A DNA stretch of 64,000 nt from Malus domestica (taxonomy: Eukaryota; Streptophyta; Magnoliopsida; Rosales; Rosaceae). The DNA lies in the NCBI RefSeq assembly GCF_042453785.1, contig NC_091668.1, forward strand, positions 2,682,501-2,746,500. Direction: 5' to 3'. Positions 1 to 64,000 of the stretch are shown here, one piece after another (within the stretch, counting starts at the first letter, position 1; each line of letters opens with the position of its first letter). Made by a program: the position numbers and the translations under genes. Under the pieces are notes generated by a model that saw only the letters and a program-made list of their open reading frames with translations, ran no database searches and was not told the DNA's origin.

Positions 1-1547
1 TTACTGAAAGGTAACCTAGTACTCTTTCCTAAAGGACATGACTCACAAAAGATGACATTAGATGTACCATGAATTGGTACAAATTTATTTGAAATTAAAA
101 ACTTGATTATTGGTTTGGCAGGGTGACCAAGACGAGCATGCCACTTTTGAACAGACACCCTAACTCCCACAAACGCAGAAACTGGATACTTGAGTGGACC
201 ACTGCCATTTGGAAATGGGTATAACCCATTCTCACATCTCCCTCGGAAAAGCGTCTTCCGTGTCTTGAGGTCCTTAACAAGGAAAAAATGTGGAAAGATT
301 AGTAAATAACAGTCATTGTCTAAGGTGAACCTATGGGCGGAGATAATATTGGTAGAGGCAGTAGGGCAATGAAGGATATCTTGTAAAGCAAATGAGCAAG
401 CAGTAGTATTAAGTTGAGTGGAACCACAATGGGCAATAGAAATTCCAGAAGTATTACCTATACCTCCCACACCATCTTTACCAGTATAGTCTTTAGGATT
501 TACCAAATTCTGAAAGTCTGGAGTAATATGTGCGTTGGCACCTGTGTCTAGGAGCCAAGTTCCATTTTGCTGCTTGTTGATGGGGATGGTGGAGGACGTC
601 ATTGCCGAGAGACGTTGGGCAGGGATTCGGCCTTCAAAAGCAGTATTCATGCGGTGATAGCAGTCAAGAGCGGGATGTCCAGGTTTGCCGCAGATTTGGC
701 AAACAATGCGATCACCATATGAAGCAGATCTTTCAATATTACCTGAAGGATTGCGCTGATAATTATTATTGCGTGGGTTGTAGCTTCTTTGAGCACCACG
801 AGTGGATGGAGAGGTGCCTCGTCCATTTCCACGAGAGCGGCCTCCACCACGGCCTCTAGACGCAATGAAGGCATTGACAGTAGCACCTTCCACCAAAGGG
901 ACAGTTTGGTCCGCCATTCTTCTTTCGGTTGTGAGCAGGAGTGCTTCAAGAGTGGGATATGTGATAGGATTATCACGAGCTTGTGCAGCACTTACTGTCA
1001 TCTCAAAGGCCGGTCCAAGATTGTTCAACACAATCTGCACGAGCTCATCATCACTCACAGGATGCCCAGCTAGGGCAAGGTTATCAGCTATCGCATTCAT
1101 GCGATCCAGGTAATCCGCCACAGATAGATCACCTTTCTTGGTCTGCAACAACTCATTTCTCAAAAACAAAATTCTATTTTGAGAAGTAGAGGCATACCTT
1201 TGCTCAAGAGCTTCCCAGGTTGCTCGAGCAGTTCGTTTGCTTGCCACCACAGACAAGACAGAGGCAGTTAGAGAACCATTTATCCAACTGAGGATCATTT
1301 GATCCTGTTGTACCCAGGCAGTGTACGCTGGGTTCAGAGTGGTTGCACCAGTCACATTCTTTGGAGGACACACCAGCGTGCCATCAACATATCCCATCAA
1401 GTCCCTACTTTTTAGGATAGGGAGTATTTGAGCCAACCACAGTGGGTAGTTGGTTCTATCAAGTTTGATATTAACAACAGTAGAAAACGGATGAAAAGAG
1501 TTGTTTGGGAGGGTGGATGAACTAGCGGGAACATTGTTTTCAGCCAT
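1..1547 (-). CDS. Ty1/copia gag-protease-integrase polyprotein, N-terminal part (runs off left edge)
   Basis: An uninterrupted frame starts at ATG 1547 and stays open to base 1, about 515 codons, so the 3' part (rest of integrase, RT, RNase H) lies outside the window. Reading it by hand gives the usual copia order. A UBN2/gag region (residues ~1-230) comes first, then an RG-rich stretch. A zinc knuckle CQICGKPGHPALDC (CX2CX4HX4C) follows, then a protease motif LLDTGANAHIT and a GAG-pre-integrase motif WHARLGHP with downstream CESCPLGK. The lack of stops suggests a fairly young copy. It sits directly after a primer-binding-like site and LTR at 1602-1912. Confidence 0.93.
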   Translation of the reverse strand, partial: MAENNVPASSSTLPNNSFHPFSTVVNIKLDRTNYPLWLAQILPILKSRDLMGYVDGTLVCPPKNVTGATTLNPAYTAWVQQDQMILSWINGSLTASVLSVVASKRTARATWEALEQRYASTSQNRILFLRNELLQTKKGDLSVADYLDRMNAIADNLALAGHPVSDDELVQIVLNNLGPAFEMTVSAAQARDNPITYPTLEALLLTTERRMADQTVPLVEGATVNAFIASRGRGGGRSRGNGRGTSPSTRGAQRSYNPRNNNYQRNPSGNIERSASYGDRIVCQICGKPGHPALDCYHRMNTAFEGRIPAQRLSAMTSSTIPINKQQNGTWLLDTGANAHITPDFQNLVNPKDYTGKDGVGGIGNTSGISIAHCGSTQLNTTACSFALQDILHCPTASTNIISAHRFTLDNDCYLLIFPHFFLVKDLKTRKTLFRGRCENGLYPFPNGSGPLKYPVSAFVGVRVSVQKWHARLGHPAKPIIKFLISNKFVPIHGTSNVIFCESCPLGKSTRLPFS

Positions 1548-1616
1548 GGAAGCGAGGATGGGAAGGATAGGAAACTAGGATCGTTGTCGTTAGACAAAAA
1601 AGGCTCTAGAAACCAT

Positions 1617-1912
1617 ATTAAACTGGATTGAATATTTTTCCTTTATCTTCTGCTGCAATAGCAGCAGATATTTATATACATCATATTACACACGCATGCA
1701 ATAAAGAACTATATTAGAAGAGGCATCTTTGCTGTCAACAAAGCTGCAGTCCATGTGAAGACCCTTGCTGTCCACGATGCACTGTGAGTGGAGCATCTCC
1801 GACAGAAGAGAATGGCTCCCATTAGAATAAGCCATTAGAATAATCTTCTCATATCCTTTTCAATTCAACAGACTTCATCTAACAAGTTGGTGGTCCTAAT
1901 GTATCCTTAACA
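1617..1912 (-). repeat. copia LTR: 5' LTR of the gag element, apparently also the 3' LTR of the RT/RNase H remnant
   Basis: On the minus strand this starts TGTTAAGGATACATTAGG right after a polypurine tract (TTGAGGGGGTG) of the remnant at 1913-2724. It ends ...AATA next to a degenerate initiator-Met primer site (TGGTTTCTAGAGCC, about 1602-1615) in front of the gag frame. One LTR thus appears to serve two internal regions, as expected after recombination between tandem elements. The right boundary is clear; the left one is approximate because the terminal CA is not preserved. Confidence 0.7.
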
Positions 1913-2724
1913 CACCCCCTCAAGCTAAAGTTAGGGGGTCTAACTGAAAGCTTGGAAGTAAGCTCTGCAAAACGAGGAGCAGGCAAGGATTTGGTGAAAA
2001 TATCTGCCAGTTGAAGAAGAGAAGTAACATGATGAACACTAACTGTACCACTGAGAACCTTTTCCCGAATATAATGGTAGTCGATTTCAACATGTTTAGT
2101 CCGAGCATGGAAGACCGGATTGAAGGCCAAGGCAATTGCACTCTTGTTATCACAGAAAATCGCAGGCGTTTTGAGAATAGGAAAAGATATATCATGCAGA
2201 ATCTTACTGACCCAACTGAGTTCAGCAGCTGTATTGGCCAAAGACCTGTACTCAGCTTCAGTAGACGAGCGGGCAACGGTGCATTGCTTCTTGGCACTCC
2301 AAGAGATGAGATTAGGACCAAGAAAAACACAATAGCCACTTGTTGATCGTCTATCAATAGGACAGCCTGCCCAGTCCGCATCAGACCACGCAGTAAGGCT
2401 TTGACAACCTTTAGTAAAACACAAACCAGAATCAAGAGTACCCTTCAAATAACGAAGGATTCGTTTGACTGCCTGCAAATGAATGGTCCGAGGAGAATGC
2501 ATATACTGACAGACTTGGTTAACAGCGAAAGCCAAATCGGGTCGCGTCCAGGTGAGATACTGCAAGGCCCCAACAATTGATCTATAAAAGGTAGGATCAG
2601 GAAGTAAAGTACCAGAGTGATCCAGTTTGGCAGAAGCAACAGGAGTGGAGCAAGGTTTAACACCAACCATATCAATCTTCTTTAACAAGTCAAGAGCATA
2701 TTTAGACTGGTGAAGGAATAATCC
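1879..2724 (-). pseudogene. copia reverse transcriptase C-terminus and RNase H remnant
   Basis: The frame carries the copia RT/RNase H tail: GLFLHQSKYALDLLKK, TRPDLAFAVNQVCQYMHSP, SDADWAGCPIDRRSTSGYC, FCDNKSAIALA and TKHVEIDYHYIREKV. The frame is open but has no gag, protease, integrase or YVDD part. It is joined at 2724/2725 directly to an LTR end (...TCTACA), so everything between the primer site and mid-RT was deleted. The coding end reads through the polypurine tract into the LTR (stop at 1879). It cannot make a working polymerase. Confidence 0.9.
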
Positions 2725-2924
2725 TGTAGAGAACAATCAGAGGTAGAGAGAGAAAGAAATCTAGAGAGAGAGAGAATTGAATAGAATGATTTTCATTATC
2801 TCAGAATATGTACAACACAATATATATATATACAACCACCTACTCTACCAACTATATCTTAACAGATAAGAAATCTTTTTAATCAGATTTAGACATAGTT
2901 GGTGGTCCTAATGTATCCTTAACA
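2725..2924 (-). repeat. copia LTR abutting the RT remnant
   Basis: A 200-bp minus-strand sequence starting TGTTAAGGATACATTAGG and ending TCTACA, with a CT-rich 3' part. Its first ~27 bp match the LTR at 1617-1912, after which the two diverge, so they belong to related subfamilies. No internal spacer or primer site remains between it and the RT remnant. Confidence 0.75.
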
Positions 2925-3539
2925 CAGACAGCCAGGAAGTTGCCCTTCTGCCTTCAGAAACAATCTCAAGGCCAATTTTTTTTCATGGTTCCATGTGCCG
3001 ACAGTGCACTTTTGATGTGATTCTCGGTAAAATAGTTGTTAATTAAACTCTTGTGGTGATCCCAAACTTCTGTTAGTCCTCGGTTAAACAAAAGCACAAG
3101 TAGGGTTGAAATTGTCCTTTCAAGAAAGATAGATCGATGACGCCAAAACATCTACGAGTTCGGGGTGACATAGGATTCGATTGAGATTGGAATTTGACAG
3201 AAATCGAGAGGCTTAAGGTTTGCGGCTCAAATTGAACGAAATCGAAGTGTGAATCTAAACATTTGACTAAAAAATAGGTTACAAACCCTGATGCTTCTAG
3301 ATGATGTATATGCTTCCAGAGTTGGTTGTTGAATGGTGAAACCTATCACTCAAAAATTGAAGCGGCACATGTGAAGGGCGAACTAATATTAGATGAATTG
3401 GGCTTCAAAAGTTTAGATCGAAAGGATAATTTTAACCCCGCATGTGAGGCGCACATGCTAACTGGGAACGCTACATGAATTTAATTAAAACTTTTAAACC
3501 ACAAGGTTCACATTGAAAGTGCAATTTCACCTCAAATAT
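2925..3539. other. intergenic, no gene seen
   Basis: No coding or structured feature could be supported here. The ATG-rich short frames have no recognisable motif. Confidence 0.5.
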
Positions 3540-3835
3540 CAACAACAGCAACAAAGTCTTTTCTCATTAAGTGGGCTCGGCTGTATAAATCTTAAAACGT
3601 TATTGCACTCGGTTCTGTGCTATGTCTTTCGTTAGATCCAAATACTCTAAATATTTTCTTAAAGTCTCTTCCAAAATCTTCCGAGGTCTTTCTCTACCTC
3701 TTTGGCCCTGAACCTCTGTCCCGAAATCGCATCTAATAACCTAAGCATTAGTAGGCCTTTGTTTCACATGTTCAAACCACCGTAACTAATTTCCTCTAAT
3801 CTTTCCTCCAAATTCACCTCAAAGATCACACAAGA
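3540..3835 (-). pseudogene. LINE (L1-type) reverse-transcriptase C-terminal tail, degenerate
   Basis: On the minus strand the three frames together read like the very C-terminus of plant L1-type RT. A region resembling 'RWFGHVKQRPT' is followed by a GRERPRKILEETLRK-like segment, then LEYLDLTKDIAQNR and a final 'Q-stop-RFKIYTAEPT'. Several frameshifts and stops are present. This is an old 5'-truncated LINE fragment. Confidence 0.75.
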
Positions 3836-4312
3836 ATTTTTTTTGGCCCATTCTAAAAATTACCGACTATAAATCTTTTATTACTCTACGAGTTATTTTC
3901 TCCTCCTAGTATATGACATTTTCGCGACAAACAAATATCCTCTTATATGTCATACGAAACTAAAGAAATAAAAAATGGAATTAGTGAACACTGTTACCCG
4001 GAGCTTACGGCCTGAACAGAAGTAAAAGCCGTGAATACGACTTTCACCTATAAATGCATTCCATGACATGCTGCCCGTTCCATGCGGAACATAAGAAAAT
4101 CACAACAGATGCATTTGCAATTGTGGAAAGTTGGCAAACACGAAAAGGAACCAGAAAGAAGGCGGAGAGGGGAACAGCACAGACAAGTAAGCAAACCATG
4201 CATAGCCCGAAAGAAGCATGGCATCACAAATCATCACAAGAACGAAACAAGGACCATCGATGTCTTATAATGGTACCCTCTGGTGCGACACCACCACTCG
4301 TCACTGTATTCA
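3836..4312. other. intergenic, no gene seen
   Basis: Contains only short overlapping frames (4054-4356) with biased Lys/His/Thr composition and no family resemblance. Confidence 0.4.
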
Positions 4313-4633
4313 GACCTAGTTTGGGAGTGAGGTGCTTAAAAAAAAAGCACCCATGAAAAAAAGCTATGAGGGTTTTAGGTGTTTGGTAAACTGAAAAAAA
4401 AGGGCTTATTTTGGAAGCTGCTGTGAGAATAAGCTGAAATCAAAGGAAAAAGCTGAAGCTGCTATTTGCAGCTTTGGAAAACTGGTTTTTTTTCAAAGCA
4501 CACGGAGCTACAGTGCTTCTTTAACCAAAAGCACTTTTACAAAAAAGTTTACCAAACACTCTGCTGATTTATTTCACAGCCGCTTATTCTCACAGCAGCT
4601 TTTTTTCAAAGCACAACAATACCAAACCAGCCC
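4313..4633. mobile_element. MITE with imperfect terminal inverted repeats (hAT-like)
   Basis: The left end CTAGTTTGGGAGTGAGGTGC pairs with the inverted right end CTGGTTTGGTATTGTTGTGC. The interior is also self-complementary, with GCTGCTGTGAGAATAAGC on the left and its inverse on the right. The overall look (GGGCTGGTTTGG ends, AAAGCTGCTGTGAGAATAAGC) matches a MITE type I recall as very common in apple and pear. A clean target duplication was not found. Confidence 0.75.
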
Positions 4634-4680
4634 TCACTGTTCCGAACCTACAAGCCTGGAACAAATTATAATCTTGCTGT

Positions 4681-4699
4681 GGGGGGGGGGGGGGGGGGG
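4681..4699 (+). repeat. homopolymer of 19 G
   Basis: Nineteen consecutive G residues follow TTGCTGT. This is rare in this AT-rich context, and its length may be unstable or a consensus error. Confidence 0.9.
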
Positions 4700-4754
4700 C
4701 TATCTATGGTGTTAAGGCAGACTACCCTCATAATAACTCAAAGACGAGTGCCGT

Positions 4755-4934
4755 GACTTACATCATTCAGACACAAATTAAACAATAACACACTATTCGC
4801 CTGCTGTAAGAACATAAGTAGAAAATTAAATAATGAGGAAAACCAGTTACCAAAGTTCAGGTCCAAAATTACTCAAATCCAATCACAGGCGAATAGAGTG
4901 TTATCATTAAGTTTGAGTCCGAATGATGTAAGTA
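4755..4934. repeat. foldback: ~49-bp inverted repeat around an 82-bp loop
   Basis: The left arm 4755-4803 and right arm 4886-4934 are inverted copies with about 80-85% identity; both carry ACTTACATCATTC and a TATTCGCCTG core. It could be a small MITE or a transcribed hairpin. No coding content. Confidence 0.75.
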
Positions 4935-5752
4935 TTGCCCATAATCTTTGATAGTGCCAAGACTTAAAACAAAGAAACTAAAAAATATGGAAAAACAAAA
5001 TGGAAAACTTCAATTACAATGGCACAGTGACTATCTCACTACTACATATATAAATGTGGCTCAAAAAGTGCTTGAAACATCATCGTAGTAAATGCCTCAG
5101 TACATGATCTTGATTTATCATCACTGCCACATTCTATTTCATAACATGCTACCAAAAAATTAAAAATTCAACCTGTACAAGAATTGATAAATCTTAATGA
5201 AAAACTCGATCAAAACCCCCGCACAGTACCAAAACTATAGGACTTAACTACAATAACTTGTGGACAGGCATCAAACATGGGAAAGATTATGATATAATGG
5301 CTTTACCAGTTAAATATGCTAGGCCAAGGCTTGCATAATTCTTTCTCTATCAAGGATAAGTGAATCAGTGATGAAAAACATTCGAAAATGATACATGAAT
5401 AGAAATTTTGGATATCGAACTATGAGATCAGAGTATAATAAACAGCTACAAATTGGAAGATGGCGTGCCAATAGTGTTAGAATGAAAGTGCGAGTAGAAC
5501 ACAAAACATACATTTGATCAAACTATGGGTATCACTTAGTACAATGGTAAGCCATTATTAACAATTTGTCTTCAGATTTGGCAAAATTTTGCAGGCTACT
5601 GCAAAGAGACTATTAATATGTAAGAACAGAATCAATCATAATACAAGAAATAAAGTCTATTGAACTAAAACTTTATTTCACAATTTAGTAAACGTATGCC
5701 TCAACTGAACTACAAAACTTTTATTTCACAATTTGGTAAACATTACCATTGC
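4935..5752. other. region 3' of the COA5-like gene
   Basis: AT-rich. The near-repeat ACTTTATTTCACAATTTAGTAAAC (5669-5692) / CTTTTATTTCACAATTTGGTAAAC (5717-5740) lies just downstream of the COA5 stop and may belong to its 3' UTR. Nothing else recognised. Confidence 0.35.
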
Positions 5753-5968
5753 TCAATAGCCTTTATTCCCCCGAATCCTGGCCCTCATGTCAACCTGCCC
5801 TCTTTTGCAATTGAAGTACGTTTCCCTCAGACCAATACATTCGCTTGATATTGATGGACTCTTTTCCCCAGCACACTCCCTAAACGACCGCTTCTCAACC
5901 TTAATGCAGTCACACTCACTAAGACATTTGACCAATTCCGTTGCCAGGCCCTTGCAAGACTTTGCCAT
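5753..5968 (-). CDS. COA5: cytochrome c oxidase assembly factor 5 (PET191-like)
   Basis: A 71-residue protein with the PET191 family signature: start MAKSCKGLATELVKCLSE and end CKRGQVDMRARIRGNKGY. Paired cysteines are visible at C5-X9-C15 and C44-X9-C54, with C21-X10-C32 between them, as in twin-CX9C proteins oxidised by Mia40 in the mitochondrial intermembrane space. The family helps build complex IV. Length equals that of plant homologues. The coding sequence is one exon starting at ATG 5968. A 5'-UTR intron is likely at 5985-6897: minus-strand donor GGAG|GTAAGC at 6898/6897, acceptor TTTTCAG|GGGAGG at 5985/5984. The non-coding exon 1 is then about 6898-7020. Confidence 0.93.
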   Translation of the reverse strand: MAKSCKGLATELVKCLSECDCIKVEKRSFRECAGEKSPSISSECIGLRETYFNCKRGQVDMRARIRGNKGY

Positions 5969-5984
5969 TTCGCCCTAGCCTCCC

Positions 5985-6897
5985 CTGAAAATTTCGAGTA
6001 CTTAAAAGTTGAGAGTCTTGAGACTAGAAAATAAGTGAAAGTAAATGCACCGCATGAAGTTTCAAATAACCATTACATCACAATCAAATACAGATGCTAA
6101 ATCTTGCGAGTGCAAACAATTTGAAACTAAGATTGCTCGGGGTTGGATAATCTATCAAATGCTGATGAAGTGTGGAGGAAACCTAGTAACTTGTTACTAA
6201 TTACGCCTACCAAAATAAATATATAGATATGTTTCCTAGATTACTCCGCTCCAACAGAACTAGGCCACCCCCATTCTAGCAGAAATTCACCCATCCAACA
6301 TCTAAAGCCCACATTTCTTTACTTCAATTTGTAACTTAGCAGCTCTCAAGTCAGTAGGCACCATACCATCCCACCCTGGTAAATATTTCTAGTTCCGCCC
6401 TTGAGCGCAGACCGCACTTGGACAGCCTCCATTTACGCTCCAAATGAAAATGTTAACGAATGCGGTAAGCCCGAAAATGAACTCTGTCATCAACTCAACA
6501 AACTGATAGACCAATTGATGGTAAATTCATCGAGTTTAGGGATGCAAAATACCAGAAACCTATCCACTTAATCACTGAGATTTTTGTAACGCAAAAAGGA
6601 AGGAACTTTATACACAAATTGTACCAAACCCACCTAACCCAAATCCAAAATAATCAAACCCATAAAAAATCTATCGTCTTTCCAGCAAACCTCTTTCGGA
6701 TGTCAGCTCAGAAGCTTCAAGAATCAAGCTCTAATCACTTCCCCTATACCTGATTAAATTAAACAAGCTATATAATATTTCTGTAATTTCAACTTCCTTT
6801 GGTTTATGTAGATTAAAATCTCTAGGAAAACTACCCAGAAGTTGTACGCTTTGAATTTTATCCCTAAATGTGTAGAAATTGGGAAAGGTCAGCTTAC
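5985..6897 (-). other. probable 5'-UTR intron of the COA5-like gene
   Basis: Consensus splice donor (GGAG|GTAAG) and acceptor (TTTTCAG|G) on the minus strand frame a 913-bp interval 16 bases upstream of the COA5 ATG. Only sequence consensus supports it. Confidence 0.6.
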
Positions 6898-7090
6898 CTC
6901 CAAGAACGCAAAAATCTGGATCAACGACGAGTTCTGATTTCTCCGCACAGTGCCGAAGTCGTCGAGAAGGAAGAAGAGGAACGGAGCAAGACACCGGCAG
7001 TAATTTTCCGCAACCGAAGTTTGTAGATTACAAAAATGGGTGTAAATAGCCAATGCGGCCTTTATTTTTATTTTTTTTTTTTCTTGGGTG

Positions 7091-7112
7091 CTTTTGGGGC
7101 CTGGGGCCCAAA
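7091..7112 (-). promoter_or_regulatory. site II-like promoter element (GGCCCA core)
   Basis: The minus strand reads TTTTGGGCCCCAGGCCCC just upstream of the predicted COA5 exon 1. Site II elements (TGGGCC/T) are known in promoters of plant nuclear genes for cytochrome oxidase and other mitochondrial functions, which fits the downstream gene. The transcription start is not known. Confidence 0.45.
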
Positions 7113-7229
7113 ACAAACAAAATAACCAACGCAGCATTTTCAATTTTTCACAACTCTTTTCTCTTTGTATACTCTAATTATTACTTTATTTTTTATCAAA
7201 AAAAATCATTATTACTTTATAGTTAAAAT

Positions 7230-7500
7230 GGTGTTCGAGATGAGCATACTTATTATGACTTTTGACAATGAAAATCAATAGAAGTGGTTTTTGAGCTTAT
7301 ACACAATAAATCATGTCATTTCGTGAAAAATTTGTCAATACGCTTGTTAAGTGGAGGAGTTAGTTTGACAAAAATACTCTTAAAGAAGTAGTCACGTGAT
7401 GACCAAAATGATTTACTGTAAACAAACTCAGAGACCACTTCTATTGATTTTTTTAGTCTGAGACCAAAATAAGAAGATATGTCTATCAGAGATCAATTAG
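7230..7500. mobile_element. foldback MITE
   Basis: The arm AAAATCAATAGAAGTGGT (about 7270-7287) recurs inverted as ACCACTTCTATTGATTTTTT (about 7434-7455). Boundaries were not resolved and no target duplication was identified. Confidence 0.5.
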
Positions 7501-7995
7501 CTAAATACCCCTCTAATTATTCATCACCATTTAATTGGATAAAATGAATCAAAATAAAATTAACAGATATAAATAAACAAAAAAATCGAATTTGGGACTT
7601 CAAAAGTTCGGATACATGAGTGAAACTGATTACAAGTTTCTTATAGGATGACATAAATTCCTAATTTTAAGTGATTAAAATTCGAATTTGAGTACAAGAA
7701 AGCAAATACAACATATTGGTTAACTAGTTTTTTATTTATATATGTTTCTAAATTTCTTCAGAAATTCCTTTTTCATCAAAATTTTAACTCAAAGTTTGTG
7801 AGTACTTCTTTTTTCGATCACAAGATTAACTCCTTTTTTGAGCACCAGATTTTCATCCTCGTATGAATTTCAAAAGCAATTTAAAAAGATCATCCAAATT
7901 AACAGAGTAATTATACCGCAGAAAATAAAGAAAAAATTAACAAAAACAAAATATAAAGAGAACATAGAAAAACCATGCTACTGACTGCAACAAAT
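7501..7995. other. intergenic, 3' flank of NEP1-like gene
   Basis: AT-rich with no gene or recognised repeat. Confidence 0.4.
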
Positions 7996-8862
7996 TCACA
8001 AGATGTTCCATTTTCTCTCCAATGCAATGCAGATACGACTGAGACACGAAGCAGCACTCAAATGATCTCCAGAAACCGACACCAAATCATCAAGATACTC
8101 GCTATCAATCGCCCCACGAGCCATTGCACCAACCACAAACACCAAATTTTCAACATCTGCACCCCCCAAATCACTGACATAATCCCTCAACTCAACCGCC
8201 TTGCTTGCGCTGCAAGAAAGTCCTACCTTGAAGGAGTTCACAGGCAAGTGCCGGGTCACAGGATTCTTCACCAGACGAAACAATGTCATGCCGCCTCTGA
8301 CACTTTTGCCGCTAGGCGCAACCCTAAGATCTTGTAAGACCTTTGACATCAGGTCACAGAACTTGTCCAATGATGCTGGTATGGCAGTACGCGGACTAAC
8401 CTCAATCAGCACGCCGCAATCCGTTTTGATGTAAACGGCTTCTAGTCTGCCGGACATGCAGAGTCTCGATGTCATGATCTGGTGGAGAGCGTCGTGGACA
8501 ATGTCGGGGCGGTGTACGTAAGGATCAAGTTTCTTTTTCCTCATGAAATCCGAGTGGTGGTCGGGATTCAAAACCCGAATTATGTTTCCGACATGAGCTA
8601 GTGTTAGAGAGGCCTTGTCGAGAACGAATATAACTTTTTGTTTCATGTTATTCGCATTGGAATTGTTAGGGGCTGCTGGAATCCAATCGGGAAGTTCCGT
8701 TTTTGTTTCCTTAGTATTTTCTGTCAGTCCAACTGCTTCTTTGATGTCTGCTCCAGCAATAGCATCTATCAACTTTGAACTAAGCCTTTTTCTTGGCGAC
8801 ATCTTTCTCTTTGTTTTGCACAGAAAGGTTGTTCGCAACATCTCTCTCTTCGCCAATCTCAT
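7996..8862 (-). CDS. NEP1/EMG1-like rRNA pseudouridine N1-methyltransferase, divergent paralogue
   Basis: A 288-residue single-exon frame of the SPOUT-class NEP1/EMG1 family. Members N1-methylate a pseudouridine of 18S rRNA during small-subunit assembly in the nucleolus. Family landmarks: KVIFVLDKASL (76-86), HRPDIVHDAL (117-126), GRLEAVYIKT (138-147), LVKNPVTRHLPVN (197-209), VFVVGAMARG (241-250) and the C-terminus RICIALERKWNIL. The Arg-rich RNA-contact segment (VRIPRTFKRF-like in the family) reads TAIPASLDKF at 159-168. Arg is lost at 160 and 163 and is Lys at 167. The usual GAMAHG is GAMARG. The basic 1-75 extension is poorly conserved; start at ATG 8862, with Met21 as an alternative. No stops or frameshifts, so it is likely expressed but possibly altered in function. 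Confidence 0.88.
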   Translation of the reverse strand: MRLAKREMLRTTFLCKTKRKMSPRKRLSSKLIDAIAGADIKEAVGLTENTKETKTELPDWIPAAPNNSNANNMKQKVIFVLDKASLTLAHVGNIIRVLNPDHHSDFMRKKKLDPYVHRPDIVHDALHQIMTSRLCMSGRLEAVYIKTDCGVLIEVSPRTAIPASLDKFCDLMSKVLQDLRVAPSGKSVRGGMTLFRLVKNPVTRHLPVNSFKVGLSCSASKAVELRDYVSDLGGADVENLVFVVGAMARGAIDSEYLDDLVSVSGDHLSAASCLSRICIALERKWNIL

Positions 8863-8919
8863 TTTGCAAATATGGACACTTCAGATATCTGAATCAATCT
8901 GATATATTCGACAGAAATG

Positions 8920-9042
8920 CTGTGGAAAAAAAAATATCAAATACTTGTTAAATATATTTCACCCTTTTTCTGAAAATTATTTATAAGATGTAGACATTTC
9001 GGCAAAAAAACTTCAACCGATACAAAAATTAAGATAAAAACC

Positions 9043-9074
<32 letters not shown>

Positions 9075-9559
9075 ATCATGATCATCTGCTAACTCTTACC
9101 AATGAAGAATTGCGGAAGAATCAACGACAACAATAGCAACAGGGACCAAAAAAAAAACCCTAATCTCCCTTCCTTTACCAACTGGTCTTCTAATATGAAC
9201 GAACAATATAAACCACATTGCCAATGGGTTTAGGGTTTAGGCAAAAAAAAATAATATCCCTACACCCTAACTCAAAAAATACCCAATCAAAATCTATGGC
9301 GCTAACCAAATTATACAGTATAGAACACATTACAATACATATTTCAGGTTTCTTTGGTTCTCGGCAAAGAAACGGCGTGAACATGTGAAGCCACAGAAAA
9401 TTAAATTAGAGAAACATGCAATCAATATTTTAGCAATCAAATCGTATTCATCATCACAGAAAAAACCCTAATTCATTTATCGATGTACATTTATATGCAT
9501 ATAACAAGTTAAAGTAATGATTTAACTCACAAATTCTGCGATATGGATCTTGAAATTAC
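8920..9559 (-). other. probable 5'-UTR intron of the NEP1-like gene
   Basis: The minus-strand donor TTCTCAG|GTAATT (9560/9559) and a T-rich acceptor TTTTTCCACAG|CATT (8920/8919) define a 640-bp intron before the NEP1-like ATG. The non-coding first exon would be about 9560-9800. Inferred from splice consensus only. Confidence 0.55.
9054..9073 (+). repeat. (TA)n microsatellite
   Basis: About 10 TA units inside the predicted 5'-UTR intron. Confidence 0.85.
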
Positions 9560-9837
9560 CTGAGAACCAATTCTCTCTGCAGTGCCGAGCCAATCTGAAC
9601 CAATTCTCTCAGTCAGCTGCCCTAGGGTTTTCGACCAGGTGGGAAACATATCAATGACAATGTCTAATTATATTCTCTCTAAAGTTTTTGCGGGTGTGCG
9701 GCCGATAGGGAGGAGGAGTATTAGTTATAGATTTTCAAGGAGTATGCGGTGGTCGGAAAAACCGGAATTTGAAGTAGGAAGCCCGCGACAGACTTACTGC
9801 AGCTCCATTTTTGGGATTTAGGGTTTAAGCAGGGCTT
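9155..9837 (-). promoter_or_regulatory. cluster of telo-box motifs (AAACCCTAA) near the NEP1-like gene
   Basis: AAACCCTAA occurs at 9155-9163 and 9463-9471. A double copy in reverse (GGGTTTAGGGTTTAGG) is at 9226-9241 and TTAGGGTTTA at 9828-9837. Telo-boxes are known promoter or leader elements of plant ribosomal-protein and ribosome-biogenesis genes, fitting an rRNA-modification gene. Several fall within the predicted 5'-UTR intron. Confidence 0.55.
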
Positions 9838-9839
9838 CC

Positions 9840-10749
9840 TGCTTTTTATTTTGTTATGTTTTAATCGGCTTGAACCCTCCATATATGTCTCGGGGTCGAA
9901 CAGGTGAGCTGGGCTTTAGCTCAGATATATTAGTTACCCCAATATTATTGGACTGCATGAACAAATTTTACTAGCTTGGCCCAACAATGATCACACTAAC
10001 TCCTCCAACGAGTTTAAATATTCTGCATTTATTTTGCTTGTCGCTTTTCTGTGACCTCTATCATTGATTGACTTGTGTCTATAAACTTAACTTTTATTAA
10101 CTTTATTATCATAAACTTAACACGTATCAATTCAATGATTGAGGTCATATAAGTGTCATACACAAAATGTATGTAGAAGATTTGAACTCCACCTACGACT
10201 TAATTACATGAATTCACAGGAATAACGTTCGTAAGATAAGGATATGATTGTGGTGAGTATTTCACGTCAATTATGTACATTCATTTTAAAAGTCAAACTA
10301 CATGGCAATATATAATTGGCTTAGGATACCTTTACATACATCACATTGGTGTAAGGAAAAGCTTCGAGTCACATGTAAACTCTTTCTGCGCTCTCCATTT
10401 CACCGACAGCTTTGGTGACATCGTGTACGCATTTTGAAGATAAAGCTTCGCAACAATATCTGCCGTTAATCCTTTTAAGCTTTGAAAGATCCTCAACGTT
10501 AAGATTCACCAAGTCATGCTTCGCTTCAAGTGACGAAGGGCAATATACTTGTGTTTTTTTTTTCCCTTAGTAAAACAAGTTCGAATTCACAATCCCAAAT
10601 CTTTGGTTTTTGTAAGAAGCGTGACTTGAATGTTATCGTAATAGTTACACTAAACGCGGTTAGGGTTTCGTAAGGAAATATGAAGGGCAAGACCGTAGCG
10701 GAGGGTGTCGTTGGTGAAGTTGAACTCGGTGAGCAAGGTTTGAGTTACC
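9840..10749. other. intergenic, no gene seen
   Basis: No coding signal. A short frame beginning at 10680 runs into the MITE at 10753 and is not considered real. Confidence 0.4.
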
Positions 10750-10752
10750 TTA

Positions 10753-11395
10753 AACCATCTCCAACCGAAGGGGCTACATTTAGCCCTCGTCCAAGTTATA
10801 ACCCTGCAATGAATTATTTTTTAATGAACAATGTCAGGTCATATCTCTATATAATCTCCAACCAAAGGGGGCTATTTTTCAGCCTCCTCAATAATTTATT
10901 ATTTCAAGTTTGTTCTTTAATTTTATCAGCTAATTGAATTAAACTACCATATTAAAATAAGGTTTCCAAACATATTTTGAGGATCACTTGTCGCTAAATG
11001 TTGTTTTAAGTTTCATGTTATTAAATATTTTAATTTTACTTGCATGTTAACAACTTAGACATTATAAAATGAGGTAAGATAGTATGAAGGGGTGAAAAAG
11101 ATGTGAAAATGGTGTAGAAATGGCTTAGGTATTTATAATTTTTTTTTTTAATTTTGTGTTAAAAAAATAAAAATAAAAAAGGTTACATGATGTCAGCTAG
11201 TAGCACAGCTGGGCCCAACTTTCAAGGCTGGTCGCAAGCTGGTTATGTTTGCTCAACCCTCTGGCCATTTGGCTATATTTTGGCTTGGTGGGTCCCAAAT
11301 TTTTTTGGCCCAGCCCTCCATTGGAGATGGGTTTTGTGTCAAAACAGAGTATGTTTTGGCCTATAGCCCTTTAGCCGGCTTGGTTGGAGATGGCC
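10753..11395. mobile_element. PIF/Harbinger-like MITE with TTA target duplication
   Basis: The left end AACCATCTCCAACCGAAGG pairs with the inverted right end GGCCATCTCCAACCAAGCC. TTA lies immediately outside both ends (10750-10752 and 11396-11398). The 643-bp interior is AT-rich, and a second copy of the CTCCAACCAAAGGGGGCTA motif lies near 10856. No transposase. Confidence 0.65.
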
Positions 11396-11399
11396 TTAG

Positions 11400-12647
11400 A
11401 GTTCAAGAAATGTGGGGTATGGAAAAGGTGATCGTGGCAACAATGGAAAAAAAAAACAATTAGAGATATAACGCCAATAAATGAAGAATAGCTGTTGAAT
11501 CAGTTGAAAATCAGAACCAAATAAACAAACTATGAAAATATGAATATTATTAACTGGAAAACAAATAAAAAAGATTGCTAAGATGGCTACAAAGTGAAGA
11601 CTACATTGTGACTGACTTATTTTTCATACTAACTTACAACCTGTATTTACAGCGACAAAAACCTAAAAACCCTAATACGTAAATACCAAAAATAACCTAA
11701 TACAAAGTCAATTCAAATTTATAATAATTTCCTAAATAAACTAATAAATTCCAACATAATCATGTATCTTAATCCAATGGCTAAATATTCTTGATTGAAT
11801 AACATGCAAATCTTTAATCAATTAACTAATGAGGGTTTAATATTATAACTTATGTTATATATCTCCAAATGCTAGTCGTAATCATCATATCGTCGCGCGT
11901 ATAAATGAATCACCATAATTATAGTATACGACCCTAGAGTATGGTATAGTTACATTTTACTTGTCCAAATTCCAAAAGTAAAATGAAAATCCATCACTAG
12001 TTGGGCAAAGCTCAAGAAATGATGGTTACATTTGCCCCAACCGGCCAAACTAGGCCAAGTGAATAAAAGGGTCGCTGTACAGTTGCTAAAGGGGACAACA
12101 CTACAAAATCTATGAGGCCAATTTGGCCGGCAGTGAGAATCCGTATCCAGGCATCGCGTGGTCGGAAGTGAAAAAAGAGCAACAGCTTTGACTTTCAACT
12201 GCGTCCGAGGTTTGTGCTTGGCGAGTAGAATTGTTAGACCCACGCGCTACGGTCATAAATGACGATCAAGAACTATAGTCATAAATGACGATCAAGAACG
12301 TGCGCGTAAAAAGTAAAAACACCCACCACTTAGAGGCCGTAGACTTGTTCGGATAAATTTTCATATCTCAGATATTCATCGTATATCGTATTGTTATAAA
12401 TTATTTAATTTTTTTATTTAAAATTTAACACAAATAGTATCGAACGAAAACTAATCATACAATGTACGATGAACGCCTCACAAAGTGAATCCAGAGATAA
12501 TCATTTTCCATTCGGATAGGAAGCATGAGAAAAACGACAACTCAACTTTAGCGTTGAGTCGTTGACGGTCGTAGTCCATGCACGTTTTTTTCTATTTGGC
12601 ATTACTCCATGAGAAGTTTTCTTTTCTTTTAGTTAAATTTCAGTAAT
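11400..12647. other. intergenic; contains a small tandem duplication at about 12248-12299
   Basis: No gene recognised. ATAAATGACGATCAAGAAC occurs twice in tandem at about 12255-12299, with a ~26-bp period. The rest is AT-rich. Confidence 0.4.
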
Positions 12648-12648
12648 A

Positions 12649-12828
12649 GCATCTCTAACAAAAGGCTATTGCAAGTGGTCATTGACCACAGTAGTCGAAA
12701 GGTGTTGTGTCATTGTATGACGGTATGAGTTCGAATCCCGTCGATGACTAATTTAACATTTAACTTACTAACGTTATCGTTTCTCTCAAAACAAACAAGG
12801 CTATTTGCTACTGTTGTTGGAGATGTTC
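12649..12828. mobile_element. small TIR element containing a Pol III B-box-like sequence
   Basis: The ends AGCATCTCTAACAAAAGGC and (inverted) AACATCTCCAACAACAG, followed by AAATAGCC, form imperfect inverted repeats. Inside, GAGTTCGAATCCCGTCG (about 12727-12743) looks like a tRNA B-box. Hence it could be a SINE caught in a MITE, or a tRNA-like MITE core. Confidence 0.45.
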
Positions 12829-13650
12829 ATAAAGTTTAGTACGGGTTTGGTAACAAGGACGATGATTTGGACCAAAGTGCAATTCAACGTGGTAGGAAAA
12901 TATGCACAATCCACAATTAGATGAATTGGTAGTATACACAAACGAGACTGATTACAAACTATTTTATAAAAAAATTACCATGCGAGATACTAAGAAGTCA
13001 ATAAGAAAGCACCTAATATGACCGATAGATGATTTATTACTTATTTAGTGTTCCTCTAGTTTTACTTTTGATTAAACATTTATAACTTGATTTGTTTTCT
13101 AGAGAAAATACTCAAAATTTTCTTTTCGAAGTACACATTCTTACATTCATGTAATTTAGAGTACCCAATTTTACTTGGGTGCGGAATTTTTTTTTTTTTA
13201 TGTTTTCGACGAGTTATTTTTGCATGTGTTACATGATTTGCATGAATGCTAAATGATTTCTTTTCCATAGATGAATAGGTGCACCGCATCTACAAACAAA
13301 CAGAAAAACTTGTTAATCCCAATTATATGCACTATAAATTCATCGAATTTTATGCATATGTCAAATGAGGTGTGTTGCAGACATATTTTCCATGCAATAT
13401 TTTCAACTAAGGGTTGCACAAACAAGATGAATGTGTTTTACCCACAAACATACCAATTAAAAGGATTTGCTTCAATATTTTGGACAACTTGGTATTTGGG
13501 TTTCTTCTAATATTCAACGTGGGTTCCCAGTCGGCGCCACCCAAACCAAAGCAACATATACAATATAATGCACGCATTTCACGATCCTCCTTATTAAATT
13601 GCACTAACTATTGGGCTCCCATAACCCACCGTCTTCCCACTCGACCTCCC
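12829..13650. other. upstream region of the allene oxide synthase gene
   Basis: AT-rich promoter-side sequence with no ORF of interest. The short frames at 13271-13662 have no recognisable motif. Confidence 0.4.
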
Positions 13651-13653
13651 CAC

Positions 13654-13660
13654 TATAAAT
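13654..13660 (+). promoter_or_regulatory. TATA box of the allene oxide synthase gene
   Basis: TATAAAT lies 82 bp upstream of the ATG, leaving a C-rich leader of ordinary length. Confidence 0.75.
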
Positions 13661-13741
13661 AAAGCTGCCACCCAAACATCCACCATAATTCACCCATCAA
13701 CTTTCCCATCTCCCTCTAACTAACAGTCAAAGCCTCCTCCA

Positions 13742-15337
13742 ATGGCTTCGACTTCCTTAGGATTCCCTTCTCTGCAGCTACAGTTTCAAATCCAATCATC
13801 AAGAAACTCACCACTGTTCAACTCCTCCTTCACGCGCCGTCATGTCCGTCCCATCTCCGCCTCTGTTTCCGAAAAATACCCCTCCTCCTCGTCTGTTTCA
13901 GCAAACCCGCCCGAGTCTGACCTGACAAAACCCCTTCCCTTGAAGAACATCCCCGGAGACTACGGCCTCCCATTCGTGGGCCCCATCAGCGACCGCCTGG
14001 ACTACTTCTACAACCAGGGCAGGGACGAGTTCTTCAAGTCCCGCATCCAGAAATACCAGTCAACGGTGTTCCGTGTCAACATGCCGCCGGGCCCCACCAT
14101 CACCTACAGGTCCCAGGTCGTCGCCCTCCTCGACGGTAAGAGCTTCCCGGTGCTCTTCGACGTCTCGAAAGTCGAGAAGAAGGATATCTTCACCGGAACC
14201 TACATGCCCTCCCTGGAGCTCACCGGCGGCTACCGTATCCTCTCCTACCTCGACCCGTCAGAACCCAAGCACGACAAGCTGAAGCGGGTCATTTTCTACC
14301 TCCTCAAGTCGAGTCGCGACTCTGTCCTACCCGAGTTTCACTCGTCCTACACGGAGCTTTTTGAAACTCTGGAGACCGCTCTCGCCGACAAAGGTAAAGC
14401 CAACTTCGTCGCGGCCAACGATCAGGCTGCGTTTAACTTCCTGGCCCGGTCGCTGCACCAGGCCAACCCTGCCGATACTCCACTTGGGCTCGACGGACCC
14501 AAGCTTGTGTCGAAGTGGGTCCTGTTCAACTTGGGCCCACTTCTGATCCTCGGCCTCCCGAAGTTCATCGAAGAACCTGTTATCCACTCTTTCCGTCTCC
14601 CGCCATTTTTGATCAAGAAGGATTACCAGCGCCTCTACGATTTCTTCTACGAGTCTTCCGGTCACGTGCTTGATGAGGCGGAGCGACTGGGTGTCTCACG
14701 TGACGAGGCGTGCCACAATCTGTTATTCGCCACGTGCTTCAATTCGTTCGGCGGGATGAAGATCTTTTTCCCCAATATGATCAAGTGGATCGGGCGCGCC
14801 GGTGTCGGACTCCACACCCGATTGGCCGATGAGATCAGGACCGTCGTCAGATCCAACGGCGGAAAAATCACGATGGGCGCGATGGAGCAAATGCCGTTGA
14901 TGAAATCTGTGGTCTACGAAGCGTTCAGGATCGAGCCGCCGGTGCCGTTGCAGTACGGAAAGGCGAAGAAGGATCTCGTGATCGAGAGCCACGACGCGGC
15001 GTTTAAGGTTAAAAAGGGGGAGTTTCTGTTCGGGTTCCAACCGTTCGCGACCAAAGATCCGAGGATTTTCGAGAGAGCTGATGAGTTTGTTCCGGAGCGG
15101 TTTGTCGGCGAGGAGGGGGAGAAGCTGTTGAAGCACGTGCTGTGGTCGAACGGTCCCGAGACGGAAAGTCCGACGGTGGGGAACAAGCAGTGTGCCGGGA
15201 AGGATTTCGTGGTGTTGGTTTCGAGGCTTTTGGTGGTTGAGTTTTTTCTCCGGTACGATTCGTTTGAGATTGAGGTGGCGCCGTCGCCGTTGGGGGCTGC
15301 CATCACTATGACGTCACTTAAAAGAGCAAGCTTTTGA
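13742..15337 (+). CDS. AOS: allene oxide synthase, chloroplastic (CYP74A)
   Basis: An intronless 531-residue CYP74 cytochrome P450 that dehydrates 13-hydroperoxy-linolenate to the allene oxide precursor of jasmonate in plastids. Residues 1 to about 55 are Ser/Arg-rich like a plastid transit peptide. The CYP74 core begins LPLKNIPGDYGLPFVGP. Visible motifs: PPGP at 115-118, Phe150 in DIFTGTYMPS (Phe here is typical of AOS rather than hydroperoxide lyase), I-helix NSFGG from N334 replacing the oxygen-binding AGxxT, E393-x-x-R396, and the heme loop GNKQCAGKDF with ligand Cys484. The start ATG lies in CCAATGGC after a TATA box. Codons are GC-rich compared with flanking DNA. Single-exon structure and length are usual for AOS. 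No defects seen. Confidence 0.97.
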   Translation: MASTSLGFPSLQLQFQIQSSRNSPLFNSSFTRRHVRPISASVSEKYPSSSSVSANPPESDLTKPLPLKNIPGDYGLPFVGPISDRLDYFYNQGRDEFFKSRIQKYQSTVFRVNMPPGPTITYRSQVVALLDGKSFPVLFDVSKVEKKDIFTGTYMPSLELTGGYRILSYLDPSEPKHDKLKRVIFYLLKSSRDSVLPEFHSSYTELFETLETALADKGKANFVAANDQAAFNFLARSLHQANPADTPLGLDGPKLVSKWVLFNLGPLLILGLPKFIEEPVIHSFRLPPFLIKKDYQRLYDFFYESSGHVLDEAERLGVSRDEACHNLLFATCFNSFGGMKIFFPNMIKWIGRAGVGLHTRLADEIRTVVRSNGGKITMGAMEQMPLMKSVVYEAFRIEPPVPLQYGKAKKDLVIESHDAAFKVKKGEFLFGFQPFATKDPRIFERADEFVPERFVGEEGEKLLKHVLWSNGPETESPTVGNKQCAGKDFVVLVSRLLVVEFFLRYDSFEIEVAPSPLGAAITMTSLKRASF

Positions 15338-15855
15338 TTTATTTTTGGTTTTTTGGGAATTGTAAATTTTGGTTTTTTGTTTATTAGTGGATAATTGGGA
15401 TATTGTACTGGCATTGTGTGGGATTTTCTGTACACTGATGATCCGGCATAACATGTGAAAATTGGAATATTATGTTTTGTAAGAAGGTGGATTGAAGATA
15501 ATTAATTACATGAGGGAAATTTTATTTATTTTTGTGCCATGATGATCGTTGATCACTTGCTAACCATAATTTGATCGATTCCATGTGGGGAATTTTAATT
15601 TGATCATATGTAACTCACGTGTGAGGATGAATTATATAACTCACTTTATTGTAGATTTATAATTCATTATGTCAAATTTTCATTTTGACACAACGAACAA
15701 CCAACGCCTCAAACAAGCTCTTTTTGTGTCAGAACTCACAACTCGCAAACAAACGAGACACATGATGTGTTGTCGATATACGAAATAATTAATCATGTTT
15801 TAGAATTGTGTTATTGATATTGCGGTGAGTGGAACACTTGCTTGCGTGTATATGT
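15338..15855. other. 3' flank of AOS, no gene seen
   Basis: The T-rich stretch after the stop is probably 3' UTR; nothing else recognised. Confidence 0.4.
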
Positions 15856-15863
15856 GCAATGAC

Positions 15864-16430
15864 TAGGGCTAGAAAAAAATCCCAAAAATCCCAAACCGAA
15901 CCGAAAAATTTCCGAAACCAAACCGACAAAATCCCAAACCGAAATTCCCGAAAATTTCGGTATTCAATACCGAACCGATCCCGAAATTTCGGTACGGGAA
16001 TCGGTCTCAAGTTTTTGGGATTTTGGTATTCCCAAACCGAACCGAAAAAAAAAAATATATATATATATTATTTAATTTCTAAATATATAGGAGCACATCT
16101 TTAAGGGGAACATCATCTACCTACAATAGTGAAAATTGAAATACTGAAGGAGCATTGGAAATCGATGATGGACCGTATACAGGAAGGAGCCCTAAGATAG
16201 ATAGTGGAACATATGCAGAATTTTTAAATCACAGAAGATTGATAGCTGGATACATAGATGCAGAATAAACACGGGAGATTGATAGATGGATATATGGATA
16301 GATAGTGAAACCATTCGGTATTCCCGAAAATTTGGTTTGGGATCGGTATTGAAATTGGGATTCCCGAAAATTTCGGTTTGGGAATCGGAACAAGGATTTC
16401 GGTATGGGATCCCATACCGAACCACCCCTA
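15864..16430. mobile_element. hAT-like non-autonomous element with perfect 8-bp target duplication
   Basis: GCAATGAC flanks both sides exactly (15856-15863 and 16431-16438). The ends read TAGGGCTAG and, inverted, TAGGGGTGG. Both subterminal regions are packed with short palindromic variants of CCCAAACCGAACCGAAA / TTTCGGTTTGGGA. The 567-bp interior has no transposase. TSD length and TAGGG ends fit the hAT superfamily. Confidence 0.88.
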
Positions 16431-16438
16431 GCAATGAC

Positions 16439-17417
16439 ACTCGCAGGATTTCTCCATGTTTTTTTGGTGTGGATGTGACCAGCTAGTGCAGGCTAAAAAG
16501 GCTGAAATACAGAGGCACAACAGAAAGGTGGTGTCCCCAAAAGCTTAGTTTGAGATTCCAATTGAAAATTGACATGCACATAAACCATCTCCACATGTCT
16601 CGTAAAGAAAGAGGAATAATTCATCACACCATTTGTGGATGTTTGGATTTAATTTTATATTATAAACTTAACCAATGTTAAGATACTTTGTACTTACCAG
16701 TTAATATATTATTAGATAAGAAACCATGTCTTCTCCAATTTTTTTATTTATAAAAAATAAAAACGGTATATTGAACGCATGTTATTTAAACTAACCAATT
16801 AATTAAGAGTCAATTATCAATGCCAACAATGATATTATAATTTGGTTCACCGCTCACGTACACGCCATGGAAATAACGCACATGGTAAAAGTGTAGACAA
16901 ATTGCCAATGAGGGTTGTCTCAATTCATAAACTCTGCCTCCGTGCTTTATGCACCTCTTCACAAAGTTCGAGTCTCGTTGCCAGCAATCTTCATTGATGC
17001 GCGATTTGTAAATTCTTACGTAAATTCATATCAGTAGCAGCTAGCAGTTAGCTGCTACACGTAAATCCTTTTGGCTCGAGGTGCATATGCTCTAGTGCTG
17101 GTGGTGAGTGTAACCAATATCTTCCTAAACTTTTGTTCAAAAAAAAAAAAGTACATACGTTTTTTAGTTGTTGGAACATTGCTATTTAGAGGAGTTATTT
17201 TTCGCTTGATATTGTAGCCTATTTGTAGGCGATACAGTTTATATATTTCACTTTCAGAACTTATTTAAATTTTTTTTTTTACACAAATTACAGTTTGAGT
17301 GAAATTATAACATTACGTGACGATATTTTGAATAAACCGAAAAATTGATTGTAAATGTGAATGCCTCTCCTGTTATCAAGCAATGTTACCTCATAAAATG
17401 CTTGTATATAGTGCACT
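16439..17417. other. intergenic; tRNA-like (SINE-like) sequence at about 16905-17100
   Basis: AGTTCGAGTCTCGTTGCC (about 16965-16982) resembles a tRNA B-box, about 50 bp after GGGTTGTCTCAATTCATAAA, a possible degenerate A-box. A tRNA-derived SINE is the best guess, but the ends are unclear. No gene seen in the rest. Confidence 0.35.
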
Positions 17418-17844
17418 TGTCACATCCCGGCCCGGACCTCTACCATATCTCGGACTCGACTCCGTCGTAACACGACATTGTCCGCTTTGGGCCCCGACCA
17501 CGCCCTCACAGTTTTGTTTCTGGGAACTCAAACGAGAACTTCTCAGTAGGTCAACCATCCCGGCCCAAACCTCTACCATATCTCGGGCTCGACTCCGTCG
17601 TAACACGACATTGTCCGCTTTGGGCCCCGACCACGCCCTCACAGTTTTGTTTCTGGGAACTCAAACGAGAACTTCTCAGTAGGTCAACCATCATGGGATT
17701 GCTCTCGCGCGAACTCGCTTAACTTCGGAGTTCCAACGGAACCCGAATCCAATGAGCTCTCAAAAGGCCTTGTGCTAGGTAGAGATGAAAATATACATAT
17801 AAAGCTTAGAAGATCCACTCCTCTGGGCGATGTGGGATGTTACA
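17418..17844 (-). repeat. Cassandra 3' LTR with internal 133-bp tandem duplication
   Basis: A 427-bp LTR made longer by two head-to-tail copies (17426-17558, 17559-17691) of the segment from the 5S-like C-box region to the GC-rich end. The intact-length 5' LTR is about 297 bp. Confidence 0.88.
17677..17740 (-). promoter_or_regulatory. 5S rRNA-like internal promoter in the Cassandra 3' LTR
   Basis: The minus strand contains AACTCCGAAGTTAAGCGAG and GCGAGAGCAATCCCATGATGG. These match the layout of 5S rRNA (A-box AGTTAAGCG, intermediate element, then GATGGGTGACC C-box; here GATGGTTGACC). Known for Cassandra TRIMs. Confidence 0.8.
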
Positions 17845-17914
17845 ATCCACCCCCTTAAGGGCCCGACATCCTCGTCGGCACACTTCCGGCCAGAAATTGG
17901 CTCTGATACCAAAT
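17845..17914 (-). other. Cassandra internal domain with primer-binding site and polypurine tract
   Basis: Only 70 bp. TGGTATCAGAGCC (17899-17911, minus) matches the 3' end of initiator tRNA-Met, and a purine-rich run lies at the other end. Confidence 0.85.
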
Positions 17915-18166
17915 TGTCACATCCCGGCCCGGGCCCTCACCACATCCTGGGCTTGACTCCGCCGTAACACGATATTGTCCGCTTTGGGCCCAACCATGCC
18001 ATCACGGTTTTTTTTTTTTTTTGGAACTCACACGAAAACTTCTCAGTGAGTCACCCATCATGAGATTGCTCTCGCGCAAACTCGCTTAACTTCGGAGTTC
18101 CGACGGAACCTAAAGCTAGTGAACTCCCAAAAGGCCTCGTGCTAGGTAGAAATGAGAATATACATA

Positions 18167-19224
18167 CGTTTGGGCCCAAAAATACTGTTTTGGGCCTAGT
18201 TAGATCTTTTTCGGCCCAATGTGGGATATGCCGATGTTAGATTCATCCTCGGCCCAAAAGTTATAAACAGGTGTCATTAGAAGATATTCAGCCCATGGGC
18301 CGAGCGGTCGAAGTGGGCCATATCCTATCGGAAAGAGGAATGTGGACGAATCCTGTTATGAGAGGGAGTCTCGACGGGATCAAGATGCTGAGATTGAACA
18401 CGGTTTGATAATGAGTTGTGTTCAAAGTCCTAGTAGGAATAGGATTGGTTGAGATAAAGATGGATTATGAGAATGAGTTGCTAATCCAAGAATAAATGGG
18501 ATTCAATACAGGTTGGCTGCTATAAATAGGGAGAGAATACATCGAAACAACCTCCTCTAATTCAACACACAACTGTCATGCGCAAATTCTCTCAACAACC
18601 TTGAGATTTTTTCTTTTTTCTTTTCGCTGACACACCTTCAGTTTGGATAAACAGCACTGTGAAGGCAACCGGTGATCCAAGTCTCGGTCTAGAAGGATTT
18701 CTGAATCCTTATTGGTCGAGGTCATCTCATTAGCCTTCTCGGCGAAGTGAAGTGTTACAGTTTATTGGGCTCGGCACATTGCACACCGAGTTATTGTATG
18801 ATTGGATACTCTTAAGTGGGATTTAGAGTTCGGTATTCCGACGGCCGAACCACGTTTATTGTTAAGACTTATATCCGCTTTAAGCATTTGTGCCCTTACA
18901 CTTTAGTGTCGATTCGGCGTGAGTTCACTCTGACGAATACCATCACTGTGACTCAATCCGACGACGACGATTTGTGAACTTCGTAAGAATAGTAGCCTTG
19001 TCTTCAGGTTCGAGAAACCAAGAGGCCGAGACGTGTTCTTTCCTTGGTCGCAATCGCAAGACACAGAAGTCAGCCGCGCACCCAACGCAACATCAACACA
19101 TTTTACTCCTCAGTTGAAGTCGACCGACGAGTTGGCACTCCCCGCATTCAACCGAAGAACGTAGTTAGCTTATAGATTACTCGGCTTGTGCGCCACGTAG
19201 GCTTGGTAGTTTTTAGGATCAACA
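18167..19224 (+). mobile_element. solo LTR (probably Ty3/gypsy) inserted in the Cassandra LTR
   Basis: A 1,058-bp insert flanked by a perfect 5-bp duplication ACATA (18162-18166, 19225-19229). It ends ...ATCAACA and starts CGTTTGGGCCC, probably a mutated TG. A TATAAATAGGGAGAG promoter core at 18521 sets plus orientation and places the predicted transcript start inside the LTR. There is no internal region, so it is a solo LTR left by recombination. Superfamily is a guess from size. Confidence 0.8.
18521..18529 (+). promoter_or_regulatory. TATA box inside the solo LTR
   Basis: TATAAATAG followed by GAGAG and a CT/CA-rich leader, typical of plant LTR promoters. Confidence 0.6.
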
Positions 19225-19274
19225 ACATATAAGGCTTAAATAATCCACTCCCCTGAACGATGTGAGATGTTACA

Positions 19275-20318
19275 ACACTGAATTATTTGATATAGTTGAC
19301 TGTTCAATAACAAGGACAGAATCTTGTATATTATCATGTTTATTCAAGCTAATTATGTGTTAATTATTTATAGCACATGAAGTCCATGAAAGAGGGTTCA
19401 CGAATGTAGTTTCTTTTTCTATACTAATGATAGTTTTTAGGGCATTGTTAATGGAGATACGAAAAGTTTACATGTAAAAGTTACATAAAAATATTCGTGG
19501 GAGATGTAACTGTTCTACTCTAGTTTATGAAATATAAATTTGAGATTTCGTCTTCTCATTTTAAATAGTCAAAACTTCTGAAGATATAAAAAATGTGAAT
19601 TTATATTTTCAATCTAAGATGGCTATCTTTTTTTTTTTTTTTTGGAAAAGTACGATAGTCATTAAGAATTGATTTAAAATACATACAAGATAATAGGATA
19701 TGGTGCATATTTAATAGGCTTCGATCAAAACTTTGCTGGAGATTTCAACATGTCGAAGTAAAAAAAGCGTCTCTATTAGGATGTCCAAGACACATCCATA
19801 GGTTTGAATATGCCATTTAGAAAACTTTTCGGCCAACAAAAAATATAACATACTCAATCTAAAGTATTTTGCATCTTAAAAAGAAATAAAACTTGTTTGG
19901 TAAATGTTGAAAACTAAAATTTAAAAATTACTTTTGTGAGTTTTCAAATTTGGATTTAAATGAAAATCGAAAACTGAAGTTGGTTGAAAAATAAGTTTTC
20001 AATTTCTAAAAAGGTGAAAACAAAAACAAAAAACAACACGATTATGAAACGATCCCTTAAAAAGAAACAACAAAAATTAGTATGTAAGCTTTGCCCTAGA
20101 CGACATTGAAATCATGGTTCCGCCACTAGCGTTCTTCAATTTAGTTTCCTTTGGGAGAAAAAAAGGGAACAAAGCATCAACAAGCCCAGGGAAAGATCTT
20201 TACAACTAAGAACTCCAAAACAAAAAATGAGTTCAAATATATGAAAGTATAAGCATTACTAATGGTATGAACATGTTGACATGAAACTATAAGCAAACTG
20301 TTTGATCAACTTTTAGGG
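19275..20318. other. intergenic, 3' flank of the WAKL14-like gene
   Basis: AT-rich. 19890-20060 (AAAACTGAAGTTGGTTGAAAA-type words) resembles the low-complexity repeat at 21905-22140 and may be a degraded MITE. No gene seen. Confidence 0.35.
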
Positions 20319-23300
20319 TCACTGAATTACATTACTCAGCAAACTGTTTGATGAAGGCGAGCTCTGATCGCTTAACCAAGTATTTTGAACAGAGACCGGT
20401 GAATTATGCTTGAACTTTTCGCTCGAATTAAAGCTACCGGCATCTCCACTCTGCAGTGCATTGACGCTTCTCAGTGATCGGGATTTGGTAATATTTAGAG
20501 GCTTTTCGCTCACGCTAGATGAAGAACAGCAAGAGGATCCGTCTGATGAAGCTGTGTATGTGTTTTCTTCTGAAGATGGCCATTTACTTAGCTTGATGAG
20601 CTCCAACTCGGCTGTCACTTCTATCATAGTTGGTCTCATGTCTCGTTGAAATGCAAGGCATCTGAATGCCAATTCGGCGACCTTATGAACCGACGAAAGG
20701 GGCCAAGCGTCATCCAAAAGGGGCTCCAGAAAAGGGTCTATGATCTCATTTAGACACCCCCTTCCTATTCTGTCAGTGGCTAGAGCCGCCAAGTTCACTT
20801 CATTCTGGGGGCGGGTAAAATCTACCGCTTTTAACCCTGTTATTATCTCGACAAGCACCACACCAAAGCTGTAGACATCGCTTTTATCGGAGAGATGGAA
20901 GTTCTGATGGTACTGAGGATCAAGATAACCCGGAGTCCCCTGTGGAGCCGTTGAAATGTGGGAGGTTTCGGCCATCCCAAGCCTCGAAAGGCCAAAATCA
21001 GCGACTTTGGATTTGAACTTGCAGTCCAAAAGAATGTTGCTCGACTTGATGTCTCTGTGGTATATCGGAGGCTTAACAGCCGAGTGGAGATGGGATATTG
21101 CTTTCGCAGTTTCAGCGGCAATGGTCAGGCGTGTGAGCCAAGAAAGTCCTTCCCCTCTCTCTCTTTGCAAATGCTGACACAATGTCCCATTCCCCATGAA
21201 CTCGTACACAAGAATCTGCTCACCACGTTCAATGGAGCAACCTAATAACCGGACTAAATTCGGGTGCCTTACCGATGAAATGAGCTTGATCTCGTTCATG
21301 ACTTGGTCAATGCTTTCATGTCCTCTGTGTTTAATTCTCTTTATGGCAACCCATTCGTCGTGGAGTTTTCCTGCGTAAACTGTTCCATAAGCTCCGGTTC
21401 CCAGCCTTTGCTTGTCTGAGAAGCTATTCGTGGCTTTTTCGATTTCTTTGTAGGAGTAGAAGGGAATGTTGCAGTTGCCAGTAGCTTCGGACAGAAGGCG
21501 TTTCGTGGAGTGTCTCGCTTTCAGCTTGGATTGCCGCCGGATGAAGCAGCATATCAGAGCCAGACTGATCATTAAAGAAGCTCCAACAAACACAGCTGAG
21601 AAAAGAAAAATTCCCGGATTAAAAACGAATATATATTCCCCTCCTGGTAGAATATCGTTGTATAAAACAAAAGACCGCTATAGTGTTCGACATTAATTAG
21701 TTAAAAGAAGAGTTAATCGGCTACCTCCAATCAAAACGATGAACCTGGTCTTTCCTCCACATTCTCCAGACAAGTATTTTGCAGGGTTGCATGTCGATGA
21801 GACTGTTAATTTACAGATCACAAATCACAGAGTTAAACCTTGCATTTGTAAAGATTGTTGTTTCACATTCTCATATACAAGAATTAATCTGCTGTTAGAC
21901 AAATTTAGAGGTCGTTTGATAATCATTTTGTTTTCGTTTTTTAGTTTTCACTTTTTTAAAAAACTGAAAACAAAATAGTTATCAAATGACTCTCAAAACT
22001 TAAGCCCAAAATTTGAAACTCAAGAAGGTAGTTTTCAATTTTTGGATTTTTATTTTTTTGAAAACTGAAAGTAGTTACCAAATGATATTTCAATTTTTTT
22101 TAAAATTAAAATCTAAAAATGAAATAATTATCAAACTATCTTTACAAAATAAACAATGAGAATAACAGTTTTTCCAAGTTACGTAGGAGATGATCGATTT
22201 AGGATATAAAATGAATATGAATCTGTTGAATGTTGATCAACTTAGAATTGTCCTATGTATTTGAGAAATTTTTGTGTGTGCGGGTCAACATCCATAGAAT
22301 TACTAATTTCTGTTTTATTATACAAGCAGATGACATCGTTAATATGTCACATATACATATATTAATAGGTTGAAAACACTACTTGATAATATTTAATACA
22401 ATGACACCACCTAAATTATCAGATGACAAATGTAACTCTGAGTTTTCTTCAAGTTTGCAAAATGCAGCTGACTTGGTGACCATTCCCTCTTTTTCGAAGG
22501 GTGAGGCGACAACCTCGTTCTTTGGCCACACCAAAAATGGACATCATAGTTTAGGTCTACCAAACTCTGAGTAGACTTACTTATGCTTCTTAGTATGTCG
22601 CTGTGACATCTCATAAAATGTAGGCAAATGTTTCTCGAGCAAAAAGCTTTCGTGGCCCTTTTAAATAATTAAGGTCATTGCAATTCTTAAACACATAGGT
22701 TAGAGAATCAAACTTATCTACTCAATGACTAAAAGATGATTAAAGTCCCATCTAACTCAGTGTATTAGGTGAAACAAACCCATCCTGAGGAGACCTATGG
22801 GGTCATCTTATCTCTTTATTTTTATTTTTCTTTATTTTGAGTCTGAGTCCAATAATATCTCTTTCTTTTTCTTAAACAAGCTGAAAACAAAAAAAAGAAA
22901 AAGAAAAATAACGACAAGTTTGATAACGTGAGTTTGTAACTATGTAGAGCATTAAAGTGATTGAGTGTATGAAGAATGATTTAGAATGGTTACATGATTC
23001 ATTATCCTCATTCAAAGTCGATCCAAACACGCCCTAAACTTTTGTGTTAATGGGAAAACCCCACCACCAATAAATGGGTAGCAATTCACACCTTGACAAA
23101 GAAAAAAAAGAAAAAAACAACAATGATGGACCAGTCCCACAAATTGAGTCCGCATAATGTTGTGGATTGCAGGTGCATTTCAGGGCCCAGTCCCACAAAT
23201 TGACTGTTAGTTAAATATTTAACTTCCCTCAAAATAGTAAAACCATCACACAACAACATATTATCGTGATATTTTTCTTTACTTGTAAATAAAAAATTTT

Positions 23301-24844
23301 AAATTTGATTCTCATTAATTTGATTTATTGTGTGGCTGACCAAAATCTCTACCTTTGAGTGTATTTTATTTTCATTATATATATTAAAAAAATGTTATGC
23401 AAAAATAATGCATATTCTAATATGGCTGCTATATAAGCAAATATAATATTGTTACAAATTCAAAATAATGCATACAAAAATGCAATAAAATAATTCCTTT
23501 GCTTGTTTCTTAGTGTGCTGTTCTTATGCTACTATCTCACCTAACGATATCTATAGAAAGCAAATTTGTATCTAAGTTCATGGACTTTTTGTATTACGGT
23601 GGCCTGTGATCCCAAAAATATGAGTCAAAGAATATTAGGTAGGACCCTAAGCATGCATTGGATTGTTTTAATTGGTTGGCCTTTATCTTTTTTGTTTTAT
23701 CGATTAAGACGATTTTGACATATGAATTGAAAATATTTTAGATGCTACAGTTAGAATATACGATTATGAAATAAAAGCTCGGGTCAAAAGTTATAGATGA
23801 CAACCTAAGTAAACTTGAAAAGAGGCTATAAGAAAAGATATAGAGTACTTAGAACTAACAAAAGATTTAGTACAAAACCAAACGTAGTGGCGTTCTAGAA
23901 TTCATACAGTCGACACCATCTGGTATAATAAAGCTTGTTGTTTGTTGTTAGTGCATGGCTAAGTTATTTTCGTCTATTTTACTTTTGATACATCCATGAT
24001 TCACCATGGATGAGTTGAAAAAGAATGATCAAATGAGCAAGAAGGATAAGTAATTAAGCAGAAGTAATCAATTAGTAATTAAGCATTAATTAAGCAGATG
24101 TAATCAATAATTACCTTTCCTGCAGCCTAACCCAGCAACGTATCCATCTCCATCAAACCCCTCCTTGCAGTTGCATCTATACCCTTCTGTCCCATTTGGC
24201 GATACGACCGTCGTACAATTGGCGTTCTTATCACACCCGCAAGTTCCCTCAAGCCACCACTCTAACTCCACCACTTCCACCTCCAGCAACAGCGGCGTCG
24301 AGCTATTCAAAAGTTGCGGCGACGGCGCCGAAATCGACGACAGCAAGAACTTGCAGTCCTTCTGCTCGACGCTCCCAAAGTTCAGAAATTGGACATCCTT
24401 TCTGGCCTCGGCGTAGCAGCTGAGGCTGCTGTTGGCGCTGCAGTTGGGTGGCGCGTCGAACCGCGCCTGCACCAGAATGTTGGGAATCTCGCAGCTGCTG
24501 GACGGCCTACCGTCCGTACAGTTCTGTAAAAGAATCGCGTTTCGTGACGTCGGGGCGTAGTTCCGGCTGTACAGGTGGAGGAGGGTGTGGAGGGGGCGGT
24601 TGCAACGGCTCTGGAGGTTGATTCTTATGCTGTCCTGGGTAATGGACTGGATTGGAAACTCCCCGATTGCGAATCCGCTGTTTGGAGTGCAGTTAAGCTG
24701 GATTTCGCAGCCCGATGAGAACCCGAAGGGGTACTGAATCGGGATGGGACCGAAACTCGGGCACGATTGGTTGCAGTGATTTGCTGCATGGATGGTGAGT
24801 AGTGGAAAAACAAGTACGGATAAAATTAGGGTGAAATAACTCAT
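20319..24844 (-). CDS. wall-associated receptor kinase-like 14 (WAKL14-like)
   Basis: Three exons, 24844-24115, 21802-21725 and 21595-20319, join in phase to 694 residues (GGAAAG|GTAATT...AACAG|TCTCATC; ATTGGAG|GTAGCC...TTCTCAG|CTGTG). A signal peptide (1-20) precedes a Cys-rich galacturonan-binding GUB_WAK region with many N-glycosylation sites and an EGF-like CGCDKNANC...GYRCNCKEGFDGDGY (~203-240). A transmembrane helix around 264-289 follows. The cytoplasmic Ser/Thr/Tyr-type kinase has GTGAYGTVYAG (from 335), Lys355, Glu371, HRDIKSSNILLD (Asp451) and DFG Asp469, so it should be active. The Ser-rich C-tail follows. Function inferred from family: plasma-membrane sensing of cell-wall pectin. 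The 2.3-kb intron 1 is AT-rich with low-complexity repeats. Confidence 0.94.
21803..24114 (-). other. intron 1 of the WAKL14-like gene
   Basis: 2,312 bp, GT..AG. 21905-22140 contains AAAACTGAAAAC-type inverted words, likely an old MITE. A 63-codon frame at 22383-22574 has no recognisable motif. Confidence 0.75.
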
Positions 24845-25702
24845 ACCAAGTACGTAACAAAATCACAAGGTTTCTAAATCTGGTGCTTGGAAAATTGAAT
24901 GCGTGAGCTTTTGGTTCTTCAACAAATGAATTTCCAGCTTTCAGAATACGATCTAATCTGCCGGCTTTTCAAATATGATCTAATCCGTGAACCAAACGAC
25001 ACTCTTATAGGAGAAAACGAGAGTGCGACAAGGAGCGGACTTCATAGCTTTCACACTAGGGTATATGACACGGGTCTTGCCTTGGTGTTTTTCATGAGAA
25101 AAAGAAATAGGCGTTACCAAATAACAAGACAATTCGTTTTGAATCTTGGAATGAAAATTTGGTTTGAGACACGAGACAAAGGAGGATTAGTGATGATAAT
25201 TAATCTTTGTTTATACTAACGGGCCAAAATGAAAAGTTAAAAATCACGCTTGTGAAGTGGATTTATGATTGCTCACTTTTAAAAAGAAAGAAAAAGGAAA
25301 ATGGGGACACAACAAAAAATAATGAAGGTACAAATTTGATTCAAATTTAAATGTAAGGAGACGAGCATGCTTCTTTGACTAGCTAGTCTAACTTATATAT
25401 ACTAGAATACGTATATTTACAATTAAGCAATGTATTAAAGTAATCATATATAGAAGATTTAATCAAGGAAGATATGCGCCAATGACGATATTTCATAAAC
25501 CCAACAAAGGAAAGCTAATATTTCAAATTTGTTTTTTATACAACGATATATTTACATTAAGAGGTGAAAAAATTAATTGATATCGAACTTACTATGTATG
25601 AGATTAAAACTTAAAATTTCTCAATTACAAATGAAAAATAAAATCATTATATATTACACTAAGTGACACTAATATTTCAACTTTGTACATATTAACTGCG
25701 GT
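24845..25702. other. 5' flank of the WAKL14-like gene
   Basis: The 106-codon plus-strand frame at 24899-25219 resembles nothing known to me and lies in the promoter. No other feature. Confidence 0.35.
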
Positions 25703-25711
25703 CTTGTTTAC

Positions 25712-25908
25712 GAACCTAGATTCTCTTCGGATCCCCAAAAACTGAGTTTAAGGATCAAGTGATTCAGACCGTTGAAATTCGATCCAAAAGCTACAAACAG
25801 GGAGACCTTTTAAAATTATAATAATTGTAGTCGTTAAATCAAATTTCAACGGTTCAAATCATTTGATCCTTAGCTCAGATTTTTTGAGTTCGGATAGGAT
25901 CTAGGTTC
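25712..25908. mobile_element. Mutator-like MITE with perfect 9-bp target duplication
   Basis: CTTGTTTAC flanks both sides (25703-25711, 25909-25917). The ends are inverted GAACCTAGAT, and most of the 197-bp element folds back on itself (AAGGATCAAGTGATTCAGACC / inverted AAGGATCAAATGATTTGAACC). The 9-bp duplication suggests Mutator-type mobilisation. Confidence 0.85.
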
Positions 25909-25921
25909 CTTGTTTACTATC

Positions 25922-25989
25922 AAAGCAGATATTTGATAATTTCTCCAAAAAAAAAAAAAAAAAAAAAAAAAAAGCAGATATTTGATAAT
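25922..25989 (+). mobile_element. poly(A)-only retroinsertion between 19-bp direct repeats
   Basis: AAAGCAGATATTTGATAAT occurs at 25922-25940 and again at 25971-25989 (16 bp if the shared A run is excluded). Between them are TTCTCC and an A run that totals about 27 A. This is the shape expected for an extremely 5'-truncated LINE or SINE insertion that left only its tail and a target duplication. Confidence 0.75.
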
Positions 25990-28345
25990 CCCAACAAAGG
26001 AAAAGCCAATGCCCCGAAAATAGGGGGATATGACAATACATGCAAAGAGGATCCCACACTAATAATACGAGGGCAACATCTTGGTGTTGACCCTAACTAT
26101 TTATATCCTTTACAAGCCCAAATCACCTATATCTTGAAAATTTTATAAGTAGAATTCGAAAATGTTGATATGTTTTATTATTCGAATAAAATAATAACAT
26201 TATGACAACACGTGATGAGTACAGAATAAAAACTTAAAATCCTATCAACACACATATAAAAACTAAAAACAACTAAAACAGAAACCTTTTTTTCAAATAC
26301 ATATTTTGAAAATTCATAAATCCTATATATAAGTATGTACATCTCAGCTTAAATAGAAGAAATAATGCATATTTGAGTCAAATGACAAAAAGTCAATGAG
26401 CTGAAATTTTAATCATATGATTCTCAGCAGCTATGATTGTTCTTCTTTTTTCTTTGGCAATAAATCTTTGCTTTCATGACCATCAATCTTTACAGATGAC
26501 TATAGCCTTAGTTGGGGAAATGAGATCTACTACAGATCTTTGGGTCAGAAGCTCGTGAATCGAGAAATCAAAAGAGAGAAAAAATAAATTTGGTTTATTT
26601 AAATTTTTAAGTTTTTGTGAATAAAATTAGTGGAATGAGTTAATAAGGATCGTAAAATTAAAACGAGTAGTCTAGATTTCTCGTTAACAGACTATAAACG
26701 TAAAGATCAATAATGGATGTCATTGGGCGTAGGTGACTGCCTGTGGAAGTGGACTCTTCACCTTTGGACTTCGAAAATTAAATAACGTATATTATAATGT
26801 ACGATCATATAATTTAACACCAATTTGCTATTACTTCTCGGAACCGTAGCATTTGTAATGCACACGCAATTTGACCAACAAAATTTAGTGGCTTATTATT
26901 CCCAATCCCATATACCTTGACTGTTTGAGGATTTGGTTTAACTTAAAATAATATTAATAATGAATCACTTTTTTTCTTAGCACTACAAAATTAGAGTTGA
27001 TGTTTTACTAATATATTTAGATCCGACATGTTTAACGAGTTATATAAGATAATCTAAACATCAGTTAATCAAACTTATTCACTAATCCAGTCATCAACAA
27101 TAGGGACGCTAATGAACAGAAAGAAGAAAACAATTAAAAGGATAAAAAAAACAATACTATTGCAGAATTATTGTTTTGAATATGTAGCTTTCATTTCATT
27201 CATGGCCTATTCTCTTCGTGATCTAATTTGTCTCAGTTGGTGTTTCTAGAATCTCACATTTGTTTATGTTAGAATATAATTTGTCTTTAAAATATTAGGT
27301 CACGAGAGTAACAGTAGTTATGCTAATTCCGTGATTCGAAGTAAATTATGGATATATATATATATAATCAACAGCTTGAGCCTTGAGATATATGAGACAG
27401 CCTATCAAATTATTAACCACCTAATGCAAAGTCTTGCAGCTCCTTCTGGATATAATGTAACCTAGATTTACTTTTAATAAAAAAAATCCAATCATATATA
27501 GTAGATAAGAATACATAGGGCACTTGACAAAACTTGAAAGATATAATTGTTGCAAATAGTAACGATGAGAAAAAAAAATTAGTGTATCAACGCAAGTGTG
27601 TAGTTATGAATGTCGAAATATCATTATTTGTTCTTGTTTTGAAATTTTAACCAATAAATTAAAACGTAATTATATATATTTTTCTAATAAAAGGGGATCA
27701 ATTGGTGGATTCGCCACGACAGTTCACATTTTTGGAGGCTGGAAAAACTCACAAAAGCATTTCAGCCTCTACTTAACCACCATCGTGTAATTCATCAGCC
27801 CCAATAATTGAATCCAGAACATATCGTGTGCAATACGAGCCTAAAATTTGTTCCCAACAGCTGAGCCACTCTGTGGTGGTAGTAAATAAAAAAGCAAAAC
27901 GTCACCTTTTTCCTTTTTTGTTAGACTATACAAGATGAACTTTAGGAACTTGGTGAGAAGCATCATCGGGAAGTTGAGGAGGGTTTGATCTGGCAACTTA
28001 ACTGATACAATTCAACTGATTATTATACAGCAGAAGTGGACCACTATAACGTTTGATCAACATTAAAAATGTGAGGTAGTTGAAGCTAGTGAATAACATT
28101 AAAAATGTGAGATGATTGAAGCTAGTGAATAAGTACGTTAAAGTAGGAACGATAGTCCGTGATTCTTGCAATTAAATTTGTTTAACCTAGCAACTTGGCA
28201 CGTTCATCATATAAATTATAAACGTCAATGGATTCCACCAACTATTTAGACTATAAATTAACTAAATTATAAGTTCAAGGATGCTTCTTAATAATATGAT
28301 CGAAATAAGAAGAATATTAGGGCTCTTGTTTTAGTTTTACTTTAC
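25990..28345. other. intergenic, no gene seen
   Basis: AT-rich. Short (TA)n near 27353-27365. GTGAATAACATTAAAAATGTGAG-type words repeat near 28055-28130. No coding or structured feature supported. Confidence 0.4.
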
Positions 28346-28837
28346 CTACACTAGTACAAAAACACACTTGAGCGACGGAGCAAATTATGTTGCGCAAGGA
28401 CATTTTGCGCAATGTTGACAACTAAGCATCACGCAAGGACATTTTGCGCGACGGGACTTTGAACGACGAAGCATTCTGTCGCGCAAAATTGTTTAGCGCA
28501 ACTAATGTGTACCTTCGTCGTGCAATGTTGGGAAAAAAGCAGTAAAATTCTTGGTTTAACGCTAGAAAATTGTGCAACAGACCACCCACGTCACGCAAAT
28601 AGTCTTTGCGCAACGGTGAACCAAAACGTCATGCAAAGGCCATTTGCGCGATGCTGTTGGTCCATCGCGCAAATTTTTGGCGCCAAACCAAGACTTTACC
28701 ACTTTTTTCCCAACATTGCGCGATGAAGGTACACCTTCGTTGCGCTAAACAATTTTGAGCGATGGACCGTCGAAAAATTTCAAAATATATATAAAAAAGT
28801 TTGACGGTTGGATCGTTACATACAAGTTTGTCCCGTT

Positions 28838-29509
28838 ACATAATCTTTGAATGTTTTTTTTTGCGATTTTTGACATATACGATCTCGAAGTATATACAAA
28901 CAAGTTTGATGGTTGGATCGTTGAAACTAGTTTCGTAGAATGCGTATCACATCAAAACGATACATTCACTAACAATTAGAGTTTATTTTATACTTTCATT
29001 AAGTATAACATAAGATTTCACTAGTGTAAATATTTTAAATTGCAGATCGAATTCATTCATTGTATTCATATAAGGTCAAGGAGTGTAATTGTAAAAAATC
29101 ATCAAAATTAGAGTTAAAATAACCGTTATATCATGATTTTTCGTTTATAACCGTCGAAATTTTTTGTCCCATTACATAATATTTGAATGTTTGTTTTTTG
29201 CGATTTTTGACATATGTGATCTCGAAGTATATACAAACAAGTTTGATGGTTGGATCGTTGAAACTAGTTTCGTAAAATGCGTATCACATCAAAACAATAG
29301 ATTCACTAATAATTAGAGTTTATTTTATATTTTCATTAAGTATAACATAAAATTCCACTAGTGTAAATATTTTAAATTGCAGATCGAAATCATTCATTGT
29401 ATTCATATTGGGTCAAGGAGTGTAGCTGTAAAAAATCATCAAGTCGGAGTTAAAATAACCGTTAAATCGTGATTTTTCATTTATAACCATTGAAAAGTTT
29501 TGTCCCGTT
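28838..29509 (+). repeat. two tandem ~336-bp repeats inside the CACTA element
   Basis: ACATAAT(C/A)TTTGAATGTTT starts at 28838 and 29174, and the same unit starts a third time at 29510 but is cut after about 11 bp by an unrelated sequence. Units share GATCTCGAAGTATATACAAA and AGATCGAA(T/A)TCATTCATTG. Confidence 0.85.
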
Positions 29510-29519
29510 ACATAATCTT

Positions 29520-29860
29520 TGTGACACGCCTCGATCCCAATGTCCGTGGGACATCTGGATGGTCACGTACTGGCTGACACTCGAGGGTGACGAAAGCCAT
29601 TTATTGAATGCAAATGTTGGGAACAAGAAATAAATAAGACCTATAAATTTAAAAATAATGAATATGCAAGTGAGGAACGTGTTCAGAGCATACAACTAAC
29701 TAGAACACTAAAAGAAATAGTATAAAATTGAATGAATAAAAGAATGGGTCCTACACTGAGAGGACTCGAAGATGCCGATGTGGTAGTGCCTTAACGCTGG
29801 GATCGTACGTCTCGAATCTAAATCCTGAGAAGGCGCAAAACAAACATGAGTGGACCAAAT

Positions 29861-29924
<64 letters not shown>

Positions 29925-31375
29925 AAAATAGCAACATACTAACCTCCAAAGTTTTATGAAAACTATAGCATAATAAGTGATAGGTTTCTCCGAAAACCCT
30001 AGCATGCCATAAAACATCTCATAAAGCATATCTCGTATATAGTGTGCTAAATAGTGGTATCAAATAATAATATATCCCGGCCCAATGCATGCTCCCAAGT
30101 CTTTGCGCCCTTAGCCAGAGATTATTTCTCCCAGCCCAATGTCTGCTCCATGTCCCTCAGCCCGAAGTCAGGGATTATTTCTCCCAGCTCATAGCCAACA
30201 CCATGTCCTTGCCCCTGGAGAAATAGTGACCACTAGATACACACAAAACATTGAACATAAACCTTCCAAACATAGGTACATATATCTCAAAATCAGCTTC
30301 ATAGTATAAAATCATCCATTATCTATACTATAAAGAAGTGTGTGAAAACATGCTCTAAATAGTATATCATCATCCATCAGATACCTTACAAGAACATGGG
30401 TTCGATAGAAAATATGGTATTCCAAAATAAGCTCAGTATAACATGATAATCAATTTCTCATAAAACGTTCACAAAATGTATTCAGTAAATCATGCTTTTC
30501 ATGTATGCATTTCTACTATTAAAACATGCATTTTAGAAGGGGTCCACTCACATATACTTCGTCGTAGAAGAGTCGTATGAAATAGGAACAACGGAATCGC
30601 CGCTAGAAATTGCACCTAAGCACATAAATAGTACAATTAACAAAACTATACTTAAACAATTTAATTTGGGAGAACGGACGTCAGAAACGGGTCAAAGACG
30701 TCGAAATTAGCCTAGGAGGGGTCCCTGACGAAACCCGAAAAATCAACCAAAAGTCAATATTGACAATTGACCGTTGATCGGTCAAAGTCAAAGCTAATAG
30801 TTGACCGGTCAAAGTCAAAGTTGACAGTTGACCGGGTCAAAATCAATATGTCTGGGTCGGGTCAAAGTCAACCGGGTCAAAGGGTTGGGCCTAAAGGGTG
30901 GATCCAAGGGTTTAAAGGATTTGGGCTTTAAGCCCGGCCCATTGTAAAAGGGTTTTGGGGTTTAAATAAAAAGGGATTTAGGTTAGGCTTTGCAAGGCTT
31001 AGGCCTTTGGACATTTAGGCTCTGGGTTTGGGTCAAATGGGTTAGGTAACTCAGCCCAAAGGCCTGGGTTGAGGGTGGTTTTCAGGCAACCATTTGGTCG
31101 GTTTTTGGGTTGATTTTCCAAGGCTCATAACTTCTTCGTTACTCAACCAAATCAAGTGATTAAAAAATGAAAGTTGTAGTACTCGATGAGATGAAGAGAA
31201 TGATATCTCTCACGACGGCTAACTCGTCGTGATTTGGCCGGAAAATGCCTCGAAAGGGGCGGTGCTCGTTGAAAATTTTGGAAAAACTACTCTGAGTTAT
31301 TTGTCTGCTATTCACATGTATACACAACTTAAAACAAGCTTCGATCTAACCCTAAAACATGTCCCAAGGGTTTTT
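29520..31375. other. unidentified insert in the CACTA element, possibly LTR-type
   Basis: Starts TGTGACACGCCTCGATCCCA, LTR-like, where it breaks the third tandem repeat. It contains a ~60-bp (TA)n tract (29862-29921) and a GGTCAAAGTCAA-rich zone (about 30777-30870). No second end or duplication could be placed, so its nature is open. Confidence 0.4.
29862..29921 (+). repeat. (TA)n microsatellite, about 60 bp
   Basis: Uninterrupted alternating TA, inside the CACTA element. Confidence 0.95.
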
Positions 31376-31515
31376 GTCACATCCCAAACTGGCCTATTGG
31401 TAGCACGATATTGTCCACTTTGAGTCCCGACCATGCCTTCACGGTTTTGTTTCTGGAAACTCATACGAGAACTTCTTAGTAAGTCACCCACCTAAGATTG
31501 CTCTTGCCCGAACTC
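31376..31515 (-). repeat. Cassandra-type LTR fragment
   Basis: TTGTCACATCCCAAACTGGCC...GATATTGTCCACTTTG...CACGGTTTTGTTTCTGGAAACTC...AAGTCACCCACC matches the end half of the Cassandra LTR at 17418-17700 with many substitutions. It stops in the 5S-like segment. Lies within the CACTA element. Confidence 0.75.
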
Positions 31516-31519
31516 CGGC

Positions 31520-32935
31520 CCCGTTGTGAGGAAGAATTAGTTCCGATATGTGCTCTTCAAGTACAGCCCCAAACCTATTCAAGTCTATTTGTTTCTCATG
31601 TCAGTTTATGCTTTTTGTTTCTGGATTGTGCTGCATTTGAGTAATGATTGAGTTGCGAGAGCTCGATCTCTGTTTGGAAGTTGGTAATTTGAAATAATTG
31701 GGGCTATTGGTGCCATTTCGTTGTTGAAAAATGCAAATTTTAACTGTTTGGTGGTCTGAATTATGTTAATGGTGAGTTGGGAATATTTGAATTTGGTGAT
31801 TAAAGTATTTTTTGAGCAGTTTCCAATTACTAAGACTGGTATTTTGAAAGAATGGGGATACTTGGTGGCATTGTGCTCACCTATAGGAGTCTATCTTGTA
31901 TGCTTATACATACAATTTTCTTGATGATGAATGAGAATTATCCTTCCCTATTATCGACAGCAAGTCATTTTTATTGGTGGACTGTCTGATGGTTTTCTGG
32001 CAACAGAGTATGTAACACTGCTTGTTAACGTTATTTTGAAGAGAAGTGATATTTTGTCTTCCATCACCAATGCTTGTTTGTGTGACTAGATTGCATTGTA
32101 TGTATGATTTTCACTCACAGCGGTTTTCTTCATTTAATAAAAGCAAGTTCACTGAATAATGTTGTGAGGTGCTTAAAGAAAATTTTGATAATGTGTTATT
32201 CCTTTCATATCTTTCTTTTATGTGATTTACATATACTTGGAACCTCTTGCAATTGCTATGGACAAAGAGAAATGGTCACTTGTTCAACCACTCGTCATCT
32301 TCATACAGTGGATATGGCACTTCCAGCTTGAAACAAGTAACTATTCAACCAATCCCTTGCTTTATTTTACAGGTTCTTGATTCCTGCACCGTTTCCTGTG
32401 TTTTTTGTAGGGTACGGTAAACAACATATCCTTGCAAGTTGCAAGACAGTTAGTTTTACTTGGATTGTATCTATATGTTTTAAAGGATCCATGGTGACTG
32501 GCCTGGACCTTTCATCAAGTTTAGTTTATTACATGTTTAAGCTTTCTGTCAGGTTTGTGTTGATTGCCTTTAGACTTGAGCTTCTAAAGTTAATGAGAGC
32601 ACTCATCGTGTTACTTTTTGATGCATTTAATTAGAATACTATGTTTTTGGTTATGACTCTAGGATATTGTACATTACATGCGCGCAAATGCTGCATGCTC
32701 CCAAGCGGTTCGTGCTGCCATTCTTCAGTTAGTGCCCTTTCCATACTCTGGTTCTACTTTCCATACTCATCGTGTTATAACATCGGGATTTGGAGGATGA
32801 GCATGATCTTACTGGCCTTACAAATGTTCAGCCTCGAAATCCCAATGCTAACACCTGATCTTGCTCCACCTTTGACCTCCCAACCACTTCGCCCAGTCGA
32901 TACCTAGTAGCCTGATGCATCAAATCTAGATGACT
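31520..32935 (+). pseudogene. possible captured host-gene fragment(s), unidentified
   Basis: This stretch has lower AT content and T-rich intron-like spacers. One exon-like piece ends GGCACTTCCAGCTTGAAACA at a GTAACT donor (near 32337), followed by a T-rich CTTTATTTTACAG acceptor (near 32371). A further open stretch near 32663-32805 includes DIVHYMRANAACSQAVRAAI, then shifts frame near 32800. No family was recognised. It may be host sequence captured by the transposon, or the remains of another element. Confidence 0.35.
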
Positions 32936-33344
32936 ACTTGTTGTAGGTTTTTTCTTTTTTGTTCAGACAGCTTGTATGTACATTTTCATTTTTTTATAAT
33001 TAAATACTTTTTCTTGGTTTATTAATTATTGTTTATAATTTAATTAAAATATTTATACAAAATTAAATAAAAAATATTTTGTCAAAAAAAAGAAAAGAAA
33101 AAAAAGGGGTTTGCGCGATGACAATACTTGCGTCGCGCACCTATCTTTGCGCAAAAACGAGAGCAAGATACGTTGCACGAAAACTTTTGCGCGACGCAGG
33201 TTACGCCTTTGTCGTGCAAACCCTGCTTTCATGACCTTTGCGCGACGATTTGTGCACGACTAAGTTTTTGTTGGGCGTAACGTTTTTTGACTTTGCGCGA
33301 AAAACTATGCCAAGTCGCGCAAACTATTATTTGTACTAGTGCTA

Positions 33345-34672
33345 CCAAATTTTACTTTACCTTTGTTATTTTACCTTTCAAATTTTATTTTTCATACTGT
33401 CCTAGTTCACCCTAACTAAGTGAGTCAAATAGCCTTGAACAGAACAAAAAAATAAGACCAACACTAGCAACTAAAAATTGGGGTCAATGGCCAGGTTGGC
33501 TTGGCCACGTGAACGGATTCATACAGGGACTTGGTTGGTCCGAAACCCTCCGGAGGTCAGAAAAACGGCTACGAGGATCATCCAGGGAACTCTCCAAATG
33601 TTTCAACATGAGGGATGAACTTACGCTTCAAAGAAGTTCGTTTGTTTTGTTAGAAAATATATTGTTATAGCCCAGTCGTACATCACAGGCAGCAGTTGCC
33701 TTGCCAGGAAGAAGTTGTTAAAACCTTTTCTTTTTTTTTTGGAATTTTAACGAAACATTCCCGGTATTGTTCACTTTTAACGAAAAATACATTTTTACTT
33801 TAAAAAGTCACTCCTAATATTATTCACTTACAACATATTTTTATCTTTATTATTAAAACTCAAAGTTTTCTAATTATTTTTATTAGTTTTTTTTCCTTCT
33901 ACGTCGTTGTTTGTTGTACTTGACTTTAAATGAAACGGCTCGTTTCATACGTTTAAGATCTCTAACACGAATCCTCACTGTAAAAGCTAACAAATTTAAA
34001 GAGTGAAAAAGCCCACTAAATCGTCCATTTATTTAGATGAGCTAATGGAGAAAAAAAAATCTTAATACCACAGTAATGGAGAAAAATTTTATTTAGATTT
34101 TTTTTAACCAAACAAATAAACTCTCTTTTATGTCCTTCTTAACATGGTTTTTTTTTAATGACCTAACTAAGAACAACGTTTAAGCTTTAGGATTGAAATT
34201 TGCGATGTTGTTTTTACCATGATTTATAAGTGAAAACTGTTATTGTTTAGACTTTAGACTATCTCTAAATGAAATGTCAAGTTTTGAATATAAAATTAAA
34301 TTTGACAGCCTATATGACATATTGACATCTTTTAAAATTTTTGCTCTTCGATATGTTAAATTTAAAACATAAAATAAAATTCATATTTATTTTCTATGCG
34401 TTGCATTAATTAGTAATAAAAGGAAATGAAAAGTAAAAATCCATCTAAACGTGCAATTGTTTTGTATGAAGATAAATTCAGATCCCACCATAAATCAAAG
34501 TCTACATGCAAAATGTAGTTTATAAACAGTACAAAACTTCAAAATAACAACGTACGTATTTGGTACAGAAGAGATTAATCAAAACCCTAGGTTTGTACTG
34601 ACATATTTCACAGTCACTTGCGAGCGATGTCGTAAACTTTTGGGCGGCGGCAGCGACTAAGGGCCTAAGAAA
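33345..34672. other. intergenic; contains one AACGAAAAA-type MITE (about 33738-33880)
   Basis: TTTTAACGAAACATTCC...CTTTTAACGAAAAATAC...TTATTAAAACTCAAAGTTTTC marks a foldback MITE copy also found at about 46676-46806, 54630-54762 and 61595-61728. No gene seen. Confidence 0.55.
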
Positions 34673-34990
34673 TCAAGGAGAAGCAAAGGCATCATCAACC
34701 CACTTGTTTTCTTGAACCGAGAGGGAGGAGGGCGAGCTGAGGAGAGCTTGAAGAGCGGCTCGTACTCTGTTAACTCGCTTACGCTGGCGCATGCGCCGTA
34801 ATACGACATCTTTGTGTAAGGGTTGGGAGGTGTGAGTGGGTTTTATATGCACATGGCTGCTCACGTAGTTATGCTCATGCGTTTCTGCACGTTCTTCTTG
34901 CTCTTCCTTCAAATCGTTTCCGGTGATGTTCACGGCTTGTGACACGGAGGATTTAGGGTTAGAAAACATAGAGGAGAAAGGAGAAGACAT
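34673..34990 (-). CDS. small plant protein of unknown function (105 aa)
   Basis: ATG 34990 begins MSSPFSSMFSNPKSSVSQAV. The protein ends VQENKWVDDAFASP and contains a strongly basic helix, KDVVLRRMRQRKRVNRVRAA, followed by LQALLSS. This combination recalls a family of short uncharacterised land-plant proteins ending in 'WVDDAFAAP', but I cannot name a function. A TATATATA box on the minus strand (about 35073-35083) lies some 85 bp upstream, with a CA-rich leader, supporting an intronless real gene. The frame stays open upstream to a TTG at 35050, but ATG 34990 is the first ATG. No signal peptide or membrane segment is visible. Confidence 0.7.
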   Translation of the reverse strand: MSSPFSSMFSNPKSSVSQAVNITGNDLKEEQEERAETHEHNYVSSHVHIKPTHTSQPLHKDVVLRRMRQRKRVNRVRAALQALLSSPSSLSVQENKWVDDAFASP

Positions 34991-35072
34991 TGTCTGGCTA
35001 ATTAAGTGACAAGCTAAAAGTGGAAGGGAAGAACTGAAGGTGGGATTCAAGAGTGAGTGAGATGTTTCTCAA

Positions 35073-35083
35073 ATTATATATAG
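35073..35083 (-). promoter_or_regulatory. TATA box of the 105-aa protein gene
   Basis: The minus strand reads CTCTATATATAATTT about 85 bp before the ATG. Confidence 0.6.
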
Positions 35084-35099
35084 AGAGAAAGATATGGGG

Positions 35100-36513
35100 G
35101 TTTTGGAGGAAGTGCAAAATTTGGACGGTGAATTGAGAGAATCAAGGATGTAGCCTTGCAGGGAATATCAGAGTTTCATCGACACAGCACAACCATCCGT
35201 GGTTTCTGACAAGGTCGGTTACTTTTCTTTACAACAAATGCTACCATATCTTAAACCCAATTGATACAGTAAATCGCATAATTAATATAAATAAAGTTGA
35301 TTGAGCTTAAAAAGAACAAACGAATACCTACACAAAGCATATTTAATGGGATATGGTTAGTGGGTTCTATCAATCTCTGATAACTTTTTGGAAGGATTAG
35401 ATTCCAGAAATTTGTTATTATGACGAGAACACGAGTGGTATACCATCAAGTATTTTTATGTAAGTGTTAGAAAATTTTATTTTTTAAATTATTAACTTTT
35501 TAACACATATATATTATCATTTGTATAATTACGCGTAGTGTACCATCTCGTGTGCTGATCATACTGAAAAATCTCTCATTAGATTCTGTCTTTGTTTTGG
35601 ATTTACCTATATCTGTTGGATTTGACTATTTCAATGCATATAAAATGTGTATGTTTCTTTTTTTGGTCAAAGGTAACATTCAAAATAGTCATTTTAGTAC
35701 TAGTTCTTTCTTTATATTTCAAAGGTGTGCACGATGAAAATTTCAAAGTACATATAACAACTTTGTTTGGCCTCGTGTTGTATATAGAATTGGATTCTAA
35801 TGTATAAACTACTATTTTTAAGGTAAATTGAATGAATAAATAAAATAAAAAACATTGTCTAATTTGGACGTGGAAGATGGATTTGTCAAAGTTTTGGAGA
35901 GACATGCAAAATGGTCCACCAATGATATTGTTTCCAACTTAACCACCTGCTAGCCCATTATGAATGAGATTTTATCCTAAAATACCTTAATGTAACTAAG
36001 AATGAAACCATATAATTATATTAAAGCTTGTTTTTATCAAGTTCACGATGTGTGATTTCCAACAGAATCACTCGTGAAGAACAATTATCTATATCAATCC
36101 ACTCCAAAGTGATAGGATTAGAAGAGAGACATTTTCTCCATGTCTATTCTCTTCAAAATGAAATATCATTCTCCTCCACTTCATTATACTTTAAACTTGA
36201 AAGGGCTACTTATCTCAATCCAATTTAAAACTGCCTCTTTTTTTTGTTTTTATAAATGATAGAGTGGGTTAAACTATTAGTTGTTAACAGATAAGAGGGA
36301 TTAGTAGGATCAAATCCGTAACAAAGTGTATAAACATGATTAATTCCCATTACTATGGTATCTGCAAGATCGTCTCATCTTTTAATCCAGTTAAATAATA
36401 CATTGGACCAAAAGACTAACTTTCCAGTGACTTTGGAAGGATATTAGATTGAGGTGAAAGGGCCCAACTTTTGATATAACATAGACCACAGATAGGCCCA
36501 TTCTTCCTAACTA
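35100..36513. other. intergenic, no gene seen
   Basis: AT-rich; overlapping 60-100-codon frames around 35550-36230 on both strands show no motif. Confidence 0.4.
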
Positions 36514-36522
36514 TTCTGGAAA

Positions 36523-36670
36523 GGGGTGTGATATCCACACAACCCATTTTACTTTTCACATACCCTTCTAATTTCCGGCCGTCAGATTGGATGAATTGAA
36601 GAAGATCAACGGTCAGAAATTAACAAGAGGTGTGTGGGAAGTAATTTGGGGTGTGTGGATAGCACACCCC
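36523..36670. mobile_element. Mutator-like MITE family A, copy 1, 9-bp target duplication
   Basis: TTCTGGAAA flanks both sides (36514-36522, 36671-36679). The ends are inverted GGGGTGTG(A/C)TATCCACAC. The 148-bp interior includes GAAGAAGATCAACGGTCAG and TTAACAAGAGGTGTG, which recur in copies 2 and 3. Confidence 0.9.
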
Positions 36671-36892
36671 TTCTGGAAATCTACTGGATGTTTGGATTTT
36701 GCATTCCGTATCCATGCAGGGTTTATGGAAAAGGAAAGGGAAAACATGTAACATGTAAAACTACAAAGTACATAGTGATACCAAACTAGGGTTTAGGGAC
36801 AAGTACGAATTACGAAATTACTGTTGTTTTCACACCAAACTAATGGATCTTTCCAATTGAATACTGATGAAGCATACAGAAAATAATACTGA

Positions 36893-36974
36893 CATTTACA
36901 GTGAAATTCTTTCAAGTACGGTAACATACATGTGTACGTATGTATGTGATTCTTTGGGGACCACGATTACGCAA

Positions 36975-37006
<32 letters not shown>

Positions 37007-37084
37007 TTACAGGGAAATTCTTTCAAGTACGGTAACATACATGTACGTACGTATGTGATTCTTTGGGGTCCACGATTACGCAAT
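36893..37084 (+). repeat. ~82-bp block duplicated in tandem, separated by a (CA)n tract
   Basis: CATTTACAG(T/G)GAAATTCTTTCAAGTACGG...CACGATTACGCAA occurs at about 36893-36974 and 37003-37084. A (CA)n run at about 36976-37004 lies between. Differences are limited to a few bases. Confidence 0.85.
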
Positions 37085-37689
37085 ATATATCCTGGCCACA
37101 TGACCGTCGAAGGTGATTAGTTCCAGTTAAAGTATAAGAAACATAGCTAAACCATATATATTAGAGCATTACGAGTTCTTAAATATGGAAATTCAGTTAC
37201 TTACATGTCATAACATGGGAGAATAGAAGAAGGCAAAAGAAGAAGAAACACCTTTGCTTCTGAACTCTGATCATGTGCTGGTGATAAAGTTTCATCACAT
37301 ATATATCTTCACTTTTTGGAAATATTTTTTTTTTTCATTTGCTGTTAATCTAAAATGTGAAGAGAGAAGATTCAAACTCGAGATTTCGAGTGTAAGAGAG
37401 AATATTCTTAACTAGCTAATTGAGCTTGCAATTAAACGATTTAATCATAATTAGTGAGAAGTTTCATAACTAGTATCTTTATAAGGGCAAGTGTATCCAG
37501 CTTATCATTTCAAAGAAATTAATTATTTTGTACAGTTTATGTATAAATATAGCACATTAATACATTGTAGAGACAAATGATTAACGACAACAATCTTTGC
37601 TCATTGGTGGGTAGCAAATAGGTAGGGTGGGTACAATACGTGCGTCCCACTGCCAACAGAGAATTAGAATAGATATAACCAAATAAAAA

Positions 37690-37859
37690 AGGTAATGCTA
37701 GGAAGATTAAATTTGTAAACTAAATTTTCTAAATCAAATGTTGTGGTTACTGATGATTGGATTATTACTCAAATGTTGATTAATGTGCTTATTTTTATTT
37801 GAGACACATCATTTGGTTTACCAATTTAGTTTAAAATTTTATTCTCCCTAACATTATCC
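37690..37859. mobile_element. Mutator-like MITE family B, copy 1, 9-bp target duplication
   Basis: AAATAAAAA flanks both sides (37681-37689, 37860-37868). The ends GGTAATGCTAGGAAGATTAAA and, inverted, GGATAATGTTAGGGAGAATAA form long imperfect inverted repeats. Related to the element at 58885-59236. Confidence 0.8.
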
Positions 37860-37869
37860 AAATAAAAAT

Positions 37870-40800
37870 GCACAACGTATAACTGGCTTCAAAATTACAA
37901 TGCATGCACCGTGACATAAGTGAAAGCACATAATTTATCTTGATTACTTCTAACACGTACAATGTTCGGTAAAGTGAAGATCAGACGCAAACACATGTAT
38001 AGAATAATTCTAGCTTAAAGTATGCGACATCCACATGCGTGAGTTACTGAAACTAGCACGCATTTGACAAATTGACATGAACCAATATGCATTATTCAAA
38101 TTGAACGCTGCTGAAGTTGGTTAAACCACATGTTTGCACTTACACAACACCTATACATTATACACTTTGTTGCATAGCATCATGCTTGTAAGGAAGTCGC
38201 AAATACGTGGCCTCCTAACATGGCTCACTAAATGGTCCTAGGGCTCCATATCCTACTATAGTCCAAGTGCCCCAAATAATTCAAAATCCCGTACCCCAAA
38301 CCCTAGAATTTCAGAAAGTGACAGAGAAACCGAAACCGTAGACGTGGCAGCTGGGAAGGTGACATTGGTACTTGGTTTCACACGTGTCACAGTATGAATG
38401 GCCGTACCAAACACATAATGAAAGATTGTGCATCACGATGTCACTGATTCCATATTTGCAGTTTCGACCTTCTTCGGTCTGGTCAAATCACTTTCCCTTC
38501 TGGGTAAGAACCGGTTGAATGAATTTGTAACCGACCAACGGCCTCTAAATGAAAGCAACGGCCTTGCCAAAACCCTAACAAATTAGTTCCATTACAATTT
38601 CTTTTCAGAAGGTTTCTTGGCCGTTTGCCATCATCAGAAAACTAGGGTTTCTTCGGACCTTCGCGTACAAACAAGGAACTAGGGTTTTATTAATTATTAA
38701 CTGGTCATCTTGTCGTCATGTTCCACTTGATTTTACATATGGTGGTAAAATAAAAAGCTGCTTTTCTCCACCATTTCTTTTGTTGCCCATAATTTCAATG
38801 GTGGAGCAAGGACGACGTCGTCGTAGACCGAATGATTGACACTCGAACCATATGGAAGGCTTTGGCTTGTTGTTTTCTTGTTGTTTACCCTTTTCTTTAT
38901 GGTGATCAGCAGCTCCTCTGATTTATTATTCTGTAGTTTTGGGACAAAAGAGGGAGAGGTATTCTACATTTCAAATCAAATTTCTTTGTATTGAAAGATT
39001 TTATAAGGTGAGTTTCAACCCCCTAGCAATTGGGGCAATTGGCTGAGACGTTAAAGGTTCCTAATGAGTTTCGTTTATATATGATCAACAATTAGTGGAT
39101 CCAAAAAAGGGAAACAAGCTAGGAAATATTGCATGGATATTAATACGTCAATTGTTCTTACAATACCCTAAAACGAGAAATTTTTGTTGATTACCTGCAG
39201 TAGACTACACTAATATTTTGATGAAGGTCGGTCTCGGTTCTATTGTTATTTTTTTTTAAATTATTATTGTTCAAGGGAGGGGAGAAAGTTCAAACTAATA
39301 CAATAATTTAGGGAAGGGGCAGTTTCAGACATGAGACGCGTAGTTGGAAACCCAATACTCTACCCTAGGATATTGAACCACATGCAAACGTCTAGGCTCT
39401 TTGTCGATGCAATGTTCTTGAAAATTACGTGCCATTAATTTTAAGTTTAATGGTGGACCACGAAGGAGCCTATTCCACAAGCTTGAGATTGCCCTTTTTC
39501 TTACGTTCACATTGCATGCATAAGATTATTGGAGCGTTCATGTGTGCCCGTACTTAGGTTGTAGTTCGTTGTGAAGATAATTTCTTTTAATTGTGTGTCA
39601 ATTATTGATATTTGTTTCTCTTTTTTGCTAAAATGGCTATTTGTTAATTCGTTATATATCACCATCCATGTTCATACATAATAGAGAAAATGGATATCAT
39701 CATCTTCCAACTGCCTGCAAGTTAGTGCATACATCTTTTCTTACTCTTAACTTTTTAACTTTAAACTAAAGGAAGGAGTCCACTTAGCTACGTAAGCTGA
39801 CATTCTAGCAGCATATGCATATGCTTGCCACCCACAGTAAAATAGTATTGCACTTTTCCTGGTCGGTGGTAAAAGTATAACTTATTTTCAGTTTAAAGAC
39901 GGACTCCGGCATTTTCCTCCAAGAAATTATGATCATCTATGAGGAGCTATTGCTTTTATCACGTCTCAGTTAAAATGTCGTTTGATAATTAGGAATTGGC
40001 TACAATACGCTTACATGTATTTAACACAATCATTATGTGACGATCATATATAATTTATGTGAATATATGTATTTAATATTATCATCATCTAACAGTCAAG
40101 ATAATGATTGTATTAAATACATATAAATATTATAGCCAAATACATGATATTAAAATTTAGAAGAGGAAGGAAAAACCAATGACCAACATCCGAGTGACAC
40201 GAAACATTAGACTATAGTCCTAGACCCATAACCATAACAATATAGAAATCACTTTGAATATAATGATTCGAAACTAGAAATCACCAGAATTACAAATATT
40301 TTTGTTTTTGTTTCTGGAACACAAATTCTCATGCCAATTTGATCCAACTATAAAAGAAACAATGGCAAGAAATGATCACACACAATTACAAAAACGAAGT
40401 CACAATTTTTAAAGAGTTAAAAATTTCAAGGGTGTTCAACCCAATTTAAACGAGTCGATAAAAATTCAGTAATATTCTATAAGAATTTTAATACATGATA
40501 AAAGTCCATAGAAATTTGATTATAATCAATAAAGATCAAAAGTAGTCTAGAAAAGATTTCTATAAAATGATAGATTCTGATAGAATTAAAGAGATCTTAT
40601 AGTGTATTTTAAGCCTTAACAAATTTAGTCTTTCTCTCTAATTAAGATTTTGAGAGAATTCAATCAAAATTCACACAAAGTCTACTACAAATCCTAAGCT
40701 GAATTTATTATAATTCGGAACTCGTTATCTCAATCCTCCAACTACCAAGGGCTTTAGCTCACTTGCAATCCACCCTAATTTTTTTTTTTCCTTGGAGCGG

Positions 40801-41280
40801 TGCTTTTTATAATCTATACATGACAAAATCATGTCTCATAACACAACCATTTTGCATTGGATTTTGACCATTTGGTAAAAGGGGCAGTATAATTAGAGAT
40901 TTTTTAGTGTGTCTAGAACACGGGTAGATATATGTATATCATTATATAAGTGAAAAGACACTTCAAAAAATAAAAAAAATAAAAATTTCCTTCATTTATA
41001 TAATAACATATAGTATTTCGTACGCATTGAAAAATCTCTCCAATACAATATAGGACGTAAAACCCTAAACCGCCAAGAAAAACCACTCAAACATAACACC
41101 CCAAAATAGCAAATATACAGAGACCACCCAACTGACCCAAGTCCAGCCCGAACCGTATAACACACACAACTTGCTATTCTGAGCGTCCGACCCGGATTCT
41201 CCGGAACCCGAAAACCCCATGCCACGCAACCCCTACGTATCCACCCCACACGTGTCAAAATCACAATGGCCCTTAAATCC
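37870..41280. other. long intergenic region upstream of the JINGUBANG-like gene
   Basis: About 3.4 kb, AT-rich. A short perfect hairpin CTCCACCATT...AATGGTGGAG lies near 38766-38806. Lacks any frame, splice-consistent exon set or recognised element that I can defend. Confidence 0.4.
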
Positions 41281-41283
41281 CTA

Positions 41284-41297
41284 TTTATATTTATATA
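41284..41297 (+). promoter_or_regulatory. TATA region of the JINGUBANG-like gene
   Basis: TATTTATATTTATATAG, followed by a CT-rich leader of ~240 bp before ATG 41551. Confidence 0.55.
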
Positions 41298-41550
41298 GTC
41301 CCCGGCTCTCATCTCCCGCCTTCTTTGTTCATTTCGTACATTCTTTGCATTCCTTCTCTCCATTTTCTCCTCCCACCATTAATCAACACCCACATCTCTC
41401 CAAATTCAAACTTTAAAATCTTCAAAATCTTTTAGTTTATTTTGATTTAATTTCCGTTTTAATATTTAATCAGTTTCGCGGATGCGAGCGATTAAAATTT
41501 GAAAATAATTGGGTTCGAATAAAATTTTTCTTGAATTGAATTAGGGCAGG

Positions 41551-42960
41551 ATGTTGGCGGAGGCGGAGTCTATACCTCGGAGTAAGTTTGAAAACCTCGC
41601 GCATTCTGCCCCCAACATCCCCGCCTCCGCCGGCATGGTGACCGACCTCGACGTAGAATACCCGACACGGAACAGCAGTGCCTCCGCCCTCAGCGCGGCT
41701 TGCTCTCTTGACCCGACGCGAATGAGCGGTGAGTGTTCTCCGATGACAATGTCGCCCTGGAACAACACCTCCAGTTCCCCCTTCTCCAAGTCACTCTGGC
41801 AGCCGTTCGAGGAATCTAACGTTCCTCCGAACGGCCTTATTGGGTCTCTCCTCCGCGAGGAAGGCCATATCTACTCTCTCGCGGCCACAGGAGACCTGCT
41901 GTACACCGGTTCGGACAGCAAGAACATCCGGGTGTGGAAAAATCTCAAAGAATTCAGTGGATTCAAATCGAACAGTGGGCTCGTGAAAGCAATCGTCATT
42001 TCAGGCGACAAGCTCTTCACGGGTCACCAAGATGGAAAGATCCGGGTGTGGCGGGTCTCATCGAAAGACCAGAGCGTGCACAAACGCGCCGGGACTCTGC
42101 CTACAATGATGGATATCTTTAAATACTCCGTGAAACCCAGCAATTACGTTCAGGTGCGGCGGCAGAAGAAGCTCTGGATCAAGCATTCCGACGCAGTTTC
42201 GTGCCTGAGCCTCAGTGAGGACAAGAAGCTTCTTTACTCTGCCTCCTGGGACAGGACGTTAAAAGTGTGGCGAATTGAAACCTCGAAATGCATCGAATCG
42301 ATCCACGCGCACGACGACGCGGTGAACTCCGTCGTCGCGAGCGTGGAGGGGATGGTGTACACTGGGGCGGCGGACGGGACGGTTAAAGTTTGGAAGAAGG
42401 AGCAGAGCGGGAAGATCATCAAGCACACTCTGGCGCAGACGCTGCTGAAGCAGGAGAGCGCGGTGACGGCGCTCGCCGCCAGCGCGTCGGGGTCAATAGT
42501 TTACTGCGGATCGTCAGACGGGTTGGTGAATTTCTGGGAGCGGGAGAAGCAGCTGTCGCACGGCGGCGTGCTGAAGGGGCACAAGCTGGCGGTACTCTGT
42601 TTGGCGGCGGCGGGGAACTTGGTATTCAGCGGGTCGGCAGACAAGACGATTTGCGTGTGGCGGAGGGAGGGAACGATCCACACGTGCCTGTCGGTTCTGT
42701 CCGGGCACACGGGGCCGGTGAAGTGCCTTGCAGTGGAGAAGGACAAGGATGTAAATGCGAGTAAAGCGGACGAGCAGCGGTGGATTGTGTATAGCGGGAG
42801 TCTGGATAAGTCGGTGAAGGTATGGGGGGTGTCGGAGCAGGCGCCGGAGCTGACGGCGATGAGTCACCAGCGCGGGGGGTTCGATGCGGATTCGATTCCG
42901 TCCGATGGGAGTTATTCGTCTTCGGCGGGTCGGGGCAGCAGCCATAACAAGAGGTTCTGA
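41551..42960 (+). CDS. WD40-repeat protein, JINGUBANG-like
   Basis: An intronless 469-residue protein with seven WD repeats: [90 protein letters not shown] and [15 protein letters not shown]. These should form a single beta-propeller. A Ser-rich N-terminus (1-100) and a Ser/Gly-rich tail flank it. Organisation and the insert [20 protein letters not shown] between blades 2 and 3 match the plant JINGUBANG group; Arabidopsis JGB restrains pollen germination through TCP4. Not all members have that role, so function here is inferred. GC-rich coding sequence, as in AOS. ATG 41551 is the first in-frame ATG; no defects. Confidence 0.92.
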
Positions 42961-43635
42961 TGATTTACGACCGATGGTTTTTCGGTCTTACTGGCTAATA
43001 GTGTTGCGCCACGTGTCTGATTCAAGATCTTTTATGACTAGCGTAGAGAGAATGATTTGGACCGTTGATTAATGGCGATGAGATGAAAGGATTGGAGCGT
43101 GTGATGAAGGGAGTATATATGAGAAATAAATTAGTTTCACTCCATTTCTTTGTTAATTTCTTACTAATAGATGTGCTTTGCATGTTATGGATGGTTTCCC
43201 ATGATGATTCGGGCACAAGATCTTAATTAAAAATTCACTGAAAGCGTTTATTGTGAAATTCATTCTCGGTTTCAAAAATATTTTAATTTTTCTTTGAAAG
43301 AAACACTTAAATTTTTAGTAAGAATTGATTTGAAAACATTTTCCTAAGAATTGTTAGCAAAGTCGTCAGTTAACTTGTTGGACATCATTCAATTATTTTC
43401 CTCATATTACTTATCTTAAAAGGACGACCCAAGCCAACAAGACTTCCTGTTTTGCAATGGTCATTGGTGGAGGTGTGGGGAAAACATCTATACAACATTA
43501 CCCTTGCTTTGCAAATAAGCTATTTTTTTTACTCGAACCTATAACTTTTTCGGTTACAAAAACTTTTCTATTACACCAAACCTCGCCCTCGCATCCCTCA
43601 TCTTGAGGATTAAAATACTTGGGAAACAATCAACT

Positions 43636-43679
<44 letters not shown>

Positions 43680-43952
43680 TTCATACTGTAATTAAAGTTG
43701 TGGAAACAAATTGATTATTCTGATATACATGTAAAGAACTTCATTACAGGCTTATACTGTAACTCAAAACAACGGTGGAAGTAAAAAATATGTCATGAAA
43801 ACTGCAATGTGCAATACGAATTCTCATCATAACCCATCAAGGGACACATAAACTGGTTCGGTTGGTTAAGTCCGAGGCCCCAAGTCTGATTCTCCTCCCC
43901 CAATATCGCTTGTATAGAAAAAAATATCGTAACCATAAAGATGAATCGGTAT
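42961..43952. other. 3' flank of the JINGUBANG-like gene; (TA)n microsatellite at about 43650-43678
   Basis: T-rich 3' flank, a CACACACA/TATATA run at about 43637-43678, and no further gene. Confidence 0.45.
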
Positions 43953-46900
43953 TCAATGTGATAATGTACGAGAATGGCTTCCTCTTGCTTCGAGTCGCCT
44001 GAGTCCAGGCAAATGACCACTCCTACTACCAGCAGTGTTCAAGTCTAGGCCCAGAGGAACAACCGGATCTCCGCCTTCTAGCACTCTCAGCACCTGTACA
44101 AAAAGCCACACAATTTGAACTCAAACGACTTCATCCCCCGAAAAAGGGGAAATTAATTTGGCAAAGAGTTAGCAACTGAGCTAGGATATTAGGTAACCTT
44201 TGACATTGGGGGTCTGGATTCAGGGTCTCGACGCAGACACAGAGAAGCAGCACGTGCCAGCGCCTGTAGTTGATGGGGAAAGTCGGGATTTTCATCGGAG
44301 GCCAAGTCCGGATCCAGTAGCTGATAATGAGTTGGTAAGATGTGGTGTGGCTCTGATGTAGCTAGGGGGTGGAGCCATTCTTCTAAATAACGATGTCCCT
44401 TGGCATATTGTAGCTCAGTGATTCTTCGACCGGTCATAAGCTCTAGCAGAACTATTCCGAATGCATACACATCAATTTTATGTGTAATTTGCCCGCCATC
44501 CACATACTCCGGCGCCAGATACCTACATATCACATTGAGCTTGATCAGATGGAATGACTTCCTTTTCTTTTTTATTTCATTACATGCAAATAATTGCATT
44601 GCTTTTGTACAAAAGAAATCTAGGATCTATAGCAAGCAGGATGTGGAGAAAGTACCCTGAAGTTCCAATCACGCGGTCCTCACTGCTCATCTCCCATTCG
44701 GAGTAAAATCTAGCAAGCCCAAAATCCGCAACCTCAACAAATAACAAACAAGCAAGCACATGAGCACGTTCCATAAGCGTCAATACAGGTGTATGCACAC
44801 AGGAAATGTGAACAAATTTCTGACCGGTGTAAATCATGGATGAAATACAAAATTAAGAAATGTGATCTGTACTAGACAAGGGAACATGGTTTTTGAAGTA
44901 TATGATAAAAATTCCAGGATTATATCAAGTACCAGAGGTTCAAAATCGTGGGTCAGAAGGATATTGTTGGGTCGGAGGTCTCTGTGTACTATACATCCCA
45001 CTCTACAATCTTCGTGCAGATATCGTAGACCACGGGCTGCTCCTGTTGCTATCTTTAGCCTCGATTCGCAATCTAGACGGGTTCTTTTCCCTGTCATTCA
45101 GAGAGAATGTCGAGTCTATGAAACTGAATAGAGTTGTGGATATGTTCCAAACTAAAAACAAGAAGAAAAGTGCATACCATGCAAATGGAAATCCAACGAG
45201 CTGTTGCAGATGTACTCATAAACCAATACCCTTGCCTTGCCTTCAATACAATACCCTATCAGCAACACAACGTTCCTCTGTTGCGCGCAACTCAATACTC
45301 GTACTTCCCTGCAGAAGTCAGCATCTGCTTGAGATCCACCAAACTTCAACTGCTTCACAGCAACAACTTGACCGTCTCTCAAAACTCCCCTGTGCACCAC
45401 ACCAAAACCACCTTCTGCCAAGAAGTTGATATCTGAGAACGTGTCTGTAGCTTCCTCCAACTCTTTGTACGAGAACTGCTTTGGAGGTTTCCCAAATACC
45501 GGTGTTTTGTGTTGACATAGAGAGCATAATGGTGGAGGTGTTGAGGAGGTTCTACCCAAAGAAACAGCATCCCTGATGCTAGAATTAATAAGGTACCCTT
45601 TCTTAGGAGTTTCCTTCGGCTCAAATTGATCTATCCTTGTATCTTGATCAAATGGTGAACACTCTTCAAAAAGAGTATGGAAAGTGGGAGATCTTGGTTT
45701 GTCATCGTTTTTTCTATTTTGGGGAGTTGGAGGCTTTCCATGATCAACAATGTGATTTTGGGGGATCCAAAAGACACTCTGAGTAGTGACTGCAGATGAC
45801 GTTAGAGGTTTAGATAGATTAATAAGCCTCTCTCCAATTGTCTCAAGTTCTTCATACGGATCCTCTAAATCATTTGGTATGCGGTCTCCTATTCGTGGTC
45901 CTTCGAAAAGAGGATTCTGTTCATAGACGAGAAAAAGAGAAGTCACAGTGTCGTAACTTGACGATGAACCGTCTCCCGTGGTTCTTGTGTAGGAGGAGCT
46001 TGGTTCTTCAGGACTGCTAACCGGAGTGGAATGCTTCATTCTATGATGCCCTTGAAATTTTCCAACATGAGATCCTGGTGAAGAAGCGGCAGAAAAGAAT
46101 GGGGTTTGGAGTTCATCTTGGCATGCTAGATTGAGTCTCAGGACTTTAGGCTCAGTTCCATTCATCATGACAATGTTGCATCCAAGCTCATCCATGCAAT
46201 GCTTCCGCTCTTGCTTCAACTTTCTGTTAAACAACGAGAACATTCGGTTGTTTAGCCGCCCATTCAAATCTTACACTTTGAGGGAAAAAGGTACCAAAAA
46301 ACTACAACTACACAGGCTTAACAATAACGTCGTTTATAGTTTAGGATGGCACTAGATGTGTCCAGTTGTGAAGGAAGCAATCGACCCGTAATGCATGCAC
46401 CTAAATCAATAGCTCGGAAATAAGAAACAATACTTTTTTATGTTTAATTACTTGTCCAGTACGACCCAATTGGCGCCGTTGCATCTTGCTTCAGCCGCCA
46501 CAACCCCACCTGGTGTACTTACTACTACCTTAATCCTCACTGTTACCTGCAATATATGAGCATAACTAGTTATGTTTTAGAACCAGCGGCGAGGTTAAGA
46601 TAAACAGTAAATTAGAAACCGAATTCCTGGCAACAAAAATAAAGGAAAAAAAACAGGAAAACTAATGAAAATGGCTAGAAAACTTTGAGTTTTAACGATA
46701 AAGACTTAATAAATGATAAAGTAAATAGTACCAGGATTGACTTTTAGTGTAAAAATGTGGTTTTTCGTTAAACTGAACAGTACCAGGAGCTTTTCGTTAA
46801 AGTTCTCAAAAAAAAACACCGCGAAGATAAATAAAAATTCAAATGATTTAATTGGGATTGGTTAATGCTATTAAAAGTTTCGTAGTTCATACGGAAGATA

Positions 46901-48230
46901 CGATTGATCGTTTTCCTTTTTTCTAATTCCATGCACACCCCACGACATGTTGCAAGCACATGCCATGTTCCCCTCAAATGATTAACTTATTTGTGCCTAA
47001 AAACAAATCCAAAATCTAATAAACTCTGACAACCAAGTGATCAACCGCAAGAGACACTACAAGCCATATGATTATCTTGTTAAACAATATTTCCTTAAAC
47101 TATATTATCTAAAGTACATATTAATAGAACTACTTTTGTCAACAAAAAAAACCAATGAAATTACAATTATAGCCTTTAATACATAACTGGAAGAAAAAAA
47201 AAATAGAAAATAACAAAATTGTGGGCATTAAAGTAATTTCACACAAACAAGTTTTTTGCTATTTGTTTTTGAACCTCACAACACAACGAAAAACAAATAA
47301 ATCCTCGAATAAAAAAATTAAAAATACAATATATGAGAAAAATATAAATTATGTATCTCATACATAAAATGTGTGGCATCTGCTAGTATTTATATAAAAT
47401 TAACTCGATGTTTTTTAAATTCAAACTAATACTCTAATCTACCGGTAGAGGGACTTGTACTAAGGTCCAAGAAAACCGGCATACTGTCTTAACTAACTGA
47501 TCTAATTCAGTCGACATAAAGTTAACTATAATGAAATTCAAATGACTTATGCATTATTGGAGATAAATTGAAAAACGAGCATGAAGGGCGGACAACTATA
47601 GCCTACATCATCAAGTTGTGTCCAGTTGTGCAAAACACAGAAACAAAAGACAAGCTCCAACGTCCGACGTCCACGTGGCCGCATCTTAAGCACTAAGCAG
47701 GCCAACCAAACTACGTGGGTCTTTGTCGCTAAAGGTTGAAATTTTGAAAACGGAGAAATTGTAAATTGACGAAAATGGACTCGAACGAGAAACGCGGTAA
47801 GTGGCATTAAGGTAAATTCAATTAGCAATAACGATTCACCTGGATTTGGCTGTGAAACTGGAGAACCATCTGCGAACACGAATCGGAGATCTGGCAAATC
47901 CGATCCGGCAAATCTTCCCGGCGACGGCTCCCGCAATCTCCGGTGAATCTCGGGAAGTTCCAGAATTTTCCACCTGCCTCGTACAAATTCAACATTAGCA
48001 ACACGAACTGGGCAGCAGAAGTAAGGTTTTAACTACAGTTTACAAGCTGAATTACCGGTTTTAGCGGTGGAGAAGACGGCGAGCAAGGTCACGCAGTCGC
48101 CGGGGTGAACGACGTGAGTGAGCGCCCAGGCCAATGCCGTTTTCGAAATCACCTTCTCTGCTTTCACAGCCACTATTACTTTATCGGCGCTTCCGCCCTT
48201 ATTCGCGGCGGTGCCGCCTTGTCCGACCAT
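43953..48230 (-). CDS. PERK-like kinase with USP-like N-terminus ('inactive kinase SELMODRAFT_444075-like' group)
   Basis: Eight exons join in phase to 716 residues: 48230-48056, 47973-47840, 46546-46452, 46223-45178, 45090-44933, 44732-44656, 44522-44198, 44093-43953. The N-terminal USP-like part reads KVIVAVKAEKVISKTALAWA, then DSCSQMVLQFH and ANWVVLDKKLKQERK. A ~240-residue Ser/Pro-rich linker leads to the kinase domain (~385-670): FSYKELEEATDTFSD, AEGGFGVVHRG, Lys425 in VAVK, Glu441, HRDLRPNN with Asp521, DFG Asp539, YLAPEYVDGGQITHKIDVYAFG. The usual HRDLK lysine is Arg. No signal peptide or transmembrane helix is visible, so it is probably cytoplasmic. Catalytic Lys, Asp and DFG are all present despite the group name. 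The intergenic-type MITE at 46676-46806 lies in intron 2. Confidence 0.92.
46676..46806. mobile_element. AACGAAAAA-type MITE in intron 2 of the PERK-like gene
   Basis: AAAACTTTGAGTTTTAACG at the left, TTTTTCGTTAAACTGAACAGTACC and a final TTTTCGTTAAAGTT at the right. Same family as 33738-33880, 54630-54762 and 61595-61728. Target duplication not resolved. Confidence 0.65.
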
Positions 48231-48379
48231 AGGTTCCTTCCTCCCGCGGAATTATCAGGATCCTTTTTCAAAGTTGTGGAAACTGTGAAGTGCAGTAGGT
48301 TGGAGTTGGACTCTCTGTGTGACTTTGTGTCGCGTTCGTTAGAACTTGGGAGAAGGAGGATCGTATTAACCACCTAATG

Positions 48380-49273
48380 CTAACCCTGGTTAACTGACCC
48401 TAGTTAAGATATGCAAATTATCAATCTTTCATTTTATTAATAATATAAAATAGATTTCCTATAATTTACTTTTTATTTTATAATTTGATTTATATTGCTA
48501 TCTATTAATTTAAGTTATAAGATGATTAATTACTTAATATTTTGGTCTGGTGATAAAAGAAACCTAGAATAGTAGAAATTGGTTCGTGTTCAGCTTTAAT
48601 TTTATAAACTATTTTAAACTACAATGTAAGGATCAAACTTGATTGTTAGGAGAGCATAGTGTCTTTGTTAACCGATTTAATTTATATTACGTGTCATTAC
48701 ATAAGCAAAAGAAAATTTATTTTTCAAATTGTTAATTTTTAACGCAAGTATCTCACAACTTATATAATAACATGTGATGTATATCCCATATTCTGAGCAC
48801 CCTACAAATCTCTCATATTTCAAGGAAGATTATAAGTAGCTTGTAGCATAATCTCCCCCTTTGAACTAATTAATCATTGGCCAACTAATATCCATGTAAA
48901 TTGTCCAAAGTACCCCTTAATAATTAGGAACTCTAAGAATAAGACAATTGGGCTGTTCAAGGTCATAAAGGGCATGTAACAAAAACCCAGACAAGATAAT
49001 CGGGTAACCGCTGTCTTCGCCGTCGTTTAATGGGTGGCCAATTAATACAAACTGACTTTGTTAGCCAAGTGAGACCAAGCCAGAGACGCTCATACACACT
49101 TATGCTTTAAAACGATTTTATGTGCTTACTTTGAAAGGGACTTCAAGTGATTTTTTGTCATATAATTTCATAAACCCACTTTTCAAAACCCCTAAGCTTT
49201 TATTGTCATATATTTTCAGAAGCACTTTGATGATTCAAAAGTTTTTTTTTTTGTTTTTTAACTTGAAGCTATT
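48380..49273. other. intergenic, no gene seen
   Basis: AT-rich flank 5' of the PERK-like gene. No recognised feature. Confidence 0.4.
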
Positions 49274-49914
49274 TGTGGATGCAAATTTCCATCGTCTCTT
49301 CCTTTGACGAAAAAGCATCAGCAAAATAATAACACCTAAGATTAAGACCAAAAGTCTCATACACCCACGATGAATGAGGGCTTTGGCTGAAGAATCTCCG
49401 ATGTCAAAGTTAAAATTCTGAAAATAATGTGTTTGAGTGTTTGTGGATAGCAAAAAGCCTTTTTAGGGTAGCTAAAGTTTACTTAATTTTTTGAGATAAA
49501 GTGTGTATTTATAGGAGAGGAGAGGAGTATGAGCTTGCCCTCTAGGGTTTATGGGTGGCCGGCCCTAAGGTGGAATTTTGGTGAGAATATTTCAAGATAT
49601 TTGTGTAAATAAATATCTTGTAGTAATTGGGTAAATATCCTAAATAAATGGAATTAGGTTTACATACTTGAAAGATATTTTCTCTGATTAGTAATGTATT
49701 TATGATAAGAATAAGGATTATTCTATCATAAATACATTTGACTTTTCCTACGGGCACGGGTGCCCTAAGCAGTCGTTGATCTCTGCCTGCTCTACCTCAG
49801 CTGCGCGTGGTAAATTAGACTGCTCCCTGCTCATTTAATATGGGCAATCTTGTCTCTTTGGAGAATAATTTACGTGTCAGCTCCATGATTTTTGGGATTA
49901 TTTTTTGCTCCACA
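49274..49914 (-). mobile_element. solo LTR, minus orientation
   Basis: The minus strand starts TGTGGAGCAAAAAATAATCC and ends TTTGCATCCACA, so the outermost 6 bp (TGTGGA/TCCACA) are inverted repeats. CTATT (49269-49273) and CTACT (49915-49919) are a probable target duplication with one change. A CCTATAAATAC TATA box (minus, about 49508-49518) is followed by a transcribed-type leader. 641 bp, no internal region. Confidence 0.75.
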
Positions 49915-49919
49915 CTACT

Positions 49920-50797
49920 GTATTGTGTGATTAACCTCACTTAATTTGTAGCATTATAGATGTAATTTAGCTAAAATTAGTTTTGAAAAGGCAAGCAACG
50001 TTTTTTTCCCTTTTGTAGCCAGTTAGGTGACTAAAGGGCTCATGGTCCACCTTAGATAACAGTTGTTGGTAATCCCTTGCAAATTGCGATGATGTTAATG
50101 TGACATTGATGCAAGATTAGGGTTTCATGGTTAAGATTTTGCCAGACACTGACCGAGCTCAGAAACGAGGTTAAATTTACTTGCAATGGGTTGTATATCC
50201 CTTTGTGTACATCGCTCACTCACGAATTGCATGAATGTGACACTAACACCATGTGATTGCAGTAATGATACGATGGGGTAATGTTATTTTCGAAGAGGAC
50301 CACCAGGAAGAAAGGCACAAACAGAAATGGACATGAGAAAATGGGTTTGCGATTTTCAGCGCGATTTTGTAATAAGAACTCCAAAAGTTTGGGCTCTAAT
50401 TTGATACTCTAGCTAACTCAGCTTGACCATCCTTCAACGTAATCAACCAATTCATAGGGCTAACCCCGCTTAGTGAAACAAGACTTTGTTATTGCTATTG
50501 TGAATCTACCAGAGGGAGTATTCGATATTGAGTTAGTTGGTCAGGCCTTAACTAACTGAGAAATTCATCCAAGCCAATACAATATATTGGAATAATATTA
50601 AGAACCAATCGTAGCAATGAAGCAAATTACAAAGCTGACTTTCAACATTTTGCACAATCGTTACAAATTAGAGACAAATAGCGAAAGGTGAGCTAGGCCA
50701 GTCGCTATGTTCGCCCACTTTTGCACCTAAGTTCAAATTTTGGTAACTAGGAAAATGTTCTTATTTATTATCAAGTCCATAATATTATTAATTTATT
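49920..50797. other. intergenic, no gene seen
   Basis: Only short frames without motifs. Confidence 0.4.
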
Positions 50798-51411
50798 TCA
50801 TAAAGTTTGGCCAGAAGGCGAGGTGTGAGGAGGACATTCAGTGGGGTGGCCTTCATGTTGGTTATCCAGAACTCTCATCATATCAACGGGTTCATCTGAC
50901 ATCGTTTCAATTTCAAACCCATGCAGGAGTTGAGCCACCGTTAGTTGAACAACTTGAAGAGCCAATGAGACTCCAGGGCACATTCTTCTACCACTTCCAA
51001 ATGGTATGAATTCAAAATTCTGTCCCCTAACGTCAAAATACCTCTGAGCTGTAAAAAACCTTTCTAGTTGGAATTGGCTAGGATCGAGCTAGACATTCGG
51101 GTCTCGCTGAATCTTTGAAATATTGATGAAAAGACGTGTGCATGCTTTCACATGGTAGCTTCCTACAGTGCAGTCCTCCCTGCATTCATGTGGGATTGCG
51201 AGTGGCGAAGGAGGATATAAACGTAAAGTTTCTTTGATAACTGCTTGGAGTAGACCAAGTTCTTCACGTCTGATTCTTTCACTTGCCCTTCCCTCCCAAC
51301 CTGTTTGTATAGTTCTTCTTGAGCCTTCCTCAAGGCTTCACGGTTGTTCAGTAGTAAAGAAAGAACCCACGTTAAGGTCGCTATTATGGGATCCGTCCCT
51401 CCTAGAATAGC
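50798..51411 (-). pseudogene. CYP82-type cytochrome P450, truncated and broken
   Basis: Only the C-terminal exon of a P450 remains. A good acceptor (TTTATGTGCTTGCAG) precedes ILGGTDPIIATLTWVLSLLL (I-helix; family usually GGTDTT). Then KESDVKNLVY, the K-helix IKETLRLYPPSPLAIPHE, FEFIPFGSGRRMCPGVSLAL (heme loop, Cys kept) and VQLTVAQLLHGFEIETMSDEPVDM. Lesions: a 1-base deletion near 51250, an in-frame TAG at 51089-51091 where Trp is expected, and a frameshift near 50875 after which another frame resumes with KATPLNVLLTPRL. No first exon was found in the 700 bp upstream. A dead 5'-truncated copy; CYP82 assignment rests on motif memory. Confidence 0.88.
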
Positions 51412-52129
51412 CGTCTGCAAGCACATAAATAATGTTTTATTCTGATTCTCACATCGTTACATATGCGAATCGAACATCTGTAGGTAAAATAATTTATAAT
51501 TTCTACAAAACTCGCACAAAGCATATCAAACTTAATAATGTAATATAAAGTTATGACTAAATAATAGACGAAAATTATAAAATATAATTTGCAGATAAAT
51601 TTCCAGATTAAATCACAGAACAAAACCCAACTCCAGAGATTTCTAGGATATGTGTGTGTGTGTGTATAAACATGCGTACATTCATCAAAATTAAACAAAA
51701 AAATTATAGCACCAAAACATAGCTACATTCTTCAAAACCAAAATAATAAATACTTGACTTAATAATATTAATAAAAAATTTCGATTAAACTTTACATAGA
51801 TAATATATCCATATAAGTTTAAAAATGGATTCAAAAAACATTGAATGAATTTTGTATAAAAAAAAGGGTATATTTTATATTAAAAAAGTATTATATAACA
51901 AATTGGTATATTTAAGAAATTGTACATTTAAGATTAAAAAAATTGAAATATTATACAAATGGGTACATTTAAGATAAATAAATTGAAAATTCTTTTCATA
52001 AAAATTAATTAGTACAAATTTATTTTTATTTTATTTATTATTTTTTAAAATGTTTTGGATTGAAAATTAATTAAGAGTTTACTAAAGGTGTGAGTATCAA
52101 AACCTAATTCAATTACTAACTTTTATTTG
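51412..52129. other. intergenic, very AT-rich; short (TG)n at about 51652-51663
   Basis: No feature beyond the dinucleotide run, and no trace of the missing P450 first exon. Confidence 0.45.
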
Positions 52130-53195
52130 GGTAAATTACATTTGATCCCCACAGGTTTTTCAATTCCTTACAATATCTTTAAAACACTTCAATTTCATAC
52201 ATTTACTTATCATTTTATTTCAATTTCATACATCCGTTAAAAAACCTATTAAATAAACCGTTAAATGATGATGTAACAAATATAGAATCCATATTTGTGC
52301 TGACGTGGTTGACAAATTTGTGACATGTGGCCAAAAAAATTATGCATTTAAAATAGTATAATATTTATCCTATTTATTAAAAAAAAAAAAAAAAAAAAAA
52401 AACCCAGAAACCATATTCCCCGCAACCCACTCCCTCTCCTCAGCCCCATTCCACCCCCACCCCCCCTCCACAAACCCCCTAACCTCACCCCACCCTTTCT
52501 TGCTTCCATCCTCTAACTGTAATCCAATCAACACACAATAAATCCAAAAAATTCGAAAATTCGAAATCGAGATTAGCATTCTCTGGACCTGAAAATCGTC
52601 GGGGCAGAAGGCGAAGCAACGATTGACGAGGGCAGAGGAGTAGGTGCGGAGAGCCGAGTCGAATTGATCAATGATTGAGTCGAGATTGGGAGACGAGGGG
52701 CAGTGGTAGATGCTGATGACAACAAGGGTTTTGCGATTGGACTGGAAATCCTCCCACGGGGACAAAGGGGCCCCGCCCAGGACGAACTTGAATCGGATGT
52801 TGCCGGAATCCAAGGGCTGGTGGGCGAAGGGGGACTTCAGGTGCTCAGTGTAGATGGGGAAGGGGTGAGGTTGGGGGGTGGGTAATGATTTCTGGTTTGA
52901 TTGGGTTTTTTTTTTTTTTTTAAATTTAATAAATAGGATAAATATTATAATATTTTAAATGCATAAAAAAAAAAAAAAATTTGCCACATGTCACAAATTT
53001 GGCAGTCACGTCAGCACAAATGTGGATCCCATATTTGCTACGTCATCACTTAACGGTTTACTTAACAAATTTTTTAACAGATGTATGAAACAAATTTTCT
53101 AACAGATGTATGAAATTGAAATAAAATCATAAGTAAATGTATGAAATTGAAATATTATAAAAAAGTTTCAAGTGAAGGATCAATTATCACACCAC
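52130..53195. mobile_element. long-TIR (MULE-like) element carrying a host gene fragment
   Basis: The left arm 52135-52405 and right arm about 52905-53190 are inverted copies of each other over about 250 bp. Shared words: TTTGTGCTGACGTG, AAATTTGTGACATGTGG, TATGCATTTAAAATA, TATAATATTTATCCTATTTATTAAA. The start GGGTAAATTACATTTGATCC is of the kind seen in plant Mutator-like elements. Between the arms lies a GC-rich TRS120 fragment instead of transposase. Target duplication not resolved, so ends are approximate. Confidence 0.82.
52490..52872 (-). pseudogene. captured fragment of TRS120 (TRAPPII subunit, TRAPPC9 homologue)
   Basis: The minus strand encodes YTEHLKSPFAHQPLDSGNI, RFKFVLGGAPLSPWEDFQSN, CPSSPNLDSIIDQFDSA and SSALVNRCFAFCPDDFQ, then LEDGSKKG. 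This matches the N-terminal region of plant TRS120, a tethering subunit of the TRAPPII complex acting at the trans-Golgi and cell plate. An ~85-bp intron is retained between DFQ and LEDGSKKG (CAG|GTCCAGAG ... TTACAG|TTAG), so capture was from genomic DNA, not mRNA. It covers roughly 100 residues of a protein over 1,000 long, with several substitutions versus the family, and is not a functional gene. Enclosed on both sides by the inverted arms of the transposon. Confidence 0.85.
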
Positions 53196-53199
53196 AATA

Positions 53200-54234
53200 T
53201 AATCAGGGCTAAAAGATTAGTTAATACTAGGGAGACTATCAAATAATGTAGTTGTTGATGATTAAATTATTATTTCTTTGTATGGACCAAAAACTAATTT
53301 AGTCTATTCATATAGCTTCCCAGACAAATTACTCAACTTGGACACAATGTCCAAGTCAGAACCATTCCACTCCTCATCAACAACCTGCCCTTAAGGCATG
53401 GCAAAGATAATGTCATCCTTCTCTTTTTTGAAGACAAAATCATCGTCATTCTCGCTGAGATAGAGTCGGCTTTATCTGGCAAGGTTGGCAAAGGAGTTGC
53501 CTCTCATCTACTGGACATCCCTTTCTTTTTCTGGCGATCTAACTTTCACTTTCAAGCCTGTTGGGAACAGGTTTTGCCTAGTGTTGATTAACGTGCTTAT
53601 TTTCTATTGGTGACATATCATTTGTTTGCAAACTGGGTTTAAAATTTTAGTTACTTAGGAGTACGAGTACCCTAAAATATTGGATGGCTAACGTGGAGAC
53701 AGCTAACCGTCATTTAAAATATTAAGGCGCAGCCGGAAGGATCGATCGGAAACCAAATTGTTAAACGACTTTCAGGAGCGAAGAATTTTTATCAATTTGT
53801 TTTTGAACATTTATCATTTAACTAAGCTTTTCACAGACATATTTCTTAACATTTAAATAAACTATCCATCAAATTGGTGTTTAATATGTATGTAGGGGGA
53901 GCAAATCTTGGTAGTTTGAGATTCGAAAGTGTGAAAATGATTTCATTAATAATAACATCCAATAGAGTTAACGGTTAAAGTTCAATAAACTTACTTTACA
54001 ATAGAACTGAATGGACCAAAAAAAAAATTGAATGAACTAAAAATATAAATTAAAGGCACTCCAACGATTTTAAGTTTTATAAATAAACTATTTAAGAGCA
54101 AAAAAAAAAATTGAATGAACTAAAAATATAAATTAAAGGCACTCCAACGATTTTAAGTTTTATAAATAAACTATTTAAGAGCAAAACGAGAAAAAATATG
54201 TTTACTTTCCTTTTAAATTACTGAGTTTGAAGTA
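53200..54234. other. intergenic with disrupted MITE family B pieces and a tandem duplication
   Basis: CTAGGGAGACTATCAAATAA (about 53226) and TTAACGTGCTTATTTTCTATTGGTGACA (about 53588) are halves of a family-B-like MITE split by ~300 bp of unrelated sequence. An 83-bp unit starting TTGAATGAACTAAAAATATA repeats in tandem at 54028 and 54111. Confidence 0.55.
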
Positions 54235-54361
54235 GAGGTGTGATATCCACACATCATTTTAATTTTCGACTGTCGGAGCGGATGAATTAAAGAAGATCAA
54301 AGGACATAAATTAACAAGAGGTGTAAGAGAAGTAAAAAAGAATGTGTGGATAGCACACCCC
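54235..54361. mobile_element. Mutator-like MITE family A, copy 2
   Basis: TTGAAGTA lies on both sides (54227-54234, 54362-54369), eight of the expected nine bases. Ends G(A/G)GGTGTG and TATCCACAC are inverted as in copy 1; GATGAATTAAAGAAGATCAA and TTAACAAGAGGTGT are shared. 127 bp. Confidence 0.85.
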
Positions 54362-54629
54362 TTGAAGTATTATTTCAAAATTTTAATGTTATCAAGAACT
54401 TAAGCGTGAAATGTCCAAAAACAATGCAAATGTAGCAGATTATGAATAGTACAATGGCGACAAGATTCAAAGCAAAGCAAATTCTTGTCCAACAAGCATG
54501 GGATATTACTTGTAATTGGACGTAAAGTACGACCTGCAGTTTTTTTCAAAGATTACATAGCCCACGCTAACTGACATACCTCATAACAACGAAATTAAAT
54601 TAAAGTCACTTAAACCTAGTTTTTTTAAA

Positions 54630-54762
54630 GATAGTTTTAACGAACAATCCACGGTATTGTTTATTTTAACGAAAAATCATATTTTTATACTAAAAAATCA
54701 AACATAGTACTATATATTTTTTCCTTTATTTTGTCCTTATCATTAAAACTCAAAGTTTTCAA
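54630..54762. mobile_element. AACGAAAAA-type MITE
   Basis: AGTTTTAACGAACAATCC...TTTTAACGAAAAATC...TTAAAACTCAAAGTTTTC; same family as at 33738, 46676 and 61595. Ends not resolved. Confidence 0.6.
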
Positions 54763-54906
54763 GCTTTTTACATTAAATTTTTGTGATAATAAAAAAACGA
54801 TAAAAGCAAATTCAAATTGAAATGATGAACAAGTCAATAATACTGAATATACCTAAGCTCAATAATTGACCGGACTCTGCGTTGGTGGTGGTGTTTAATT
54901 CAGAAA

Positions 54907-55125
54907 GGAGGCGGATTGTCTGCCATCCTATTTTCATACTCTTCTTATTCCCTGTTTGTGTAGTCACGTTTAAACCACGTCAACATTTTATATTGATTTT
55001 TTTATAAAAATAATAAAACAAAAAGTAATAGGAATATAAAATATTAACGTGGTTTAACCGTGACCACACAAAACAGAAGAAAATGAAAAAAAGTATCAAC
55101 ATAGGAAGGCAGACAATCCACCTTC
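54907..55125. mobile_element. Mutator-like MITE family C, copy 1, 9-bp target duplication
   Basis: ATTCAGAAA flanks both sides (54898-54906, 55126-55134). The 219-bp element is a foldback: GTGTAGTCACGTTTAAACCACG on the left, inverted CGTGGTTTAACCGTGACCACAC on the right, ends GGAGGCGGATTGTCTGCC / inverted GAAGGTGGATTGTCTGCC. Confidence 0.88.
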
Positions 55126-55406
55126 ATTCAGAAATCATCATCTCCATCTCTGTTTGTAGTTTTGTCCAGACTCCAAGCGCAGTTTCGGAGTAAAAGACGG
55201 TCCGCATCACCCATCTTTTTTCTTCATTTTTCATTTTTTTCACCGCCTGTCGGTCGTTGAATGGACTGATCAGATTTTAAATCATATGGTCCCCTTTGTT
55301 GATAGATTCATATCGGCTGATATAATTTGACATGCAAGGCCCAGTATTGGGATAATTCAGGCTTAGTTCTGTACCATTTTTCCTCTTTTACAAATGACTA
55401 TTTCCA

Positions 55407-55552
55407 AGGGATGTGATATTTACACCATTTTTTACTTCTCACACATCTTTTTAATTTTTGATCGTCGAATCGGATGAATTGAAGAAAATCAAGGGATAGA
55501 AATCAACAAGAGATGTGTGAGAAGTAAAAAAATGTGTATAGATAGCGCACCC
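55407..55552. mobile_element. Mutator-like MITE family A, copy 3, 9-bp target duplication
   Basis: CTATTTCCA flanks both sides (55398-55406, 55553-55561). Ends AGGGATGTGATATTTACAC and inverted GGGGTGCGCTATCTATACAC. 146 bp, same interior words as copies 1 and 2. Confidence 0.9.
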
Positions 55553-55561
55553 CTATTTCCA

Positions 55562-57400
55562 AACTTATAAAGCCTAACAGGTTTCTTGGACTTGCGATTT
55601 ATAACAATTCTCAACGTCCTCACACGCTGCGTTAAGTGTATCAATAGATTCAATGTTGGTTTTGAAACCATGTGCTAATTTGGGTTCAACGCTTATTTTT
55701 CTTAGGTGTTACTCTCGGTCTTAGTGTCACGGGATGATTTGAGTGAAAGAGAGAATAGGTGAGACATCGTTGGAGGCTGCTAACAACCAGTATTTTTGTG
55801 TTTGGTTGTGTGGGAAAGTTGCGAATAAATCTGACTTCTTAACCAAAATTGTTCATTGAGTGGGACGTTGGTTCAGTTAAGTTCTTTTATGTGTTGGACT
55901 TAAAATTCAGTGGAACTTTGCGTATAATTGCCTAAAATGTAAATGAAAGAGAAATGGAAGCTAAATTGGGAAACAGAATGTAATCATTTCATAATGAAGT
56001 CAAAATCACAACGTTTATAAAGTAAAATCTAGGCGGATAGGCCGAGTTACATGACTTCAAATGTGAATTGATTGGAAACATAAAGAAAGCAATAAAACTT
56101 TAGCAAGATTTAGGTCATGAATGGCAAGATAACGCTAGAAGAGTCCACAGAGATCACTGGTATTGGACTAAACTTGGTATGAAACATGTGTCTCATAGTC
56201 ATAGATGAAATCACAGTGGTTTGACTTGCACGTCGCCAAATCATACCACTTTAAAAGTTTTAGATATCATGGATCATAGGTAATATTTGTTTTGAAGGAA
56301 GACTTTGAGATTGGAGCTGAAGAGCTAGAGGTTTTGCTAAAGAGCAATTGGGTTTTTGAAATTAGTTGGGTTGATTGAAGAATCACTCACGTTTTTGTGA
56401 GACTAGTTTTGATGAATGTACTAAGATTGAAGGCCTATGACTTTATACATTAGCAATGGAGGAGGAGTAACGTCGATCTTATCGCTAAGTTGGAGCATGG
56501 GAAGATCTTACAAGTGGCCCTACATAGAAAACCATTTTTCACATATGATACTTGTCAATTTATTATACCAAAGCTAACACAACTTTTCGACAGTCCGGTT
56601 CACTAGAGCCAACACAAATTTTTTCACGAGCGGCCTGACACAAGAAACCAATATCCACATCTGAAACTGGTCAATTTATTATATTGAAGCTCACAACTTT
56701 TTGAGAGCACGATCATCATTCATTCATTAGAGCCAACGCAACTTTTCGAAGGCCAAGTGATACATTCAATACCCTTAAGCTGGAGTTAGGATAACTTTTC
56801 GAAAGCCCGACTTAAGGAGGCAAGTTTGAGCCTAGTAAATCGGGCCCAAAATGTCTTATTTCATATTTAGTTTAAGTTTATTACGAGAATTGTTAGTTTC
56901 GTTTCTATATCAGTTAATTTCATATTGTTTATTAATTACTTTAAGGGTAGTCCTTCTCCATGGCGCTTGAAATCTTAGAACTATCCATTTGCCCTACGGT
57001 TGATTAAATAATCGAACTCATACGAAATCCATGTCAGAGACTCCGCTAGCAACCATCCCCTAATTGCATGAAGGTGTTCTTGTAAAGAATGAAAAGTTCA
57101 AACCAACTTGTATGAAGGCACCGTGACTATATAATCGGCAGCGGTTTATGCCCTTGAGAGCATGTTAAGGATAAATTACATAGTTTATATTATACCATGC
57201 ATTCCCCTCTTAAATTTATGATTAAAAAGAGACAAAATTCAGAGAAACATGGAATCGAAAGTTACATGAAGAGTGATTGATATTGCACATTAGATATTTT
57301 CTTTCTCGACGTCTGCCTAAAAATTAAGATATATTAACTCTAGTGTTTAATTAAGTAATTAACACTTGATTAATTTTGAACCTTAATTAGCTAGCTAAGG
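55562..57400. other. intergenic, 3' flank of the ATS-like gene
   Basis: A repeated word block (AACTTTTCGA-type, about 56580-56800) suggests old repetitive DNA. No gene recognised. Confidence 0.4.
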
Positions 57401-60400
57401 TTAGGTCATTTGAAGGTTGAGGCTATTGAGCACAGTCCATTCGCCACTTGGCCTTCCAAGAGTGAACTCTAGATTAAGGTACATATCCGACGATGCCAAG
57501 GAGCCACAATCCAACATCGGCCTCTCCTTCATGCTTTGGTCATACACATGGTGGCCTGAGTCCTCTTTTTCCACCTATATATCAAAATATAAAATAAACT
57601 GTTATATATGCACACACATATATAGGGTTATAATATATATATATATATATACAAATTTATGAAAAAAATTGATATAGTAATTGTGTTGATTTTTGCATAC
57701 CTTGGTTCCATTTGAAGGTGGGGAATGAGTATATGCCAAACCATGTCCATGTCTTAAATTAGAGCTTCCATTCATCTCCGTCGAAGAAGGCCATGAACCT
57801 CTGCTCACAAAATTATAACAGTAGTCATCAAAACATAATCATACAAATATGAGTTATGTCAGTTAGAACAATATGTCCATCATCATAAATTTAAAATTGA
57901 ATTATTCTTCACTTAAATCAAAGTAGTTTCCGATATATATGTCTGTTATAAAAAATTAAAAAAAAACATATATACAATAATCATAAAACTAAAGGCACTT
58001 ATTTATTGAAATTTTATTGGTGATTCTACCCTACCTAATGCAGTCAACAAAATGCATCGTCAAGCTACTGTGTAACCGGCAATTGATGAGATCTAGCGAC
58101 TTCAATTCTTAAGCAGTGCAACAACATTATTGCTCACTGCCATACATAATGTAGTCAACAAAATGCATCGATTAGGCCAAGTGATTAGACATGGCTATCC
58201 CTAGCTAGCTAATCTATCCGAGGTCTTTGATTTCTTTGTGACTTGTATCAAAGATCACAACCGTCGGATTTTAACAGCGTTGAGATTTGCAGTGAATTTT
58301 CTTGACTTTCTGTCGCACATTGAGATCATATCTAACACAAATTCACAATCCAACGGATATGAGATGTGGAGCTCGTTGTAAAGGACAGACGTAATACCTA
58401 TATGCCCATAAAAACCCTAGCCAATTAACTCCATGTTCATCAAATTCAAGGTGGTTTGAGACTTCAGCACTAAATATTGCTCTTCGCTATTTACAAAGAC
58501 AGACACCATGTTGGACCAAAAGAAATTCTATCTCCAAGAGTACTAGCTTGTAAAAATCCGTACATGTATGTTAATTTGGGTTTTGAATCTTCTTCGGTAT
58601 TTACCGTCCGGAGTCTAAGAACAAGAAAATTCAGGTCTTTAATTTATTTGAAAGAGAAATCGGAGCTCTTGAATTATATAGGGTACATGGGTAAGCAGAA
58701 TGAGTTAAGAGGATTGTCAGATACAATTTGAGTGATCCGAATTGCTTGATCCTTGAGTTCTAAATAGTGAGATTCAAAGAAGATATATGTCCATTAATTT
58801 TACTAATGCTTCCATTTGTTAACCAAGTAATTAACTCGGTGGATTTTGCTTATTGGACGGACCTAAACTCTAAATTTATTCTAAAAGTATTGTTAGGGAG
58901 ACTAAATTTGATGATTGAATTATTATTTAAACTTTGATAAACGTGCTCATTTCTTATTGGTGACACATCATTTAATTTGCAAAATTAGTCTCCATAGGAG
59001 GTGGATTGTCTGCCCTCCCATTTCCATACTCTTCACATCCCCTCTTGTTTGTGTGATCAAGCCACGTCAACATTTTATATTGATTTTTTTATAAAAATGA
59101 TAAAATAAAAAGTAATAGAAATATAAAATATTGACGTGGCTTAACCGTGACCACACAAAACAGGAGGAGATGGGAAGACTATGAAAATGGGAGCGCTGAC
59201 AATCCATCTCCTACAAATTTAGTCTCTCCATTACTCTTATTCTAATTCTAACTCATTACTGCCCTTGATGACCACTTGAACTAAACTTAAAGGCTTAACT
59301 CCGTGTTTATTATGCCAAAAAAAACAAAATTAAAACTAGAGAACTCACCTATTAATATTAGCTTTCTCACAAGATAATTGTGCATTTATTTGAAGTGCTG
59401 GCTTAGTTCCTGGATTTTGATTCAAATCCATGTCCGTTTGCCCTTCATGACCTGCAACATTTACAATGGATTGATCAGACACCAAGCAAATAATTCACAT
59501 GCAATAACTAGCTCTCAACTACTGAAAGTCAGTCAAATTATATCCCGGCCCTCAACCAGTTTTGTTTTAGTTTGAGAGGACACAGTGGATCAAATGATCG
59601 AGTCTGTCCCACTCAGATCACCCCAAGCTCCCAAACAAAGAGAATAATGGAAAGATAAATAAACAATAATATGGGGTCCTTGTAAGATGAGAGGGCCGGA
59701 TCGAAAATCTAATTACCTGTTCCTTTATTGTCAGTGCTCTTCACTGTTCTATACATCTGCATGAAAACACCCAAACGAAAAATAGAAGAAAAAAAATTAG
59801 AAAAAGGTCCACATTTGCTACGAGTACCCCCCCCTCTAGATGCCCTTTTGTCCTCACCCTTTTGTTTTCTTACCCCCACTACAAATGAATCGTACCCATA
59901 TTGTAAAAATACATAACATGTTAAAAGGTACATTTGATATAACCACTCTTTGGAAATTTACAAAGAAGGACCAATTTCATTATTCGTATGTTTGAAATCA
60001 AGCAAATTAAAACAAGATTGAGGACACATGAGTAAGCAGTGAAGCTATGCCCACCTGCAAGTGACTCTTCACGTGAGCAAGGGTTAGATCCTTCACATTC
60101 ATCAACTCTAACACAGATTTTGGCGTTGCTCCTGCAGTCACATTTTTAATTGATTTATTAATGACATGAGAAACGAGAATTAACATTGCAATAATATGAT
60201 TAATAATTAACTGTTTTGAAGGGTTTTTATCTCAGTTGGTATAGAGCGTTAAACCCTTTTACCCGAGGTCCTGATTTTGATTCCCCACTCTCCCAGTATT
60301 ACTTGTAATTGATTGTTTCTTGAAAATTAAAGAGAAATGTGTAGAAATTAAAAGGATTTGTTTATTACTTTCATGGCCGCCAAGAAGCTGTACTGCATGA

Positions 60401-60897
60401 ACGAAATGGGCATGGAGGGTTGTAGTCCACCGCATTCTAGGAGCTCTGATGCTTCTTTTCACACCACCAACTGTTCTCGCGCTTCTCTTGAACTCGCGGC
60501 CGTAGATTTGCGGTTGGTGGTGGTGGTGGTGGTGGTTGAGGTAATGGTTACTGTTGAAGTTTCTTGGCATTTGGAGGGCTGGAGGAAGAGGACTAGCCAT
60601 ATGGTGATGATGATCTTTCATTTCATCAAACCCTAAACTTAACTTTGGCTCCTCATCCGCCGAAGCAAGATTGTAACTGCTACTCCTTTCAAGGTGGTAG
60701 AAGCCATTTTCCTGACTCAAATCGCTTCCGCTGCTGCCGGAGTCGGTGGCTGAGCTTCTGTCTGTACTGTAAAGTGCTTTTCTCGTTACTCCAATATCGT
60801 ATGGAAGATCATCCGCAGATGATGGAGGGCTGATCTGTAAAGAGAGATCAGGCAAGGGTAAAGAAGTATTTTTCATCATGCTAGGGTTTGAGCTCAT
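57401..60897 (-). CDS. ATS: KANADI4 / ABERRANT TESTA SHAPE-like GARP transcription factor
   Basis: Six exons join in phase to 340 residues: 60897-60369, 60131-60055, 59756-59717, 59451-59349, 57800-57701, 57574-57401. Residues 17-22 (DLSLQI) form an EAR-type repression motif. His-rich stretches lie near 96-128. The GARP DNA-binding domain starts KRSIRAPRMRWTTTLHAHFV (~147-166), runs through AVQLLGGHERATPKS and DLTLAHVKSHLQ to MYRTVK (203-208). LHAHFVHAVQLLGGHE with AH and Q distinguishes the KAN4/ATS type from KAN1-3. The C-terminus keeps YLNLEFTLGRPS. The frame extends upstream to a GTG, but ATG 60897 is the first ATG. Known family role: nuclear repressor for abaxial polarity; KAN4/ATS for ovule integument separation. 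Introns hold a SINE-like sequence and nested MITEs. Confidence 0.94.
58885..59236. mobile_element. Mutator-like MITE family B, copy 2, in ATS intron 4, itself interrupted
   Basis: TTATTCTAA flanks both sides (58876-58884, 59237-59245). Ends TTAGGGAGACTAAATTTG and inverted GGAGAGACTAAATTTG. Contains the family C element at about 58993-59217 near its right end. Without it the element is about 118-127 bp. Confidence 0.82.
58993..59217. mobile_element. Mutator-like MITE family C, copy 2, nested in family B
   Basis: The interior is nearly the same as 54907-55125 (TGTGTGATCAAGCCACGTCA / inverted TTGACGTGGCTTAACCGTG). Probable target duplication ATTAGTCTC / TTTAGTCTC (58984-58992, 59218-59226), with one mismatch. 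Confidence 0.8.
60215..60330. repeat. SINE-like, tRNA-derived sequence in ATS intron 1
   Basis: TATCTCAGTTGGTATAGAGC (about 60227-60246) is a good A-box, and GTCCTGATTTTGATTCCCC (about 60268-60286) a B-box about 40 bp later, as in tRNA-derived SINEs. The 3' end and duplication are not clear. Confidence 0.5.
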
Positions 60898-61594
60898 AAG
60901 GTACACAGAGGGAGAAAAATGAGTGACGATGGTGAAGGAAAAAGAAGAGAGATTCTTATAGCAAACAAGGAAAGAGGGGAAGAAAAGTGTAAATTAATAA
61001 TATGAAAGAAAAGGGGCTGAGAGGTATGATAATTATAGGGTCATGAGTGCCTTATGATTTGCATTGGGGTTGAGGAAGAATCAGAGATATAAACTAGAAA
61101 GTTGGTAGCCGGAGATAGGCTTTTCTAAGTAGGATCAAACCACTAGTCAGAGAGAGAGAGAGAGAGAGAGAGAGTCTAGAGAGAGGGAAATGGAGAAAGT
61201 GAGAGAGTTTTTTTGGGATGAAGGGATGCAGGAAAAGTTAGTGAAAAGTGGAAGTTGTGTATTTAAGAGAGAGTGCAAAGGGATCAGAGACCTTTCCTGC
61301 TTTCCAGTTTCTACAGAGAGAGCCAGAGAGAGAGAGGCCTGGTTTTTTTGGTATTTTGGTTGTTTTTTATGGTAGAGAATGAAAGGAGGTGCCGTGATAT
61401 ACTGGAGGTTTCTGCAAGGGTAGGGAGGGAATGGTTGGAATTCGAGAAAACAAATGGGGCACTGTTCAATGGAATATCGGAATTGACTCTCTCTCTCTCT
61501 CTCTGGGCTTTGATGGATGTATGTATGTATGGATGGATCACGACCTATTTAAATACGCTACTTACTCTTTTTGTTAACAAAATTAATGAAAATG
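60898..61594 (-). promoter_or_regulatory. 5' flank of the ATS-like gene with GA/CT microsatellites
   Basis: (GA)n at about 61148-61174 and (CT)n at about 61484-61503 lie upstream of the ATS ATG. GA repeats in leaders or promoters of plant developmental genes can bind BBR/BPC factors; that role here is inferred only. Confidence 0.45.
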
Positions 61595-61728
61595 ATTTAA
61601 AAACTTTAAGTTTTAATCAAAATGACAAAAAAATATTATAAGTCAATAGCATAAAGAGTGGTTTTTTAGAGTAAAAATATAATTTTCGTTAAAAATGAAC
61701 AATATCGAGACTATTTCGTTAAAACTCC
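61595..61728. mobile_element. AACGAAAAA-type MITE
   Basis: AAAACTTTAAGTTTTAATC...TTTTCGTTAAAAATGAACAA...TTTCGTTAAAACTCC; fourth copy of the family in the window. Ends approximate. Confidence 0.6.
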
Positions 61729-63975
61729 ATTTTTTGTTACTATCAGATATTATTTTCGTTCAATTTTAATATTTTCCATAAACTAGAATATTTCCATTTT
61801 ACTTCATGAACAAGGATTGACCGACCACCCCCTTAAACTATCCCCCGTTCAAAGCTCCAGCTATGCCCTTATTCGTTTTCTTTCTTGCAGACATGGCAAT
61901 TACAATTATTAAGAAGCTTAATAACCTAAAATCATCCAATGCAAACGAACTCAAAGCATATTAGTTATATACTACATAGATGTGGCCATCTTAAGCTTCC
62001 ATTACGGGGTGTAGTTTGTTGTCTCTGATCAAGTTCTGAGGCATATGATTATGCTTCATGATTTTAGATTCCAAGTCCCCGATTCGAGATGATCATAACT
62101 CGAAAACTAAACCTTTTTTCTCCTAGTCGTATCGGATTCGTTTTGACTATAAAATAATAAACGTCTTTGTGTATCTTTCTTTATGTTTTGTTTTGAGAAA
62201 TTTCTGTGTGATATTGAAAACACGATCATGAACTATAATACGTGTTAGTATTTATCAACTTCAAAACCTAAATATAAACTCGTTTTTCTCTTGTATTATA
62301 ACACTACGAACTTTTATCACACAATAGTTTTTATGTTTCTAAGGCTAAGAGCCTAAGGCCTACCCTCTACTTAATCAACTCGATCAAACCGACTATACAT
62401 TAACTGCCAGCTGATCTAGTACTGCAGCCTCTGCAATTATGCTCATAATATACTTGAAACCAGTTTTGAACAAATAGAACAATATATGGTCTACATAGTC
62501 GCTGGTCCAAGTGGGCGATACCAGTCGCTGGTCCAAGTGGGCGATACCAGTTTGTCAATCATATCGAGCTGTACACGTGCGAACCCCACGAACAAATATC
62601 TTAGCTAATTGATTAATTATCTATACATGATTAAATCATAGCTAATTAGAAATAAGGAGATGATGAAGAGCTAGAGTGAGGGAATATATATATATGAATG
62701 AGTTGAATTGAATTGAAGATGAGTATGAAGCATAGAGGTGTCAGAGTGGCTGGGGCGTCCGGCGACAACAGGGTCGCAGACCCACATGCATTTCTTACTA
62801 TTCAAGTTTTTCAAAGATTCCTCAGGCCACGCGCGCCACATGTATCCTTTCTTTCAATCACCTTCATACTAATAAAGGACAATACTAGGTGCAAATTAGT
62901 TGGAGGGCAACATTGCTTCATTGGACTGCTAGAGAGAGTTTTTTTTTTGGATTCATGGGCAATATTGTTGCTTTTGCTCTTACCTTCCATCAACGGCTGG
63001 AGATGCTCTTAGTGCAGTAGAACACGTGATGGGGTGACTTGAAGGACATATCCTTTAGTTCATCAATCACCTTCCTCCCAGTTGTTATAACTAAGATTTC
63101 AGCATTGTAAATCTAGATTTTGAGCTCCAATTTGAGTCGTGATAGGCCGTATTAAAAATAACTGTTGGCATATCAAAAACATTGTATTGCTTTAAATTAT
63201 CAACTTTTAAAACTTTTAAGGGTATATTAAAAATTTGTTATTTTCCATATTTCATTTCCCATTAGGATTCCTAGCAAGCTTAAAGTTGAGATGAGGTATA
63301 GAGCCAACTTATATGAGTTAGGGTTGTTATAATGTCATATTTTTATTCATTCAAATTTTGAGTGTTTTTTCATGCTTGTTTTACGATGGATTCTAATTAA
63401 TTTTTCGCTCTCTAAAATTATTGTTTGATTTCTTTCTGAGTGTCAGATTGCGTCATGTAGGTACATTTTCTTGTACATTCAATTTTTACTAGATTAGAGA
63501 TCATTTAGTAGTCAATATGTATCAAATAATGACAACTCATTAGTAGCTTAACTATTATTTAAACTGCAGGTCGTTATGAAACTATTTTTTGTTCGATGTA
63601 TCCTAAACGATCTCTAAATTTAATGGATTGTTTTCGTAGAGACGATCCTTAAATGTTGATATAGGAATACTATCATTCGCGGTGGAAGTCCAAGTGCATC
63701 CTGTGTACCACAATATTGTTCAATGGAAGCAAAGACCAGCGCGTGTGGAAACGAGAGCGTGTAGAAGGAAGTGGGTGAAGGTGATGATGAAAATTTCAAC
63801 GGCTAGTATTTGTCCGATCCACAGTCATCGATCGTCCCCAATATTCCCTCTCCGTGTCCAACTATTCCTTGGCCAAAACCCATCTGTCGAGCCCCATCCG
63901 CGCGTGGAATCCCACAAAATTAGAATTAGAAAAATACATAAAACTCATCTCAGAGACCATATTCCTCGGCGTCAA
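61729..63975. other. intergenic; 26-bp tandem pair at 62497-62548
   Basis: AGTCGCTGGTCCAAGTGGGC starts two exact adjacent 26-bp units. The 99-codon frame at 62713-63012 shows no motif. No gene supported. Confidence 0.45.
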
Positions 63976-64000
63976 CATGGCTTCCCGTCACGTGACAAAT
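63976..64000 (+). CDS. possible 5' end of a gene running off the right edge
   Basis: ATGGCTTCCCGTCACGTG begins an open frame (MASRHVTN) in a good plant start context (AACATGGCT), after a GC-richer upstream stretch with CACGTG/ACGCGT-like words. Only eight codons are visible, so this is tentative. Confidence 0.3.

Follow-up and report, generated by a model that had tools for sequence, protein, structure and literature searches.

A TRS120 gene fragment captured between the TIRs of a decayed Pack-MULE family member in apple

The window studied here is a stretch of 64,000 nucleotides (C8:2682501-2746500) of the apple genome (651 Mb in 19 contigs). It contains a GC-rich block of sequence from TRS120, a gene that serves trafficking in the cell, enclosed by two inverted TIRs (Table 1). 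An initial annotation of this DNA had described two inverted arms of about 250 bp. Alignment and BLAST uphold the pair, and the length is revised: the arms measure ~330-360 bp, with C-rich inner ends. In a local alignment, 52178-52435 pairs with 53161-52861, and arm-to-arm BLAST alignments of 182 to 256 bp are ~76% identical (best E 1e-55). The arms were aligned with a family consensus built from 36 arms of 18 members, and the termini of other members align on base 52129. The inner motif AACCTCACCCC occupies 52481-52491 in the left TIR and 52862-52872 in the right, at distances of 2 bases (left) and 4 bases (right) from the TRS120 match. The right TIR also holds an extra 25-bp tandem copy (53064-53113), and its exact end, at about 53193, is uncertain. 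The initial annotation had looked to arm alignment for both the TIRs and a 9-bp duplication; the TIRs could be placed, and no 9-bp target duplication was found for the window copy, whose right end is eroded and whose edge therefore cannot be fixed. Near-repeats such as GAGTATCAAA/GACTATCAAA, at 52092 and 53234, lie around the copy at about chance level by our estimate. The element was not extended to these near-repeats, since the terminus of other members is at GGGTAAATT, which is base 52129 here.

Table 1. Features of the element, in window coordinates.
Feature	Position	Strand	Description
Left TIR	52129..52491	+	Terminus GGGTAAATTACATTT..., then poly-A and C-rich inner end; placed by consensus alignment
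Captured TRS120 fragment	52494..52857	-	Exon 1 from codon 48, intron 1 and first exon 2 codons
TRS120 intron 1, retained	52517..52588	-	72 bp, GT..AG intact
Right TIR	52862..53193	-	Inner part well conserved, outermost ~50-65 bp eroded; placed by consensus alignment

When the right flank was used to seek an empty site genome-wide, mitochondrial DNA and short repeats were the only matches, with no long homologous site. Beside the element, 53274-53579 has the look of mitochondrial DNA inserted into the nucleus as a composite: 53274-53388 matches C18:393642-393756 (96%) and, abutting this piece, 53387-53579 matches C18:18828-19021 (92%), C18 being a 396,947-bp contig that we take to be the mitochondrial genome. 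The following ~72 bp (53580-53651) are a short dispersed repeat, with more than 30 genome places among the matches listed, mostly at 85-93%.

The TRS120 identity of the block, first proposed from the letters alone, is borne out at the DNA level. A BLAST search of the genome with 52494-52857 returned the window itself, C15:9583895-9584286 and C8:15647404-15647793. Gapped identity is 86% to the C15 TRS120 locus and 81% to the C8 locus; without gaps, the block agrees with C15 at 337/364 positions and with C8 at 319/362, and the two loci agree with each other at 362/389. The search for a parental locus, which the initial annotation had suggested, thus places C15 nearest and C8 second, and no further copy of the block was found in the 651-Mb genome besides these two TRS120 loci. 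At the protein level, the minus-strand frame just missed the cut-off for Pfam PF08626, TRAPPC9-Trs120 (E 3.2e-5; 22 bits against 24.7), and a PDB search with the minus-strand open frame P0001 gave no match. The block had been read as the N-terminal region of TRS120. It is indeed exon 1, and the very N terminus is absent, the first 47 codons being missing from the fragment. The intron had likewise been recognised, with a claimed length of ~85 bp; its GT..AG ends are as expected, and its length is that given in Table 1. In both the C15 and C8 genes intron 1 is 100 bp, an alignment gap of 28 bases relative to the block. Since the captured intron is a multiple of three in length, frame P0001 stays open through it. 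An RNA-derived, processed TRS120 pseudogene trapped in a transposon would also be a coding-gene fragment away from its parent, but it should not carry an intron with GT..AG ends, and we consider the chance of such an origin vanishingly small.

The C15 locus is a multi-exon TRS120 gene, in which four of seven tested ORFs match PF08626 (E 1.5e-6 to 6.3e-21). The same is true of two of the three ORFs tested at the C8 locus. The C8 copy (C8:15642400-15652390) is frameshifted by a 2-base gap in exon 1, and later TRS120 ORFs known from C15 are absent from its list of ORFs of 60 aa and up. It therefore looks decayed, and for the same reasons C15 may be the sole working TRS120 copy. According to Table 1 of PMC7935947, the part of that paper relied on here, the pseudogenes of Phaseolus vulgaris are enriched in the Trs120 domain (odds 29.22). 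Had the arms also flanked native TRS120, the notion of capture would have been undermined; no TIR of the arm family was found in the 10 kb surrounding either the C15 or the C8 locus. Likewise, when 51501-54000 was compared by BLAST with the 10 kb at each of the two loci, the captured block was the sole match in both.

The arm family is large. The left-arm query (52125-52350) has at least 41 genome matches (best 40 of 2033 candidates scored), and the right-arm query (228 bases) at least 42 (best 40 of 1062 candidates scored); among the right-arm matches listed, none but the query itself extends past base 190. A genome search for the 27-base terminus that tolerated up to 2 mismatches found 331 occurrences, and the reversed sequence, used as a control, had 0. 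Target duplications were scored at 30 loci from the left-arm search, which are 29 distinct sites since two of them (L007 and L013) are one element, with the best terminus pair used wherever a site offered several. There were 14 perfect 9/9 duplications, 6 of 8/9 and 1 of 6/9; the remaining 8 sites, including the window, lack a terminus pair. This 9-bp duplication marks the family as a member of the Mutator superfamily (MULE). Long TIRs are general: in 19 of the 20 paired members the longest self-alignment piece spans 38 to 437 bp, with none in L017. In the paired members, GC-rich cores (0.42-0.62) lie between AT-rich arms. Long core-to-core matches link L012 with L019, L020 with L028 and L011 with L031, and a 167-bp stretch of the L009 core matches L012 and L019. 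Many shorter core matches (about 25-166 bp) join other members, and we read most of these as inner TIR ends.

In L016 (C14, about 11.162 Mb), a 2164-bp unit (554-2717) encloses an inverted arm pair and is flanked by a perfect 9-bp duplication. Its inner arm pair is reminiscent of the MULEs with extra TIRs described in the available portion of PMC3310237. A 9.6-kb terminus pair on C5 was considered as an autonomous element and rejected, as its outer flanks differ; it is two elements, one with a perfect 9-bp duplication and the other with one mismatch. No MULE transposase was recognised in this 9.6-kb pair when its translation was read by eye, and the ORF between the two elements looks hAT-like.

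Other members carry fragments of other genes. In a Pfam scan of 10 member cores, one chosen frame each, matches were obtained for OST3/OST6 in L029 (E 3.6e-13), GT8 in L035 (E 1.4e-8) and, just under the cut-off, adenylate kinase in L016 (E 2.2e-5); the other 7 of the 10 cores gave no Pfam match. Genome searches with these three cores returned candidate native loci. The OST3 core has 6 matches, the best others lying on C10 and C5, followed by C2 (two matches) and C7 (one). The adenylate kinase core has 50, best elsewhere on C4 and C12, many of them short and covering the last ~65 bases, and the GT8 core has 20, best elsewhere on C13 and C16. C8/C15, C5/C10, C4/C12 and C13/C16 are presumably homeologous pairs of apple. 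No TIR was found in about 1.5 kb either side of the C10, C5, C4:19193759 and C12 candidates. The adenylate kinase match at C4:26899666 adjoins family TIRs, and so sits in another member. Given the 9-bp duplications and the OST3/6, adenylate kinase and GT8 fragments, the arm family is a Pack-MULE family. The Pack-MULE architecture first suggested for the window thus holds at the level of the family, on the strength of its other members.

These observations bear on a second way in which the locus could have arisen, namely a piece of a TRS120 segmental duplication with two TIR elements inserted independently on its sides. A pair of elements inverted relative to each other could look the same, and a missing target duplication would be accounted for. 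However, both arms reach the same inner motif immediately next to the TRS120 match, the similarity to the TRS120 loci is limited to the captured block, and the arm-core-arm layout recurs with other genes, and with 9-bp duplications, in other members. We therefore regard two independent insertions as highly improbable.

The mutational record of the captures can be read by comparison with the native loci. Changes specific to a capture were polarised by the nearest native locus together with the second locus, for TRS120, OST3 and adenylate kinase. The TRS120 capture has 13 C>T/G>A changes, 0 reverse changes and 8 transversions; the corresponding figures are 22, 0 and 4 for OST3, and 14, 1 and 6 for adenylate kinase. 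Pooled, the three captures have 49 C>T/G>A, 1 T>C/A>G and 18 transversions, against second-locus-only differences of 17, 16 and 24, the direction of which is not fixed (Fisher p 2.9e-7). By context, C>T/G>A changes in the pooled captures fall at 40/257 CG+CHG sites versus 9/276 CHH sites (p 6.9e-7; 0.04, 0.0005 and 0.009 for the captures taken singly). Such a pattern is as would be expected of methylated plant transposon DNA. Against the family consensus, the left TIR of the window copy has 12 C>T/G>A changes, 2 reverse changes and 2 transversions, and the right TIR 4, 0 and 2. Unlike in the captures, 8 of the 12 C>T/G>A changes of the left TIR are at CHH sites; the CG/CHG bias is therefore true of the captures and not of the left arm.

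The same alignments speak to the source and timing of the capture. Among intron sites that differ in one sequence alone, 1 is in the window, 10 are in the C8 copy and 0 in C15, which favours the C15 lineage as the source and a capture later than the C8/C15 duplication. Exon sites differing alone number 20 in the window, 9 in the C8 copy and 3 in C15. Compared with C15, the window has 26 changes in 292 exon sites and 1 in 72 intron sites. This excess was at one point regarded as a dating problem, an idea that was dropped because the base-change pattern explains it better: in this comparison of the window, C15 and C8 copies alone, it probably reflects the many methylatable C sites of the exon.

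We see no sign that a protein from the captured fragment has been kept by selection. Captured exon 1 has 8 synonymous changes in 62 sites and 16 non-synonymous changes in 205. In a neutral simulation that laid 25 changes on exon 1 (24 were observed), 15.9 +/- 2.1 amino-acid changes were expected; 15 were observed, and 29% of the runs had no stop. These results weigh on the proposal that the fragment is functional, with TIR-driven small RNAs or a chimeric transcript tuning the parental TRS120. This proposal can draw on the open minus-strand frame, on a match of 364 bp that would in principle suffice for small RNAs, and on TIR promoters driving Pack-MULE interiors, as described in the accessible part of PMC3310237. 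Yet the first ATG of P0001 lies inside the intron, with none before it, the amino-acid changes are at the level of no selection, and an exon open in nearly a third of neutral runs may well be open by chance. In addition, one end of the element is eroded, no second copy was found in the genome, and the C>T-biased decay points to silencing. A functional fragment is thus very unlikely.

We consider it very probable that the window element is a decayed, non-autonomous Mutator-like element (Pack-MULE), with TRS120 sequence copied from the C15 lineage, that was subsequently silenced. A member of the large TIR family would have taken up about 390 bp from the C15 TRS120 gene, later than the duplication behind the C15/C8 pair. 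Because the intron is still present, copying would have been at the DNA level, the template being DNA and not RNA. Gap filling and template switching are proposed capture routes in the portion of PMC8277862 available to us. For the window element, the likeliest route would be either repair of a gap or template switching during replication, in each case ending within the C-rich inner margins of the TIRs. Thereafter, silencing, neutral drift and mutations of the methylated-transposon type would have shaped the sequence. The window copy itself, which is old and has an eroded right end, presumably transposed at some time in its past.

How does this element compare with known systems? Helitrons are rolling-circle, gene-capturing transposons that have neither TIRs nor target duplications. 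The window element shares with them the capture of gene fragments with introns; unlike Helitrons, its family has both TIRs and target duplications. Mutator elements make 9-11 bp duplications, their TIRs typically measure 100-500 bp, and gene fragments are the cargo of Pack-MULEs, as stated in the available text of PMC3310237; in rice and its relatives, MULEs take up GC-rich sequence, according to the corresponding text of PMC4858842. As far as these two sources go, the features shared with plant Pack-MULEs are the long TIRs, the 9-bp duplication of the family, the GC-rich gene fragments, native TRS120 loci that are free of TIRs, and the retained intron. Points of difference, within the same limits, are the woody eudicot host, the poly-A and C-rich inner arm ends, and the eroded right end and lack of a detectable target duplication in the window copy. 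With animal Pack-TIRs, as the part of PMC8277862 at hand describes them, the element has in common a single copy of captured host DNA, from an unlinked place, lying between TIR ends. There, 59.8% of captures have a same-chromosome source, whereas the native locus nearest to the TRS120 capture is on another chromosome. In a literature search that had most subscription journals outside its reach, we met no description of the arm family or of a TRS120 capture. The mechanism is already known, and the family with the TRS120 capture is a new instance and a clear example of it.

It is unlikely that the TRS120 capture matters to the plant, and the wider Pack-MULE family is more interesting than the window copy. 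Tentatively, and with low confidence, we suggest that it is a prolific, GC-preferring family in which duplicated gene pairs serve as outgroups, so that the source of a capture and its methylation-driven decay become readable; small-RNA feedback would be possible, perhaps on TRS120. The Pack-MULE work met here has been mostly on grasses. A eudicot family in which each GC-rich capture has two native loci would offer a clean test of capture origin, and would also test which of the parent copies is drawn upon and at what pace methylated captures decay.
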